A program made the position numbers and the translations under genes. Below the pieces are notes generated by a model. That model was not told the DNA's origin. It searched no databases and saw only the letters and a list, made by a program, of their open reading frames with translations. Positions 1 to 56,720 of a DNA stretch of 56,720 bases are shown one piece after another. Origin of the DNA: Acidobacteriota bacterium (GTDB lineage Bacteria > Acidobacteriota > Holophagae > Holophagales > Holophagaceae); the NCBI GenBank assembly GCA_021802985.1, contig JAJZQW010000005.1:1-56720 (forward strand). Direction: 5' to 3'. Positions within the stretch are counted from its first letter, which is position 1, and each line of letters begins with the position of its first letter.

Positions 1-8
1 GAGCCCCC

Positions 9-575
9 ATGCCCTTGATCCTCGCCACCCAGGTCCGCGCCGGGATGATCGTCAACTTCGAGAACGAACTCTGCCGCGTGATCAGCACCGAGCACCAGAC
101 GCCCGGCAACCTGCCGGCCCGGGTGCAGGTGAAGATGAAGCGGCTCAAGGACGGCATCAACCGGGAGAACCGCTTCGGCAGCTCCGACAAGGTGGACAAG
201 GCCAGCCTCGAGCAGCACATGCTGGAATACCTCTACGACGACGGCGGCAATCTCGTCTTCATGAACAACGAGACCTACGAGCAGCTGGAAGTGAGCAAGG
301 AGGTCCTGGGCGATGGCCTGGTCTTCCTCGAGCCCAACATGCAGGTGGAGATCGAGTTCTACGAGGGCCAGCCCATGGGCGCCACCCTGCCGCCCAGCGT
401 GGTGCTGACGATCATGGAGACCGATCCGGTCATGAAGAACGCCAACGCCACCGGGTCCTACAAGCCCGCCAAGCTGGACAACGGCATCACCGTGGGGGTG
501 CCCCCCTACATGGAGGCGGGGCAGAAGATCCGCGTGAACACGGCGGACCGCACCTACATGGAGCGGGTGAAGTAG
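9..575 (+). CDS. efp: Elongation factor P
   Basis: Translation factor that binds the ribosome between the P and E sites and relieves stalling at polyproline. The 188-residue length and three-barrel layout are typical of the family (KOW-like N domain about 1-65, then two OB domains). In the domain I loop the sequence reads TPGNLPARVQVK, so the residue aligned without a gap to modified Lys34 of E. coli EF-P is Asn34. The lysyl, rhamnosyl or aminopentanol modifications known elsewhere would therefore not apply directly at this position. Only eight bases precede the start, so the promoter lies outside the window. A strong terminator follows directly, so this looks like the last gene of its transcript. 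Confidence 0.95.
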   Translation: MPLILATQVRAGMIVNFENELCRVISTEHQTPGNLPARVQVKMKRLKDGINRENRFGSSDKVDKASLEQHMLEYLYDDGGNLVFMNNETYEQLEVSKEVLGDGLVFLEPNMQVEIEFYEGQPMGATLPPSVVLTIMETDPVMKNANATGSYKPAKLDNGITVGVPPYMEAGQKIRVNTADRTYMERVK

Positions 576-598
576 CCCCCCGCTCCCTGGCCAAGCCC

Positions 599-635
599 TG
601 GCCCCGGGTTGGCTTCTGCCCCCGGGGCCATTTTT
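599..635 (+). terminator. Rho-independent terminator after efp
   Basis: A perfect 10-bp stem (TGGCCCCGGG at 599-608 with CCCGGGGCCA at 621-630) is followed at once by five T residues. It separates efp from the regulator gene downstream. Confidence 0.85.
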
Positions 636-701
636 CTTGCAAGCCGCCAAGTCGGAACTGTTACAAACCAGCGGGGATGTTCATTACCTTGGCATCCTCT
701 G

Positions 702-717
702 CGTGACTGGGGTCACA
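702..717 (+). promoter_or_regulatory. CRP-like operator upstream of the Crp/Fnr gene
   Basis: CGTGACTGGGGTCACA is a near-perfect dyad matching TGTGA-N6-TCACA at nine of ten positions. Its centre lies about 55 bp before the regulator's start codon. It is likely an autoregulatory site, since the protein's recognition helix is of the CRP type. Confidence 0.65.
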
Positions 718-764
718 AGGCGGGGCTTTTTGTGCGAAACTTTGCTGTTGCGTCGTGGAGTCCC

Positions 765-1439
765 ATGCCTCAAGCCGTCCTGAACCTGAGACGAATCGAG
801 TTCCTCGCGGGCCTGTCCATGGCCGCGGCCGAAGAGCTGGCCGGCATTGCCGAACTGCGTCGATTCCCCGATGGCGCCCGCGTCTATACCCAGGGCGACC
901 AGATCCCCGGCGCCTACGTGGTGGTGAAGGGCGGTCTCAAGGTCTTCCGCACGGACGGCCGGGGCCGGGTGCAGGTCCTCCAATTCCTCAAGGTGGGGGA
1001 TTGTGTGGGCGAGGTTCCCGTCTTCGATGGTGTGCCCATCGCCTCCAGCGCCGAGTCCCATGGCGAGACGGAGTGCTGGCTCATTCCCGCGGGCCCCCTC
1101 CGCCAGGTGGTCCACCACCATCCCGAAGTGGCCGAGATGCTCATCCAGCACTTTGCCGCCAAGGTGCGCCACCTGGTGACCCTGGTGGAGACCCTCAGCC
1201 TGCACAGCGTGCCCGAGCGCGTGGCGCAGCTGCTCATCGAGGCCCACGAAGCCAATCCGACCCGGGCCATCGTGGAGTTCCAGGAGACCCAGGAAGACCT
1301 GGCCCAGTGCATCGGCGCGAGCCGCGAGGCCTTCAGCCGGGCGCTGCGCCTGCTCACGGACCTGGGCCTCACGCAGAGCACCTTCCCCGTCGTGCGCATC
1401 CTCGATCTGGCCAAGCTCCAGCGCTACGCCAAGGGCTGA
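765..1439 (+). CDS. Crp/Fnr-family transcriptional regulator
   Basis: A 224-residue activator/repressor with an N-terminal cyclic-nucleotide-type effector barrel (about 15-125), a long dimer helix and a C-terminal winged helix. The recognition helix reads ASREAFSRALRLL, keeping the R-E-x3-R pattern that in E. coli CRP contacts the GTGA half-site. I see no cluster of N-terminal cysteines as in FNR, so a small-molecule or heme-type signal is more likely than an Fe-S cluster; the effector is unknown. The ATG at 765 was chosen over an upstream in-frame start at 609 because the family fold begins there and GGAG precedes it. A matching operator at 702-717 suggests autoregulation. Confidence 0.88.
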   Translation: MPQAVLNLRRIEFLAGLSMAAAEELAGIAELRRFPDGARVYTQGDQIPGAYVVVKGGLKVFRTDGRGRVQVLQFLKVGDCVGEVPVFDGVPIASSAESHGETECWLIPAGPLRQVVHHHPEVAEMLIQHFAAKVRHLVTLVETLSLHSVPERVAQLLIEAHEANPTRAIVEFQETQEDLAQCIGASREAFSRALRLLTDLGLTQSTFPVVRILDLAKLQRYAKG

Positions 1440-1440
1440 G

Positions 1441-1524
1441 CCCTGCTCCAAAACGCTTCGCGTTTTGGAGATAGAGGAAGCTTTTTTTCTACCTCCAAAT
1501 CGCCGCAGGCGATTTGGAGCAGGG
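1441..1524. repeat. Nested palindromic element between convergent stop codons
   Basis: The gap between the crp-like stop (1439) and the moeA stop (1526) is filled by one structured element. It has 12-bp outer inverted repeats (CCCTGCTCCAAA at 1441-1452, TTTGGAGCAGGG at 1513-1524) enclosing two perfect hairpins. These are an 11-bp stem at 1446-1470 and a 12-bp stem at 1493-1519, separated by a T-rich stretch at 1482-1488. It can serve as a two-way terminator, but the nested arrangement is more elaborate than that role needs. Confidence 0.8.
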
Positions 1525-1525
1525 G

Positions 1526-2665
1526 CTACACCACGATCAGGTAGCGAGTCTTCACCCCCGCCTCCAGGCCGCCGGGTTCGATCCAGGCGCAGGCGTCGGC
1601 CTGGGCCAGGGTGATGAGGTCGCCGGAGCCCTTGGAGGGCAGGGGCTGGAGCTCCCCGGCCTCGATCCGGCAGGGGTGCAGCAGGGGCCGGTCGCCCTTG
1701 TTGTTCACCCGCGCCGAGAGGCGTCCCGATCGCCAGGGGTCGGGTGGGCGCAGGCCCTGGAGCCGCGCCAGGGCCACGGGCAGGAAGAGCAGGGCGTTGC
1801 AGTAGGCGGAGACGGGATTTCCCGGCAGGCCGAGGATGAGCCGGTCCCCCAGCAGCGCGGCGAGCATGGGCTTGCCCGGTTTGAGGCGGATGCGATGGAA
1901 GAGGATCTGCGCCCCCAGGCCCGCCAGCACCGCGGGCAGGTGGTCGTGCTCGCCCATGCTGACGCCGCCGGAGGTGACCAGGATGCGGGCGCCATCCGGC
2001 GCCGAGAGGGCCGCGGCCAGGACCGCCGGATCGTCGGGCAGCGCGGGGCGGCGGAGGACCTCAGCGCCCAGGGCATGGGCCAGGGCCGCCAGCATGGGGC
2101 CGTTGGAATCACGGATCTGATGCGCGGCGGGTGCCGTCACCAGCTCGTTCCCCGTGGACGCCACGGCCACGCGAATGCGCGCGGGGGCGGGCACGGGCAG
2201 GCCCACCTGGGCCCGCAGGCCCAGGGCGGCGGCGGTGAGCGGAGCGCCCTCGCGCAGCAGGAGGTCCCCGGACCGGGCCTGTTCGCCACGGGCGCGCACA
2301 TGGTCGCCGGAGGTGGGGTCCACCCGGAGATGAACCGCGCCCTCGGATTCCGTGAGCTGCTCCACGGGGACGATGGCATCGGCCCCGGGCGGCAGGGCCG
2401 CGCCGGTCATGATGCGCACGCAGGTGCCGGGCTCCACCGGGAAGGCCGCCGGGTCGTCCCCGGCGAAGAGGGTGCCCAGGATGCGGCGCGGTGCGCGGCC
2501 ATCGGCGGAGCGCAGGGCCACGCCATCCATGGCGGTGCGATCCGTGGCGGGGTCGTCCCGGTCCGCGCGCACCTCCGCCAGGCGGGGTGCCGGGAGGGCC
2601 TCCCAGAGGCACCGGAGGGCCTCCTCCAGGGGCAGCAGGTCCGGGTGGTCGCAGCTCATGGCCAT
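1526..2665 (-). CDS. moeA: Molybdopterin molybdenumtransferase MoeA
   Basis: Inserts molybdate into adenylylated molybdopterin to make active Mo cofactor in the cytoplasm. At 379 residues it is slightly short of the usual 390-410. It shows family motifs: DRTAMDGVALR near the N-terminus, MTGAALPPGADAIVP, the MoCF-binding stretch TSGGVSMGEHD, and the LPGNPVSA signature. It overlaps the HemY-like gene by 10 bp and is probably the last gene of the Rieske/molybdoenzyme operon, where it would supply cofactor for that enzyme. The moaA gene is elsewhere in the window (28026-29042). Confidence 0.95.
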   Translation of the reverse strand: MAMSCDHPDLLPLEEALRCLWEALPAPRLAEVRADRDDPATDRTAMDGVALRSADGRAPRRILGTLFAGDDPAAFPVEPGTCVRIMTGAALPPGADAIVPVEQLTESEGAVHLRVDPTSGDHVRARGEQARSGDLLLREGAPLTAAALGLRAQVGLPVPAPARIRVAVASTGNELVTAPAAHQIRDSNGPMLAALAHALGAEVLRRPALPDDPAVLAAALSAPDGARILVTSGGVSMGEHDHLPAVLAGLGAQILFHRIRLKPGKPMLAALLGDRLILGLPGNPVSAYCNALLFLPVALARLQGLRPPDPWRSGRLSARVNNKGDRPLLHPCRIEAGELQPLPSKGSGDLITLAQADACAWIEPGGLEAGVKTRYLIVV

Positions 2666-3894
2666 CCCCCGATCCTACTCTCGGCGCCCTGGGTGACGAG
2701 GGCCTCCACCCCGGCGATGAGCGCGCCGAGGCCCTGGCCGAAGCGCGCCGCGGCTACCCAGTCCAGGCCCGGAGGCAGGGCGCCCAGGATGCGGGCCAGG
2801 CGGTGCCGCTGCCCCGGCGGGGGCGCGGCCAGGGCCCGGGGGGCCTCCAGCCGAAGGATGGCCTGGGCCTCTGGCAGCTCCGGCACCCAGCGCCGCAGGG
2901 CCGCGTCCACGGCGGACCAGGGCCGTGCGCCCAGGGGCAGGAAGCTGCGGAGGTGCATGCGGGCCCCGTCCACCCCGGGGTGGGCTACGGTGCAGCCCAG
3001 CAGATCGCTGCCCTCCCGGGGATGCACCAGGAAGCCGTGGCCCGAGGCCAGGGGCCGCACGGCCGCATGGATCGAGTGCCAGTTTTCGACGGAGACGTAG
3101 GGGATCTCCCGCAGGGCCGCTCCCGCTTCGGGAGCATGGGGCGCGAGAAGTTCCGCGGCCTCGAAGGCGGGCAGGGCCAGGATCACCCGCGCGGCGAGGG
3201 CCTCGTGCCCGTCGCCGGATACGCGCCAGCCGCCGGGCACGGGCTCGAGGCGCCGCGCCCGGAGCCCCGGGCGGAGCTCCAGGTCCCGCGCCAGGGCGCG
3301 CGGCAGGCTGCCCATGCCTCCGGGAAGGCGCACCTGCCGGGCACCGGCGCGCCGGGTCAGGATCGCCGCATCCAGCTCCTCGGCCGCCGTGGCGAAGAGG
3401 CCCCGTGCCGCGAGGGGCAGCAGCCGCTCGGCCACCTCGGTCCCGAAGCGGCGTCGGGTCCAGGTGGCCAGGCTCTCGTCGTCGCGGGCACGGACGGGCC
3501 ACGCCAGTCCCGCCAGCAGCCGGAGGCGCCCCGGGAGGCTCAGGAGCGGTGAAACGAGAAAGGCGCCACCGTGGGCCGGCACGGGGACCAGCCGGCCGTC
3601 CAGGGCCGCCCAGCGCGGCAGGCGAGGCACCTCCGCGAAGGACAGGCCGAGGGCGCGCAGCAGGCGATCGGTGGCGTCCCCGGCCCGCAGGGGCAGGCCC
3701 TGGGGGCCCCATTCGGCCTGTCCGCCCTCCCAGGCCTGGGTGCGAACCCAGCCGCCGGGTGCGGCAGCGGCCTCCCACACCTCGACCGGGATTCCCCGCC
3801 GCCGCAGGTGCCAGGCGCACAGCAGCCCCGCCACGCCGCCCCCGAGGACGAGGGTGGGCGGGGCGGGGGAGGCTTCGAAGGCAGGCGTCGCCAT
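2656..3894 (-). CDS. hemY: Protoporphyrinogen/coproporphyrinogen oxidase-like FAD enzyme (HemY type)
   Basis: A 412-residue flavoprotein starting with a Rossmann FAD motif (VLGGGVAGLLCAWHLRRRG) and the amine-oxidase-superfamily layout of HemY/HemG, which oxidises protoporphyrinogen or coproporphyrinogen late in heme synthesis. The C-terminal FAD-contacting region (GQGLGALIAGVEALV) resembles the usual IAGVEAL motif of the family. No transmembrane segment is evident. It is 31 bp downstream of the HPP gene and overlaps moeA, so heme and Mo-cofactor steps appear to be made from the operon that needs them. It could be another amine-oxidase-like enzyme, but HemY fits best. Confidence 0.8.
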   Translation of the reverse strand: MATPAFEASPAPPTLVLGGGVAGLLCAWHLRRRGIPVEVWEAAAAPGGWVRTQAWEGGQAEWGPQGLPLRAGDATDRLLRALGLSFAEVPRLPRWAALDGRLVPVPAHGGAFLVSPLLSLPGRLRLLAGLAWPVRARDDESLATWTRRRFGTEVAERLLPLAARGLFATAAEELDAAILTRRAGARQVRLPGGMGSLPRALARDLELRPGLRARRLEPVPGGWRVSGDGHEALAARVILALPAFEAAELLAPHAPEAGAALREIPYVSVENWHSIHAAVRPLASGHGFLVHPREGSDLLGCTVAHPGVDGARMHLRSFLPLGARPWSAVDAALRRWVPELPEAQAILRLEAPRALAAPPPGQRHRLARILGALPPGLDWVAAARFGQGLGALIAGVEALVTQGAESRIGGWP

Positions 3895-3925
3895 GCCCGA
3901 TTGTGGCCGGGCCGGGCGGAGACGG

Positions 3926-4555
3926 TCAGCCCATGTCGGGTGCCACCCGCTTCGCCCAGAGCGGGTAGTCGATGCCCGCGAGGCGGTTGATGACGATGGC
4001 CTGGATCGTCAGCAGGGCCACGGCCAGCAGCATGATGGCCAGCGACAGCGGCTTGGTGATGATGCCCAGCGAGATGATGAGCGTCGTGGCGCCGGCGGGT
4101 GGATGGGCGGCCTTGAAGAGGATCATCAGGGCGCCGGTGGCGGCCAGGGAGAGTGCCGCGGCGCCGATGCGGGCCGGGGTCACGCCCATGACCATGGCCG
4201 GCGGGGCATGCTGGAGGCCCATGAGGCAGAGCGCGCCGTAGCCACAGACAATGCCGATGAGGTGGCCGTAGATCGTGTGGCGGGGACTGGCTGTGGGCAG
4301 CGTGGGTGTGAAGAAGAACAGGAAGGCCGTGGGCCCCAGGGATGGGAAGACGAAGGGCGTGCGGGTCAGCATGGCCAGGCCCGCCAGCAGGCCGATGGTG
4401 AGCAGGCCGTTGATGAACATGAAGGCGGCCCAGAGCTGGCGATCGGGAAACCGGGACAGCAGGCTGGTGAGCCGGAAACGGACCAGGAGGCCGCGGGTGA
4501 CCTGGGGTTCCAGCAGTTCGAGGGCCGGTGGGCGGTCGGGGGTCGGGGATGTCAT
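3926..4555 (-). CDS. HPP-family integral membrane protein, possible nitrite/nitrate permease
   Basis: A 209-residue membrane protein with four to five hydrophobic segments and the name-giving HPP motif at about 151-153 (KAAHPPAGATTLI). Plant and cyanobacterial HPP-family members have been reported to transport nitrite. Next to a NasA/NarB-like molybdoenzyme this points to movement of an N-oxyanion, but that is inference. The ATG at 4555 begins just before MTSPTPDRP; the frame stays open upstream only as antisense and shadow sequence. The gap to the small membrane protein gene is 17 bp, which indicates co-transcription. Confidence 0.85.
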   Translation of the reverse strand: MTSPTPDRPPALELLEPQVTRGLLVRFRLTSLLSRFPDRQLWAAFMFINGLLTIGLLAGLAMLTRTPFVFPSLGPTAFLFFFTPTLPTASPRHTIYGHLIGIVCGYGALCLMGLQHAPPAMVMGVTPARIGAAALSLAATGALMILFKAAHPPAGATTLIISLGIITKPLSLAIMLLAVALLTIQAIVINRLAGIDYPLWAKRVAPDMG

Positions 4556-4572
4556 GGATGCTCCAGGCGGGT

Positions 4573-4803
4573 TCAGTGTTTGGGGCCTGCGTCGATGCGG
4601 GGCACCTTGAAGGCGAGGAAGAGGGCGATGGCCGTCAGGACCAGGGACGCGGCGAAGGCGCCGGGCAGCACGGCCCGTTGCCCATCCAGCACGGACTGGA
4701 GGACCGTCTCGAAGAGGTAGACCTGGATGCCCAGGATCAAGAGGGCCACCACGAGGGCGGCGTCGGCCAGCTGGCCACGGCGGGACTGGACGGGACGGCT
4801 CAT
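4573..4803 (-). CDS. Small two-helix membrane protein of the Rieske operon
   Basis: A 76-residue protein with two hydrophobic helices (about 12-34 and 44-66) and short polar ends. The ATG at 4801-4803 overlaps the Rieske stop codon by four bases, which implies translational coupling. I do not recognise a family with confidence. Its size and place between the Rieske and HPP genes suit a small assembly or accessory subunit of the membrane complex. Confidence 0.7.
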   Translation of the reverse strand: MSRPVQSRRGQLADAALVVALLILGIQVYLFETVLQSVLDGQRAVLPGAFAASLVLTAIALFLAFKVPRIDAGPKH

Positions 4804-5357
4804 GCCTCCACCTCCATGCGGGTATCGCGGGGGCAGGCGGCGCCGGCCCGGGTGGGAAGCGCCGTGGGCTTGGGCAGATCGCCCACGGCCCAGAGGGTGC
4901 CGTCGGGGCGCAGTTCCAGGGCGATGCCCGACAGGGGACGCGTCGGGGGGCCCTGGACCGGGAAGCCCCGCTCCACCTCGAAGAAGCCCTCGTGGCAGGG
5001 GCACTCCAGCTGGTCGTTGCGGAAGCGCACGGCGCAGCCCAGGTGGGTGCAGGTCTGGCGGTAGGCCCGGAGTTCGCCCATGGGCGTGCGCAGGAGGATG
5101 CAGCGGTCCTGGGCATCCCGGAAGGTGAACAGGCGGCTCTGGCCGGGCCGCAGGTCGGCCGCGAGGCCCAGGGCGATGGGTGCCTCCTTCTGACCCACGG
5201 GCTCGGGGGCCCCGGCGAGGGGCTTCTTCCGCAGCCACAGGTAGCCGAGGCCGGCCGTGAAGCCCGCGGAGACCAGGGCCAGGAAGCGGGCGAACTCGCG
5301 CCGGGAGAACCGGCCCTCGTCCGCCAGGTCCACGGGGAAGGCGCGTTTCCAGGCCAT
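4800..5357 (-). CDS. Tat-anchored Rieske [2Fe-2S] protein
   Basis: A 185-residue Rieske protein. The N-terminus carries a twin-arginine motif (SRREF, about 18-22) followed by a hydrophobic anchor (about 24-42), so the folded cluster domain should face the periplasm. The ligand boxes are CTHLGC (103-108) and CPCH (119-122). C103, H105, C119 and H122 would bind the cluster, and C108-C121 the usual disulfide. It overlaps the ferredoxin subunit at its start and the small membrane gene at its end. No cytochrome b/c1 genes are nearby, so it is not an ordinary bc1 Rieske. It probably passes electrons between quinol and the NarI-like protein or an outer partner. Confidence 0.92.
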   Translation of the reverse strand: MAWKRAFPVDLADEGRFSRREFARFLALVSAGFTAGLGYLWLRKKPLAGAPEPVGQKEAPIALGLAADLRPGQSRLFTFRDAQDRCILLRTPMGELRAYRQTCTHLGCAVRFRNDQLECPCHEGFFEVERGFPVQGPPTRPLSGIALELRPDGTLWAVGDLPKPTALPTRAGAACPRDTRMEVEA

Positions 5358-6007
5358 CAGAAATCTCCTTCGATGAGCAGCGCCGCGTCCAGGAAGAGGG
5401 GCGCTTCCGGATCCGGCACCATGAGGGCGTTCTTGGTCTTCACGGAAAGGCCGCCGACGAGGAACTCGCGCACGGGCTGGGCGGACCGCATCCGGCTGAT
5501 CTCGGCCTTGGGGGCGTAGAGCAGGGCCTGGCTGGGGCAGACGGTGGCGCACATGGGCTTCAGGCCCTCCGAGGTGCGGTCGTAGCAGAGGTCGCACTTC
5601 AGCATCTGCTCCAGGCCGCTGAAGACGATGGGCACGCCGAAGGGGCAGCTCAGCTCGCAGTTCTGGCAGCCGATGCAGCGGGGCTTCTGGCTGGAATGCA
5701 CCACGCCGTCCTCGCTGCGCTTGATGGCGTCCGCGGGGCAGACCTGGGCACAGATGGGGTCCTCGCAGTGCATGCAGACCGTGGGCGCCGTCTGGGGCGA
5801 GTACAGGCGATCCATGTCGTCCAGGTGGATCATGGGCCGGCCCTTGTGCGTGCCGCACTCCGCGCAGGCCGCCACGCAGCTTCGGCAGCCGATGCAGCGA
5901 TTCGGATCGATAAAAAAACCCCATTCGTCGAAATTGGTGAGGGGCATATGGGGATCGGCGGCCGACGGCGCGGATTCCGGGAAGAGACCGTACGCTTCGG
6001 GGGCCAT
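5357..6007 (-). CDS. Four-cluster ferredoxin subunit of a molybdopterin oxidoreductase (NrfC/DmsB type)
   Basis: A 216-residue electron-transfer subunit with four cysteine groups that predict four [4Fe-4S] clusters: CIGCRSCVAACAEC, CMHCEDPICAQVCP, CIGCQNCELSCP and a split group KCDLC plus CATVCP. This is the usual layout of beta subunits of DMSO reductase, polysulfide reductase and nitrite reductase. It has no export signal, which matches a cytoplasmic catalytic partner. The start codon overlaps the stop of the molybdoenzyme gene and the stop overlaps the Rieske start, so all three are translationally coupled. Confidence 0.93.
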   Translation of the reverse strand: MAPEAYGLFPESAPSAADPHMPLTNFDEWGFFIDPNRCIGCRSCVAACAECGTHKGRPMIHLDDMDRLYSPQTAPTVCMHCEDPICAQVCPADAIKRSEDGVVHSSQKPRCIGCQNCELSCPFGVPIVFSGLEQMLKCDLCYDRTSEGLKPMCATVCPSQALLYAPKAEISRMRSAQPVREFLVGGLSVKTKNALMVPDPEAPLFLDAALLIEGDF

Positions 6008-8268
6008 CAGAACACCTGTCCGGGAAGGGCCGCCTGATTGGTCCGGGCCTCGTAGGCCATGCGCTGGAGTTCGCGGAGCTCGGCGGGGAGGCGATCCGGC
6101 GTGGTCACCTGGAGGCGGCAGGCGCTGATCTTGAACTCGGGGATCTTGCTGACGGGATCCAGGTGGCGGGCGGTGAGCCGGTTGGCGCCGAGGTTCCCGG
6201 GCCAGTGGTAGGGGATGAAGACCGTGTCGGGCCGGATGGTCATCACCACCTTCGCGGGCAGCACGAGGCTGCCGCGGCGGCTGGTGATCTCGACGGCATC
6301 GCCGTCCTTCACGCTGTACTTCTCCGCCAGCTTCGGGTGGATCTCCAGGTAGGGATGGGGGCACTGCTCCACCAGCCAGCCGATGCGGCGGGTCTGGGTG
6401 CCGGAGAGGTAGTGGAAGACCACGCGGCCCGAGGTGAGCCACACGGGATACTCCGCGTCCACCACCTCCATGGGCGGCCGGTAGGGCGTGGGGACGAACG
6501 TCGCCCTGCCGTCGGGGTGGGCGAACTGGCCGCCTTCGAAGAGGCGGGGCGTGCCGGGATGGTCCAGCGTGGGGCAGGGCCAGAAGATGCCCATGTGCTT
6601 CTCGATCTTCTCGTAGGTGATGCCGTAGTAGTCGGCGGTGCCGCCCCTGGAGGCCACCCGCAGCTCGTTGAAGATGTCCTCCGGCTTCGTGAAGTGGTCG
6701 AAGTACTTCCCGCGGCCCAGGCGATGGGCGATCTCGTTGAGGATGACCCAGTCGGGTCGCGCATCGCCCGGTGGTTCCACGGCCTTGTTGATCTTGATGA
6801 CGCGGCCCTCGGCGGAAGTGCTGGTGCCCTCGTCCTCCTCGTGCAGGGCCGAGGGCAGGATCACGTCCGCGTACTGGGCGCTTTCCGAGGCGAAGAAATC
6901 CAGGACGACGAAGAAGTCCAGTTTCGCGAGGGCCTCGGCGGTGAACTGGTTGTCCGGCAGGCTCACCACGGGGTTGAAGCAGAGCAGCAGCAGACCCTTG
7001 ATCTCGCCGGCATGGATGGCGTTCATGATCTCCTGGGCGCTCTGCCCCTTGTGCGGGAGTTCCTCGTCCGTGCAGCCCCACACATCGCAGATGTACTTCC
7101 GGTGCTCGGGGTTCTCGATGTCGCGGTTGCCCGGCAGCTGGTCGCACTTGTGGCCGTGCTCGCGGCCGCCCTGGCCGTTGCCCTGGCCGGTGATGGTGCC
7201 GTAGCCGCAGTTGGGCCGGCCGATGCGGCCCGTGGCCAGCACCATGTTGATGCAACCGAGCACGTTGTCGACGCCCTTGCTCTGGTGCTCGATGCCCCGG
7301 GCGTGCATGAGGAAACTGGTCTTGGCCTCGCCCCACATCCGGGCGGCCTTCTCGATGGCCGCCACGGGCAGGCCGGTGATCTTGCTGGTCCACTCGGGGG
7401 TGCAGTCCTTCACGGTCTCGAGGGCCTGCTCGAAGCCGTTCGTGTGGGTCTTCACGAAGTCCCAGTCGATGAGATCCCACTTGTGGAGCAGGTGCAGGAT
7501 GCCGTTGGTCAGGGCAGAATCCGTGCCGGGCTTGAGGGGCAGCACCAGGTCCGCCGTGCGGGCGAGGGGGGTGATGCGGGGATCGACGACGATGAGCTTG
7601 GCGCCCTTGTCCCGGGCCCGCCAGATGTAGTCCGTGGTGATGGGCGAGCACTCGGCCACGTTGGAGCCGGCCACCCAGATCACCTCGGCGCCCTCGATGT
7701 CCGCCCAGCTGTTGGCGGCGCGGTCCAACCCGAAGGCTTTCTTGTTGCCCGCGCCGGCGCTGACCATGCAGAGGCGGCCGTTGTAGTCGAGGTTCTTCGT
7801 CTGGAGGCCCAGCCGCGCGAACTTGCCCACGTGGTAGCTCTTCTCGTTGGTGAGGGAGACGCCCGACAGCACGGCGAAGGCGTCCCGGCCATGCTTCGCC
7901 TGGATCTCCTGGATCTTCGCCACCGTGTGGGCCATGGCGGTCTCCCAGTCGGTCTCGCGGAAGCCCTCCGGCATGCGCATCAGGGCCTTCGTGAGGCGGT
8001 CCGGGTGGTTGCCCTGGAGGTAGCGCTTCACGCCCTTGGGGCAGAGCTTGCCCTTGTTGAAGGGGAATTCCTCCCAGGGATCAAAGCCGATGACGCGGTT
8101 GTCCTTCACCTTGAGCTTGATGCCGCACTGCTGCCCGCAGAAGCAGCAGTGGGTCTCCACCAGGCGGTCGGGCACGGGATCCGCGTCCCAGCCATCCGGC
8201 GGGGCAAGGTTCAGGTGGGGGCCGAAGGCTGTGCGGAGCTGGTCGGGGGTCTGGGGCAGGGTGGCCAT
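6007..8268 (-). CDS. NasA/NarB-like molybdopterin oxidoreductase catalytic subunit
   Basis: A 753-residue bis-MGD enzyme. An N-terminal [4Fe-4S] site is formed by C41, C44, C48 and C76 (CCFCGQQC and GKLCPKG), with the electron-relay Lys78 after it. C167 in NGRLCMVSA is the likely Mo ligand. The stretches [11 protein letters not shown] and [16 protein letters not shown] match the assimilatory nitrate reductase branch better than formate dehydrogenases, which usually have a Sec/Cys-His active site. There is no Tat signal, so it should be cytoplasmic. Ordinary NasA enzymes do not come with a four-cluster beta subunit, a Rieske protein and a cytochrome-like membrane subunit, so the function may be respiratory. 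The substrate (nitrate or another oxyanion) is inferred. Confidence 0.85.
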
Positions 8269-8274
8269 GGCGGT

Positions 8275-9387
8275 TCAGCTCCGGAGGCTCTGGGGGTCGT
8301 CGATGGGTTCCGCCCACTCGGGCAGGTCCGCGAAGGGATCGAAGGCCCCGCCCATGCGCTGCCACTGGGCCTTGGCCAGCAGGCGCCGCTTGCAGCGGGG
8401 GCAGAGGTCCAGGTGGTGGACGCCGTGGCCATGGATGGCCGCACCCAGGTCCAGCGTGGCGTAGAGGGCCTTCAGGTCGCGCAGCTGGTTGGCGCGGATG
8501 AAGGGCTCGTCACAGCTCCGGCAGGCCACGCGGCCCTCCGCCTCGCCCTCCGCCTTGTAGAGGCTCACGCCCAGCTGGGCGGGGCGCTGCACGATGTGGA
8601 AGAGCTTGCCGAAGGGCAGGCTCAGCAGCAGGAGGATCACCGTCAGCTCGTGGAGGAAGGCCAGGGTCCCGTAGTTTCGGCCCTGCATGAAGGAGATGGA
8701 GACGGTGAGGAGCAGCCCCGTCACGCTCACGGCGATGAGCAGCAGCAGCGGCGCCAGGTCCAGGTCGAAGCGCTGGGTGGCGGAATCACCCTCGTCCTGC
8801 CGGCGGCGGACGAACGCAAGGGCGCACCCGGCGACGACCATGAGCGCGGCCCAGTCCAGCATGTGGAAGGTGAGAAAGGCCGCGACGGAACCCAGGGGAA
8901 AAGCACCCGCGGGGAAGCCGAAGAACCAGGCCTGGTAGCGGCTGGCATCCAGCCCGGCGGAGGTGAAGCGGACCCAGCCGAAGACGAGGGGGAAGGTCAC
9001 GGCGAAGGCCAGCAGGCAGCCCCAGGCGATGAGGGCGTGGGCGCCCCAGCGCTTGAGGGAGCGCTTTCCGATGAACCGCTGGAGGAACAGCTGGTCCAGG
9101 GCCAGCAGTCCCATCCGCGGCAGGGCGGCCAGGACCTTCTTCGAGCGCAGGGTGCGGATCGTGTGGCCGAAGTACATCCGCGTGGCCGGCCGCTCGATCC
9201 AGGCCCAGTAGCGGTAGGCCACGCCAAAGCAGGCGAAGAGGGCGGCCACCAGGTAGCCCAGCAGCGCGGGATCCAGCCAGCGTCCACCCCGGCTACCCAG
9301 AGCCACCAGGCCCACCAGGGCGAGGGTGGTCAGGCTGGCCCCGAGGATGGGACGGGCTTCGAGATCGAGGCGGCCGCTGAGGGACAT
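8275..9387 (-). CDS. NarI/DsrM-like membrane subunit with C-terminal four-cysteine domain
   Basis: A 370-residue membrane protein with about six hydrophobic helices in residues 10-285. Histidines in helix pairs (FLTFHMLDW; FLHELTV and KLFHIV) look like the b-heme ligands of NarI/DsrM/HdrE-type quinol-oxidising subunits. The soluble tail holds two CxxC pairs (CRSC and CPRC) about 45 residues apart, a possible zinc or Fe-S site. The ATG at 9387 is preceded by CGGAG at seven bases; a TTG start at 9417 is less likely. It is the first structural gene after the Rrf2 regulator and six bases before the catalytic subunit gene. Confidence 0.75.
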   Translation of the reverse strand: MSLSGRLDLEARPILGASLTTLALVGLVALGSRGGRWLDPALLGYLVAALFACFGVAYRYWAWIERPATRMYFGHTIRTLRSKKVLAALPRMGLLALDQLFLQRFIGKRSLKRWGAHALIAWGCLLAFAVTFPLVFGWVRFTSAGLDASRYQAWFFGFPAGAFPLGSVAAFLTFHMLDWAALMVVAGCALAFVRRRQDEGDSATQRFDLDLAPLLLLIAVSVTGLLLTVSISFMQGRNYGTLAFLHELTVILLLLSLPFGKLFHIVQRPAQLGVSLYKAEGEAEGRVACRSCDEPFIRANQLRDLKALYATLDLGAAIHGHGVHHLDLCPRCKRRLLAKAQWQRMGGAFDPFADLPEWAEPIDDPQSLRS

Positions 9388-9426
9388 GGCTGGACTCCGA
9401 AAGGACCCGGAGGTCAATAATAAAAA

Positions 9427-9444
9427 GATAAATCAGTCCTAAAT
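9427..9444 (-). promoter_or_regulatory. Possible Rrf2 half-site before the NarI-like gene
   Basis: Read on the minus strand, CTGATTTATC repeats the left arm of the perfect dyad at 9924-9940, with a second related arm (CTAATTT) next to it. It lies in the AT-rich gap between the rrf2 gene and the NarI-like gene. Confidence 0.4.
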
Positions 9445-9464
9445 TAGACCAAAAAAAGCGGCGA

Positions 9465-9908
9465 TCAAGGCTTGACCGCCGCGTGCCCCTTGGCGTCTTT
9501 CAGGTGCTTCAGGTCCATCAGCTGCAGATCGCGGATGGTGGCCTCGGTCATGGAGCTGGAGATCTGGGTCTTCACGGCGCCCCAGGCCTCGTGCAGGGGG
9601 CACGGATGATCGCCGCTGCAGGTGGGGAAGCCCATGATGCAGCCCTCCAGGGTGTCCGCTCCCTCCAGGGCCACGACCACCTCGCCCACGGTGATCCGGT
9701 GGGCGGGCCGGGTGAGCCGGAAGCCACCCTTCGGTCCCCGCACGGATTCGAGCATGTCCGCCTGGACGAGGCCCTGGAGGATCTTCGCCAAATAGGGGCC
9801 GGGGATGCCCAGCCGCGCCGCCAGATCCTTCGCCAGGCAGAAGCTCCCATCTTCGGGGAGGCCCGCGAGGGCGCGCAGGGCATAGCCGGTGGCGGTGGTG
9901 AAGAGCAT
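9465..9908 (-). CDS. Rrf2-family Fe-S regulator (first of three)
   Basis: A 147-residue Rrf2 protein with an N-terminal winged helix (about 1-65, TGYALRAL through GPKGGFRLTRP). It has a cluster site C90-x6-C97-x5-C103-x2-H106, close to the C/C/C/H ligands of IscR. It should sense Fe-S status, oxygen or NO through a [2Fe-2S] or [4Fe-4S] cluster. It sits 77 bp upstream of the NarI-like gene on the same strand and probably controls the molybdoenzyme operon. A perfect dyad at 9924-9940 in its own promoter implies autoregulation, and a CRP-like site lies at 9968-9983. Confidence 0.92.
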   Translation of the reverse strand: MLFTTATGYALRALAGLPEDGSFCLAKDLAARLGIPGPYLAKILQGLVQADMLESVRGPKGGFRLTRPAHRITVGEVVVALEGADTLEGCIMGFPTCSGDHPCPLHEAWGAVKTQISSSMTEATIRDLQLMDLKHLKDAKGHAAVKP

Positions 9909-9923
9909 TCAGGAACCCCTTCT

Positions 9924-9940
9924 CTGATTTATAGAATCAG
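9924..9940 (-). promoter_or_regulatory. Perfect dyad operator over the rrf2 promoter
   Basis: CTGATT-TATAG-AATCAG is a perfect 6-bp inverted repeat. On the minus strand it encloses a TATAAA-like -10 element, 16 bp before the start codon. This is the expected geometry for an Rrf2 autorepressor. Confidence 0.6.
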
Positions 9941-9967
9941 GCCCCCCGGTTTCGGAGTCCAACACCA

Positions 9968-9983
9968 TGTGATGGGGATCAAA
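9968..9983 (-). promoter_or_regulatory. CRP/FNR-like site upstream of rrf2
   Basis: TGTGATGGGGATCAAA matches TGTGA-N6-TCACA at nine of ten positions. It also matches the FNR form TTGAT-N4-ATCAA at nine of ten. The centre is about 67 bp before the rrf2 start. Confidence 0.5.
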
Positions 9984-10746
9984 GGAGGGCCCGCCAGAGG
10001 AGCAGGAGACCCCCCAGGCTGAGGATCCCCTCGCGCCAGCCGAGGATCCGGGCCGGGATCGGCCGGTAGGGCAGGAGGGCGCGAAGGTAGAGCAGGCCCG
10101 CCCAGACCGTCCAGAGGATTCCGGCGATCCCGCGCGGGCCCACCAGGAGGGCCGAGGTCCCCAGCAGCAGCAGGTGCAGGACGTGGACGGGGAGCCAGCG
10201 GCGGCGGAGTTCGGCGACAGCCAGGCCGTGGGCGTGGCCCAGGTAGCGCCGCACGTGGGCGAGGTTCGCCCCGCCCACCAGCGAGGCCAGCAGCCAGGTG
10301 GTGGCGCCCTGGGCCAGGCTACCGCCGCCAGCCAAGAGGATGGCCGGGGCCAGGGCTCCGAAGGCGACCTGGGCCGTCAGTTCCACGGGCAGGGATCGCA
10401 CGGCGCGGCTGAAATCCGCGCGAAGGGCCAGGGCGGCGAGGGGCGCCGCGAGGAGCAGGGGCAGCAGGAGCCGGGGCCCCGCCAGCGCCAGGGCGCCACC
10501 GCCCAGGATCAGGGCGACGAGGCCGAACAGGAGGAGCGCCCGCCGCTGAAGCGGATCCCGCTGTCCCGTGGCCACCCGGCGCAGGGCGGGGCGGGACAGG
10601 AACACGGCCAGGGCGGCGAGGGCCAGGAGCAGGCCCGCCGGGGTGGGCCGCAGCAGGAGCCCCAGCAGCAGGGGGAAGGCCAGCATGAACCAGGTGCCAT
10701 GCTCGGCGGGCAGGAGAGAACGCCAAGGGGGAAGGGCTTTCGTCAT
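9979..10746 (-). CDS. YwiC-like membrane protein
   Basis: A 255-residue protein that is almost wholly hydrophobic, with about eight helices. The N-terminal LPAEHGTWFMLAFPLLLGL is typical of the YwiC-like family, whose function is unknown. In Bacillus subtilis ywiC lies beside the nitrate respiration genes (fnr, narK, arfM, narGHJI), so its place just upstream of a nitrate-reductase-like operon is suggestive. The start at 10746 has AGAGG six bases upstream; the longer frame from 10806 lacks a family-like N-terminus. The CRP-like site 9968-9983 overlaps its last codons. Confidence 0.8.
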   Translation of the reverse strand: MTKALPPWRSLLPAEHGTWFMLAFPLLLGLLLRPTPAGLLLALAALAVFLSRPALRRVATGQRDPLQRRALLLFGLVALILGGGALALAGPRLLLPLLLAAPLAALALRADFSRAVRSLPVELTAQVAFGALAPAILLAGGGSLAQGATTWLLASLVGGANLAHVRRYLGHAHGLAVAELRRRWLPVHVLHLLLLGTSALLVGPRGIAGILWTVWAGLLYLRALLPYRPIPARILGWREGILSLGGLLLLWRALL

Positions 10747-10823
10747 TTCAGGCCTCTTTGGTCCGAAATAGAGTCTGGCCCCTTCGCGCCGCAGCGCCAA
10801 CCGCAAAAAGAAAAAAGAAGCAT

Positions 10824-11142
10824 GGCCACAAAAGACACAAAAAACTCAGCGCCGCCGAGACTGCAACCGGATCTGGAGATCCGGAGGCCGCGCTGAGATG
10901 GGGAAGGCGCGATGTCGCCGGGAGCCTGTTCCTGCGCGAGAGGCCGAAACACCTTCCTCTATTATCGGCGAAGCTCGGCCCGGCATCTTCAAAATCAAGA
11001 CCCAAAACTGGAACCGCAGATGACGCAGATGGCATAGATGGGCATCGGCAGGACACGTGTGGGCCCATGTTTGCGGAGCGATACTTCCGGATAGACCATC
11101 GACTTCGCGGTTTTCTTTGTGTCCTTTGTGCTTTTTGAGGCC
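10824..11142. repeat. Intergenic element with inverted nonamer-phased arms
   Basis: The 444-bp gap between the YwiC-like and acyl-CoA synthetase genes has no coding sequence. At 10826-10847 the plus strand reads two nonamers of the form CACAAARRA. The same nonamer recurs in inverted orientation at 11111-11142 (TTTGTGTCCTTTGTGC). A second nonamer family, CGCAGATGR, is repeated near 11015-11045. The arms therefore form an inverted repeat around about 260 bp of unrelated sequence. Confidence 0.65.
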
Positions 11143-11190
11143 AATTCAAGAGCTTTTTTGAGGCCTTTGCGGTGCCTCAGAGCAGGGGCT

Positions 11191-13332
11191 TCAGCCTTCG
11201 GAGGCGATGAGCCGCAGGCCCTCCAGGGCCTCCTCCATGCTGAGGAAGACGGGGAGACCGGCCTCCCGCAGGCCGTGCCGGTAGGCGTCGTAGAGGGCGC
11301 CGCCCTCCACGGCCACGCCGAGCCCCTTGCCGCTTGTGCGGGCCAGGTCGGCGAGTTGGCGGGCGAAGGCGCCGAAGGCCGCAGGGTCCGTGGTGTCCAG
11401 GCGCCGGGTGAGGGGCACCAGGCCCACGACGAGGGTGTCGGCCTCGGTCTGCGTCAGCAGCCGGGCGCAGGCCAGGTAGGCGGCCTCGTCGGCCATGGGC
11501 GTCACATCCAGGGGCAGGTGGGCGGCCACCAGGCCCTTGAGGCCGTGCGTCTCCAGGAGGCCTTCCAGGTCGCGGGTCTGGTCGTCGGTCAGGTGGGCCC
11601 CGGCGAAGGGACCGGAGATGAGGTCGGCGGAGGCCACGGCCTCGAAGCCGGCGTTGGTGATGATGGCCACCTTCCGGGGGCGCACCTTCGGATAGGCCCC
11701 GAGCCAGGTGAGGGCGCCGTCGAAGGCCTCCAGGCGCTCGGCCAGCAGGGCGCCGGACCGGCGCAGCACGCTGGCCTGCAGGGCATGATCCCCGGCCAGG
11801 GCGCCGGTGTGGCTGCTGGCGGCGGCCATGCCGGCCTGGCTGCGGCCGCCCTTGTAGAGCAGCACGCGGCGGCCCGCGGCGCGCAGGGTGCGCGCGGCTT
11901 CGGCGGTGGCGCCCAGATCACCCGGCGCGAAGCCCTCCAGGTAGGCGCCCACCACCTTCACCGAGGGATCCGCGGCGAAGCCCTTCAGGAAATCCGAGCA
12001 ACGCAGGTCCATCTGGTTGCCGATGGCCACGGCGGCCCGCAGGCCCAGCTCGGGCCGGCGGCTCAGGCGGGTGATCAGGAAGGCGCCGCTCTGGCTCACC
12101 AGGGCCAGGTGGCCCGGCCTCGGGGACAGGGGCAGCTTGATGCCCGGGATGAAGAGCGTGTTGAGATCCAGGTCGGGGCTGTAGAGGCCGAGGCCGTTGG
12201 GGCCCACCAGGGCGGGGGTCCACTTCCCGGCGCGGCGGTGCGCGTCCAGGCAGGCCAGCAGGCGCTGGCCCAGTCCCTCGGTGTCGGCGCCATCGCCGAG
12301 ACCTCCGGCCACGAGGTACACCACCGTGGCGCCGCCGCCCTGGCGGCAGAGCTGCTCGACGACCTCGACCGTCTGCGGCGCGGGCAGCGACAGGATGAGC
12401 TGGTCCGTGGGGGCCGAGGCCAATTCCGCCACGGAGCCAAGGCAGGGGAGGCCCAGGAATTCCGAGACGCCGGGCTTCAGCAGCCGCAGGGCGCCGACGG
12501 GGAGCTTCGCTTTCTGGAGGTTCTCCAGGATGATGCGGCCGACGGTGCCTTCGCGGCTGGAGACACCCGCCAGCACCACGTTTCGTGGGGAAAGGAGGGC
12601 GGGGTACCAGGCGGGATTCGGGGTGGCGATGCGGGCCTCGGCGGCCGGTGCCAGTGTGCCCACGCCGTCCAGGGCCGTGGGCCGGCCCTCGGCATCCAGG
12701 ACCACGGGGTTCAGCTCCAGGAGCGTCACGCCCTCGCGCGCCAGTCCCTCGGCGGCCCGCCAGAGGCCCTGCAGGAAGGCCAGCAGCTTCGCCTCATCCG
12801 TGAGGGCCTCCGTGCCGCGTTGCAGGCCCAGCCAGGTGCGGCCCAGCCAGTGTTCGCGCAGTTCCGCCAGGGCTTGCTCCGGAGTGGCCAGCGCCAGGGG
12901 CCAAAGGAGAGGAGGTGCGAGCGCCGCCCAGGCATCGGCCTGCAGGCCGCCGATGCCGCAGACCACCAGCCAGCCCGCATCCGGGTCGCGCTTGAGGGAA
13001 ACGAGGGCTTCCGTGGGCAGGCCCGCGAGGCGCTTGAAGGCCACCTTCTCGCAGACCAGGCCACCGATCCAGGGGTGCTCCGACTCCACGCCGGCCCGCA
13101 TGGTGGCGGCCACGGCGCGCAGGGCGGCGGCGTCGAAGGGGCCGAAGTGGACGGCGCCCTTGTCGGACTTGTGCCAGAGCTCGTCCGCGATGCCCTTCAG
13201 CACCACGGGCTCGCCGGCTGCAAAGGGCAGGGGCCCGGTCTCCAGGAAGCCGTGGCGAGGCACGCGGAGCCCGGCGGCGGCGAGCAGGCCGTAGGCCCGT
13301 TCCTCGTGGAGGAAGCAGCTGGTCTTCGCCAT
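11191..13332 (-). CDS. ADP-forming acyl-CoA synthetase, fused beta-alpha type
   Basis: A 713-residue acetate/acyl-CoA ligase (ADP-forming) that turns acyl-CoA into acid plus ATP. It has a permuted order: an ATP-grasp domain first (about 1-215), then a CoA-binding Rossmann domain (about 240-350), then the succinyl-CoA-ligase-like part. The latter contains SSHTGALAGD, whose His is the usual phosphorylated residue. It starts one base after the iorB stop, so it belongs to the ior operon. Together they would oxidise aryl-pyruvates to aryl-acetyl-CoA and recover ATP, as in archaeal peptide fermentation. Confidence 0.9.
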   Translation of the reverse strand: MAKTSCFLHEERAYGLLAAAGLRVPRHGFLETGPLPFAAGEPVVLKGIADELWHKSDKGAVHFGPFDAAALRAVAATMRAGVESEHPWIGGLVCEKVAFKRLAGLPTEALVSLKRDPDAGWLVVCGIGGLQADAWAALAPPLLWPLALATPEQALAELREHWLGRTWLGLQRGTEALTDEAKLLAFLQGLWRAAEGLAREGVTLLELNPVVLDAEGRPTALDGVGTLAPAAEARIATPNPAWYPALLSPRNVVLAGVSSREGTVGRIILENLQKAKLPVGALRLLKPGVSEFLGLPCLGSVAELASAPTDQLILSLPAPQTVEVVEQLCRQGGGATVVYLVAGGLGDGADTEGLGQRLLACLDAHRRAGKWTPALVGPNGLGLYSPDLDLNTLFIPGIKLPLSPRPGHLALVSQSGAFLITRLSRRPELGLRAAVAIGNQMDLRCSDFLKGFAADPSVKVVGAYLEGFAPGDLGATAEAARTLRAAGRRVLLYKGGRSQAGMAAASSHTGALAGDHALQASVLRRSGALLAERLEAFDGALTWLGAYPKVRPRKVAIITNAGFEAVASADLISGPFAGAHLTDDQTRDLEGLLETHGLKGLVAAHLPLDVTPMADEAAYLACARLLTQTEADTLVVGLVPLTRRLDTTDPAAFGAFARQLADLARTSGKGLGVAVEGGALYDAYRHGLREAGLPVFLSMEEALEGLRLIASEG

Positions 13333-13333
13333 G

Positions 13334-13933
13334 TCAGGCCTCCACGCCTTCCGGGATCATCTGCCGACCGGCCTCGAAGGCTTCGAGGTTCTTCTCGGTG
13401 ACCCGCGGACCCTTGGCTTCGAAGCGCTGGGCGATGACGTCGCGCCAGATCTTCTCCGCCACGGGGAGGAAGCGGGAGGCCATGCCCAGCAGGGCCATGC
13501 CACCGGCCTGCCGGTGGTTGAGCTTCCGGGCGAGGCTCTCGGTATCCAGCAGGTGCGCCCCGGTCACCGCGCGCAGGGCGGCGTGGACATCCTCCAGGGG
13601 GGGGTAGCCCTCCATGTCCGGCAGAGGTTCCTCGGCCACCACCAGGTGCCCGCTGATGCGGAGCATGGCGACGTAGCGCAGGGCCTCCAGGGGCTCCAGC
13701 GCGATGAGGAGGTCCGCGCAGCCCTCGTCGATCAGCGGCGAGCTGATGGGCTGGTCGGCGTAGCACACCTGGGCATGCACGCTGCCGCCCCGCTGGCTCA
13801 TGCCGTGGATCTCGGACTGGAGGGCGTGGAGGCCGCTCCGGCGGAGGGCCTCCTGAAGGATCTGGGCCAGGGAGAGGACGCCCTGTCCACCCACGCCGCA
13901 CAGGACGACGCCGTGAATGCGGGTCGCGTTCAT
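13334..13933 (-). CDS. iorB: Indolepyruvate:ferredoxin oxidoreductase, beta subunit
   Basis: A 199-residue gamma-type domain of the 2-oxoacid oxidoreductase family, with the typical start VVLCGVGGQGVLSLAQIL and GMSQRGGSVHAQV. With IorA it oxidatively decarboxylates aryl-pyruvates to aryl-acetyl-CoA. Its ATG overlaps the iorA stop (ATGA), so the two are translationally coupled. It carries no cysteine cluster motif. Confidence 0.93.
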   Translation of the reverse strand: MNATRIHGVVLCGVGGQGVLSLAQILQEALRRSGLHALQSEIHGMSQRGGSVHAQVCYADQPISSPLIDEGCADLLIALEPLEALRYVAMLRISGHLVVAEEPLPDMEGYPPLEDVHAALRAVTGAHLLDTESLARKLNHRQAGGMALLGMASRFLPVAEKIWRDVIAQRFEAKGPRVTEKNLEAFEAGRQMIPEGVEA

Positions 13934-15582
13934 GAGCAGACCTCCGCGGAGCAGGTGTGGTGTTCACGGACCGCCCGGTCGTGGTCCTTGAGGAGGCCCC
14001 GGCGCAGGGACTGGATGCACTCCCGCCGGAAGACCACCACCGAGGGGCCCTCATGGCGGAGGGCCGCTTCCAGGGCGGTCACGTTGGCGGCGTGCTGTTT
14101 CGGCAGGGGCGTGAGCACCTGGAGATCGATCTCGGGGATGCCGAGGCCGAGCACCAGGCGTTCGACCTGATCGAGGGCCTGGCTGGGCTGCTGGCCGGTC
14201 ATGCCCACCACGCGGTTGTCCAGCACCAGCACCGTGACGTTGGCCTTGGATTCCGCCGCGGTGAGGAGGGCGGGCAGGCCGCTGTGGGCGAAGGTGGAAT
14301 CGCCGATGACGGCCACCGAGGGCGTCTGACCGGCGAAGGCGGCGCCCACGGCCATGCTGATGCTGGCGCCCATCTCGACCACGGCGTGGATGGCGGCCAT
14401 GGGCTCCTGGGCGGCCAGGGTGTAGCAGCCGATGTCGCCGAAGACCCTGGCCTCGGGTGCGCCGACGTTCCGCAGCGCCTCCTGGAGGGCCTCGTAGGCA
14501 TCCACGTGGCCGCAGCCGTCGCAGAAGCGCGGGGCGCGGACGGGGAGATCCAGCCCGGCCGCGCCCTTGCCGTCCGGCGTGGCCAGCCCGAGGGCGTCCT
14601 TCAGGATGCGGGGGGAGAGCTCACCGGTGCGGGGTACGGCGCCATCCAGGCGGCCGCGGACCTGGGCCCGCTCACGCAACCCGAGGCGCTCCTCCAGCAC
14701 GGGGTAGTCCTCCTCGAAGACCAGGACGTCGTCCACCTGGTCGAGGAAGGCGCGTTCCAGGGCGGGGTCCAGCGGATAGGCGGCCACCTCCAGCCGGGGC
14801 AGGGCGGCCAGCTCCGGGTGCTCGATCAGGAGCTGGCCGAAGTAGGCTCGGCCCAGGCCCGCCAGGACCACGCCGCGGCGGCCTGTTCCGGAAACCAGCC
14901 GGTTCAGGGTGGCGGCCTCCTGGCGCATCCGGGGCTGCTTGGCCAACAGATCCACGTAGCGACGGCGGGCATTGGAGGGGATCAGCACCCAGTCCTGCAC
15001 GCGTGCCTTCGGGGTGAGGCCGATGCCGGCGGGGGCCAGGGCCTCCTGCCGGAGGAAGGGGGCCCGGCAGTGGGCCAGGCGCGTGACGATGCGCACCATC
15101 ACGGGGACCTGGAGGGCCTCGGACAGATCGAAGGCCCGCCGGGTGAAATCGTAGGCCTCCTGGACGGTGCTGGGCTCCAGGCAGGGCAGCCAGGCGAACT
15201 CCGCCAGGCGGCGGCTGTCCTGCTCATTCTGGCTGCTGTGCATGCCCGGATCGTCGGCCACGAGGAGCACCAGGCCCCCCTGGACGCCGGTGAGGGCGGA
15301 ATTGGCGAAGGCGTCCATGGCCACGTTCAAGCCCACATGCTTCATGGTCACCAGGCTGCGGTACCCGGCATAGCTCATGCCCAGGGCCAGATCGTAGGCG
15401 ACCTTCTCATTGGTGGCCCACTGGGCGACGCGGTCCTTCCCATCCTGCTGGATGAGGGCCTCAACGTACTCGAAGCCCTCCGTGGACGGCGTTCCCGGAT
15501 AGCCGAACGCGCCCTTGATGCCAGCGTCGAAGGCGGCCTGTCCGACCGCCTCCACGCCTAGGGCCAGGGTGCTCTGAATCAT
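13930..15582 (-). CDS. iorA: Indolepyruvate:ferredoxin oxidoreductase, alpha subunit lacking the ferredoxin domain
   Basis: A 550-residue thiamine-diphosphate subunit. The pyrimidine domain starts with GAFGYPGTPSTEGFEYVEAL and the TPP domain has CDGCGHVDAY and GDSTFAHSG...DNRVVGMTG. Family members usually run past 600 residues and end in a two-[4Fe-4S] ferredoxin domain. Here the protein stops soon after the TPP domain with a short tail CSAEVCS, and the stop codon overlaps iorB normally, so this is not an obvious frameshift. The ATG at 15582 has GGAGG five bases upstream; a TTG at 15594 is less likely. Two CRP-like sites precede it. Confidence 0.92.
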   Translation of the reverse strand: MIQSTLALGVEAVGQAAFDAGIKGAFGYPGTPSTEGFEYVEALIQQDGKDRVAQWATNEKVAYDLALGMSYAGYRSLVTMKHVGLNVAMDAFANSALTGVQGGLVLLVADDPGMHSSQNEQDSRRLAEFAWLPCLEPSTVQEAYDFTRRAFDLSEALQVPVMVRIVTRLAHCRAPFLRQEALAPAGIGLTPKARVQDWVLIPSNARRRYVDLLAKQPRMRQEAATLNRLVSGTGRRGVVLAGLGRAYFGQLLIEHPELAALPRLEVAAYPLDPALERAFLDQVDDVLVFEEDYPVLEERLGLRERAQVRGRLDGAVPRTGELSPRILKDALGLATPDGKGAAGLDLPVRAPRFCDGCGHVDAYEALQEALRNVGAPEARVFGDIGCYTLAAQEPMAAIHAVVEMGASISMAVGAAFAGQTPSVAVIGDSTFAHSGLPALLTAAESKANVTVLVLDNRVVGMTGQQPSQALDQVERLVLGLGIPEIDLQVLTPLPKQHAANVTALEAALRHEGPSVVVFRRECIQSLRRGLLKDHDRAVREHHTCSAEVCS

Positions 15583-15628
15583 GAATGCCTCCAACGTTTT
15601 CCAAGGCCGAAGTATGCAGGCCGCGCCC

Positions 15629-15644
15629 CGTGTCGCGGATCACA
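15629..15644 (-). promoter_or_regulatory. CRP-like site, proximal to ior
   Basis: CGTGTCGCGGATCACA matches TGTGA-N6-TCACA at eight of ten positions. It is centred about 54 bp before the iorA start, in the gap between divergent iorA and rrf2. Confidence 0.5.
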
Positions 15645-15665
15645 CGGAACGCCTCGAAACCCCGC

Positions 15666-15681
15666 TGTGTCTGCGGTCACA
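15666..15681. promoter_or_regulatory. CRP-like site, distal, in the ior/rrf2 divergent promoter
   Basis: TGTGTCTGCGGTCACA matches TGTGA-N6-TCACA at nine of ten positions. It is 37 bp centre to centre from the proximal site and could serve either divergent promoter. Confidence 0.55.
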
Positions 15682-15840
15682 GGGAAAGCAGCAGAAACCT
15701 TCCGTGGAGCGTCTCTGCTCGAGTTTTGAATTGAGGTTGGGTAAAAAGGCGGCATCGGCCCCACAAAGAAGATTGACATTATAATTTACCGTCGGATCTT
15801 CTTAGGTGAGGCCGATTTTCAGGTTCTTCCGGAGGTCCTC

Positions 15841-16296
15841 ATGCTGCCACTCTCCCAGACCACCGGCTACGCAGTGCGGGCGCTTCGCTGCCTGGATGAA
15901 CCCGGGGGCCAGCCCATCCTGGTGGAAACCATCGCCGAGTTCACCGGCATCCCGCGCTCCTACCTCTCCAAGCTCATCCACCGGCTGGCGAAACAGGGTC
16001 TGGTGACGGCCCGACGCGGGCACCACGGGGGCGTGGTCCTGGCCAAGCCCGCCCATGAGATCACCCTGGAGGACCTGTCGGTGGCCATCGATGGCTCGGC
16101 CTGGCAGCAGCGCTGCCTGCTGGGCCTGCTGGGATGCACTGCGGAGACCCCCTGCGTGCTCCACGAATACTGGGGCGAGACCCGAGGGGACATCCTCTCC
16201 CATTTGAAAGCCGTCACGCTGGCCGACATGGACCGGCACCACGATCCCGGCGTAGAGCGCTGCCGCGCTGAGCACAAGCTAATGGCCGTCCACTAG
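15841..16296 (+). CDS. Rrf2-family Fe-S regulator (second of three)
   Basis: A 151-residue Rrf2 protein divergent from iorA. It has a winged helix at about 1-68 (LSQTTGYAVRALRCL, SYLSKLIHRL) and a cluster site C92-x6-C99-x5-C105-x2-H108. GGAGG five bases before the ATG fixes the start. Its N-terminus is nearly the same as that of the third Rrf2 protein, with which it converges end to end across seven bases. It probably controls the ior operon or the neighbouring oxidoreductases in response to Fe-S or redox state. Confidence 0.92.
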   Translation: MLPLSQTTGYAVRALRCLDEPGGQPILVETIAEFTGIPRSYLSKLIHRLAKQGLVTARRGHHGGVVLAKPAHEITLEDLSVAIDGSAWQQRCLLGLLGCTAETPCVLHEYWGETRGDILSHLKAVTLADMDRHHDPGVERCRAEHKLMAVH

Positions 16297-16303
16297 GGCT
16301 GGA

Positions 16304-16840
16304 TCAGACCTTCTTGGTGGCGCGTTTCGCCGCGGCAGCCGCGGGCTTCTTGGCCGCGGGTTTGGCCGGCTTCTTGGCCCGGGGCTTGGCCTTCTTCTCG
16401 GGAAGCGCATCCGCCAGCCGCCAGGTTCGACTCTGCTGCTCGAAGGTGCGGATCTCCTCAAGGGTGATGCCCTTCAGGCAGTGGTGGATGTGGTCCCGCT
16501 CGGCGGTCCAGAAGGTGTGGGCGGGACAGGCCCGCTCGTCCGAGCATTCCGAGAAGCCCAGCAGGCACTTGTTCCGCCATTCGGATCCATCCACCGCCTC
16601 GGCGATGAGGTCCAGGGTGATCTCCTTGGCGGCCAGGGCCAGCACCACGCCGCCCTTGTTGCCGCGCTTGGCCATCACCAGGCCCACCTTGGCCAGCTTG
16701 TGGATCATCTTCGACAGATAGGGCCGGGGAAAGCCGGTGCGCGCGGCCACGTCCACCACCAGGGTGGGCTTGCCGCCCGGATCTTCCAGGCAGCTCATGG
16801 CGAGGACCGCGTAGCCGGAGGATTGGGACAAAGGAAGCAT
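16304..16840 (-). CDS. Rrf2-family Fe-S regulator with lysine/alanine-rich tail (third of three)
   Basis: A 178-residue protein (ATG at 16840, aligned to the paralogue's MLPLSQ start; a GTG two codons upstream is possible). Residues 1-135 are a normal Rrf2 regulator with cluster site C92-x6-C99-x5-C105-x2-H108. The last 30 or so residues are a basic tail of KPAKPAAKK-like repeats, similar to histone-H1-like bacterial proteins and unusual for Rrf2 regulators. It lies 107 bp downstream of the dihydroorotate-dehydrogenase-like gene on the same strand and has its own CRP-like site at 16917-16932. Confidence 0.9.
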   Translation of the reverse strand: MLPLSQSSGYAVLAMSCLEDPGGKPTLVVDVAARTGFPRPYLSKMIHKLAKVGLVMAKRGNKGGVVLALAAKEITLDLIAEAVDGSEWRNKCLLGFSECSDERACPAHTFWTAERDHIHHCLKGITLEEIRTFEQQSRTWRLADALPEKKAKPRAKKPAKPAAKKPAAAAAKRATKKV

Positions 16841-16875
16841 GGGCACCTGCGCAGGATGATATGGGGAGGCCGATG

Positions 16876-16891
16876 CAGAATAATAGACGAT
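16876..16891 (-). promoter_or_regulatory. AT-rich site shared with the PFOR promoter
   Basis: On the minus strand this reads as a GATCGTCTATTATTCTGC-like string. The PFOR promoter (21608-21624) has GACGATCTATTTATCAGC, with 12 of 18 positions the same. It may be an Rrf2 operator over a -10 element. Confidence 0.35.
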
Positions 16892-16916
16892 CTGGAGGTC
16901 GATCTCACTGAGGAGT

Positions 16917-16932
16917 TGTGATCAACCGCACA
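16917..16932 (-). promoter_or_regulatory. CRP-like site upstream of the third rrf2
   Basis: TGTGATCAACCGCACA matches TGTGA-N6-TCACA at nine of ten positions. It is centred about 84 bp before the rrf2 start. Confidence 0.55.
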
Positions 16933-16947
16933 AAGCGATCCTAGCCC

Positions 16948-17946
16948 TCAGGGTTTCCAGCCATTGAGGATCCGCATGTAATTCGCGCGCGTAAATGCCT
17001 GGGGATTGGGGCATTTCTGCAGACTCATGCTGCCCAGGGACTGCTGGAGGGATTCGTATTCATGCTCCTCCAGCCATTCGGCCAGCTCGGCCCGGACCTG
17101 GGACAGGCGTTCGGGGCCGTGGAGCAGGAGGGCGGAAACCATCTGTACGGCGCTGGCCCCGGCCATGACGCCCTTGAGGGCATCCAGGCCCGTATGCACC
17201 CCGCCCGTGACGGCCAGGCTGCCCTTGACGTGCCCATGGAGCACGGCCAGCCAACGGAGACGGAGCAGGAGATCCGAGGAGCCGGAGAGCTGGAGGCTCG
17301 GGACGGCCTCCAGGGCCTCCACGTCGATATCAGGCTGGTAGAAGCGGTTGAAGAGCACCAGGCCATCGGCACCGGCTGCCTCCAGCTCCACGGCGAAGTG
17401 GGCCAGCGACGAGAAGAAGGGCGAGAGCTTCACCGCCACGGGGATGTTCACCTCGGATTTCACGGCCCGGACGATATCCAGGGTACGTTTCTCCACGGCC
17501 GCGGCGGATTCGGCCGGATCCGTGGCCAGGTAGTAGACGTTCAGCTCCAGGGCGTCGGCGCCGGCCTCCTCCATGAGCTTCCCGTGGTGCAGCCAGCCGG
17601 CGGGGGTGATGCCGTTCAGGGAGGCGATGACCGGGACGGACACCGCCTTCTTGATGCGCCAGAGCTGTTCGAGGTATTTCTCGGGGCCCAGGCGGAACTC
17701 GTCCGGGTTGGGGAAGTAGGACAGGGCCTCCGCGTTGGACCCCGCGTGCAGCTCCATGTCCATGATGGTGCCCAGCGCTTCGCGGGTGATCTGCTCCTCG
17801 AAAAGCGAGTGCATCACGATGGCCGCGGCGCCCGCATCCTCCAGGCGCTTCACCATGTCCATGTCGTCGACCAGGGGCGAGGCGCCGACCATCAAAGGAT
17901 GCGGAAGCTTGAGGCCAAGGTAGGTGGTGGAGAGATCCATGGTCAT
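16948..17946 (-). CDS. Dihydroorotate dehydrogenase-like FMN protein paired with PFOR
   Basis: A 332-residue TIM-barrel protein of the PyrD superfamily (LPHPLMVGASPLVDD near the start, ALELNVYYLATDP, VAVKLSPFFSS, GGVHTGLDALKGVMAG). These non-biosynthetic PyrD-like proteins recur next to pyruvate:ferredoxin oxidoreductases. Their reaction is not established, but a flavin redox or electron-transfer role is plausible. The start overlaps the PFOR stop by four bases (ATGA), so the pair is translationally coupled. Confidence 0.9.
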   Translation of the reverse strand: MTMDLSTTYLGLKLPHPLMVGASPLVDDMDMVKRLEDAGAAAIVMHSLFEEQITREALGTIMDMELHAGSNAEALSYFPNPDEFRLGPEKYLEQLWRIKKAVSVPVIASLNGITPAGWLHHGKLMEEAGADALELNVYYLATDPAESAAAVEKRTLDIVRAVKSEVNIPVAVKLSPFFSSLAHFAVELEAAGADGLVLFNRFYQPDIDVEALEAVPSLQLSGSSDLLLRLRWLAVLHGHVKGSLAVTGGVHTGLDALKGVMAGASAVQMVSALLLHGPERLSQVRAELAEWLEEHEYESLQQSLGSMSLQKCPNPQAFTRANYMRILNGWKP

Positions 17947-20900
17947 TCTCCTTTGGCTTCCTGGCCCTTGGCGCCGACCGAGAGCTTGGCGAGTTGCTCG
18001 TAGACGGAGTAGCGGTTCGTGGTCTCGCGCTGGGCGGCCTCGAGCAGCTGCTTGAAGTGCTCGGGGTTCTGCTGCTCGACCATGCGGTAGCGCGTCTCGT
18101 TGCGGACGTACTGACCCAAGGGAATCTTCGGGGCCGGAGAGTCCATCTGCAGCGGCACTTCGCCCTGGTCGAGGCGGCGGGGATCGAAGCGGAAGAGCGG
18201 CCAGTGGCCGGAATCCACGGCCAGCTTCTGCTGTTCGGCGCCGAGGGACAGGTCGTAGCCGTGGGCGATGCAGTGGCTGTAGGCCAGGATGAGGCTGGGG
18301 CCGGGATAGGACTCGGCTTCCTGGAAGGCCTTCACGGTCTGGGCGTCCCGGGCACCGAAGGCCACCTTGGCGACGTAGATGCCGCCGTAGGTCATGGCGA
18401 TCATGCTCAGGTCCTTCTTGGGCAGGCTCTTGCCGGCGATGGCGAACTTGGCGCTGGCACCCATGGGCGTGGACTTCGAGGCCTGGCCGCCGGTGTTGGA
18501 GTAGACCTCCGTGTCGAGCACCAGCACGTTCACGTTGCGGCCGGAGGCAAGGACGTGGTCCAGGCCGCCGTAGCCGATGTCATAGGCCCAGCCGTCACCG
18601 CCGACGATCCAGATGCTCTTGTCCACCAGGTAGTCAGCGAGGTCGTTCAGGATCCGGGCCTCGGGATCAGCCAGGGCCACCAGCTTCTGCCGGAGGGCCA
18701 GGACCCGTTCGCGCTGGGCCTTGATGCCGGCCTCCGTGGCCTGGTTCGCGGTGGCGAGGCCGGCCACCAGCTCATCCCCGAGGCTGGGCGCCAGGCGGTG
18801 GAGCAGCTCCAGGGCGAATTCCTGGTGCTTGTCCACGGAGAGGCGCATGCCCAGGCCGAATTCCGCGTTGTCCTCGAAGAGGCTGTTGGCCCAGGCGGGG
18901 CCGCGGCCATCCTTGTTCACGGTGTAGGGCGTGGTGGGCAGGTTGCCGCCGTAGATGCTGGAGCAGCCCGTGGCATTGGCGATGAGGGTGCGGTCGCCGA
19001 AGAGCTGGGTGAGCAGCTTGAGGTAGGGCGTTTCGCCGCAGCCCGAGCAGGCGCCGCTGTATTCGAAGAGGGGCTCAAGGAACTGGGAGCCCTTCACGTC
19101 GAGCTTGACGGTGGTGCGATCCACTTCGGGCAGGTCGAGGAAGAAGCGGTAGTTGGCGGCCTCGGGCTCGCGGAGCGGAGCCTGGTCCACCATGTCGATG
19201 GCCTTGTGCTTGGGATTGCTCTTGTCCTTGACTGGGCAGACCGCCACGCAGAGCATGCAGCCGGTGCAGTCCTCGGGGGCCACCTGGAGGGTGTATTTCT
19301 GGCCCTTGTACTCGGCCCCCTTGTAGTCCACGGACTTGAAGGTGGCGGGGGCGTCCGAGAGCTCGGAGGGATCGTAGACCTTGGCGCGGATGGCGGCGTG
19401 GGGACAGGCCATCACGCACTTGTTGCACTGGATGCAGATGCCCGAATCCCACGCGGGGATTTCCAGGGCGATGTTGCGCTTCTCCCACTGGGTGGTGCCC
19501 AGGGGCCAGGTGCCATCCACGGGGAAGGCGCTGACGGGGAGCAGGTCGCCCTTGCCCTCCATCATCACGGCCGTGACGCGCTGGACGAAGTCGGGAGCCT
19601 CGGCGCTGACCGTGGGGGGCATCACCCGCAGCGCGCTGACGGTACCCGGCACCTTCACCTCGTAGAGGTGGGCCAGGGTGTGGTCCACGGCGGCGAAGTT
19701 CTGCTTCACGACCGCGTCGCCCTTCTTGCCATAGGTCTTCTTGATGGCCTTCTTGATCTGCTCGATGGCCTCCTCGCGGGGCAGCACACCGGAGATGGCG
19801 AAGAAGCAGGTCTGCATGATCGTGTTGATGCGCACGCCCATGCCCGTGGCCTTGGCCACATCGTAGGCGTCGATCACGAAGAACTTCAGCTTCTTGTCGA
19901 CGATGGACTGCTGGACCTCCCGGGGGAGGGAGTCCCACACCTGGTCCGCGCCGTGGGGCGTGTTCAGCAGGAAGGTGGCGCCGGGACCGGCGGCCTCGAG
20001 CATGTCGTACTTGTCGAGAAAGCTGGTCTGGTGGCAGGCGATGAAGTTCGCCTTGGTCACCAGGTAGGCGCTGCGGATGGGTCGGGGCCCGAAGCGCAGA
20101 TGGCTGATGGTGATGGCGCCGGACTTCTTGGAGTCATAGACGAAGTAGCCCTGGCCGTAGTTGGAGGTCTCCTCGGCGATGATCTTGATGGAGTTCTTGT
20201 TCGCGCCCACCGTGCCATCCGCGCCCAGGCCGAAGAAGAGGGCGCGGGTGACATCCGCCGGTTCCACGTCGAAGGCGGGGTCGTAGGTCAGCGAGCTGTG
20301 GCTAATATCGTCCACGATGCCCACGGTGAAGTGGTTCTTCGGGTGGGCCAGGGCCAGGTTGTCGAAGACCGCCTTGACCATGGCCGGCGTGAACTCCTTG
20401 GAGGAAAGGCCGTACCGGCCGCCCACGACCACGGGATCGAGGGTGGTGTGCCCTTCCTCGCGGCCCTGGCGCAGGGCGGCGATCACATCCAGGTGCAGGG
20501 GATCCGCGGGGGCGCCGGGCTCCTTGCAGCGGTCCAGCACGGCCAGCTTCTTGACGGAGGCGGGCAGGGCGCGGACGAATTCCGCGATGGCGAGGGGCCG
20601 GTAGAGGTGGACCTTGAGGACGCCCACCTTCTCGTTCTGCTTCTGGGCCCATTCCACGTATTCGTGGGTGGTATCGCAGCCCGACCCCATGATGACCAGC
20701 ACGCGCTCGGCCTCCGGATGGCCGAAGTAGTCGTAGAGCCGGTACTGGCGGCCGGTGAGCTGGGCGAAACGATCCATCTCCTGCTGCACGATGGCGGGGA
20801 AGGCCTCGTAGTAGGGCGTGCAGGCCTCGCGGGCCTGGAAGAAGGTGTCGGGATTCTGAGCCGTGCCCCGCAGGACCGGATGATCTGGCGTGAGCGCCAT

Positions 20901-21530
20901 CTTCCGGAAGGAGGCCACCAGTTCATCGGGAACCATGACCTTGAGGTCCTCGTCGGTCAGTTCCTCGATCTTGGCGATCTCGTGGCTGGTGCGGAAGCCA
21001 TCGAAGAAGTGCAGGATGGGCACCCGGCCCCGGAGCGTGGCGGCGTGCGCGATGGCGGCGAAGTCATGGGCCTGCTGCACGCTGACCGAGGACAGCATGG
21101 AGAACCCGGTCGGCCGGCAGGACATCACGTCCGAGTGGTCGCCGAAGATGCTCAGGGCATGCGTGGCCAGGGTGCGTGCGGTCACGTGCATGCAGAAGGG
21201 CGTCAGCTCCCCGGCGATCTTGTACATGTTGGGGATCATCAACAGCAGGCCCTGGGACGCCGTGAAGGTCGTCGTCAGGCTGCCGGCCTGGAGGGATCCG
21301 TGGACCGCGCCGGCGGCCCCACCCTCGGACTGCATCTCGATGACCGAGGGGATGGTCTTCCAGATGTTGACCTTGCCCTGGGAGCTCCACTCGTCCGCCC
21401 ACTCGCCCATGTTCGAGGAGGGCGTGATCGGGTAGATGGCGATGACCTCGCTGACGCGGTGGGCGACCGAGGCCGTGGCCTCGTTCCCATCCAGGGTGCG
21501 CATGCGTCGGTTGCTCGTGGCTGGGCTCAT
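17943..21530 (-). CDS. nifJ: Pyruvate:ferredoxin (flavodoxin) oxidoreductase
   Basis: A 1195-residue single-chain PFOR that splits pyruvate with CoA into acetyl-CoA, CO2 and two low-potential electrons. Domain order is standard. The pyrimidine-binding N-terminus (TLDGNEATASVAHRVSE, YPITPSSNMGEWAD) is followed by the gamma-like domain (FFGLGADGTVGANKNSIKI). Next come two ferredoxin clusters (CIQCNKCVMACP and CTGCMLCVAVCP), then the TPP domain with its proximal cluster cysteines (CSGCGETPYLKL, GDGWAYDIGYGGLDH, NTGGQASKSTPMG). GGAGGAG precedes the ATG. It lies downstream of the Nfn fusion and upstream of the coupled PyrD-like gene. Confidence 0.97.
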   Translation of the reverse strand: MSPATSNRRMRTLDGNEATASVAHRVSEVIAIYPITPSSNMGEWADEWSSQGKVNIWKTIPSVIEMQSEGGAAGAVHGSLQAGSLTTTFTASQGLLLMIPNMYKIAGELTPFCMHVTARTLATHALSIFGDHSDVMSCRPTGFSMLSSVSVQQAHDFAAIAHAATLRGRVPILHFFDGFRTSHEIAKIEELTDEDLKVMVPDELVASFRKMALTPDHPVLRGTAQNPDTFFQAREACTPYYEAFPAIVQQEMDRFAQLTGRQYRLYDYFGHPEAERVLVIMGSGCDTTHEYVEWAQKQNEKVGVLKVHLYRPLAIAEFVRALPASVKKLAVLDRCKEPGAPADPLHLDVIAALRQGREEGHTTLDPVVVGGRYGLSSKEFTPAMVKAVFDNLALAHPKNHFTVGIVDDISHSSLTYDPAFDVEPADVTRALFFGLGADGTVGANKNSIKIIAEETSNYGQGYFVYDSKKSGAITISHLRFGPRPIRSAYLVTKANFIACHQTSFLDKYDMLEAAGPGATFLLNTPHGADQVWDSLPREVQQSIVDKKLKFFVIDAYDVAKATGMGVRINTIMQTCFFAISGVLPREEAIEQIKKAIKKTYGKKGDAVVKQNFAAVDHTLAHLYEVKVPGTVSALRVMPPTVSAEAPDFVQRVTAVMMEGKGDLLPVSAFPVDGTWPLGTTQWEKRNIALEIPAWDSGICIQCNKCVMACPHAAIRAKVYDPSELSDAPATFKSVDYKGAEYKGQKYTLQVAPEDCTGCMLCVAVCPVKDKSNPKHKAIDMVDQAPLREPEAANYRFFLDLPEVDRTTVKLDVKGSQFLEPLFEYSGACSGCGETPYLKLLTQLFGDRTLIANATGCSSIYGGNLPTTPYTVNKDGRGPAWANSLFEDNAEFGLGMRLSVDKHQEFALELLHRLAPSLGDELVAGLATANQATEAGIKAQRERVLALRQKLVALADPEARILNDLADYLVDKSIWIVGGDGWAYDIGYGGLDHVLASGRNVNVLVLDTEVYSNTGGQASKSTPMGASAKFAIAGKSLPKKDLSMIAMTYGGIYVAKVAFGARDAQTVKAFQEAESYPGPSLILAYSHCIAHGYDLSLGAEQQKLAVDSGHWPLFRFDPRRLDQGEVPLQMDSPAPKIPLGQYVRNETRYRMVEQQNPEHFKQLLEAAQRETTNRYSVYEQLAKLSVGAKGQEAKGE

Positions 21531-21607
21531 GGGTGGCTCCTCCCGGGATCCGCGGGGGTACGGTCCCGGAGATGGTGGTCGGGACAGTTAACTGGTGGAG
21601 ATGATAG

Positions 21608-21624
21608 CTGATAAATAGATCGTC
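21608..21624 (-). promoter_or_regulatory. AT-rich putative Rrf2 site in the PFOR promoter
   Basis: On the plus strand this reads CTGATAAATAGATCGTC, which shares CTGAT..ATAGA with the perfect dyad at 9924-9940. It is about 80 bp before the PFOR start, in the 111-bp gap after the Nfn fusion. Confidence 0.4.
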
Positions 21625-21641
21625 TTGGTCCGATCCGTGAC

Positions 21642-24413
21642 TCAGGACACGGGGACGGGCTCGCCCATCAGCCGGTGGTGGATGGCCGCCGCCGCACGGC
21701 GGCCCTGGCCCATGGCCAGGATCACGGTGGCGCCGCCAGTGATGACGTCACCGCCGGCGAAGACGCCCGGCAGGGAGGTCTCGCCGGTCTCGTTGTCCAC
21801 CACCACCACGCCGCCCTTGAGGGTCTTGAGGCCCTTGTCGGTCTGGGCGATGAGGGGGTTCACGTCGAAGCCCAGCGCCACCACGAGGGTCTCGCAGGGG
21901 ATCATGATCCGTTCATCGGTCATCTTGGGGCTGCGGCGGCCATCGGGGCCGGGTTCGCCCAGTTCCATGACGGCGCATTCGGCGTGGGTCATCCAGCCCT
22001 TCTCGTTGCCGAGGAGCTGCACGGGGGTGGTGAGGAACTTGAACTCCACGCCCTCTTCCATGGCGTGCTCCAGCTCCTCCTTGCGGGCGGTGGACTCCTT
22101 GACGGTGCGGCGGTAGACCACGGTCACATGCTCGGCACCCATGCGGCGGGCCGCGCGGGCGGCGTCCATGGCGGTGTTGCCCGCGCCCACGATGATGACG
22201 TTCTTCCCGACCGTGACGGGGGTGGTGTATTCGGGAAACAGGTCGGCGCGCATGAGGTTGATGCGCGTGAGGAACTCGTTGGCGGTGTAGACGCCCTTAA
22301 ACTCCTCGCCCGGAATGCCCATCATCTTGGGCAGGCCCGCGCCGGTGCCCATGAAGATGGCATCGTTCTCCTTGCGGAGATCCTCGAGGGTCATGCTGCG
22401 GCCCACCAGGGTATTCATGACGAACGTCACGCCCAGGCGGCGCAGGGTGTCCACTTCCTGGTCCACGATCTTGTTGGGCAGGCGGAATTCGGGAATGCCG
22501 TAGAGCATCACGCCGCCCGGCTTGTGGAGGGCGTCATAGACCGTGACCCGGTGCCCCTTCTTGACGAGCTCACCCGCGACGGTGAGGCCCGCGGGACCGG
22601 CCCCGACCACGGCCACGGTCTTCCCGGTGGCCGGCTCGACCGGCGGCAGTTCCTGGGAGCCCAGCATGCTGTCGCTGGCGAACCGCTCCAGGCGCCCGAT
22701 GGAGACGGGCAGGCCCTTGATGCCCACCACGCACTTGATCTCGCACTGCTTCTCCTGGGGGCAGACGCGGCCGCAGACCGAGCCCAGCGAGGAGCTCTGC
22801 TTGATGACCCGTGCGGCGGCCTGGGGATCGTCGTTGACGATCTGCTGCAGGAAGGCCGGGATGTCGATGCTCACCGGGCAGCCCTCGATGCAGGCCGGGT
22901 GCTTGCACATGATGCAGCGGGCCGCCTCGAGTTTCGCCTGCTCGGGCGAGAGGCCCAGGCTGACCTCGTCGAAGTTGCACACGCGCAGCTCCGGCGGCTG
23001 GCAGGCCATCTCCTGGCGAGGGATCTTCATCTTCTGGCTGGGCTTGATGGCCTTCAGGTCGAGGTTCTTCCAGTCCAGGTCCGTGACGGGCTCATTGAGG
23101 TACTTGGTGTAGTCCACGGGGCCAGTGGCGGCCATCCGGCCGATCTTGCACTCGCTGGGGTCGCACTGCTCTTCCGCCTTGTACCAGTCCGAGCGCATGC
23201 GGAGCATGTTGAAGTCCACCTTGTGCCCGTCGAAGTCAGGGCCGTCGAAGCAGGCGAACTTGGTCTCGCCCCCCACGGAGACGCGGCAGCCGCCGCACAT
23301 GCCCGTGCCGTCCACCATGAGGGCGTTGAGGCTCACCAGGGTGAAGATGCCGTGGGGCTTCGTCAGGTCCGAGACCGCCCGCATCATGGGCAGGGGGCCC
23401 ACAGCCACCACCTCAGCGATGGGTTCGCGGGCGATGATGTCCTTGAGGGCGTCGGTGACGAGGCCCTTCCGGCCCAGGGTGCCGTCATCGGTGGTGACGA
23501 TCAGTTCCGCGGAGGCCGCGCCGAGCTCCTCCGTGAGCAGCACGCGCTCCTTGCTGCGGCCGCCCAGGATCGTGATGACCCGGCGGCCCTGGGCATGGAG
23601 TTCCTCGGCTGCGGGCAGGATGGCCGCGGAACCGTAGCCGCCGGCCATGAGGACGATGGTGCCCGTTTCCACCAGCTCGGTGGGGGTGCCCATGGGACCC
23701 GCCACGGCAAAGAGCCGGTCGCCGGCGCTGAGGCGGCCCATGGCCTTCGTGGTGGCGCCCACCTCCTGCATGATGAAGTGGATGTAGCCCTTCCGCGCGT
23801 CGCCGCCCGCCAGGGTGAGGGGGATGCGCTCGCTCTCGGGGAAGGGGGCGACCATGAAGAACTGGCCGGGCTTGCGGCCGCGGGCCACCTGGGGGGCCTG
23901 CACGATGAAGGACCAGGTCTCAGGGGCGATGAGCTTCTTCTCCAGGATCAGGTAGCCGTCCTGGGTCTCGGCGTCGGAGGCGTAGAGGGACTTGCCCTTG
24001 AGAAGGGGCAGCATGAGCTGTTCCTCCGCCTCGATGTGGTCGCGCACCAGGTCCACCAGCCGCTGGCCCAGCAGGGTGAGGGACTTGGGGGCCCGGGCCT
24101 GGCCCTCGTCGATCTCGGAGAGGAGCTGGAGGGTGAGATCCCACATCTGGCGGTGGTCCTCGAAGAGCCGCTGGTAGAGGGCCTCGGCCCCGATCTCCTC
24201 AAGCAGGGGGAACAGCTCGCGCTCTTCGGCCTCGTTGTGGGGCCGGAGCACCTCGTAGACCCAGCGGGCCCCCTCATCGACCCCCTTCCAGTCGCCTGCC
24301 CCCAGGGCCGTGGCCATGCGGGTGAGCCGCTCCATGGCTTCGGCATGGGTGGCGTGCCAGGTCGGGGTCGGCAGGTTCTCAGGGGTGAGCAGGTGGGTGG
24401 CCGAGTCGGACAT
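21642..24413 (-). CDS. Hemerythrin-NfnA-NfnB fusion (NADH-dependent ferredoxin:NADP+ oxidoreductase)
   Basis: A 923-residue three-part protein. Residues about 15-145 form a hemerythrin-type HHE domain with the diiron-type motifs HNEAEERELFPLLE, EDHRQ and DHIEAEEQLMLPLL. Residues about 160-420 are NfnA-like, with a flavin/NAD reductase fold and a [2Fe-2S] site of three Cys plus a nearby Asp (VDGTGMCGGCRV, FACFDG). The rest is NfnB/GltA-like, with CIMCKHPACIEGCP and CGRVCPQEKQCEIKC clusters and two nucleotide folds (VAVVGAGPAGLTVAG, VIIVGAGNTAMDAA). Nfn makes NADPH by electron bifurcation or confurcation from NADH and ferredoxin. Nfn subunits are usually separate, and a hemerythrin front end is unexpected. 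GGAGG five bases before the ATG at 24413 sets the start. Confidence 0.88.
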   Translation of the reverse strand: MSDSATHLLTPENLPTPTWHATHAEAMERLTRMATALGAGDWKGVDEGARWVYEVLRPHNEAEERELFPLLEEIGAEALYQRLFEDHRQMWDLTLQLLSEIDEGQARAPKSLTLLGQRLVDLVRDHIEAEEQLMLPLLKGKSLYASDAETQDGYLILEKKLIAPETWSFIVQAPQVARGRKPGQFFMVAPFPESERIPLTLAGGDARKGYIHFIMQEVGATTKAMGRLSAGDRLFAVAGPMGTPTELVETGTIVLMAGGYGSAAILPAAEELHAQGRRVITILGGRSKERVLLTEELGAASAELIVTTDDGTLGRKGLVTDALKDIIAREPIAEVVAVGPLPMMRAVSDLTKPHGIFTLVSLNALMVDGTGMCGGCRVSVGGETKFACFDGPDFDGHKVDFNMLRMRSDWYKAEEQCDPSECKIGRMAATGPVDYTKYLNEPVTDLDWKNLDLKAIKPSQKMKIPRQEMACQPPELRVCNFDEVSLGLSPEQAKLEAARCIMCKHPACIEGCPVSIDIPAFLQQIVNDDPQAAARVIKQSSSLGSVCGRVCPQEKQCEIKCVVGIKGLPVSIGRLERFASDSMLGSQELPPVEPATGKTVAVVGAGPAGLTVAGELVKKGHRVTVYDALHKPGGVMLYGIPEFRLPNKIVDQEVDTLRRLGVTFVMNTLVGRSMTLEDLRKENDAIFMGTGAGLPKMMGIPGEEFKGVYTANEFLTRINLMRADLFPEYTTPVTVGKNVIIVGAGNTAMDAARAARRMGAEHVTVVYRRTVKESTARKEELEHAMEEGVEFKFLTTPVQLLGNEKGWMTHAECAVMELGEPGPDGRRSPKMTDERIMIPCETLVVALGFDVNPLIAQTDKGLKTLKGGVVVVDNETGETSLPGVFAGGDVITGGATVILAMGQGRRAAAAIHHRLMGEPVPVS

Positions 24414-24488
24414 GGACGCCTCCAGATCTCTCCAGCATGGCCCGTGCGGTCCGCATTTTCTGTGTCTAAATACTAAACAAGGAGCACT

Positions 24489-24504
24489 TGTGATCCAGGG
24501 CACA
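24489..24504 (-). promoter_or_regulatory. CRP-like site upstream of the Nfn fusion
   Basis: TGTGATCCAGGGCACA matches TGTGA-N6-TCACA at nine of ten positions. It is centred about 83 bp before the start codon, with an AT-rich -10-like stretch (TAGTAT on the minus strand) downstream at 24470-24475. Confidence 0.55.
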
Positions 24505-24566
24505 GAGCATTGCCACCACACGGTTTACCAAAGCCTGATCTATGCGCGTTTGCCTATCCGAGCATT

Positions 24567-27161
24567 TTATTCCCGCCTCGGGCGGGCCATCACGTCCCGC
24601 ACTTTGGCCACCAGGTCGCGGATCCGGAAGGGTTTCTGGAGAAAGCCGTCCGGGGTGAGATCCGCCAGGGCGTCCAGGGACTCCTGCTGGGTGTAGCCGC
24701 TGGTGAGGAGGATCCGGGTCGAGGGGGCCATCTGACGGATGAGGCGGAAGGCCTCAGCCCCGCCCATGCGCGGCATGGTCATGTCAAGAAGCACCAGGTC
24801 CACCCGTCCCGCCCGCTCCCGGAACAGGTCCACGGCCTCCTGCCCGTCGCGGGCCTCGATCACCTCGAGCCCGGCTGCTTCCAGGGCTTCCCGGGCCAGC
24901 TCCCGGATGATGGCCTCATCATCGGCCACCAGGATGGTTCCCGCGACCGGATGGGGCGCCCCGGGGCGCTCGGGCTCCGAGAAGACGGTGGCTTCGCTGG
25001 CGGGGAAGAGCAGGATGAACGTGGTGCCCGTCTCCGGCAGGCTCTCCACGTGGATGCCCGCCCGGTGCCCCCGGACGATGCCGAGCATGGCGGAGAGGCC
25101 CAGCCCCCGCCCGGTGAACTTGGTGGAAAAGAAGGGATCGAAGATCCGCCCGATGGTCTCGGCGTCCATGCCGCAGCCGTCGTCCTCCACCTCCATGCGG
25201 ACGAAGAGGCCGGGTTCCAGCACCTGGCCCGGGAACCCCTCGGACAAGTCGGCCTGGCTGTATTCCACGGCGCGGGTGCGCAGGGTGACGGTGCCCGGCT
25301 GGTCCCCGATGGCCTCGGAGGCGTTGATGACGAGGTTCATCACCACCTGCTGGAACTGGGCGCTGTCGGCCTCCACGGGCGGGAGCCCGGGCTGCAGGTC
25401 GTAGCAGAGGGCCACCTTCTTGGAGATGGAGACGGTCAGCAGTTCCCCCATCTGCTGGATGATGCGGTTGAGGTCCAGCGGCTTCACGGCGAAGTGCCCC
25501 TTGCCCGCGTAGGCCAGCAGTTGCCGGGCCAGGTCCGCGCCCCGCTGGGTGGTGGACTCGATGCGCTGGAGGGCCTCGCGGAGCCAGGGATCGTCCGGGA
25601 TCCGCTCCAGGGCCACCTCGGTGTTGCCCAGGATGGCGGTGAGGAGGTTGTTGAAGTCGTGGGCGATGCCCCCGGCCAGCACCCCCAGGCTCTCGAGCTT
25701 CTGGGCCTGCCGGAGGGCGTCCTCGGCGCGCTGGCGGTCGGTGATGTCATCCGCCAGGAAGGTCGCCCCGGCGAAGCGGCCGTCCTCGTCCCGCAATGCG
25801 GTGATGGTCCAATCACAAAGGCGGCGCTGGCCGGTCCGGCAGAGGATCGGGAGGGTGATGCGGATGCCCTCGCCATGTCCTTCCATCAGGGCCTTCCGCC
25901 GCGGTTCAAGGTCCGCCTGGCCGTCCTCCGGGACCAGCATCCGGGGATCCTGCCCCAGCATCTCGGCCCGGGTGTAGCCGAAGATGCGCTCGGCGGCGGG
26001 ATTCCATTCCTGAATCCGGAATTCCGGATCCGTCTCGATCACGGCCAGGGGGGTGTATTGCAGGTGGCTCCGGTTGCGCGCCAGGGCCTGGTGGAGGGAC
26101 CCGGTCATGTGGTGGGCCAGGTCCAGGGCGCGGGCCCGGGTGCCGGTGAGGGAGCCCATGCCCGCCGCCAGAGAGAGGGATACGACCAGTCCGGCCAGCA
26201 GCACCCATTCGGGGTGGTGCAGTCCGTCGGCAGCGGGGAACCCCGGGCGGAGGGCGTACCGCACCTGCCAGTCCCGATCCTCGAAATTCAGGTCGTGCAC
26301 CGCCACCGGGGCCGCGCCCGTGGGCCAGTCCGGGCTGATGTAGAGCCAGCGTGGGCCCTGCGCCGCGAAGGGGTCCACCACCTCGAAGGTGAGTCCCTGG
26401 TCCTCCTGTTTGAGAATGTCCTCCATCAGGGGACGGAGGAGGATGCCGGCGGAAACCCAGCCCTTGAGGGCCGCCTGGCGCGCCGTGGGCGTGTCCGGCG
26501 GCAGCGGGGTCCGGTACACCGGCAGGTAGAGGGCCACGGCCTCCTGGCGCAGCTCGCCGTCCGTGAAGAAGAGCAGGCCGGACAGGGCGGGTCCCCCCGA
26601 GTCCCGTGCCCGCTCCGCCGCCACGTGCTGCGTATGGCTGGCACCCACATCGAGGCCCAGGGCGCCGGGGCTCTGGGCGGTGGGTTCGCAGAGATCGATG
26701 AGGAGGCGATCCTCGTCCTGCGCCGGGGTCCGCAGCGGCATCGGATCCGCATGGGGAAGGTGGTACCGGCCTGTGAGCTGGGGCCGGCGGGCCAGGTAGG
26801 CTTCCAGCTCCCGGGCGGGGACCGGGACGATGTAGGCCAGGCTGGTCAGTCCGGGGTGGCGGTGGGGGAGATCCATGCGGTCGACGTAGTCCCGCCATTC
26901 CGCCGCGGAGACTTCCCGGCCCAGGGAGAAGAACCCCTGCGCCCCCCGCACGATGTCCTCGTACCGGCCCATGCGGTTCCGGAGCGACAGCTCCACCCGG
27001 TCTGTGAACCGCTTGATGCGGGCCTGGTCCCGCTGATGTAGCCCGTGGCGGCCCGCCAGGTAGAGCGCCAGGGTGGCCACGAGCCCCACCGCCAGCACCA
27101 GCAACGCCAGCCCCCATGGCCGAGGACTGGATGGCGCGGGGCTCAGGGGATCGGGTGGCAT
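24567..27161 (-). CDS. CHASE-PAS hybrid sensor histidine kinase
   Basis: An 864-residue membrane kinase. An N-terminal helix (about 18-38) and a second helix (about 310-335) flank a periplasmic CHASE domain, a class of extracellular ligand sensor. Then follow a PAS domain (IQEWNPAAERIFGYTRAEML), a histidine kinase with GGIAHDFNNLLTAILGN carrying the phospho-His, an ATPase domain with GRGLGLSAMLGIV, and a C-terminal receiver (ILVADDEAI, VDLVLLDMTMPRMGG, QKPF). ATG at 27161 is preferred over a TTG five codons upstream; no clear Shine-Dalgarno is seen. No response regulator with an output domain is adjacent. Confidence 0.9.
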   Translation of the reverse strand: MPPDPLSPAPSSPRPWGLALLVLAVGLVATLALYLAGRHGLHQRDQARIKRFTDRVELSLRNRMGRYEDIVRGAQGFFSLGREVSAAEWRDYVDRMDLPHRHPGLTSLAYIVPVPARELEAYLARRPQLTGRYHLPHADPMPLRTPAQDEDRLLIDLCEPTAQSPGALGLDVGASHTQHVAAERARDSGGPALSGLLFFTDGELRQEAVALYLPVYRTPLPPDTPTARQAALKGWVSAGILLRPLMEDILKQEDQGLTFEVVDPFAAQGPRWLYISPDWPTGAAPVAVHDLNFEDRDWQVRYALRPGFPAADGLHHPEWVLLAGLVVSLSLAAGMGSLTGTRARALDLAHHMTGSLHQALARNRSHLQYTPLAVIETDPEFRIQEWNPAAERIFGYTRAEMLGQDPRMLVPEDGQADLEPRRKALMEGHGEGIRITLPILCRTGQRRLCDWTITALRDEDGRFAGATFLADDITDRQRAEDALRQAQKLESLGVLAGGIAHDFNNLLTAILGNTEVALERIPDDPWLREALQRIESTTQRGADLARQLLAYAGKGHFAVKPLDLNRIIQQMGELLTVSISKKVALCYDLQPGLPPVEADSAQFQQVVMNLVINASEAIGDQPGTVTLRTRAVEYSQADLSEGFPGQVLEPGLFVRMEVEDDGCGMDAETIGRIFDPFFSTKFTGRGLGLSAMLGIVRGHRAGIHVESLPETGTTFILLFPASEATVFSEPERPGAPHPVAGTILVADDEAIIRELAREALEAAGLEVIEARDGQEAVDLFRERAGRVDLVLLDMTMPRMGGAEAFRLIRQMAPSTRILLTSGYTQQESLDALADLTPDGFLQKPFRIRDLVAKVRDVMARPRRE

Positions 27162-27272
27162 GGGGGTCGGGGCCAAGCCCCCATGGTAGCTGTATTTTCA
27201 AGCGCGATCCCAATTCCGGCCGGTCCATACGTGCCTTCTCCAGGTAGGGTGGAGAACGCTGGAGTATGCCCC

Positions 27273-27737
27273 TTGGAAGCCCTCGACCCGATCCAGACCA
27301 CCGAGCAGTTCCTCGCCTCCGCCCAGCGGGGCCTGCACCATCCCAGTGAGCGGGCCCGGCTCGCCGCCATCCTGGCCAAGTGGGCCGGCCGGTGGCAGGG
27401 CAAGCACCGGGTGCTGGACCTGAGCCTCAGCCTCCACGGCGCCTTCCTGCACTTCAACCAGCTCATGGACGGCAAGTGGGTCCAGGCCTTCACCTTCGTG
27501 GCCACCAAGCGGGAGGGCGTCTGCCTGCGCGGCCCCGACCTCGACCGCGCCCGCAAGGCCCACAAATACCGGCGGAATCCCCTGGACGCCGCCCCCCTGG
27601 ATGCCCTCTTCGCCGCCTGGTCCCTGCACCCCGAGGCCCGTCCCGCCGGGAACGCCGTCGAGTTCTTCCTGGAAGAGACCCCCGACGACGTGTGGGACGC
27701 CTGCCTGGCCGAGGCCCTGGCCCATCTCGGCGCCTGA
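27273..27737 (+). CDS. Hypothetical protein, about 154 residues
   Basis: I do not recognise a family. The protein is soluble and rich in Trp, Leu and charged residues (KWAGRWQGKHRVLDLSLSLH, FVATKREGVCLRGPDLDRA), with an acidic, Trp-containing end (EETPDDVWDACLAEALAHLG). The start is uncertain. A TTG at 27273 has GGAG eight bases upstream and starts MEALDPIQTTEQF; a GTG at 27249 and an ATG at 27183 are alternatives. It is oriented away from the kinase gene. Confidence 0.6.
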   Translation: MEALDPIQTTEQFLASAQRGLHHPSERARLAAILAKWAGRWQGKHRVLDLSLSLHGAFLHFNQLMDGKWVQAFTFVATKREGVCLRGPDLDRARKAHKYRRNPLDAAPLDALFAAWSLHPEARPAGNAVEFFLEETPDDVWDACLAEALAHLGA

Positions 27738-27783
27738 CGGGTTGCGGATACCGGCGCCTTCGGGCAAGGTGACTGGACCTGAG

Positions 27784-27852
27784 ATGCTGACCCTCCGCCG
27801 CGCCTTCCGCTTTCGCTTTCGCACCCAGGGTGCGAAGGTAGGCGGCGTCTAG
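27784..27852 (+). CDS. Phe/Arg-rich leader peptide of a candidate attenuator
   Basis: A 22-codon frame MLTLRRAFRFRFRTQGAKVG plus two residues, with three Phe and five Arg among residues 5-13 (FRFRFR). Its codons run into a strong hairpin at 27816-27838 (TTCGCACC pairing with GGTGCGAA), and the stop is 22 bp before a terminator. This is the layout of amino-acid-biosynthesis leaders read by a translating ribosome. There is no good Shine-Dalgarno in front, so the peptide is not certain. Confidence 0.45.
   Translation: MLTLRRAFRFRFRTQGAKVGGV
27816..27838 (+). promoter_or_regulatory. Leader hairpin overlapping the Phe/Arg codons
   Basis: TTCGCACC (27818-27825) pairs perfectly with GGTGCGAA (27829-27836), extendable by a G-T and a C-G pair. 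It is in the position of the pause or anti-terminator hairpin of a leader. Confidence 0.5.
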
Positions 27853-27874
27853 ATCCGATCCGCTTCCATCCTCG

Positions 27875-27904
27875 CCCCCGAGACCCCACGGCTCGGGGGT
27901 TTTT
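27875..27904 (+). terminator. Rho-independent terminator of the candidate attenuator
   Basis: CCCCCGAG (27875-27882) and CTCGGGGG (27892-27899) form a perfect 8-bp stem followed by five T residues. It lies just ahead of a well-placed AGGAG and ATG, so it terminates in front of a gene. It might alternatively be the plain terminator of the 27273-27737 gene. Confidence 0.75.
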
Positions 27905-27920
27905 GCATTCAGGAGTTCCG

Positions 27921-28025
27921 ATGACCCCGCCTGATCCTTCGTCCATCCCCCTCGTGCAGCGCGTGATGGAGGGGTGGAGTGTACTTGAGCGGGCGCTCTT
28001 GGCGGGCCACAGCCAGGACGGCGGT
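27921..28025 (+). pseudogene. Cut-off 5' end of a gene behind the attenuator
   Basis: AGGAG at 27911-27915 and an ATG at 27921 make a textbook translation start reading MTPPDPSSIPLVQRVMEGWS. The frame then runs into sequence that is plainly the 3' end of moaA on the other strand (stop at 28026-28028). About 35 codons look original and the rest of the gene seems to be missing. I cannot tell which gene it was. Confidence 0.45.
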
Positions 28026-29042
28026 TCAGCCGCCGATGCGGGACATCTCGACCTTCGGCAGGCCGGGGGTCTGGCTGTGCCGCCGTTCCGAGTAGCGGTC
28101 GTCGCGGCGCTGCCAGCGGGAGGTCAGCAGGGCGGCCAGATCGGCATCTCCGTGGCCGCTGCGAAGGAATCCCTTGAGGTCGAGGCCCTCTGCGGCGAAG
28201 AGGCAGGTATAGAGCCGGCCCTCGGCCGAGAGGCGCGCCCGGTCGCAGCCCTGGCAGAACGGAGTGGTGACCGAGCCGATGAGTCCGACCTCGCCGCGGC
28301 CATCGCGATAGCGCCAGGTGCGGGCCACGGCATCGGCCGGATCGTCCGTCGGCTCCAGGGGCCAGGCGGCGTGCAGGCGGCGACGGACCTCCTCGGCGCC
28401 CACCACCGAATCCATGCGCCAGCCGTTGGTGGTGCCCACATCCATGAACTCGATGAAGCGCAGGCTGTGGCCGCCCTCCCGGGCGAAGGCCGCCAGCTCG
28501 AGAATCTCGTCGTCGTTCACGCCGCGCTGGACGACGCAGTTGAGCTTGAGGGGGCCGAAGCCTGCGGCCCGGGCCGCCTCGATGCCCGTCAGGACCTGGG
28601 CAAGGGGCACGGTGGTGTCGCTGAGGGCGCGGAAGCGGTCCGGTTTCAGGGTGTCGAGGCTGACGGTGATCCGCTTCAGGCCCGCGGCCCGCAACGGGAC
28701 AGCGGCTTCGGGCAGGCCTGAACCATTGGTGGTGAGGGCGAGATCGTCCAGGCCGGGTAGGCCGGCCAGCATCCGGACCAGGATGGGGAGGTCCCGCCGC
28801 AGGAGCGGTTCCCCGCCCGTGAGCCGGATCTTTGCGACCCCCAGGCCCACGAAGATCCGCGCCAGCCGCGTGAGTTCTTCGAAGCTGAGCAGGGCCTCCC
28901 GGGGCAGGAACGGATGGTCCGGGCCGAAGACCTCCCGGGGCATGCAGTAGGTACATCGGAAGTTGCACCGGTCCGTGACCGACATGCGCAACGCCCGGAG
29001 CGGGCGGCCGAGGGTGTCCAGCGGCTCCATTCGTCCAAGCAT
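28026..29042 (-). CDS. moaA: GTP 3',8-cyclase MoaA
   Basis: Radical-SAM enzyme for the first step of molybdopterin synthesis (GTP to 3',8-cyclo-GTP). At 338 residues the length is normal. The SAM cluster motif is C26-x3-C30-x2-C33 (RCNFRCTYC). A second cluster site towards the C-terminus has FCQGCDRARL and TCLF, and the chain ends in a conserved Gly-Gly pair (SRIGG). AAAGGA before the ATG at 29042 supports this start over Met5. With moeA it serves the window's molybdoenzyme. Confidence 0.95.
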   Translation of the reverse strand: MLGRMEPLDTLGRPLRALRMSVTDRCNFRCTYCMPREVFGPDHPFLPREALLSFEELTRLARIFVGLGVAKIRLTGGEPLLRRDLPILVRMLAGLPGLDDLALTTNGSGLPEAAVPLRAAGLKRITVSLDTLKPDRFRALSDTTVPLAQVLTGIEAARAAGFGPLKLNCVVQRGVNDDEILELAAFAREGGHSLRFIEFMDVGTTNGWRMDSVVGAEEVRRRLHAAWPLEPTDDPADAVARTWRYRDGRGEVGLIGSVTTPFCQGCDRARLSAEGRLYTCLFAAEGLDLKGFLRSGHGDADLAALLTSRWQRRDDRYSERRHSQTPGLPKVEMSRIGG

Positions 29043-29090
29043 AAATTCCTTTCATGGGTCAGAATGGACTGTTTGATTGGATCCTCCGCA

Positions 29091-30410
29091 ATGGGCCTAT
29101 TCGACCGCTTCCTCAGCCGCGCCCCCAAGGCGCCCCTTCTGGGCCTGGAGGCCCTGCTGGAGGCGCGGGCGGTGCCGGTGGACCTGGCCGGCCTGGAGGC
29201 CCTGGCCCCGGCCTTCGAGGCCCACCGGGACGCCCTCGAGCGCGAGGCCTGGGTGGACGCGGTGGCCGAACTGCACCGGGCCGGCCTGCCCCTGCCGCCC
29301 CCCTGGCACGAGGCCCAGGACCATCTGCTTCCCGAGCTGGTGCCCACCTGGCGCGCGGAACGGGAGGGGCGGTGGCACCGCCTCTTCATCGAGGGCCTGT
29401 GCCAGCGCATCCGGCTGGGGGACACGGCCCTGCCCGCCGCCTGGATCCGTCTCTGGGATCAATCCACAGCGGACGTTCAGGACCAGGCGCTGGATAACCT
29501 GCGGCACCGCTCCGAGGGCGCCTTCGAACGCCTGCCCTCGGGCATCTACTGCGGCCCCTGGCGCGATGGCCACGACGCCGCACGGCTCCTGCTGCCAGAG
29601 ACCTGGGACCGCCTCTTCAAGGATCAGCATCCTTTCCTGGCCATTCCCACCCCCGGGCTCCTGCTGGCCGCGCCGCAGATCCTCCTGCCGAAGCTGGTGG
29701 ATGCCGTGGGCCGGTCGCTTCAAGAGGGCGCGCCCCTCCTGCAGGCGGCCGTGCTGGAGCGGATCGACGACCAGCTCATGACCGCGCGCATCCAGGAACC
29801 CCATCCCATGTCCGGGCCCCAGCGGGAGTTCAAGCAGCTCGACCAGCTGGAGGCCATCCGGACCCAGGAGACCGAGCTGGATCCGGCCCTGGGCCGTCCG
29901 GCCCCGGTGGGGCTGCTGAAGACCCAGCAAGGGAAGTCGCTGTCGGTGGCCACCTGGATGGCCGGTGCGCCCGCCCTGCTGCCCGAGGCGGAACTGGTGG
30001 CCTTCGTGTCGGAAGGCGGCGAGCCCCTGGGCCTCTACTGGCGCCAGTCCCTTCCCCGGATTTCCGAGCTCCGGGGGGAGATGGTGGCCATCTGGGGGCC
30101 TCGACGGGTTCGCTTCGAAGGTTTTCCGGATGCCGAACAGCTCGCCCGCCTGGAATGCTTCGCCACCGCCGAGCAGGTGAAGGCGATGCAGGCCCAGGCC
30201 GCTGGGCGCCAGCAGCCGTCCCAGGCGGGCCGGCCCCAGGCTCCTGTTTCTGCACCCGCGCCTTCGTCTGCACCTGTGCCCGCACCGACCCCATCCCCGA
30301 TCGCCGGACCGCAAACGGCATCCGGAAAGAGCCAGTTCAGCACCCAGCCGACGGCGATTCTGCCCCGGCATCTCCACGGGGCGGGCCTGGGCGTCCAGGA
30401 CGGGGAATAG
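29091..30410 (+). CDS. Hypothetical protein with DUF1444/YtpQ-like region
   Basis: A 439-residue soluble protein without signal peptide. Residues about 120-210 (DQALDNLRHRSEGAFERL, DGHDAARLLLPETWDRL) resemble DUF1444 proteins such as Bacillus YtpQ, which have no known function. The last 80 residues are a low-complexity Pro/Ala/Gln linker. The ATG at 29091 starts MGLFDRFLSRAPKAP. Four bases separate it from the protease-TPR gene, so the two are likely co-transcribed. Confidence 0.7.
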   Translation: MGLFDRFLSRAPKAPLLGLEALLEARAVPVDLAGLEALAPAFEAHRDALEREAWVDAVAELHRAGLPLPPPWHEAQDHLLPELVPTWRAEREGRWHRLFIEGLCQRIRLGDTALPAAWIRLWDQSTADVQDQALDNLRHRSEGAFERLPSGIYCGPWRDGHDAARLLLPETWDRLFKDQHPFLAIPTPGLLLAAPQILLPKLVDAVGRSLQEGAPLLQAAVLERIDDQLMTARIQEPHPMSGPQREFKQLDQLEAIRTQETELDPALGRPAPVGLLKTQQGKSLSVATWMAGAPALLPEAELVAFVSEGGEPLGLYWRQSLPRISELRGEMVAIWGPRRVRFEGFPDAEQLARLECFATAEQVKAMQAQAAGRQQPSQAGRPQAPVSAPAPSSAPVPAPTPSPIAGPQTASGKSQFSTQPTAILPRHLHGAGLGVQDGE

Positions 30411-30414
30411 GCGC

Positions 30415-31743
30415 ATGCTTCCCGCGCTGCCCTGCCTGGTTCAGGAGGCGCCGGCCCCAGCCCTACCGCCCGTGTCCGGCACGACCCGGGCCCTGGCCAG
30501 CCTCGTGAAGGTACGGGCGCGCATGGGCCAGGGGGACCTCGATCGGATGGGGGGTGGGGTGGTGGTGGCCCCGGGGCTCGTTGCCACCAATGCCCATGTG
30601 GCCGCCGCAGGGGTGTCCGTCACGGTGGTCCAGGGGGCGGAAAGCTGGCTGGCCACGGGGATCCGGGTGGATCCCGACCTGGATCTCTGCCTGCTCACGG
30701 TGCCGGGGCTGCCCCTGCCGCCGGCCGAGCCGGGCCCCGAGGCGCCCCCGGTGGGGGAGGCCGTTTTCGCCATCGGATTTCCCGGTGACCGGGGCCCCAT
30801 GGTGTCCTCCGGCCGCCTACGGGCCCTGTGGCACTACCGCGATGGGTGGCTGCTCCAGAGTGACGTGGAGACGCACCCAGGTTCCAGCGGAGGGGGCCTG
30901 TTCGATGCCCAAGGCCGGTTGCTGGGCCTCACCACCTTCACGGCAGAGCGAAGCCCACGGCTGAGCTTCTCGATTTCCCTGGCGGGCCTGCGGGGCCTGG
31001 AGGCCCGGCCACTCGAGGGCCTGGGGAAGGGTGCGCGTCCCGGTCTCACCCAAGCCGAGGACTACCTTTCGGCCCTGTCGGACGATCCGCGGAACGCAGA
31101 CACCTTGGAACCCGCGGCCCGCGCCTGGATTGCCACCGAACCGCAGCGTCCGGATGCCTGGTTCTCCCTGGGTCTTGCGCTGGACCAGGCGGTCCGGCGG
31201 GGCGCGGCGAGTGGGCTGGAACCGGAGGGAGCCGCGGCCCGGGAATCGGTCCAGGCCTACCGGCATGCCCTGGCCCTGCGTCCGGACGCCCGGACCTGGA
31301 ACAACCTGGGCGTGGCCCTCGACGCCCAGAACCGGTTCCCTGAATCCGAGCACGCCTTCGAGGAGGCGCTGAGGCTCGAGCCGGGCTATGCCCTGGCGTG
31401 GATGAACCTGGGCAACACACGGCTGAATGCCCAGCGCTTCCCGGCGGCGGCGGCAGCCTACCGGCGCGGGTTGGCGGCAAAGCCGGATGATGTGCAGGCC
31501 TGGGGTTGCCTGGCCGAGTGCTGCCGGAAGATGGAGGACTGGTCGGCCGAGATCCAGGCTCTGTCGGTGGCGCTGCGGTACCGTCCACTGTCGGCGGAAT
31601 GGTGGTTGGATTACGGAATGGCGAATGTGCGCCTGCGACGCTGGGAGGCGGCGGAGGCGGCGCTGGGCAGGCTGAGGGCCTGGGGATCGCCCCTGGCGGA
31701 CCGGCTGCAGCGAGCCATGCGGCCGCCGTTCCACCGGCGCTGA
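30415..31743 (+). CDS. Trypsin-like serine protease fused to TPR repeats
   Basis: A 442-residue protein. Residues about 25-205 form an S1C-type protease fold with triad His61 (TNAHV), Asp90 (DLDLCLL) and Ser158 (HPGSSGGGLF). Residues about 240-440 contain at least four tetratricopeptide repeats (for example NLGVALDAQNRFPESEHAFE and NLGNTRLNAQRFPAAAAAYR). No PDZ domain is present. The N-terminus is not a convincing signal peptide, so the location is unclear. Proteolysis guided by protein contacts through the TPRs is a fair guess. A palindromic element begins at its stop codon. Confidence 0.88.
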   Translation: MLPALPCLVQEAPAPALPPVSGTTRALASLVKVRARMGQGDLDRMGGGVVVAPGLVATNAHVAAAGVSVTVVQGAESWLATGIRVDPDLDLCLLTVPGLPLPPAEPGPEAPPVGEAVFAIGFPGDRGPMVSSGRLRALWHYRDGWLLQSDVETHPGSSGGGLFDAQGRLLGLTTFTAERSPRLSFSISLAGLRGLEARPLEGLGKGARPGLTQAEDYLSALSDDPRNADTLEPAARAWIATEPQRPDAWFSLGLALDQAVRRGAASGLEPEGAAARESVQAYRHALALRPDARTWNNLGVALDAQNRFPESEHAFEEALRLEPGYALAWMNLGNTRLNAQRFPAAAAAYRRGLAAKPDDVQAWGCLAECCRKMEDWSAEIQALSVALRYRPLSAEWWLDYGMANVRLRRWEAAEAALGRLRAWGSPLADRLQRAMRPPFHRR

Positions 31744-31981
31744 TACCGATTGCCTTCAATGATGAAGGATCCACCACGGAGCCACGGAGCACGGGCACAC
31801 GGGAGGCGCCGGGCCCGGATCCTTTTGGGGGAATCCGCGCCCGGCGCCTCCCGTGGCTTCCGGCGCAGCCGGAAGCGGCCTCCGGCCTGCCCATGCATGG
31901 AGGAACACGGAGGCCTCCGTGCCACCTCCGTGGGTTCGGTGCCTCCGTGGTGGGTCTCTATCATTGACGGCGGACTGGTAT
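31743..31981. repeat. MITE-like 239-bp palindromic element with CCACGGAG arms
   Basis: The 331-bp gap before recA is mostly one large inverted repeat. The outer arms (ATACC...TCAATGAT at 31743-31762 and ATCATTGA...GGTAT at 31961-31981) are imperfect inverted repeats. Next inside, CCACGGAG occurs twice at 31772-31789 and as CTCCGTGG twice at 31926-31950. At the core a perfect 14-bp stem (31801-31814 with 31839-31852) closes a 24-nt loop. There is no coding sequence. The size and terminal inverted repeats suit a miniature transposable element or a giant 3' hairpin. Confidence 0.65.
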
Positions 31982-32074
31982 GAGAGCGCCGTACGCATGG
32001 GCGGCGGCGGCCCCTGGGGGACGCCACCGCCTGCCTTCCCCTTCCATGGGAGGCGACTGGATGGTTGGGCGTTG

Positions 32075-33133
<1,059 letters not shown>

Positions 33134-33272
33134 GGGTTCTCCTGAGGGGCGGAACCTAAGGATGGGGCAGAAAGCGAAAAAAACAAGAAAAATATTCCCC
33201 AGCCTCGGGCCACCAGGATAGCCCCGGTGCCGATCAAAGGTCGCACGGTCCTCCGCCCGAAGAGAGGGGGGC

Positions 33273-35783
<2,511 letters not shown>

Positions 35784-35784
35784 G

Positions 35785-36963
35785 ATGGTCCGGTCGGTTG
35801 CGCTCCTTGAGGACGATGTCGCCATCCGCATGGTGCTCCAGCGGATCTGCCTGGAGGGGGCCCGGCTGGGCGTGGCCTTCCAGTCCCAGAAGGGCAGCTT
35901 TCCCATCCTCACCGAGGACGGGGAGCGCATCGCCTTCCGGATGGAACACGAGGTCATCGCCGCCTGGGGCTTCAAGGCCGGCGACAGCCTGGCCCTGAAG
36001 TTCAGGGACCGCGGGTTGGAGTACGAGTGCGTGGTCTCCCAGGTGGGCGAGGAGGTCATGGAGGGCGTGGAAGCCTGCCTCGCCACCGTGCCGAGGGTGC
36101 TCCGCCGTTCGGACATGCACCGGCTGGCGGACTTCATCCCCGGCTTCGCCGCCCAGAGCCATGCCGCCACCTTCACCAACACCCGCAGCGCGCTCATCGA
36201 TGGCATGGTCCAGAGCTTTGGCGAGGAGGGCCTGGAGCTGGTCCTGCGCAACAGCAAGCAGGACATTCGTGAACTGCTCCGCATGGGCGAAGCGTCGCTC
36301 CTGGATGTCCCCCTGGACGATGGTCTGCGGCTGCGCGCCCCCACGACGGTGGCCTACTTCGGCGAGAATCTGGTGGGCCTGCGCTTCACGAAGCAGGCCG
36401 ATGGCCAGCTGCTGGAGCGCTACCGCGCCTGGATCCAGGATCAGCAGCGGATCCAGGCCCAGCAGGACAAAGACAACTTCAGTCCCCGTGGGCTGAAGGA
36501 GGCCCTGGCCCGGTCCGTCCAGGGCGCGGCCCTGCCCGCGGCCCGGCTGGTGGTCGACCGCGACCCCGTGCTGCTGCTGCTCACCGAGCGGGAGGACTTT
36601 GCGCGGCGGCTGGGCGAGGCCATGGGCCGCAAGTTCGGCCTCGTGGCCCTCGACTACATCAAGGGGCCCGTGCGGGCCCAGATCGCCCCGGTCGCCGGAG
36701 GCGAAGGGTGGGGGCGCATTCGCATGGTGCTCATCCACAACCAGCTGCGCCTCACCAGCCCCCTGGAACTCTGCCGCCAGCTGGTCCAGAAGGAGGGCTG
36801 CACCCTGCCCATCTTCCTGCTGGGCACGGAGGAGGATGAACCGAAGAAGCGCCACCACTCCGTCGCCGCCGGGGCCGTGGACTACATCGCCGTGGAACCC
36901 TTCCGCATCCTGGCCACGCTGCGGAAGCTCGATGAGACGCTGCGGCTGTTCGAAGGGGTATGA
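35785..36963 (+). CDS. Unknown protein with possible degenerate receiver, coupled to the hybrid kinase
   Basis: A 392-residue soluble protein that I do not assign. The first 110 residues (FPILTEDGERIAFRMEH, GFKAGDSLALKFRDRGLEYE, LRRSDMHRLADFIP) look like a beta-rich regulatory domain, perhaps of YcgR/PilZ type. Residues about 250-385 resemble a receiver fold (VDRDPVLLLLTEREDFARRL, GAVDYIAVEPF), but the phospho-Asp is not obvious. The ATG follows the kinase stop after one base (TGAGATG), so expression is coupled and a signalling role is likely. Confidence 0.65.
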   Translation: MVRSVALLEDDVAIRMVLQRICLEGARLGVAFQSQKGSFPILTEDGERIAFRMEHEVIAAWGFKAGDSLALKFRDRGLEYECVVSQVGEEVMEGVEACLATVPRVLRRSDMHRLADFIPGFAAQSHAATFTNTRSALIDGMVQSFGEEGLELVLRNSKQDIRELLRMGEASLLDVPLDDGLRLRAPTTVAYFGENLVGLRFTKQADGQLLERYRAWIQDQQRIQAQQDKDNFSPRGLKEALARSVQGAALPAARLVVDRDPVLLLLTEREDFARRLGEAMGRKFGLVALDYIKGPVRAQIAPVAGGEGWGRIRMVLIHNQLRLTSPLELCRQLVQKEGCTLPIFLLGTEEDEPKKRHHSVAAGAVDYIAVEPFRILATLRKLDETLRLFEGV

Positions 36964-36964
36964 C

Positions 36965-38095
36965 TCACCCCCGCAGACTGACGTCCCGCCCGCGCCAGTG
37001 GTTCACGCCCCGCAGCCGGTCGACGAAGGCCCAGGCGGTGCCCCAGGCCATGACGAGGGCGTTCAGGGGCCAGAGGGCCCAGAGCAGATCCATGGGCAGG
37101 CCGGTGATGCGCTGCTGCACGTCGCCCGCGAGGGCGGGTACCAGCAGCCACAGCAGCAGGGCCAGACCGCCGTGACCCGCGAAGGGCATCCAGAGGGGAG
37201 ATAGCCCCACGACCATCGCCAGGGGCAGGGCGAGGGGGATGGTCCACCAGATGGGCAGGGCGGCGGCGTTCTTCCGCATGGCGCGGATGACGTCCCAGAG
37301 GCCGTGGTACATGCGGAGGTGGAGGTCGGGCCCACCCAGGGCCACCCGGTTCACGTAGCCAGCCCGCTTCACGCGCCGGGCCAGCATCATGTCGTCCACG
37401 GCCTCCAGGGGCGCACCCGCATGGCCGCCGACGGCATCGTAGGCCGAGCGCCGGACCAGGGTGAAGCCGCCCACGCCGCAGAAGGCGGGATGGCGGGGAT
37501 CGGGCACCCGGTGGGGCGGCACCAAGACGAGGAAGGCGGAGGCCGCCAGGGGCAGGGCCAGGCGCTCGCCCGGTGTCGCCACGTCCACCGCCGGCACCAG
37601 GGCCAGGATGTCCGTGGGCTGGCCAAGGGCGAAGGCCAGGGCCCGCCGCAGCAGCTCCGGCGAGGCCTGCACGTCGCCGTCCGCGAAGAGCAGCCAGTCG
37701 GCCGAACGGGCCTCGGGCTGCTCCGAGGCCAGGTGCAGGGCGTGGTTCTTCCCGAGCCAGCCCGGGGGCAGATGGTCGTTGCGCAGGACCCGCAGACGGG
37801 CGGGCTGCGTGGCTTCGCGCCCGCGCAGGATCTCGGTGCTGCCATCCGTGGACCCATCGTCCACGGCGACGATCCGCAGCGCCGGGTAGTCCTGGGCCAG
37901 CCAGGAATCCAAGGCGGCAGCCAGTTCGCGGGCCTCGTTGCGCACCGGGATGCAGAGGCAGACGGATGGGGGATCCGCCGGCAGCGCAGGATCAGCATCC
38001 AGGAGGGGCAGGCGGGCCCAGTGGCGGCGGAGGAGGATCAGTCCCGCCAGCATCACGGCGGTGGAACCCCAGGCGGCGACATCGGTCCAGACCAT
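36965..38095 (-). CDS. Family 2 glycosyltransferase, HpnB/CrtQ-like
   Basis: A 376-residue membrane-bound GT2 enzyme. An N-terminal helix is followed by the GT-A domain (SVCLCIPVRNEARELAAALD, VDDGSTDGSTEIL, the DXD-type FADGDVQ and the WLGKNHALHLAS loop), with three to four hydrophobic segments at the C-terminal end. The layout matches hopanoid-associated HpnB and carotenoid glucosyltransferases. With dxs and ispA in the window it may act on an isoprenoid lipid, but the acceptor is unknown. Its stop lies one base from the convergent gene's stop. Confidence 0.8.
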   Translation of the reverse strand: MVWTDVAAWGSTAVMLAGLILLRRHWARLPLLDADPALPADPPSVCLCIPVRNEARELAAALDSWLAQDYPALRIVAVDDGSTDGSTEILRGREATQPARLRVLRNDHLPPGWLGKNHALHLASEQPEARSADWLLFADGDVQASPELLRRALAFALGQPTDILALVPAVDVATPGERLALPLAASAFLVLVPPHRVPDPRHPAFCGVGGFTLVRRSAYDAVGGHAGAPLEAVDDMMLARRVKRAGYVNRVALGGPDLHLRMYHGLWDVIRAMRKNAAALPIWWTIPLALPLAMVVGLSPLWMPFAGHGGLALLLWLLVPALAGDVQQRITGLPMDLLWALWPLNALVMAWGTAWAFVDRLRGVNHWRGRDVSLRG

Positions 38096-38149
38096 GTCCC
38101 AGCCTATCGGGTGGGGGCGCCGTAGGCCGTGGGTTATCCTGGACAACCC

Positions 38150-39388
38150 ATGCCGCTCGCCCTCCTCGTCTCCGATCCCTTCGCGGGCACCCTGCTGCTC
38201 CTGGCCCTCATCTGGCTGGCGGCCAAGCTGGGCGGCGAGGTGGCGCTCCGCCTGAAGCTGCCCACGGTGGCGGGCGAACTCAGCGCCGGCCTCGCCCTGG
38301 CGGGGCTGCACCAGGCGTTCCCCCACCTTCCGGACGTGGCCGCATCGGAGCCCGTGGGAGTGCTTGCCAGCCTCGGTGTCCTCGTGCTCATGTTCGCCGT
38401 GGGCCTGGAATCCACCGTGCCCCAGATGATGCGGGTGGGGGGCCCATCCCTGCGGGTGGCCATCCTCGGCGTGTTCGCCCCCATGGCCGCGGGGCTCCTG
38501 GGCGCCTGGTGGCTGCTGCCGGTGGGCGTGCCCTGGGTGGTGGATCTCTTCATCGGGGCCTGCCTCTGCGCCACCTCCATCGGCATCAGCGCCCAGGTGC
38601 TGCGGGAGAAGCACGCCGCCGCGTCCCCGGAGGGCCGCGTGATCGTGGGTGCGGCCGTCATCGACGATGTGCTGGGTCTGCTGGTGCTGGTGGCGGTGAG
38701 CGGGCTGGCCGCAGCGGCTTCCACGGGCGGCAGCCTCCCCTGGGTGGGCCTGGCCCGGACCCTGGCCCTGGCCCTGGCCTTCCTGGCCCTCGCCCTCACC
38801 CTGGGCCGACGCGCCACACCCCACCTGTTCCACCTCGCCAGCCGCTTCCGCGGCGAGCAGCTGCTGCTGCCCCTGGGCCTCGGCTTCGCCTTCCTGCTGG
38901 CCTGGCTGGGGAACCTGGCGGGCCTGGCCCCCATCGTCGGGGCCTACGCCGCCGGGCTGATCCTGGAACCCACGCACATCCAGGTGCTGGAGGCGCGGGA
39001 GTCCCACACGCTGGAGGCCTTGGTGCACCCCCTGGTGACCACCCTCGCCCCCATCTTCTTCGTGGTCATGGGCGCCCGGGTGGATCCCGCGGCCCTGCTG
39101 GCGCCCCGGACGCTGCTTTTTGCCGGTGTGCTGGCGGTCCTCGGCGTGCTGGGGAAGTGGATCGCGGGCTACGCCGCCGGCCGCGGCTTCCGTGCCGCCG
39201 TGGTGGGCTGGGGCATGGTGCCCCGCGGCGAGGTGGGCTTCGTGTTCGTGGCCACCGGCGCCCAACTGAGCCTCGGCGGCCAGCCCCTGCTCAGCCCCGA
39301 GGTCCAGGCCGGCATCGTCGGCGCCCTGCTGCTCACCACCATGGCCGGGCCCGTGGGGCTGAGCTGGGTGCTGCGGCGGAAGGGGTGA
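38150..39388 (+). CDS. Cation/proton antiporter, CPA2 family
   Basis: A 412-residue membrane protein with about 12 helices and the CPA2 features LPTVAGELSAGLALAG, LFIGACLCATSIG, VIVGAAVIDDVLGLLVL (the paired Asp in the ion path) and GMVPRGEVGFVFVATGAQ. It should exchange Na+ or K+ for H+ across the inner membrane. The ATG at 38150 has no clear ribosome-binding site; GTG at 38129 is an alternative. It has no TrkA-N domain. The gene diverges from the glycosyltransferase by 54 bp. Confidence 0.9.
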   Translation: MPLALLVSDPFAGTLLLLALIWLAAKLGGEVALRLKLPTVAGELSAGLALAGLHQAFPHLPDVAASEPVGVLASLGVLVLMFAVGLESTVPQMMRVGGPSLRVAILGVFAPMAAGLLGAWWLLPVGVPWVVDLFIGACLCATSIGISAQVLREKHAAASPEGRVIVGAAVIDDVLGLLVLVAVSGLAAAASTGGSLPWVGLARTLALALAFLALALTLGRRATPHLFHLASRFRGEQLLLPLGLGFAFLLAWLGNLAGLAPIVGAYAAGLILEPTHIQVLEARESHTLEALVHPLVTTLAPIFFVVMGARVDPAALLAPRTLLFAGVLAVLGVLGKWIAGYAAGRGFRAAVVGWGMVPRGEVGFVFVATGAQLSLGGQPLLSPEVQAGIVGALLLTTMAGPVGLSWVLRRKG

Positions 39389-39402
39389 CGGCGCTCACCC
39401 CT
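39381..39402. terminator. Hairpin spanning the two convergent stop codons
   Basis: AGGGGTGA (39381-39388) pairs perfectly with TCACCCCT (39395-39402) across a 6-nt loop. The TGA of each convergent gene is the last part of its own stem arm, so one palindrome closes both genes. Confidence 0.6.
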
Positions 39403-40120
39403 CCGGCAGCTCGGGCACGAGGGATTCCTTGAAGGTGGCCTCGACGCGGAAGACGGTGCGGATGAGGCCGGTGGTGAGGACGTCGTGGGGCTTTCCGTTG
39501 CCTGCGAGGTGGCCGTGGTCCAGGACGAGCACGCGGTCGAAGCGGTAGGCGGCACGGATGTCGTGGAGGCTCACCACGACGGTTCCGCCCGCATCCGCAA
39601 GCTGCCGGGCTAGGCGGTAGACCTCCAGGGCATGGCGCACATCCAGCTGGGCCACAGGCTCGTCCCAGAGCTGCAGCGGAGCGGCCGTGGCGAGCGCCCG
39701 GGCCAGGATGACGCGGTGGCGTTCGCCCCCCGAAAGGCGCGTCACGGGACGATCGGCCAAGGCTTCGAGATCCATGGTGGCCAGGGCCTCAGCCACGCCT
39801 GCCGGATGGTCATTCCAGGCATAGCGGCCCTGAGCCACCACATCCCGCACCGAAAAGGCGAAATCGAAGAAGGCCTCCTGCCCCACCCAAGCGAGCTGGC
39901 GCCCCCGCTCCTGGAACGGAATATCGGACAGGGGTTGTCCATGCCAATGGACCTCTCCTTCGGCAGGCAGGAGCCCCGCCAGGGCCAGGAACAGGCTGGA
40001 CTTCCCCGCGCCGTTGGGCCCCACCACCGCCACCAGCTCCCCGGGGCCCAGGTCCAGGGAGACGCCGGCCAGCCGGCCCGGGACCGTCAGGGCAGAGGCG
40101 TGGAGGGCGGGGAGGGTCAT
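39395..40120 (-). CDS. btuD: Cobalamin ABC transporter ATPase BtuD
   Basis: A 241-residue ABC ATPase of the iron-siderophore/B12 group, with Walker A GPNGAGKSS, Q-loop AWVGQEAFFDF, signature LSGGERHR, Walker B LQLWDEP (Trp before the acidic pair is a small deviation) and the H-loop His in VVVSLHDIRAA. It is last in the btuB-F-C-D operon, 55 bp after btuC, with an array of heptamer repeats in that gap. Confidence 0.93.
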   Translation of the reverse strand: MTLPALHASALTVPGRLAGVSLDLGPGELVAVVGPNGAGKSSLFLALAGLLPAEGEVHWHGQPLSDIPFQERGRQLAWVGQEAFFDFAFSVRDVVAQGRYAWNDHPAGVAEALATMDLEALADRPVTRLSGGERHRVILARALATAAPLQLWDEPVAQLDVRHALEVYRLARQLADAGGTVVVSLHDIRAAYRFDRVLVLDHGHLAGNGKPHDVLTTGLIRTVFRVEATFKESLVPELPEG

Positions 40121-40141
40121 GGCACGTCCCCGTTGTTTTGC

Positions 40142-40169
40142 CTGAGGGCTGAGGACTGAAGCCTGAGGA
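40142..40169 (+). repeat. Heptamer array CTGAGGA, four units
   Basis: Four tandem seven-base units (CTGAGGG, CTGAGGA, CTGAAGC, CTGAGGA) fill the btuC-btuD gap and end six bases from the btuC stop codon. The unit and its order match the larger array at 47681-47736. Confidence 0.75.
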
Positions 40170-40175
40170 CTCGTC

Positions 40176-41165
40176 TCATCGCGGCCTCCGCAGCAGCCAC
40201 AGGAAGAAGGGGCCGCCCACCACGGCGGTGACCACGCCCAGCCGCAGCCCGATGGGGAACATCCGCGTCACCAGGTCGCAGACCAACAGGAAGGCGGCGC
40301 CGCCCAGCATGGCGTAGGGCAGCAGCCGCCGATGGTCGGGGCCGAAGGCCAGGCGCAGGACGTGGGGTACCACCAGGCCCACGAAGCCGATGATGCCCCC
40401 GATGGCGGTGGCCAGGGCCGTGAGCACCGTGGCGATCACGATGAGCCGCCGGCGCAGGCGGCGCACGTCCACCCCGAGACTCTGGGCGCTCTGCTCGCCC
40501 AGGCTGAGCAGGTTCAGGCCCCGGCCCATGGGCAGCAGCAGCGCGCAGCCCAGCAGGATGATGGGCAGGCCCATCCAGACGTGTTCCCAGCTGCGGTTCT
40601 CCAGGCCGCCCATGAGCCAGAAGAGGATCTGGGCGTTCACCTCGAAGTGGCCCGCCGACAGGATGAGCAGGAAGCTGGTGCCGGCCCCCAGCAGGGCGTT
40701 GAGGGCCACGCCGGAGAGCAGGAGGCGCTCGGTGCCCGCGCCCTGCTGAGCCAGCATCATCACGGCCCCCGTGGCGACGAAGGCCCCCAGGATGGAGGCG
40801 AAGGGCAGGGTCCAGATCGAGGCGGCGGCGAGTCCCAGCGAAGGCCCCAGGGCCAGCACGGCCACGGCCCCCAGGGCCCCGCCGCTGCTCACGCCCAGCA
40901 GGCCGGGATCGGCCAGGGGGTTGCGGAAGAAGGCCTGCATCACCACGCCGCTGGCCCCCAGGGCCGCGCCGGCGGCCAGTCCGACGAGGGTCCGCGGCAG
41001 GCGGAAGTCCAGCACGACGGTGCGGGCCAGGGCATCCCCGCCGTGCCCCGTGAGCGCACCGATCACCTGCGCCACCGAGAGCCGCAACTCGCCGATGGCC
41101 AGCGAGGCCAGGAAGGCCGCCACGAGGAGCGCGATCAGCAGGGGCAGGGCGAGGCGGGCTCTCAT
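40176..41165 (-). CDS. btuC: Cobalamin ABC transporter permease BtuC
   Basis: A 329-residue FecCD-family permease with about ten helices and the family stretches LRLPRTLVGLAAGAALGASG, LGVSSGGALGAVAVLALG and IGFVGLVVPHVLRL, the last being part of the ATPase contact region. It overlaps the btuF stop at its start (ATGA). Confidence 0.95.
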   Translation of the reverse strand: MRARLALPLLIALLVAAFLASLAIGELRLSVAQVIGALTGHGGDALARTVVLDFRLPRTLVGLAAGAALGASGVVMQAFFRNPLADPGLLGVSSGGALGAVAVLALGPSLGLAAASIWTLPFASILGAFVATGAVMMLAQQGAGTERLLLSGVALNALLGAGTSFLLILSAGHFEVNAQILFWLMGGLENRSWEHVWMGLPIILLGCALLLPMGRGLNLLSLGEQSAQSLGVDVRRLRRRLIVIATVLTALATAIGGIIGFVGLVVPHVLRLAFGPDHRRLLPYAMLGGAAFLLVCDLVTRMFPIGLRLGVVTAVVGGPFFLWLLRRPR

Positions 41166-41992
41166 TTGAACCGGTCAGGATGCAGGGCCCGGGCCAGCTG
41201 CTCGTAGGCGTCGATGCGGTGGTGCGAGACGCTGGACATCAGGGGGCCGGGGAGCAGCACCAGCCGTCCGGCCCGGAAGGCCGGCAGGAGCCGGTAGGAG
41301 GGGATCTGCGCCAGCCGTTCCCGGATGGCGGGCTCGTCGTCGGCCACCAGCACTTCGGCATTCCAGGTGAGCAGCCGCTCCGTGGGGGTGGGCTGGTGGC
41401 CCTTCAGGCCGGCCTCGGCGGCCACATTGATGGCGCCGGCGTGGTCGCAGAGATCCTGGAAGGTGGTGCCGGCGCCGGCGGTGAAGGGGTAGATGCTGGC
41501 CGCGAGGACGCGCACGGGCCGCACGCCCTTGAGCCGCTGGGCCAGGGCGTCCACGCGCGCCCGGCACTGGGCGATGAGGGCCTCCGCGCGTCCCGGATGG
41601 CCCAGCGTTTGGCCCAGGAGTCGCAGGTCGGCGTAGACGTCCTCCAGGGTGTCGAAGCGGTCCAGTACCAGCAGCCGGACCCCGGCCCGCCGGAGCAGGG
41701 CCAGGGTCTCGGGGCGGGTGAAGCTGGCGGCCAGCACCAGGTCGGGGCGGTGGGAGAGTACGCTCTCCGCGTCGCTGTCCTTCAGGGTGGGGTAGGCCTT
41801 CGCCTCCCCGGCCACGGGACTGTAGCGGGCATCGCGCCCCAGGTTGCTCAGGGCGGCGATCTGGCCCGGGTCGGCCAGGGCCAGCAGCAGCTCATCGGTG
41901 CCCACCGCCTGGCTCACCACCCGCTGCGGCGGCCCCGCCGCCCGGAGGGGGGACAGGGCCAGCAGCAGGAGGAGGAGCCAGAGGCGGCGCAT
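41162..41992 (-). CDS. btuF: Cobalamin periplasmic binding protein BtuF
   Basis: A 276-residue helical-backbone substrate-binding protein. It has a signal peptide at about 1-20 (MRRLWLLLLLLALSPLRAA), followed by PQRVVSQAVGTDELLLALAD, SHRPDLVLAASFTRPETLALL and ADDEPAIRERLAQIPSYRLLPAF. The ATG at 41992 overlaps the btuB stop. The cargo is taken as B12 because of the operon and its riboswitch. Confidence 0.92.
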   Translation of the reverse strand: MRRLWLLLLLLALSPLRAAGPPQRVVSQAVGTDELLLALADPGQIAALSNLGRDARYSPVAGEAKAYPTLKDSDAESVLSHRPDLVLAASFTRPETLALLRRAGVRLLVLDRFDTLEDVYADLRLLGQTLGHPGRAEALIAQCRARVDALAQRLKGVRPVRVLAASIYPFTAGAGTTFQDLCDHAGAINVAAEAGLKGHQPTPTERLLTWNAEVLVADDEPAIRERLAQIPSYRLLPAFRAGRLVLLPGPLMSSVSHHRIDAYEQLARALHPDRFK

Positions 41993-44037
41993 CAGAACGT
42001 CCAGGTGGCGGCGAGGGTCCAGCGGGGGAAGGGCGCCGGGAAGCCGTAGACCAGGGCCGCGTCGCCGTTCGTATCGTAGCGGCCGGAGCGCCAATCCTGC
42101 ACCGTCTGTCGCGGCTGGAGCAGGTGTTCACCCCGCAGGGCCAGGGTCAGGTCATGGCGGGGGTTCCAGGACCCGCCCACGACCAGGTCGCGGTAGGGCT
42201 TGCCGGTGGAGAGCACCGCGTACGAGGTGTCATTGATGTCGTAGCGGGGCCCCACGTGCGCCAGCCGGACGTCCGCCCGCCAGGCCGCGCCCTGGACGAA
42301 GGCCGAGGCGGCAGCGGTGAAGAAGGGGTGCCGCAGGATGGCCGTGTTCTGGGTGCCGAAGCGGTCCGCGTCCGTGTTGTGGTCCAGGTCGCGGGTCTCC
42401 TGGCTGCGGAGGACGAGATCCCAGCCGTAGGCCACGTCGCCGCCGCCGCGCCAGCCGAGGGCACCTTCGACGCTCTGGGCCCGGATGGCGCCCTGATTGG
42501 CGTAGTGGGAGGTGAACAGGGGCGGGAAGGCGAAGCTGGTGTCGTAGACGTAGGCCAGCAGGCTCTCGACGCGGGTCCGCTGGGCCTCCAGCCGGTATTC
42601 CCAGTGGTCCGCGAACTGGCCCGTGGCGCCGACCTGCACGGTGCGGCTGCGCTCCGGCAGCAGGGGGTAGGCGGTGCCGTCCTGGGTTTCGGCCTGGGCG
42701 TTCAGGGTGAACTCGACGGTGTTGGGCACGCGGAAACCTTGGCCGGCGCTGGCGTAGAGGCGCAGGGCCGGGGCGACGATCCAGTTCAGGCCCGTGCTCC
42801 AGGTTCCTGCTTCGGCGCTGCCGACCCGGCTCCGTGCGCCGGTGTCCAGGCGGGTGAGGTCCCGGTGGGCGCCATCGCGGCGCAGGCCGGCCACCCAGTC
42901 CAGGCCCTCCGCCAGCGTCCAGCGCAGTTCCAGCGCCCCGGCCAGGTCATGGCCTTCGCCGCGGTAGGGCGTGGCGGCGTAGGTGTTCGGGTCGTAGTAG
43001 TTCTGGGCGTGGCTGCTGTCCACGCGACCCTCCATGCGGCCGGAGAGGCGGAAGCCTGGCGCCGGCGTCCAGTGGAGGGTCAGCTGCTCCTCGGTCCGGC
43101 GGAAGTCCCGGAGCGTCTGCTCGCGGGGGGTGAAGTCCACCGGATCCCCCGTGCTGCCGGAGAGGGCCTGCAGCGTGTCCTCCAGGAGGAGCGTGGGGCC
43201 CAGGGGCCAGCGCAGGCTGGCGCCCCAGCTCTCCTGGCGGGCGTGGGTCTCCCGGTCGGGCTGGTAGGTGCGCACGGAGGGATACCCGGTGGTGCTGAAG
43301 GGAGTGGAGGCCGTCTGCCCGGCGTTGCGGTAGAAGGCCGTGAGGTCCGCCGCGCCCAGTCTCGTGCCCAGGCGCAGGAAGCCGCCGGCCTGGCGGTAGG
43401 TGTCGTTGGGGAAGCCGTTGCCCTGGCGGAGGGCCTCGCCGCCGGCGCTGATCCAGCCCTCGCGGCCCGCCACCTGCACCCGGGCCGAGGCACCGCGCAG
43501 GTCGTCCGTGCCGCCCTTCAGGCCCGCCTGGCCGTGGGTGCCCTCGGCTCCGCGGCCATAGCTGGTGAGGGCGATGACGCCGCCGATGGCATCGCTGCCG
43601 TAGAGGACGGAGGCGGGGCCGAGGACCAGCTCCACCCGCTCGATGCCGGTGAGGCTGAGGGTCCCCAGGTCGGGGCTCAGGGCCGTGGGATCGTTGAGGC
43701 GCACGCCGTCGAGCAGCACCACCACATCGCGGCTGAGCGTCCCGTTGAGGAAGACGGAGGCCTGGGCGCCGGCGTCTCCGGTGGGCATGACGGCGCCGGG
43801 CTGGACCGCCGCCATCAGGTCGGCCAGGGTACGGGCGCCCAGGCGCTGGATCTCCTCGGCCTCGATGACGAAGACCGGCGCGGGCGTACGGGTCACGGCC
43901 ACGGGCGCGGCCTCCGCGCTGACGGTGACGGTGGCCTCGGAAGGCGCCTTGGGCGCCGGCGGGGCGGGATCCACCGCGCCGGAGAGGGAAAGGGCGGACA
44001 CGGCCGCCAGGACGAAGGAGATCCGGGATGGACCCAT
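41992..44037 (-). CDS. btuB: TonB-dependent outer-membrane cobalamin receptor BtuB
   Basis: A 681-residue receptor with a signal peptide, a plug domain (VFVIEAEEIQRLGARTLADL, VVVLLDGVRLNDP, IERVELVLGPASVLYGSDAI) and a beta-barrel that ends in Phe (TLAATWTF). GGAGG five bases before the ATG fixes the start. It is the first gene of the B12 uptake operon and lies directly downstream of a cobalamin riboswitch. No tonB-exbBD genes are in the window. Confidence 0.95.
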   Translation of the reverse strand: MGPSRISFVLAAVSALSLSGAVDPAPPAPKAPSEATVTVSAEAAPVAVTRTPAPVFVIEAEEIQRLGARTLADLMAAVQPGAVMPTGDAGAQASVFLNGTLSRDVVVLLDGVRLNDPTALSPDLGTLSLTGIERVELVLGPASVLYGSDAIGGVIALTSYGRGAEGTHGQAGLKGGTDDLRGASARVQVAGREGWISAGGEALRQGNGFPNDTYRQAGGFLRLGTRLGAADLTAFYRNAGQTASTPFSTTGYPSVRTYQPDRETHARQESWGASLRWPLGPTLLLEDTLQALSGSTGDPVDFTPREQTLRDFRRTEEQLTLHWTPAPGFRLSGRMEGRVDSSHAQNYYDPNTYAATPYRGEGHDLAGALELRWTLAEGLDWVAGLRRDGAHRDLTRLDTGARSRVGSAEAGTWSTGLNWIVAPALRLYASAGQGFRVPNTVEFTLNAQAETQDGTAYPLLPERSRTVQVGATGQFADHWEYRLEAQRTRVESLLAYVYDTSFAFPPLFTSHYANQGAIRAQSVEGALGWRGGGDVAYGWDLVLRSQETRDLDHNTDADRFGTQNTAILRHPFFTAAASAFVQGAAWRADVRLAHVGPRYDINDTSYAVLSTGKPYRDLVVGGSWNPRHDLTLALRGEHLLQPRQTVQDWRSGRYDTNGDAALVYGFPAPFPRWTLAATWTF

Positions 44038-44117
44038 ACATGCCTCCACGCATGAAGCCGCGGAAGCTGGGCGAGTCCCGGAAGGACCTTGGCCCGGCCT
44101 GTGCCCGCGACAGGGGG

Positions 44118-44290
44118 TTAAGTGGTGGACCGGTCTCCGGGCTCGCACGCGACAGGGGCCTTGCGGCTCCCCCCTTGCCTTCCCGGGACGATTCCCAGTG
44201 GCTCGGGCTTGAGGTCTCACGCCGGTGAAGGGCGTGGTGCATACCGTTGCGGGGCAGCGCAGGAATCTCACCTGCTTCCCGAACATCCAG
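44118..44290 (-). ncRNA. Cobalamin riboswitch upstream of btuB
   Basis: On the minus strand the aptamer shows GAAGCAGGTGAGATTCCTGC and CTGCCCCGCAACGGT (44244-44280), the B12-box GCCACTGGGAA (44192-44202) and GCCCGGAGACCGG (44130-44142). These are the conserved core of the cobalamin riboswitch. No U-tract terminator follows before btuB, so control is probably at translation. The btuB ribosome-binding site sits inside a small CATGC/GCATG hairpin at about 44040-44055. Confidence 0.93.
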
Positions 44291-44352
44291 CACGCGATGT
44301 CAGAACCCTGAGGTTTCCACGGCGGCGGCCCGGAGGCAAGTAGAATGACCCT

Positions 44353-45225
44353 ATGCAAGCACCCATCGGCATCATCGGCGGCAGCGGACTCTATCGGATG
44401 GCGGGGCTGGCCCTGGACCGGACGGAGTTGATCCAGACCCCCTTCGGGGAGCCCTCGGGCCCCGTCCACCTGGGCACCCTGGACGGCGCGCCCGTGGCCT
44501 TCCTGGCTCGGCACGGCGAGGGCCACCGGTTCACGCCGACGGAGGTTCCCTACCGGGCGAACCTCTGGGCCCTGAAGTATCTGGGCGTCGAGCGGCTGGT
44601 GTCCGTGTCCGCCGTGGGCAGCCTCCAGGCCCGCCACAAGCCCGGCGACCTGCGCCTGGCCCGACAGTTCGTGGACAAGACGAAGCACCGGCAGGACACC
44701 TTCTTCGGCGAGGGCCTGGTGGCCCATGTGGGCTTCGCCGAGCCCACCTGCCCCCACCTCTCGGAGACGCTGCTGGCCGCCGGGCGGCGCCTGGGCCTGC
44801 CCCTGGAGGATGGCGCCACCTACGTCTGCATGGAGGGCCCCGCCTTCTCCACCCGCGCGGAAAGCCGCCTCCACCAGAGCTGGGGTGCGGACCTCATCGG
44901 GATGACGCAGGTGACGGAGGCGCGCCTGGCCCGGGAGGCGGAGCTCTGCTACGCCTGCCTCGCCCTGGTCACGGACTACGACGCCTGGCGGGAGGGCGAG
45001 GAGGCCGTGGACGCGGCCTCGGTGCTGGAGGTCATGCACGCCAATGTGGACAAGGCCCAGGCGCTGTTGCGTGCGACCATCCCCGGTCTCTCGGGTGCGC
45101 CCCGGCCCTGCGCCTGCGGCGAGGCCCTGAAGACGGCCCTCTTTACGGCCCCGGAGCACGTCTCCGACGACGCCCGCCGCCGCCTGGATCTGCTGGTGTC
45201 GAAGTACGGCTACGGAAAACGCTGA
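44353..45225 (+). CDS. mtnP: S-methyl-5'-thioadenosine phosphorylase
   Basis: A 290-residue purine-nucleoside-phosphorylase-family enzyme that splits methylthioadenosine with phosphate. Motifs are IGIIGGSGLYRM at the start, FLARHGEGHRFTPTEVPYRAN (phosphate site), VSAVGSL, and CMEGPAFSTRAESRLHQSWGADLIGMT (substrate site). The frame is divergent from the riboswitch and btuB. Its stop overlaps the next start (TGATG). Confidence 0.95.
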   Translation: MQAPIGIIGGSGLYRMAGLALDRTELIQTPFGEPSGPVHLGTLDGAPVAFLARHGEGHRFTPTEVPYRANLWALKYLGVERLVSVSAVGSLQARHKPGDLRLARQFVDKTKHRQDTFFGEGLVAHVGFAEPTCPHLSETLLAAGRRLGLPLEDGATYVCMEGPAFSTRAESRLHQSWGADLIGMTQVTEARLAREAELCYACLALVTDYDAWREGEEAVDAASVLEVMHANVDKAQALLRATIPGLSGAPRPCACGEALKTALFTAPEHVSDDARRRLDLLVSKYGYGKR

Positions 45226-45698
45226 TGGCCCTGTTGCAGCCCAGCCCCAAGCTTCAGGCCCTGCTCAAGGACTTCCAGCAGATCGCCAGCATGTCGGGCT
45301 ACTTGAACCATTCCTTCGATCCGCCCCAGTTGCGCCTCTTCTTCACGCTCTATGGCCGCGTGATGGTGGCCTCCCCGGAACAGGGCCTGGCCCTCCTGCC
45401 GCAACTCCAGGCCTGGTGTGATGCCCTGTCCATCCGCCTGCGGGAGGGCAGCTCCTGCGCCATCATGCCGCCCCAGGTCCAGGTCAGCGCCCCCCAGACC
45501 ATGCCCGATGGCCGCGACTACCTGGTGGCCACCTTGACCTTCAACACCAAGGTCACCGAAACGTCCTACCTGCGCATCCGCACCGCCATCCTCGCGGCCT
45601 ATCAGGACGCCGTGAAGATGCGGGAGGTGGGGTTCAGCGAAGGGGCCGTTGCTGGCACCCCGACGACCACGGATCAAGCCGAGGCCGGACAGGTGTGA
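45225..45698 (+). CDS. Hypothetical protein coupled to mtnP
   Basis: A 157-residue soluble protein of no family I recognise. Its first 60 residues look helical (LQALLKDFQQIASMSGYLNH) and the middle is beta-like (YLVATLTFNTKVTETSYLRI). It starts at the mtnP stop codon, so it is translated from the same message. Confidence 0.75.
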   Translation: MALLQPSPKLQALLKDFQQIASMSGYLNHSFDPPQLRLFFTLYGRVMVASPEQGLALLPQLQAWCDALSIRLREGSSCAIMPPQVQVSAPQTMPDGRDYLVATLTFNTKVTETSYLRIRTAILAAYQDAVKMREVGFSEGAVAGTPTTTDQAEAGQV

Positions 45699-45743
45699 AG
45701 GGGAGGGGCCCTGCCGCGCTCGCCCCGGTCCGGGTGACGTCCC

Positions 45744-46031
45744 TCACGCTTCCCATCCCAGCAGGCTCACGCCATAGCGTTCCCCCTCCACGAAGAGGGG
45801 CACGGAAATGACGCTGACGATGGCCCCGGTGTCACGGGCATAGGTCTGGACCAGGAAGGCCTCGCGGGCTTCCGCATCCTGGGCCACCCCCTCGGCCACC
45901 ACGGCGAACCCGCGTCCGGCGGCGCCGGCATGGGCGGCCTCGATGGCGGCGGCCCCCTCCTCCGCGCTCGCGGCGGAACGGGAGATGGTCGTCCCAAGGC
46001 CCTCAAGCTCGGGAGACCTGTCCCCTGCGTC
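45744..46031 (-). pseudogene. Fragment of a methyl-accepting chemotaxis protein
   Basis: The minus strand has an open frame of about 95 codons with no usable start. It reads SRSAASAEEGAAAIEAAHAG and GRGFAVVAEGVAQDAEAR, clearly related to the conserved signalling hairpin of chemoreceptors (AAIEAARAGE-GRGFAVVADEV). It continues into ARDTGAIVSVISVPLFVEGE before the stop at 45744. It overlaps the rdgB stop at its upstream end. It lacks the sensor and membrane parts, so it is a 3' remnant or a gene broken by rearrangement. Confidence 0.6.
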
Positions 46032-46617
46032 ACGCCAGCCGCTCCCGCAGCGCCACGCAGGCCCGCCCCCGGTGGCTGAGGGCGTGTTTCACCTCGGCGG
46101 GCAGCTCGCCGAAGGTGTGGTCGTGGCCGTCGGGGATGAAGATGGGGTCGTAGCCGAAGCCGTGCTCGCCGCAGGGATCCGAAGCGAGGCTGCCCTCCAC
46201 GGCGCCGGCGACGGTGAAAGGCTCTCCCTGCATCGGTGCGAAGGCCAGCACGCAGACGAACCGGGCGCACCGGTCGGCGCTGTCGGGCAGCATGGCCAGC
46301 AGGCGGCGATTCTTGTCGTGGTACGAGGGCAGCTCCGGCGCAAAGCGGGCGGAGAGCACGCCGGGGCCGCCCCACAGCGCGTCCACGCAGAGACCCGAGT
46401 CGTCTGCCAGCACACCGTCCACGGGCTCCGTGCCATGGGCCAGCCACCAGGTTCGGGCGGCCTCCGCCTTCTGCAGGGCGTTGTCCTGAAAAAAGGCGCC
46501 GGTTTCCGGCAGCTCGGGCGCCTCCGCGGGCCAGGGTACGAGCCTGAACACCGGCAGCAGCTCCGCGAATTCGCGCAGCTTGCCGGCGTTGCGGGAGGCG
46601 AGCAGGACGTTCAGCAC
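46030..46617 (-). CDS. rdgB: XTP/dITP pyrophosphatase RdgB
   Basis: A 195-residue HAM1-family enzyme that removes non-canonical purine triphosphates. Motifs are VLLASRNAGKLREFAELL at the N-terminus, DGVLADDSGLCVDALWGGPGV, and HGFGYDPIFIPDGHDHTFGEL near the C-terminus, ending with SHRGRA. The GTG start at 46617 overlaps the stop of the ThiF-like gene, so the pair is coupled. Confidence 0.95.
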   Translation of the reverse strand: MLNVLLASRNAGKLREFAELLPVFRLVPWPAEAPELPETGAFFQDNALQKAEAARTWWLAHGTEPVDGVLADDSGLCVDALWGGPGVLSARFAPELPSYHDKNRRLLAMLPDSADRCARFVCVLAFAPMQGEPFTVAGAVEGSLASDPCGEHGFGYDPIFIPDGHDHTFGELPAEVKHALSHRGRACVALRERLA

Positions 46618-47612
46618 CCGACCACCTCGGTGTACCAGCTCCGTGCCCGCTCGGGGGTCATGGGGCCATGCACGAGGGCGCGGCCGTCGGCGAAGAGGGT
46701 GATCTCGTCGGCGCCCTCGTGTCCCTTCAGCATCATCCCCGCCCGCTTCCAGGGGCCGCGGGTGCGGGCTTCGAGGCGGGTCTTCAGGGCGTCGAGGTCC
46801 AGCCTTCCCGGTGGGTTCACGCGGATCTGCACACCCTCCAGGCCGCAGAGGGGGCTGGCCTTGAGGGTCCAGCGGGCGTCCAGGAACTCGGTGATTCGCT
46901 CTGTGCAGTAGCGGCACCGTGTCCTCGGCGGCTTCAGGAACTGGCGTTCGTCCTGCCAGAAATCGAAGCGCACGAGGTCGGTGTGGGGCGTCTTCCCGGT
47001 CAGCACCTTGATCGCTTCCAGCGCGGCCCAGCTGCCGATGACCCCCACGGCCGGGCCCAGCACGCCGGCGCTGTCGCAGGTATCCACGTCGCCACCCGCG
47101 GGGGGCTCCTCGAGGAGGCAGCGGAGGCACGGCGTCCGCGGTGGGTTCAGCGGCCACACCAGGCCCTCGCCGCCGATGGCCCCGGCATAGATCCAGGGCG
47201 TACCGGTGAGGATGGCCACATCGTTGATGAGGAACCGGGCCTCGAAGTTGTCCGTGCCATCGCAGATGAGGTCGAAGCCCGCCAGCAGCTCCCGGGCGTT
47301 GCCGCTGGTGAGGTCCGCCACCACGGGACTCAGGTCGAGGGTGGAGTTGGCTTCCGCCAGGCGCTGGGCCGCCACCTCCGCCTTGGGCCGCCCCAGGTCG
47401 GACTCTCCATAGAGCAGCTGCCGCTGGAGGTTGCTCGCTTCCACCAGATCCCGGTCGATGAGGGTCAGGTGCCCCACGCCCGCCCGCGCCAGCCAGGGCG
47501 CGATGACCGAGCCCAGGGCGCCGAGCCCCAGCACGGCCACCCGCTTCGAGCGCAAAGCCTCGTCCGCCTCGCGGCCGAGAAAAAGACGCTGCTTGGCGTA
47601 GCGGTTGGGCAC
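46611..47612 (-). CDS. ThiF/MoeB/HesA-family adenylyltransferase
   Basis: A 333-residue E1-like enzyme that activates a ubiquitin-like sulfur carrier such as MoaD or ThiS. It has the nucleotide motif VAVLGLGALGSVIAPWLARAG, DRDLVEASNLQRQLLY, CDGTDNFEARFLIND, and zinc pairs CLRC and CRYC. The C-terminal 90 residues (LEGVQIRVNPPGRLD) extend beyond the core and hold no rhodanese motif. A MoeB role would fit the Mo-cofactor genes here, but no moaD or thiS is adjacent. Confidence 0.85.
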   Translation of the reverse strand: MPNRYAKQRLFLGREADEALRSKRVAVLGLGALGSVIAPWLARAGVGHLTLIDRDLVEASNLQRQLLYGESDLGRPKAEVAAQRLAEANSTLDLSPVVADLTSGNARELLAGFDLICDGTDNFEARFLINDVAILTGTPWIYAGAIGGEGLVWPLNPPRTPCLRCLLEEPPAGGDVDTCDSAGVLGPAVGVIGSWAALEAIKVLTGKTPHTDLVRFDFWQDERQFLKPPRTRCRYCTERITEFLDARWTLKASPLCGLEGVQIRVNPPGRLDLDALKTRLEARTRGPWKRAGMMLKGHEGADEITLFADGRALVHGPMTPERARSWYTEVVGC

Positions 47613-47628
47613 GGGAAGTCCTCGGGGA

Positions 47629-47736
47629 TCAGTCCTCAGTCTTCAGTCTAAAAGCAACGGCGCCCCACCGGGGCGCCGCACTGAGGACTGAGGACTGAGG
47701 ACTGAAGGCTGAGGACTGAGGACTGAAGGCTGAGGA
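47629..47736. repeat. Inverted heptamer arrays around a perfect hairpin
   Basis: Eight exact tandem heptamers (CTGAGGA or CTGAAGG) occupy 47681-47736 and end at the stop codon of the minus-strand gene. Three inverted copies (TCAGTCY) lie at 47629-47649. Between them is a perfect 8-bp hairpin GGCGCCCC-ACC-GGGGCGCC (47659-47677). The element thus folds with heptamer arms around a GC stem. It likely also terminates the upstream transcript. Confidence 0.8.
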
Positions 47737-48201
47737 CTAGTTTCCAGCCTGGGCACCCTCGGCCATGGCCTTCTCGTACTCGGCCTGGAGGCGGCCGGCG
47801 TCGGAGATGGCGAACTTGTAGACGTACTCGAAGCGATCAGGACCCTTGGTGAGGGCGATGATCACCTCGTAGACGCCCTCGCCGCTCACCTCGAAGGGGC
47901 TGGCGATGACGTTGAAGGTGCCTTCCTTGGCGCCATCGGGGATCTGCACGTCGCTGTCGCGGATCACGTCCTTGCGGTCACCGGTGGGGCTGACGATGGA
48001 GAAGCCGAACTTGAACTGGCCATCCATGCGCGAGAAGCGGGTGTAGAAACACACCTTGGGCAGGGTGAAGGGCACCTGGGGCACCACGATGTGGTGGTCG
48101 TACAGACCCATCAGCGAGGTCTTGCCGCCCATTTCCTGGCGGATGTCGTCGCAAAGCAACGTGAATTCGTGCTTGGGGGCCTTGATCTGGACTTCTTGCA
48201 T
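47737..48201 (-). CDS. Conserved hypothetical protein, about 154 residues
   Basis: A soluble, mostly beta-strand protein (EFTLLCDDIRQEMGGKTSLM, GLYDHHIVVPQVPF, FKFGFSIVSPTGDRKDV, GVYEVIIALTKGPDRFEY). It resembles small conserved proteins of the DUF6941 type, a tentative match with no known function. GGAG six bases before the ATG at 48201 sets the start. A low-complexity, Glu/Ala-rich tail ends directly in the heptamer array. Confidence 0.7.
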   Translation of the reverse strand: MQEVQIKAPKHEFTLLCDDIRQEMGGKTSLMGLYDHHIVVPQVPFTLPKVCFYTRFSRMDGQFKFGFSIVSPTGDRKDVIRDSDVQIPDGAKEGTFNVIASPFEVSGEGVYEVIIALTKGPDRFEYVYKFAISDAGRLQAEYEKAMAEGAQAGN

Positions 48202-48301
48202 GGGGGGCTCCGAAAGAGGGGGCATCCTTGGGTGAGGGGAAAGTTTACCCTTGAAGACGGTCCCATCCAACCACGGGTTGGCGGCCGGTCCCGGAGGCTG
48301 C

Positions 48302-49909
48302 ATGCGGCATTGGTTCTGGATCCTGTTGATCACCTTGGGCCTCCAGGCCCAAGAGGCCCGGATTCAGATCCTTGGCACCACGGACATGCATGGCCATGTG
48401 CTGGCGGAGGACACCTACAGCCTCCAGCCCGCGAACCTGGGTTGGGCCAAGATCGCCACCCTCATCCACCGCCAGCAGGCGGAAAACCCCAACACGATCC
48501 TGGTGGATTGCGGGGATACGATCCAGGGCGAGCCCATCAACTATGTCCACAACGTCCTCCGGCGCGACCTGCCGGAGCCCAGCATCGCCATCATGAATGC
48601 CCTGGGCTATGCGGCCATGGTGGTGGGCAATCACGAGTACAACTTCGGGATGGAGGTCCTCCGCTCAGCGGAGAAGGAGGCGAAGTTCCCCTTCCTCTCG
48701 GCCAACACCGTGGATGCCAAGGGCCGAGGAGCGTTCCAGGCCTCCGCCCTCGTCACGGTGGCGGGCGTGCGGGTGCTTCTGCTGGGCTTCACCACGCCGG
48801 CGATCCCCCGGATGGAGGAACCCGAGAACTACGCTGGGCTGCGGTTCCGGGACATCGTCGCCACGGCCAAGACGCTCGTGCCCCAGCTCAAGGCCCAGGA
48901 GAAGGCGGACGTGGTGGTGGCCCTGCTGCACTCGGGGCTGGGTGCCGTGGATGGCCGCGAGGGCGACGAGAACGAGGCGCTTCGCTTGGCGGACCAGGTG
49001 CCGGGCCTGGATGCCATCTTCACGGGCCACACGCATCAGGCCATCCAGACGGAGCACAAGGGCGTGCCCATCCTCCAGGCCCAGGCCTACGGGCAGGCCC
49101 TGGCCGTGGTGAACCTGGACCTCCAGAAGGAAGGGGACCATTGGCGGGTGCTGTCCTCGCAAGGGCGGCTGCTCCGTCCCGATACGGACACACCGGTGGA
49201 TGCGGAAGTCCTGCGGCTCACGGCGGACCTGCGGGCGGCCACCAACCGCTACCTCGATACACCGGTCACCAACCTGCTGACGGATCTCGACGCGCGGTGG
49301 ACCCGCATGGAGGACACCCCCCTGGCCCAGCTGCTCCACCAGGTGCAACGCCAGGCCACGGGCGCCCAGCTCTCCGCCGTCGCCTGTTCAGACCCTCGGA
49401 TCTTCATCCCCAAGGGGCCCACCAGTGTCCGGCAGTTCTATGCTCTCCTTCCCTTCGACAACCGCCTGGCCCGCATCCGCATCACGGGGGACCAGCTCCG
49501 GCGTTACCTGGAGCATGCGGCCCGGGCCTACAACTTCAGCTGGCAGCCGGAGCTCTTCAATCGGGAGGTCCCTTTCTATGACGTGGATACGGTGGATGGC
49601 GTGACCTACGCCCTGGATCTGGGCAAGCCGGTGGGCAGCCGCGTGGTGGGCCTCAGTTACCAGGGTCGGCCCGTGCGGCCAGAGGAGAGCTTCACCCTGG
49701 CCCTCAGCACCTACCGTCTGCGGGGTGGCGGGGGCTACATGGCGGCCATCGGGTTCACCGGCCAGCCGGAACTGGTAACGCGGGCCCTGCAGCGGAACCT
49801 GTTGCTGGCCTACGTCCTGGCCCGGCCCACCCTGACCGTGGCGGCCGTGAACAACTGGCGCACCATCCCCTACCTGGATCGCGAGCGCCTGCTGGCCCCC
49901 GGAAAGTAG
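48302..49909 (+). CDS. Secreted 5'-nucleotidase/2',3'-cyclic phosphodiesterase
   Basis: A 535-residue exported enzyme. A signal peptide (MRHWFWILLITLGLQAQ) is followed by the calcineurin-like metal domain (ILGTTDMHGHVL, VDCGDTIQG, VVGNHEYNFGMEVL, DAIFTGHTHQAI) and the C-terminal substrate-binding domain (DNRLARIRITGDQLRRYLEH). It should release nucleosides and phosphate from nucleotides in the periplasm. GGAGG four bases before the ATG supports the start at 48302. Confidence 0.93.
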   Translation: MRHWFWILLITLGLQAQEARIQILGTTDMHGHVLAEDTYSLQPANLGWAKIATLIHRQQAENPNTILVDCGDTIQGEPINYVHNVLRRDLPEPSIAIMNALGYAAMVVGNHEYNFGMEVLRSAEKEAKFPFLSANTVDAKGRGAFQASALVTVAGVRVLLLGFTTPAIPRMEEPENYAGLRFRDIVATAKTLVPQLKAQEKADVVVALLHSGLGAVDGREGDENEALRLADQVPGLDAIFTGHTHQAIQTEHKGVPILQAQAYGQALAVVNLDLQKEGDHWRVLSSQGRLLRPDTDTPVDAEVLRLTADLRAATNRYLDTPVTNLLTDLDARWTRMEDTPLAQLLHQVQRQATGAQLSAVACSDPRIFIPKGPTSVRQFYALLPFDNRLARIRITGDQLRRYLEHAARAYNFSWQPELFNREVPFYDVDTVDGVTYALDLGKPVGSRVVGLSYQGRPVRPEESFTLALSTYRLRGGGGYMAAIGFTGQPELVTRALQRNLLLAYVLARPTLTVAAVNNWRTIPYLDRERLLAPGK

Positions 49910-49921
49910 GTCCGCCTACTT
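49904..49921. terminator. Hairpin spanning convergent stop codons
   Basis: AAGTAGG (49904-49910) pairs with CCTACTT (49915-49921) across a 4-nt loop. Each arm contains one gene's TAG stop codon. There is no long T-run, so it may be a weak two-way terminator. Confidence 0.55.
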
Positions 49922-50812
49922 CACCGCCACCAGCAGCAGCCCGCCCTTGGGGTTCACGAACACGGCGCTGCCCTCGAGGACACCCACCAGCAGATGATCC
50001 TCGGGCAAGCCCGTGGGGAGGATGGCCACCGTGGACGTGGTGAGGTCGATGCGGGCCAGCACCTGGCCCTGGAAGGTGCCCCGTGCGGCGGGCGGGAGAT
50101 CCGCGGCATTGAGGGAGGCGAAGACCACGTTCTTGCCGCTCCAGAGGCAGAGTGGGCCGCGATCAACGGATCCACCCGCAAGCGCCGGGGCCGGGTCCTG
50201 ACCGAGCCGGAGGGTCGTCTCCCCCTCCTTCTTGCCTGTGTCCGCGCCGATGATGCTCAGGTTCAGGTCGTTGCCGTTCCCCATGAGGATGTGGTCGAGG
50301 TCATCCATCACCAGGGGGTGGAGGTTCCGGGTGGAAAGCGCCTCCTTGTTGGTGGGTTTCGCGCCGAAGGTCCAGACGATGTCCCCGTCCAGGTACCGTC
50401 GCTTCTCGAGGTAGGGCTCCTGGGTCTTGTAGGACAGGATGAAGCCCCTGGTGTCCCAGCAGACGCTCCCCACTTCGGCGGGCAGCTTGAGGGTCCTGCC
50501 GATGCGCCCGTTCGGATCCACCTGGGTGAGCGTGGGGCCCGATACCACCCAGGCGTTGTTGCGGGGGTCGATGATCCACTTGCCGGGGGGATTCTCCAGC
50601 CGCCCCAGGGAGGTGGCCCGGAGTTCGCCCCCGTCCTTCATCCAGGTATGGAGCGTCTTGGCACCCGGATCGTAGAAGGTGAAGGAGTCGTCCTTGTCCT
50701 GGCGCGCCCAGCCCTGCGCCTGGGTGGCGGCATCCCATCCCTGAGCGGGCAGAAGGGCGGTGGCCACGGCCAGGAGACTGTAGGTCAAGGTACGACTCGG
50801 GCGAAGCCTCAC
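49916..50812 (-). CDS. Secreted protein of unknown function, beta-propeller-like
   Basis: A 298-residue protein with a signal peptide (about 1-24, ending ALLPAQG). It has repeated short strands of the kind WIIDPRNNAWVVSG, VCWDTRGFILSY, LVMDDLDHILMGNGND and NVVFASLNAADLPP, which suggest a beta-propeller or similar sensor-like fold. I do not recognise the family. It starts at GTG with GAGGAG four bases upstream. It converges on the nucleotidase gene. Confidence 0.72.
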   Translation of the reverse strand: MRLRPSRTLTYSLLAVATALLPAQGWDAATQAQGWARQDKDDSFTFYDPGAKTLHTWMKDGGELRATSLGRLENPPGKWIIDPRNNAWVVSGPTLTQVDPNGRIGRTLKLPAEVGSVCWDTRGFILSYKTQEPYLEKRRYLDGDIVWTFGAKPTNKEALSTRNLHPLVMDDLDHILMGNGNDLNLSIIGADTGKKEGETTLRLGQDPAPALAGGSVDRGPLCLWSGKNVVFASLNAADLPPAARGTFQGQVLARIDLTTSTVAILPTGLPEDHLLVGVLEGSAVFVNPKGGLLLVAVK

Positions 50813-50886
50813 GGAACTCCTCAGTGTGGAAACAGAACCTAGGGTTAGGTGAAACCATAGGAATTTCCCGCCCTGTGCGCAAGGTT

Positions 50887-52815
50887 TTACTTGAGTGTGC
50901 CGTGGAATTCCCGGATGCGCCGGAGGAGGCTGGTGGGACTCAGACCTTCTTCCTCAAGCAACCGCTTGGGATCGCCGTGGTGGACCAGGTGGTCAGGAAC
51001 GGCGCAACGGAGCAGGGGGCGCAGCAGTCCCCCGTCCGCCAGGGCCTCGGCCACCGCGGCGCTGAACCCACCGGGCGCGCAGCCCTCCTCCAGGGTCACC
51101 ACCGCCCGGCACCGTCGGGCCCAGGCGCCGATCAGATCGGCGTCCAGGGGCTTGATGAAGCGGGCATTCACCACGGCGCAGGAGATGCCCTCCCCCGCCA
51201 GGACTTCCGCGGTACGCAGGGCCGGATCCACCATGGAGCCGATGGCGCAGAGGAACAGGTCCGAGCCCTCGCGCAGCAGCTCCCCCTTGCCCACGGGGAG
51301 CGCCGTGATGGGATCTTCCAGAGGCACCCCGAGGCCGCTGCCCCGCGGGTAGCGCAGGGCTGCCGGGTGGCCGCAGTAGAGGGCCGTCATCAGCATCCGG
51401 CGCAGTTCGTTCTCGTCCTTGGGGGCCATGAGCACGATGTTGGGCAGGCAGCGCAGGAAGGCCATGTCGTAGAGGCCGTGATGGGTGGGCCCATCGGCTC
51501 CCACGATGCCGCCCCGATCCAGGGCGAAGGTCACGGGGAGATCCTGGATGCACACATCGTGGGCCACCTGATCGAAGCCCCGCTGGAGGAAAGTTGAGTA
51601 GATGGCCGCCACGGGTCGCATGCCCTGGGCCGCGAGGCCCGCGGCGAAGGTCACGGCATGCTGTTCGGCGATGCCGACATCGAAGCAGCGGTCGGGGAAA
51701 GCCTTCTGGAGCAGGTTCAGCCCCGTGCCATCCAGCATCGCGGCGGTGATGCCCACGATCTTCTTGTCGATGCGGGCCAGTTCCACCAGGGCCTTGCCGA
51801 AGACCGACGTGTAGCTCGGGGGGGCCGGTTTCGCGGGGTCGGCGGCGCCCTTGATGATCTCGCCGGCCTCGGCGTCGAAGGCGGTGACACCGTGCCATTT
51901 CTGGGGATCCAGCACCGCGGGCTCGTAGCCGTAGCCCTTCTTGGTCTGCACATGCAGCAGTACCGGACCGTCCTGCATCTTCTCCTTGGCCTCGGTCAGG
52001 GCCTTGGAGACGGCACCCACATCGTGGCCGTTGACGGGGCCCATGTAGCGGAAACCGAGATCCTCGAAGAGCAGGCCCGGCACCATGAGCCGCTTGAAGC
52101 TCTCCTCGCTCCACTTGGCGGCCTTGGCCACGCCCTTGCTCACGGACTCGAGCGGGATGGCCTTGATGGCGTGTTCGATGCGGTCCCGCCACCGATGGTA
52201 GTACTGGCCCGACATGATCTGGTTCAAGTAGCCCTGCAGGGACCCCACGTTGGGGTTGATGCTCATGTCGTTGTCGTTGAGGATCACCAGGAAGTTCTTC
52301 GCGACCAGATACCCCGCCTGGTTGAGGGCCTCGAAGGCCATGCCGGCGGTCAGGGACCCATCCCCGATGACGGCGATGCAGGTGTGATCCTGCTTCTGGA
52401 GGTCCCGCGCCTTGGCCATGCCCAGCGCGGCGGAGATGCTGGTGCTGGCGTGCCCGGCGCCGAAGTGGTCGTAGGGGCTCTCGTCCCGCTTGAGGAAGCC
52501 GGACAGGCCGTGGTGCTGGCGCAGGGTGGGGAAGCGGTCCTTGCGGCCCGTGAGGATCTTGTGGGGATAGGCCTGGTGGCCCACGTCCCAGACGATGCGG
52601 TCCTGCAGGAAGTCGAAGTGGTGGAAGAGGGCCACGGTCAGCTCGACCGTGCCGAGGTTGGAGCTGAAGTGGCCACCCGTCTCGGACACCGACGCGATGA
52701 GGAAGGCCCGCACCTCGGCCGCCAGCTGATCGAGCTGGGCGGGGGTGAAGTGCCGGACCTGCTGGGGGGCCGCGAGGGAATCCAACAGGGGGTAGAGGCT
52801 GGGGGCGTCGGTCAC
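50887..52815 (-). CDS. dxs: 1-deoxy-D-xylulose-5-phosphate synthase
   Basis: A 642-residue thiamine-diphosphate enzyme that opens the MEP isoprenoid pathway from pyruvate and glyceraldehyde-3-phosphate. Motifs include TGGHFSSNLGTVELTVALHH-like sequence, WDVGHQAYPHKILTGR, VIGDGSLTAGMAFEALN (TPP site) and FDVGIAEQHAVTFAAGLA. GTG at 52815 gives the normal length; an in-frame start at 52899 would overlap ispA. It lies eight bases after the ispA stop. Confidence 0.96.
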   Translation of the reverse strand: MTDAPSLYPLLDSLAAPQQVRHFTPAQLDQLAAEVRAFLIASVSETGGHFSSNLGTVELTVALFHHFDFLQDRIVWDVGHQAYPHKILTGRKDRFPTLRQHHGLSGFLKRDESPYDHFGAGHASTSISAALGMAKARDLQKQDHTCIAVIGDGSLTAGMAFEALNQAGYLVAKNFLVILNDNDMSINPNVGSLQGYLNQIMSGQYYHRWRDRIEHAIKAIPLESVSKGVAKAAKWSEESFKRLMVPGLLFEDLGFRYMGPVNGHDVGAVSKALTEAKEKMQDGPVLLHVQTKKGYGYEPAVLDPQKWHGVTAFDAEAGEIIKGAADPAKPAPPSYTSVFGKALVELARIDKKIVGITAAMLDGTGLNLLQKAFPDRCFDVGIAEQHAVTFAAGLAAQGMRPVAAIYSTFLQRGFDQVAHDVCIQDLPVTFALDRGGIVGADGPTHHGLYDMAFLRCLPNIVLMAPKDENELRRMLMTALYCGHPAALRYPRGSGLGVPLEDPITALPVGKGELLREGSDLFLCAIGSMVDPALRTAEVLAGEGISCAVVNARFIKPLDADLIGAWARRCRAVVTLEEGCAPGGFSAAVAEALADGGLLRPLLRCAVPDHLVHHGDPKRLLEEEGLSPTSLLRRIREFHGTLK

Positions 52816-52823
52816 GGCCAGGC

Positions 52824-53720
52824 CTACTTTCCCCGCTGGGCCAAGTAGCGGGCCCAGGCTTCCAAGGAGTTCCGGTTGGGAAGGGATGCTAGTTGACATA
52901 GGGCGGTCTCGGTCGCTTCCTCCAGGGCCCTTCGGGCGCCAGCGAGGCCCAGGAGGGACGGGTAGGTGATCTTACCCCTCCCGGCATCTTTCCCGGCGCG
53001 CTTGCCCAGGTCCGCGTCCGTGGCGGTGGCATCCAGGATGTCGTCCTGGATCTGGAAGGCCAGGCCGATGGCCTCTCCGTAGGCGCGGAGGGCCTGGCGT
53101 TCCGCAGGTCGCGCGCCACCCAGGACCGCGCCCATCTCCAGCGAGGCCCGCAGCAGGGCGCCGGTCTTGAGGCGGTGGATGAGACGGAGGTGGTCCAGGT
53201 CGTAGTGGTCGAGGGTCTCGCCCTCCAAATCGAGCGCCTGCCCGCCCACCATGCCCCGCCAGCCCGCGGCCTCGGCCAGGAGGGCAAGGGCCTCCAGTTG
53301 CCGGGCGGGATCGCCGGGGCCAGCGGCCAGGACGCCGAAGGCCGCCGTGAGCAGGCCGTCCCCGGCCAGGATGGCGTGGCCCTCGCCGTAGACCTTATGG
53401 TTGGTGGGGCGGCCCCGGCGCAGGTCGTCGTCATCCATGGCCGGCAGGTCGTCGTGGATCAGCGAATAGGTGTGGACGTATTCCAGGGCGAGCGCCCCCG
53501 AGAGGGCGTCCTCGGCCGGCCCGCCCACGGCCTCGGCCGCCAGCAGGCAGAGCACGGGCCGCACGCGCTTGCCGCCAGCCTCCAGGCTGTAGCGCATGGC
53601 CTCCGCCAGTCGCGCGGCCTCCCCGTCGCGGAAGGGGGCCGTGAGCCGGGCATCCAACAGGGGGAGCAGGCGATCGAGGTCCGCCTGGACCTGCGTCGCC
53701 GCCGTGGCGGGTTGGCTCAC
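52824..53720 (-). CDS. ispA: Farnesyl/geranylgeranyl diphosphate synthase
   Basis: A 298-residue prenyl-transferase with the two Asp-rich motifs DDLPAMDDDDLRRGRPTNHK and DDILDATATDADLGKRAGKD. It condenses isopentenyl diphosphate with allylic diphosphates to make C15 or C20 chains. It overlaps xseB by four bases and precedes dxs, the common xseB-ispA-dxs order. Confidence 0.95.
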   Translation of the reverse strand: MSQPATAATQVQADLDRLLPLLDARLTAPFRDGEAARLAEAMRYSLEAGGKRVRPVLCLLAAEAVGGPAEDALSGALALEYVHTYSLIHDDLPAMDDDDLRRGRPTNHKVYGEGHAILAGDGLLTAAFGVLAAGPGDPARQLEALALLAEAAGWRGMVGGQALDLEGETLDHYDLDHLRLIHRLKTGALLRASLEMGAVLGGARPAERQALRAYGEAIGLAFQIQDDILDATATDADLGKRAGKDAGRGKITYPSLLGLAGARRALEEATETALCQLASLPNRNSLEAWARYLAQRGK

Positions 53721-53980
53721 AGGGTGTCCTTCCCGCCCTCGGGCGACCGGTCGGCCAGGGGCTCGGCGCGATATTCACCGCCCAAGCCGGCCTTGAGGAC
53801 CTCCACCTTCCGCTGGGCTTCGGCCAGATGCTGCTGCAGGGCCTGGCTGAGCTGGACCCCCTCCTCGAAGCGGGCCAGGGCCTCCTCCAGGCTCAGGCTG
53901 CCGGATTCCAGCTGCTGCACCAGGGCCTCCAGCCGGTCGAGGCCGTCATCGAAGGAGGGCTTTGCGGGCTGTGGGCTCAT
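53717..53980 (-). CDS. xseB: Exodeoxyribonuclease VII small subunit
   Basis: An 87-residue helical protein (FDDGLDRLEALVQQLESG, SLEEALARFEEGVQLSQALQ) that partners XseA in degrading single-stranded DNA. The second ATG (53980) aligns with family starts; an ATG three codons earlier (53989) is possible. xseA is not in the window. The tail after residue 70 is charged and non-conserved. Confidence 0.92.
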   Translation of the reverse strand: MSPQPAKPSFDDGLDRLEALVQQLESGSLSLEEALARFEEGVQLSQALQQHLAEAQRKVEVLKAGLGGEYRAEPLADRSPEGGKDTL

Positions 53981-54029
53981 GGGATGCATCCGAAAGGAAG
54001 GGGCCCGCGCGGGGCCCCATCCAGTCTAG

Positions 54030-54764
54030 CTAGTGCCGCCCCGCCATGCCCTCCTTCATCGCCTTTCCCCCGTCTTTCATCGTGTAGCCGGTGGGCAGGG
54101 CCCACACGCTGTCGGGGATGGGGGCCGTGGAGACGGCGGTGGCCTCGGTGGTGATGTTCATGCCCATGAGGCCCGTCACGTGGGTCCGCAGGGGCACGCC
54201 CTTGAGCTTGCCGATCTCCTGGTAGAGCCGCTTGAACAGGGCCCCCATGGAGCCCGGCATGCGGTTCACCAGGCTCATGGCCTTGGCGTAGTCCTTGATG
54301 GGGAACTGGAGCGAGGGATCCAGGCTGAGCTCCTCCACCATCTTCCCAAGGGTGATCCGGACCTTCTTGCAGGGGCGGCCCATCACCGTGTCGGCCCCGA
54401 GCTGTTCGACCTTCACGTTGGAGGTGTCCCCGAACATCATCCGGGTCACCATCTCGGGCATGCCGGCCATCTGGTCCTCCATGGCCTGGAAGGCCTCCTG
54501 CATGTCCTTGAAGGTGATCTTCGTGATGACCTTCTTCTGGTGGTCGATGGTGTAGATGACCTCGTTCCCGTAGTCCACCATGGTGTCGGTCTTCGCGCCG
54601 TCATTGCTGACCCGCATCCGCGTCGGACTGACGTACTGGATCTGGGAGCCATCCTTGGCCAGGGCGCCCTTGCCCGTGATATGGGAGGTGATGGTGAGGT
54701 CGCCTCCAAGGAGGCTGAGGCCCGTCAGGGCCACGGAAATGGCAAGGGGCAGAAGCTTCTGCAT
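54030..54764 (-). CDS. Exported DUF4412-like protein
   Basis: A 244-residue protein with a signal peptide (MQKLLPLAISVALTGLSLLG). Its beta-rich body (VSPTRMRVSNDGAKTDTMVD, EVIYTIDHQKKVITKITFKD, MGRPCKKVRITLG) resembles the DUF4412 family of periplasmic proteins, whose role is unknown. It diverges by 92 bp from the NtrC-type regulator, so it could be one of that regulator's targets, though I see no clear sigma-54 promoter in front of it. Confidence 0.75.
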   Translation of the reverse strand: MQKLLPLAISVALTGLSLLGGDLTITSHITGKGALAKDGSQIQYVSPTRMRVSNDGAKTDTMVDYGNEVIYTIDHQKKVITKITFKDMQEAFQAMEDQMAGMPEMVTRMMFGDTSNVKVEQLGADTVMGRPCKKVRITLGKMVEELSLDPSLQFPIKDYAKAMSLVNRMPGSMGALFKRLYQEIGKLKGVPLRTHVTGLMGMNITTEATAVSTAPIPDSVWALPTGYTMKDGGKAMKEGMAGRH

Positions 54765-54856
54765 GGGAATTCTCCGGGATAGGTGCCCCAGAGCATACGC
54801 TCGCTCCCTTGCGGCCGGAAGCCCGGTTTGAGGTAACTTCTTGCTTGGGAGGGGCC

Positions 54857-56230
54857 ATGGCCCGAGTGCTGGTGGTGGATGACAGCAAGGAGACCTGCGA
54901 GTTCCTGGAGGAACTCCTGGAGACCCTGGGCCTGGAGGTGGTCAAGGCCACCCACCCGGACAAGGCCATTGATCTGCTGCACAAGGAAGCCTTCGACCTG
55001 CTGCTGTCGGACATCAACCTGGAGGCCAAGAAGGATGGGCTGGACCTGCTGCGCGAAGCCAAGCCCCTCGGCGTGGACACCATCCTCCTTTCGGGCTTTG
55101 GAACCCTGGAAACGGCCATCGAGGCCGTCCGGGAGGGCGCCTTCGACTTCCTCAGCAAGCCCTGGAACAACGAGGAGCTGAAGGCCCTGGTGGCCCGCGC
55201 CTTGGCCCGGCGCCAGTCCAGCGGCCATGGGACGGAGAAGGCCGCCTCCCCCAAGGGGAAGCGCAGCCTGATGATCGGCTCCAGCCCGAAGATGATGGCC
55301 GTCTACAAGACCATCGCCAGCCTGCAGAACAGCCGTGCGACCGTACTCATCACCGGGGAGAGCGGCACGGGGAAAGAGCTGGTGGCCCGCAGCATCCACC
55401 TGTCCAGCGATCGCCGCGACCGGCCCTTCGTGGCCGTCAACTGCGGAGCCCTCACGGAAACCCTGCTCGAATCCGAACTGTTCGGCCACGTGAAGGGCTC
55501 CTTCACTGGGGCCGTGGGGGAGAAACCGGGCCTCTTCGAAGAGGCCTCCGGCGGCACCATCTTCCTGGACGAGATCGGCGAGACGAGCCCGAACTTCCAG
55601 GTGCGGCTGCTCCGGGTGCTCCAGGAGCAGGAGATCCGGCGGGTGGGGGGAAACCGCACCATCAAGGTGGATTCCCGCGTCATCGCGGCCACCAACCGGG
55701 ACCTGCAGCAGATGGTCAAGGCCGGCACCTTCCGGGAGGACCTCTACTACCGGCTGAGCGTGGTGGAGCTGGCTGTGCCGGCCCTGCGCGAGCGCCCCGA
55801 GGACATCCCGCCCCTCCTGGATCACTTCCTCTCCGAGTTCGCCCAGAAGGACCACCAGACCTACCACCTGCACCCGGAGACCCGGCGCGTGCTGGAGGAA
55901 TACTCCTGGCCCGGCAATGTGAGGGAGCTGGCCAACGCCGTGGAGAACCTCACCCAGCTGAGTCGCGGCCTGGAAATCACCGTGGATGACCTGCCGGCCA
56001 AGATCCAGGCCGATGTCCTGAAGCGGGCCCTCCGCCAGTCCGGCGGCAGCGACGAGGTTCCCACCCTGATCGAGGACTGGCCCTCCCTGGATGAGCTGGA
56101 ACGCCGTTACATCCAGATCCTGCTGGGTCGGCACCGGGAGAAGCAGCGCATCGCCGAGGTCCTCGGCGTGGATCGCACCACCCTCTACCGGAAGCTCAAG
56201 CGCTATGGCTTCCACGAGGGGGGGGAATAG
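54857..56230 (+). CDS. NtrC-family sigma-54-dependent response regulator
   Basis: A 457-residue regulator. A receiver (about 1-125, phospho-Asp52 in LLLSDINL) is joined to an AAA+ domain (Walker A GESGTGKE, Walker B GGTIFLDEIGE, arginine-finger region RLSVVELAVPALRER) and a Fis-type DNA-binding helix pair (RIAEVLGVDRTTLYRKLKRYG). The sigma-54-contact loop reads GSFTGA instead of GAFTGA. GGGAGGGG before the ATG at 54857 sets the start. No kinase gene is adjacent. A sigma-54-like promoter and a dyad lie just downstream, before the next gene. Confidence 0.95.
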   Translation: MARVLVVDDSKETCEFLEELLETLGLEVVKATHPDKAIDLLHKEAFDLLLSDINLEAKKDGLDLLREAKPLGVDTILLSGFGTLETAIEAVREGAFDFLSKPWNNEELKALVARALARRQSSGHGTEKAASPKGKRSLMIGSSPKMMAVYKTIASLQNSRATVLITGESGTGKELVARSIHLSSDRRDRPFVAVNCGALTETLLESELFGHVKGSFTGAVGEKPGLFEEASGGTIFLDEIGETSPNFQVRLLRVLQEQEIRRVGGNRTIKVDSRVIAATNRDLQQMVKAGTFREDLYYRLSVVELAVPALRERPEDIPPLLDHFLSEFAQKDHQTYHLHPETRRVLEEYSWPGNVRELANAVENLTQLSRGLEITVDDLPAKIQADVLKRALRQSGGSDEVPTLIEDWPSLDELERRYIQILLGRHREKQRIAEVLGVDRTTLYRKLKRYGFHEGGE

Positions 56231-56246
56231 GGGACGGGGTGGGACC

Positions 56247-56278
56247 GTCGCAGCCTGCCACAGGTTGCAGGATGCGAC
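56247..56278 (+). promoter_or_regulatory. Inverted repeat: enhancer-like site or terminator
   Basis: GTCGCAGCCTGC (56247-56258) and GCAGGATGCGAC (56267-56278) form a 12-bp inverted repeat with one mismatch and an 8-bp spacer. It lies roughly 100 bp upstream of the start site predicted from the sigma-54-like promoter, a usual enhancer distance. A short T-run follows (56283-56286), so it could instead terminate the regulator transcript. Confidence 0.5.
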
Positions 56279-56332
56279 AGGGTTTTGTAATGACCAAGAT
56301 CGTCAAGTCTTTTGGTTGGTTATTTTAAAAAA

Positions 56333-56348
56333 TGGCCCAAATCGTGCT
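56333..56348 (+). promoter_or_regulatory. Sigma-54-like -24/-12 promoter
   Basis: TGGCCCAAATCGTGCT has the GG and GC doublets 12 bases apart, as in TGGCACG-N4-TTGC, and matches most conserved positions. It lies 48 bp before the start of the Lys-rich gene and just after a sigma-54 activator gene. Confidence 0.5.
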
Positions 56349-56395
56349 GATGTGAAGCCTGATTCCGGCCGTGCCGGATACCCCAGGAGAACACC

Positions 56396-56720
56396 ATGAA
56401 GAAGCTTGCCGCGCTGCTCATCGCCGCTGCGTTGATCAGCCCCGTCTTCGCCACCGAGACCAAGAAGCCTGAGCCCAAGAAGGCCGAAAAGGTTGAGAAG
56501 AAGGTCGAGAAGAAGGCTGAGAAGAAAGAGACCAAGAAGCACGTCATGACCGCCGAGGAGAAGAAGGCTGAGGCCGCTCCCAAGGCTGAGAAGAAGGTCA
56601 AGAAGCACCACGTTGCCAAGAAGGCCGCGAAGAAGGCCGAGGCCGCTCCTGCCGAGAAGAAGGCCATGAACGCGGAAGAGAAGAAGGCCGAGAAGAAGGA
56701 AGCCAAGAAGGCTGAGAAGA
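56396..56720 (+). CDS. Exported Lys/Ala-rich repeat protein, 3' end beyond the window
   Basis: The frame opens with a good ribosome-binding site (AGGAGA) and runs off the right edge after 108 codons. A signal peptide MKKLAALLIAAALISPVFA is followed by an almost pure Lys/Ala/Glu chain with repeats such as KKAEKKVEKK, AEEKKAEAAP and KKHHVAKKAAKKAE. The mature part should be very basic and helical or disordered, in the periplasm or outside. Function is unknown; binding to DNA, phosphate groups, metal or cell-wall polymer are options. A sigma-54-like promoter precedes it. Confidence 0.75.
   Translation, partial: MKKLAALLIAAALISPVFATETKKPEPKKAEKVEKKVEKKAEKKETKKHVMTAEEKKAEAAPKAEKKVKKHHVAKKAAKKAEAAPAEKKAMNAEEKKAEKKEAKKAEK

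What the first reader, a model, noticed from the sequence alone, without database searches (positions are those of the whole stretch)
21642..24413. Hemerythrin domain fused to a single-chain NfnA-NfnB transhydrogenase
Three modules are visible in one uninterrupted frame: an HHE diiron domain, NfnA with its Asp/Cys3-type [2Fe-2S] motif, and NfnB. Nfn is an oxygen-sensitive bifurcating enzyme. A diiron O2-binding domain on its front could shield it, sense O2 or NO, or reduce O2 with its electrons. I know of no described enzyme with this order.
Basis: partly seen in the sequence, partly recalled or inferred. Interest (0 to 1): 0.78.

Follow-up and report, generated by a model that had tools for sequence, protein, structure and literature searches.

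The report
Transhydrogenase with a built-in diiron domain
In Geothrix and related bacteria one protein chain joins a predicted electron-sharing metabolic enzyme (Nfn) to a predicted two-iron domain that has been kept in most genomes of the family and would likely pass the enzyme's electrons on to harmful oxidants such as peroxide, oxygen or nitric oxide.

Summary
Window 24413-21642 (-) is one 923-residue frame: an N-terminal HHE (hemerythrin-like) domain, a short tether, and a complete single-chain NfnAB of NfnI type. It is no assembly join: 93 database proteins share the junction. The six predicted diiron ligands (H23, H59, E63, H87, H126, E130) are conserved with one exception, and the domain is under purifying selection. 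Single-chain NfnAB is common; the HHE front was found only in the family of Geothrix (57 of 77 genomes). The tree fits one gain and at least three losses. In one relative a foreign split nfnA-nfnB stands at this place and the HHE module survives as a free gene 51 bases downstream, ligands intact. Elsewhere NfnAB is fused at its other end to a rubrerythrin-like domain. The ligand set is that of YtfE, not of O2-carrying hemerythrin. I infer that NfnAB feeds electrons to the diiron site, which reduces an oxidant beside the enzyme; O2/peroxide is ranked just above NO/nitrite. No chemistry was tested. New variant of a known kind: a YtfE-type site, whose reductant is unknown, with a built-in candidate donor.

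The parts
21642..24413 (-). HHE-NfnAB fusion gene, 923 aa, one open frame
24000..24359 (-). HHE (hemerythrin-like) domain, residues 19-138; predicted ligands H23, H59, E63, H87, H126, E130; four-helix bundle in the model
   Evidence: Pfam PF01814; ligands; model helices 19-39, 42-66, 77-100, 109-137
23955..23999 (-). tether between HHE and NfnA, residues 139-153; 140-146 below pLDDT 50 in the model
23154..23954 (-). NfnA module (FAD/NAD-binding, PyrK-like), residues 154-420
   Evidence: 5jca_S 258 bits, 4ylf_A 204 bits
23250..23312 (-). [2Fe-2S] ligand motif D368, C373, C376, C388 (Asp/Cys3), in 99 of 99 NfnAB rows
21666..23030 (-). NfnB module (two [4Fe-4S] motifs, FAD/NADP-binding), residues 462-916
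22731..22916 (-). [4Fe-4S] ligand region C500, C503, C508, C512 and C547, C551, E554, C557, C561 (CPQE motif)
   Evidence: eight of these nine in 99 of 99 rows, C500 in 98
17943..21530 (-). single-chain pyruvate:ferredoxin oxidoreductase, 111 bases downstream of the fusion gene
   Evidence: TIGR02176 1772 bits; same order in 6 of 6 Geothrix loci examined
16948..17946 (-). dihydroorotate-dehydrogenase-like protein (PRK07565), overlaps the PFOR stop by 4 bases
16304..16846 (-). Rrf2-family regulator with a three-Cys motif, 101 bases further on
   Evidence: TIGR00738 over its cut-off, IscR and NsrR models below theirs; PF02082; found in 6 of 6 Geothrix loci examined
15841..16296 (+). second, divergent Rrf2-family regulator
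13334..15594 (-). indolepyruvate:ferredoxin oxidoreductase-like alpha (13930-15594) and beta (13334-13933) genes
   Evidence: TIGR03336 and PRK06853 models, below their equivalog cut-offs

Best explanation
One 923-residue chain joins an HHE domain predicted to bind two irons to a complete NfnAB predicted to be a NADH/NADPH/ferredoxin transhydrogenase, and the diiron site likely takes electrons from NfnAB to reduce a small oxidant beside this cluster-rich enzyme. Shown by sequence: one frame, all Fe-S motifs of NfnI, conserved diiron ligands, purifying selection on the HHE part, a pattern of one gain with at least three losses, a free HHE gene beside a foreign NfnAB in one relative, and a neighbourhood of ferredoxin oxidoreductases and Rrf2 regulators in Geothrix. 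Inferred: that the site holds two irons, that NfnAB is its electron donor (through the [2Fe-2S] cluster or FAD of NfnA, to which it is tethered), and that the acceptor is a small oxidant. I commit to H2O2/O2 as first acceptor and rank NO/nitrite close behind. The effect would be an electron safety valve: when oxidant reaches the cell, NAD(P)H or reduced ferredoxin is spent on the spot, protecting the Fe-S clusters of Nfn and, in Geothrix, of the PFOR encoded next door.
For: (1) Ligands: five of six in 94 of 94 rows and H23 in 93 with one gap; HHE median dN/dS 0.20 over 20 pairs. (2) Tree of 99 NfnAB rows built without the HHE columns: all 60 HHE-bearing rows lie in one 78-row clade, with 18 HHE-less rows nested at three places (quick tree, SH-aLRT only). 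(3) Trans retention: in G085 a foreign split nfnA-nfnB (48% identity to the fusion's NfnAB) is followed 51 bases downstream by a 167-aa HHE gene that keeps all ligands and ends in GAGYLML, like the NfnA start of the fusions. It is closest to the HHE of the same-genus fusions (46-53%; a second copy in G086 42%) and lies beside pilT- and TypA-like genes, as HHE-NfnAB does in L140 and L143 of that genus (pilT and TypA there recognised by eye). (4) Convergence: NfnAB with a C-terminal rubredoxin-like and rubrerythrin-like segment in L111, L153, L155, L157. (5) The three genomes with HHE-less NfnAB of this lineage belong to a genus (g18) in which 0 of 4 genomes have a heme-copper oxidase-family gene, against 56 of 57 genomes with the fusion. 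(6) Precedents: a [FeFe] hydrogenase-rubrerythrin fusion couples H2 oxidation to H2O2 reduction (PMC11926857, passages); a flavodiiron-rubredoxin-NADH oxidoreductase fusion is a one-chain NADH oxidase (PMC9364112, abstract). (7) For YtfE, which has the same ligand set, the reductant is open and 'a ferredoxin and associated reductase' was suggested (PMC9052748, passage).
Against: No activity was measured. The ligand set points to NO/nitrite chemistry as much as to O2/peroxide. Evidence (5) is one evolutionary event in a genus that also lost most hemerythrins (0-1 copies against a median of 10), so it may reflect general reduction; three of those four genomes keep cytochrome bd, so O2 exposure may remain; and the three g9 genomes, with neither NfnAB nor any hemerythrin, keep PF00115. 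The genomes of the other two loss lineages (P0101; P0107, P0109, P0110) were not examined. PF00115 also holds NO reductases (recalled), so the lost gene need not be an O2 reductase. P0102 lost two ligands. The trans case is one MAG with 8% contamination, and another relative (G088) has a foreign nfnA-nfnB with no HHE gene beside it.
Confidence: 0.42

Rival explanations
1. YtfE-like nitrosative chemistry: the site reduces NO or nitrite, or helps repair nitrosylated clusters of Nfn in cis, with NfnAB as its reductant. Same electron route as the best explanation, other substrate.
For: Ligand set H / HxxxE / H / HxxxE equals YtfE H84, H129-E133, H160, H204-E208; the only solved diiron relatives found by sequence are YtfE, weakly (E 0.06); three-Cys Rrf2 regulator beside the operon in Geothrix; the HHE-less genus g18 lacks PF00115, a family that includes NO reductases (recalled), but keeps cytochrome bd in 3 of 4 genomes.
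Against: YtfE's ScdA_N domain with its Cys pair is absent from the fusion, and the genome has a separate ScdA_N-HHE protein; the convergent partner of NfnAB is rubrerythrin-like, a peroxidase family.
Confidence: 0.27
2. Sensor or gate: O2, NO or redox state read at the diiron site changes the conformation of NfnAB and switches its transhydrogenase or bifurcation activity, with no catalytic turnover at the diiron site.
For: Hemerythrin domains are sensors in chemoreceptors and c-di-GMP enzymes (PMC9388753, passages); the domain sits at the NfnA end; short tether of nearly constant length.
Against: The tether is disordered in the model; retention of the module as a free gene beside a foreign NfnAB is harder to square with allostery inside one chain.
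Confidence: 0.2
3. Iron sensing, iron store or a passive sink with no electron input.
For: Four-His two-Glu HHE domains also serve as iron sensors (recalled: FBXL5).
Against: Does not explain why NfnAB was the partner, nor the convergent rubrerythrin-like fusion.
Confidence: 0.07
4. Artefact or vestige: a chance join that is drifting.
For: HHE evolves faster than NfnAB (mean identity to the window 64% against 80-83%); at least three losses and one decayed copy.
Against: Conserved ligands, dN/dS about 0.2, presence in 57 of 77 family genomes.
Confidence: 0.04

Closest known systems
NfnI / NfnAB transhydrogenase (Pyrococcus furiosus 5jca, Thermotoga maritima 4ylf)
   Different: Two separate chains there, no HHE domain
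Single-chain NfnAB (NCBIfam PRK12778)
   Same: Residues 155-916 of the fusion
   Different: No diiron domain; the fusion scores below the equivalog cut-off
NfnAB-rubrerythrin/ferritin fusion (NCBIfam PRK12775; L111, L153, L155, L157)
   Same: A diiron-type helical domain fused to single-chain NfnAB
   Different: Another diiron family (rubrerythrin), C-terminal, with a rubredoxin-like segment between
YtfE / RIC proteins
   Same: Diiron ligand pattern H, HxxxE, H, HxxxE in a PF01814 domain
   Different: Have an ScdA_N domain and no reductase; their reductant is open
Mycobacterial hemerythrin-like protein Mka HLP (PMC8913304, abstract and passages)
   Same: Hemerythrin-like site with four His and two Glu; weak catalase, NO peroxidase
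   Different: Has an added Tyr ligand and a fifth helix; free-standing, no reductase
[FeFe] hydrogenase-rubrerythrin HydR (PMC11926857)
   Same: Oxidant-reducing diiron domain fused to a low-potential redox enzyme
   Different: Electron source is H2; diiron domain is rubrerythrin
Trichomonas flavodiiron-rubredoxin-NROR fusion (PMC9364112)
   Same: One chain that takes NADH electrons to a diiron site
   Different: Flavodiiron protein, shown to reduce O2 to water
DcrH-Hr and other hemerythrin-domain sensors
   Same: Hemerythrin fold (2awc is Foldseek rank 5 for the HHE model, but E 0.26)
   Different: O2-carrier ligand set; fused to signalling domains

Membership tests
NfnAB (NfnI type) | NfnA module with FAD/NAD domain and Asp/Cys3 [2Fe-2S] motif | tested here: met
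   (D368, C373, C376, C388 in 99 of 99 rows)
NfnAB (NfnI type) | NfnB module with two [4Fe-4S] motifs including CPQE, and FAD/NADP domain | tested here: met
NfnAB (NfnI type) | Electron bifurcation between NADPH, NAD+ and ferredoxin | not testable with these tools
   needs purified enzyme
Hemerythrin-like (HHE, PF01814) domain | Score above the Pfam cut-off | tested here: met
   49.7 against 25.3 bits
Hemerythrin-like (HHE, PF01814) domain | Hemerythrin four-helix fold | tested here: inconclusive
Hemerythrin-like (HHE, PF01814) domain | Diiron ligands H, HxxxE, H, HxxxE | tested here: met
O2-carrying hemerythrin | Five His, one Glu, one Asp (fifth His in HxxxH, Asp in HxxxxD; positions recalled) | tested here: not met
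   at 91, where HxxxH needs the second His, W in 94 of 94 rows; in the wider set W in 56 of 60 and no His in the other four; helix 4 has HxxxE; ligand count from the PMC9388753 abstract
RIC / YtfE | N-terminal ScdA_N domain with Cys pair | tested here: not met
   no PF04405 in the fusion; the same model does find it elsewhere in this genome
RIC / YtfE | Four-His two-Glu diiron ligand pattern | tested here: met
NfnAB-ferritin fusion (PRK12775) | C-terminal rubrerythrin/ferritin domain | tested here: not met
   the fusion ends at NfnB; model positions 2-752 of 1006 matched

The most novel reading that the evidence does not exclude
A new kind of self-sufficient diiron reductase: an electron-bifurcating flavoenzyme with a third, diiron exit, so that NADPH, NADH or reduced ferredoxin can be sent either to each other or to an oxidant. 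It would be the natural reductase partner that YtfE-type diiron sites lack, invented once in the Geothrix family and paralleled elsewhere by NfnAB-rubrerythrin fusions.
Probability: 0.33. Interest if true: 0.8.

Novelty: new variant of a known kind. Interest (0 to 1): 0.6.

Why it matters
Nfn sets the balance between NADH, NADPH and ferredoxin in many anaerobes. A diiron-type domain kept on it by selection, absent where a genus also lost its heme-copper oxidase-family genes, and kept as a free gene beside a foreign NfnAB in one relative suggests that this hub enzyme is tied to oxidant defence. It also makes an open question testable: what reduces YtfE-type diiron sites? Here a candidate donor is in the same chain, and the family offers natural controls (HHE-less, ligand-poor and trans versions).

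Tried and rejected
Assembly join or frameshift: rejected. A seeming natural split of HHE-NfnA and NfnB in G080: a frame change within the coding stretch when compared with P0103, probably assembly; described only. HHE-NfnAB outside the family: none found. In an even draw of 396 genomes of the phylum, with the two best candidates per genome scored, 72 had a match at E <= 1e-190; the 33 that start at or before query residue 37 are all in the window's family, and the matches in other families start at residue 140 or later. That threshold would miss short or split versions. A further protein search from the deep-branching P0113 gave 15 hits, all of them HHE fusions already seen. One HHE fusion comes from a MAG titled Bacillota (L039), but its contig length (12,991) equals that of the G077 contig, placed in the Geothrix family, so the title is probably wrong. 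Distant independent fusions could be missed by all these searches. P0094 (1,591 aa, HHE plus unrelated domains) was left out of the alignments as a likely chimaera.

Identity of the other PF00115 genes: the 740-820 aa frames look like quinol NO reductases by length (recalled); three of them, scanned whole or in part, matched no NCBIfam model, while the fourth piece scanned was CtaD-like, below its cut-off, so this stays open. Structure: the pdb and pdb_via searches with the whole model were filled by NfnB and related flavoenzymes; the HHE alone was folded from one sequence (pLDDT 77) and its PDB matches do not stand above generic helical bundles. Of eight NfnAB regions with long frames fetched from other families, three had a rubrerythrin-like C-terminus, three were split nfnA and nfnB genes, and two had an N-terminal frame extension in which I saw no HHE motif by eye; two of the three rubrerythrin-like ones lie just under the Pfam cut-off. 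The Fisher test treats genomes as independent and is not used as evidence. Paper searches: hemerythrin + NfnAB, 0 papers; hemerythrin + electron bifurcation, 5; Geothrix + hemerythrin, 1; hemerythrin + fused + domain architecture + NADH, 2; Nfn + bifurcat + ferritin + NADPH + oxygen, 2; hemerythrin + transhydrogenase, 6. From titles and abstract starts none is about such a fusion; I did not read them all. The library holds open-licence papers only; the 2018 review of the hemerythrin superfamily was not held.
Full report

The HHE domain. The model shows a four-helix bundle (19-39, 42-66, 77-100, 109-137) at high confidence and a stretch of the tether (140-146) below pLDDT 50, so the domain is probably mobile. 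Of the six expected diiron ligands, H59, E63, H87, H126 and E130 are kept in 94 of 94 rows and H23 in 93 with one gap. In the wider 60-row set one row, P0102, has N at 23 and Q at 130. At 91, where O2 carriers have a further His, W stands in 94 of 94 rows and in 56 of 60 of the wider set, with no His in the other four; helix 4 has HxxxE. H20 (48 of 60) and E64 (58 of 60) might add a ligand. This is the pattern of E. coli YtfE (H84; H129, E133; H160; H204, E208; passages of PMC9268430), not the five-His Glu Asp set of O2-carrying hemerythrins (abstract of PMC9388753). The fusion lacks ScdA_N, so it is not a RIC protein; the genome has a separate ScdA_N-HHE protein. By sequence, the only diiron proteins among solved structures are weak YtfE matches (E 0.06). 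Against 20 congeners the HHE part has median dN/dS 0.20 (maximum 0.32), NfnA 0.13 and NfnB 0.10.

How widespread. A search with residues 1-153 over 5.8 billion proteins returned 94 hits; 93 are HHE-NfnAB proteins or fragments of them, and the 94th is a likely chimaera. Many have no name; the names given are mostly Geothrix species, Mesoterricola, Holophaga and Holophagaceae or Acidobacteria MAGs, with a few odd MAG labels. Contig lengths tie the window's genus g1 to Geothrix (for example 170,427 bases for G. fermentans and 719,764 for G. oryzisoli). Among 77 genomes of the family, 57 carry the HHE fused to NfnA, some on contig fragments, and one (G085) carries it as a free gene (the 57 are listed). 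Three (G089, G090, G091, genus g18) carry NfnAB of this lineage without HHE, and one (G088) has only a foreign split nfnA-nfnB. The other 15 have only 5'-truncated pieces (G016, G060) or no match at 1e-100; several of these are incomplete MAGs. In 396 genomes drawn from the phylum, no HHE-NfnAB was seen outside this family. Single-chain NfnAB without HHE is common: 39 of the best 80 named loci of a capped scan encode one chain of 735-830 aa.

History. A tree of 99 NfnAB rows built without the HHE columns puts all 60 HHE-bearing rows (P0102 included) in one clade of 78 rows (SH-aLRT 100). Its 18 HHE-less rows sit at three nested places: a 14-row group (100), a 3-row group (97) and P0101. Four changes are needed, most simply one gain and three losses (quick LG+G4 tree, no bootstraps, several long outgroup branches).

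Three natural experiments. First, in genus g18, whose NfnAB lacks the HHE, 0 of 4 genomes have a heme-copper oxidase-family gene (PF00115), against 56 of 57 genomes with the fusion. Hemerythrin domains are also nearly gone there (1, 1, 0, 0 against a median of 10, range 4-23), while cytochrome bd remains in 3 of 4. This is one event and may be part of general reduction; and the three small g9 genomes, without NfnAB or any hemerythrin, keep PF00115. Second, in G085 a neighbourhood of pilT- and TypA-like genes, which in L140 and L143 of the same genus holds HHE-NfnAB, instead holds a foreign nfnA and nfnB as two genes (48% identity). They are followed 51 bases downstream by a 167-aa HHE gene (PF01814 47 bits) with all ligands that ends in GAGYLML, like the NfnA start of the fusions; no NfnA follows it, and the contig ends 124 bases after its stop. 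Its best relatives are the HHE domains of same-genus fusions (46-53%). The simplest reading is that the NfnAB body was replaced and the HHE module kept. The MAG has 8% contamination, so this needs a second genome; in G088 a foreign nfnA-nfnB has no HHE gene beside it. Third, outside the family, including other Acidobacteriota, NfnAB carries a C-terminal rubredoxin-like and rubrerythrin-like extension (L111, L153, L155, L157; PF02915 at 31.0, 21.5, 22.3 and 26.6 bits against a cut-off of 22.8). L111 matches PRK12775 end to end at 1500 bits, below that model's cut-off of 1895. So two different diiron-type domains were joined to opposite ends of NfnAB.

Neighbourhood. On the same strand follow a single-chain PFOR, a dihydroorotate-dehydrogenase-like protein whose start overlaps the PFOR stop by 4 bases, and an Rrf2 regulator with three Cys; then a divergent second Rrf2 gene and indolepyruvate oxidoreductase-like genes. 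Fusion, PFOR, DHOD-like and the Rrf2 pair are present in 6 of 6 Geothrix loci examined, out of 47 g1 genomes held; in G068 the order is PFOR, DHOD-like, fusion; in the 11 other loci of this lineage and the two foreign ones no PFOR lies within the piece fetched. The link to PFOR is thus not general.

Mechanism. NfnAB moves electrons between NADPH, NADH and ferredoxin (established for NfnI). YtfE's diiron site accepts electrons (potentials +110 and +260 mV) and reacts with nitrite and NO; its reductant is open, and a ferredoxin and associated reductase was suggested (PMC9052748, passages). A mycobacterial four-His two-Glu (plus Tyr) protein is a weak catalase and NO peroxidase (PMC8913304, abstract and passages). 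Rubrerythrin fused to a hydrogenase gives H2-driven peroxide reduction (PMC11926857, passages), and a flavodiiron protein fused to its NADH reductase gives a one-chain oxidase (PMC9364112, abstract). I infer the same logic here: NfnAB feeds the tethered diiron site, which reduces an oxidant near O2-labile clusters. The acceptor is not settled. The convergent rubrerythrin-like fusion favours peroxide/O2; the ligand set and the Rrf2 neighbours favour NO/nitrite. I rank peroxide/O2 first by a small margin. Gating of Nfn by the diiron state is the main non-catalytic rival.

Verdict. It is a new variant of a known kind.

Noticed in passing
L150:6313-9132 (G085): Foreign split nfnA-nfnB followed by a free-standing HHE gene that ends like the NfnA start; looks like a fusion whose NfnAB body was replaced.
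   Followed up: partly
L153, L155, L157, L111: NfnAB with a C-terminal rubredoxin-like plus rubrerythrin-like extension, in Acidobacteriota and one MAG titled Actinobacteria; two of four lie just under the Pfam cut-off.
   Followed up: partly
L141:7358-10150 (G086): Second HHE-NfnAB paralogue in the same genome, in a row with genes that look like thiolase, 3-hydroxyacyl-CoA dehydrogenase and CoA-transferase (recognised by eye, not scanned).
   Followed up: no
window 15841-16296 (+) and 16304-16846 (-): Pair of divergent Rrf2 regulators at the end of the operon, present in 6 of 6 Geothrix loci examined.
   Followed up: partly
window 16948-17946: Dihydroorotate-dehydrogenase-like PRK07565 protein overlapping the PFOR gene; its role beside PFOR is unknown to me.
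   Followed up: no
P0102: HHE domain with H23 to N and E130 to Q: a natural ligand-poor version.
   Followed up: partly
L139:6654-7382 and L151:6564-7271: Crp-type regulators near nfn genes of different origin (two examples scanned).
   Followed up: no
L107:7862-12427: 1522-residue frame with about 700 residues before NfnAB and no Pfam match there; may be a spurious extension.
   Followed up: no
L039 (JAJTBC010000318.1): MAG titled Bacillota carries an HHE-NfnAB of the Geothrix family type; probably mislabelled.
   Followed up: partly
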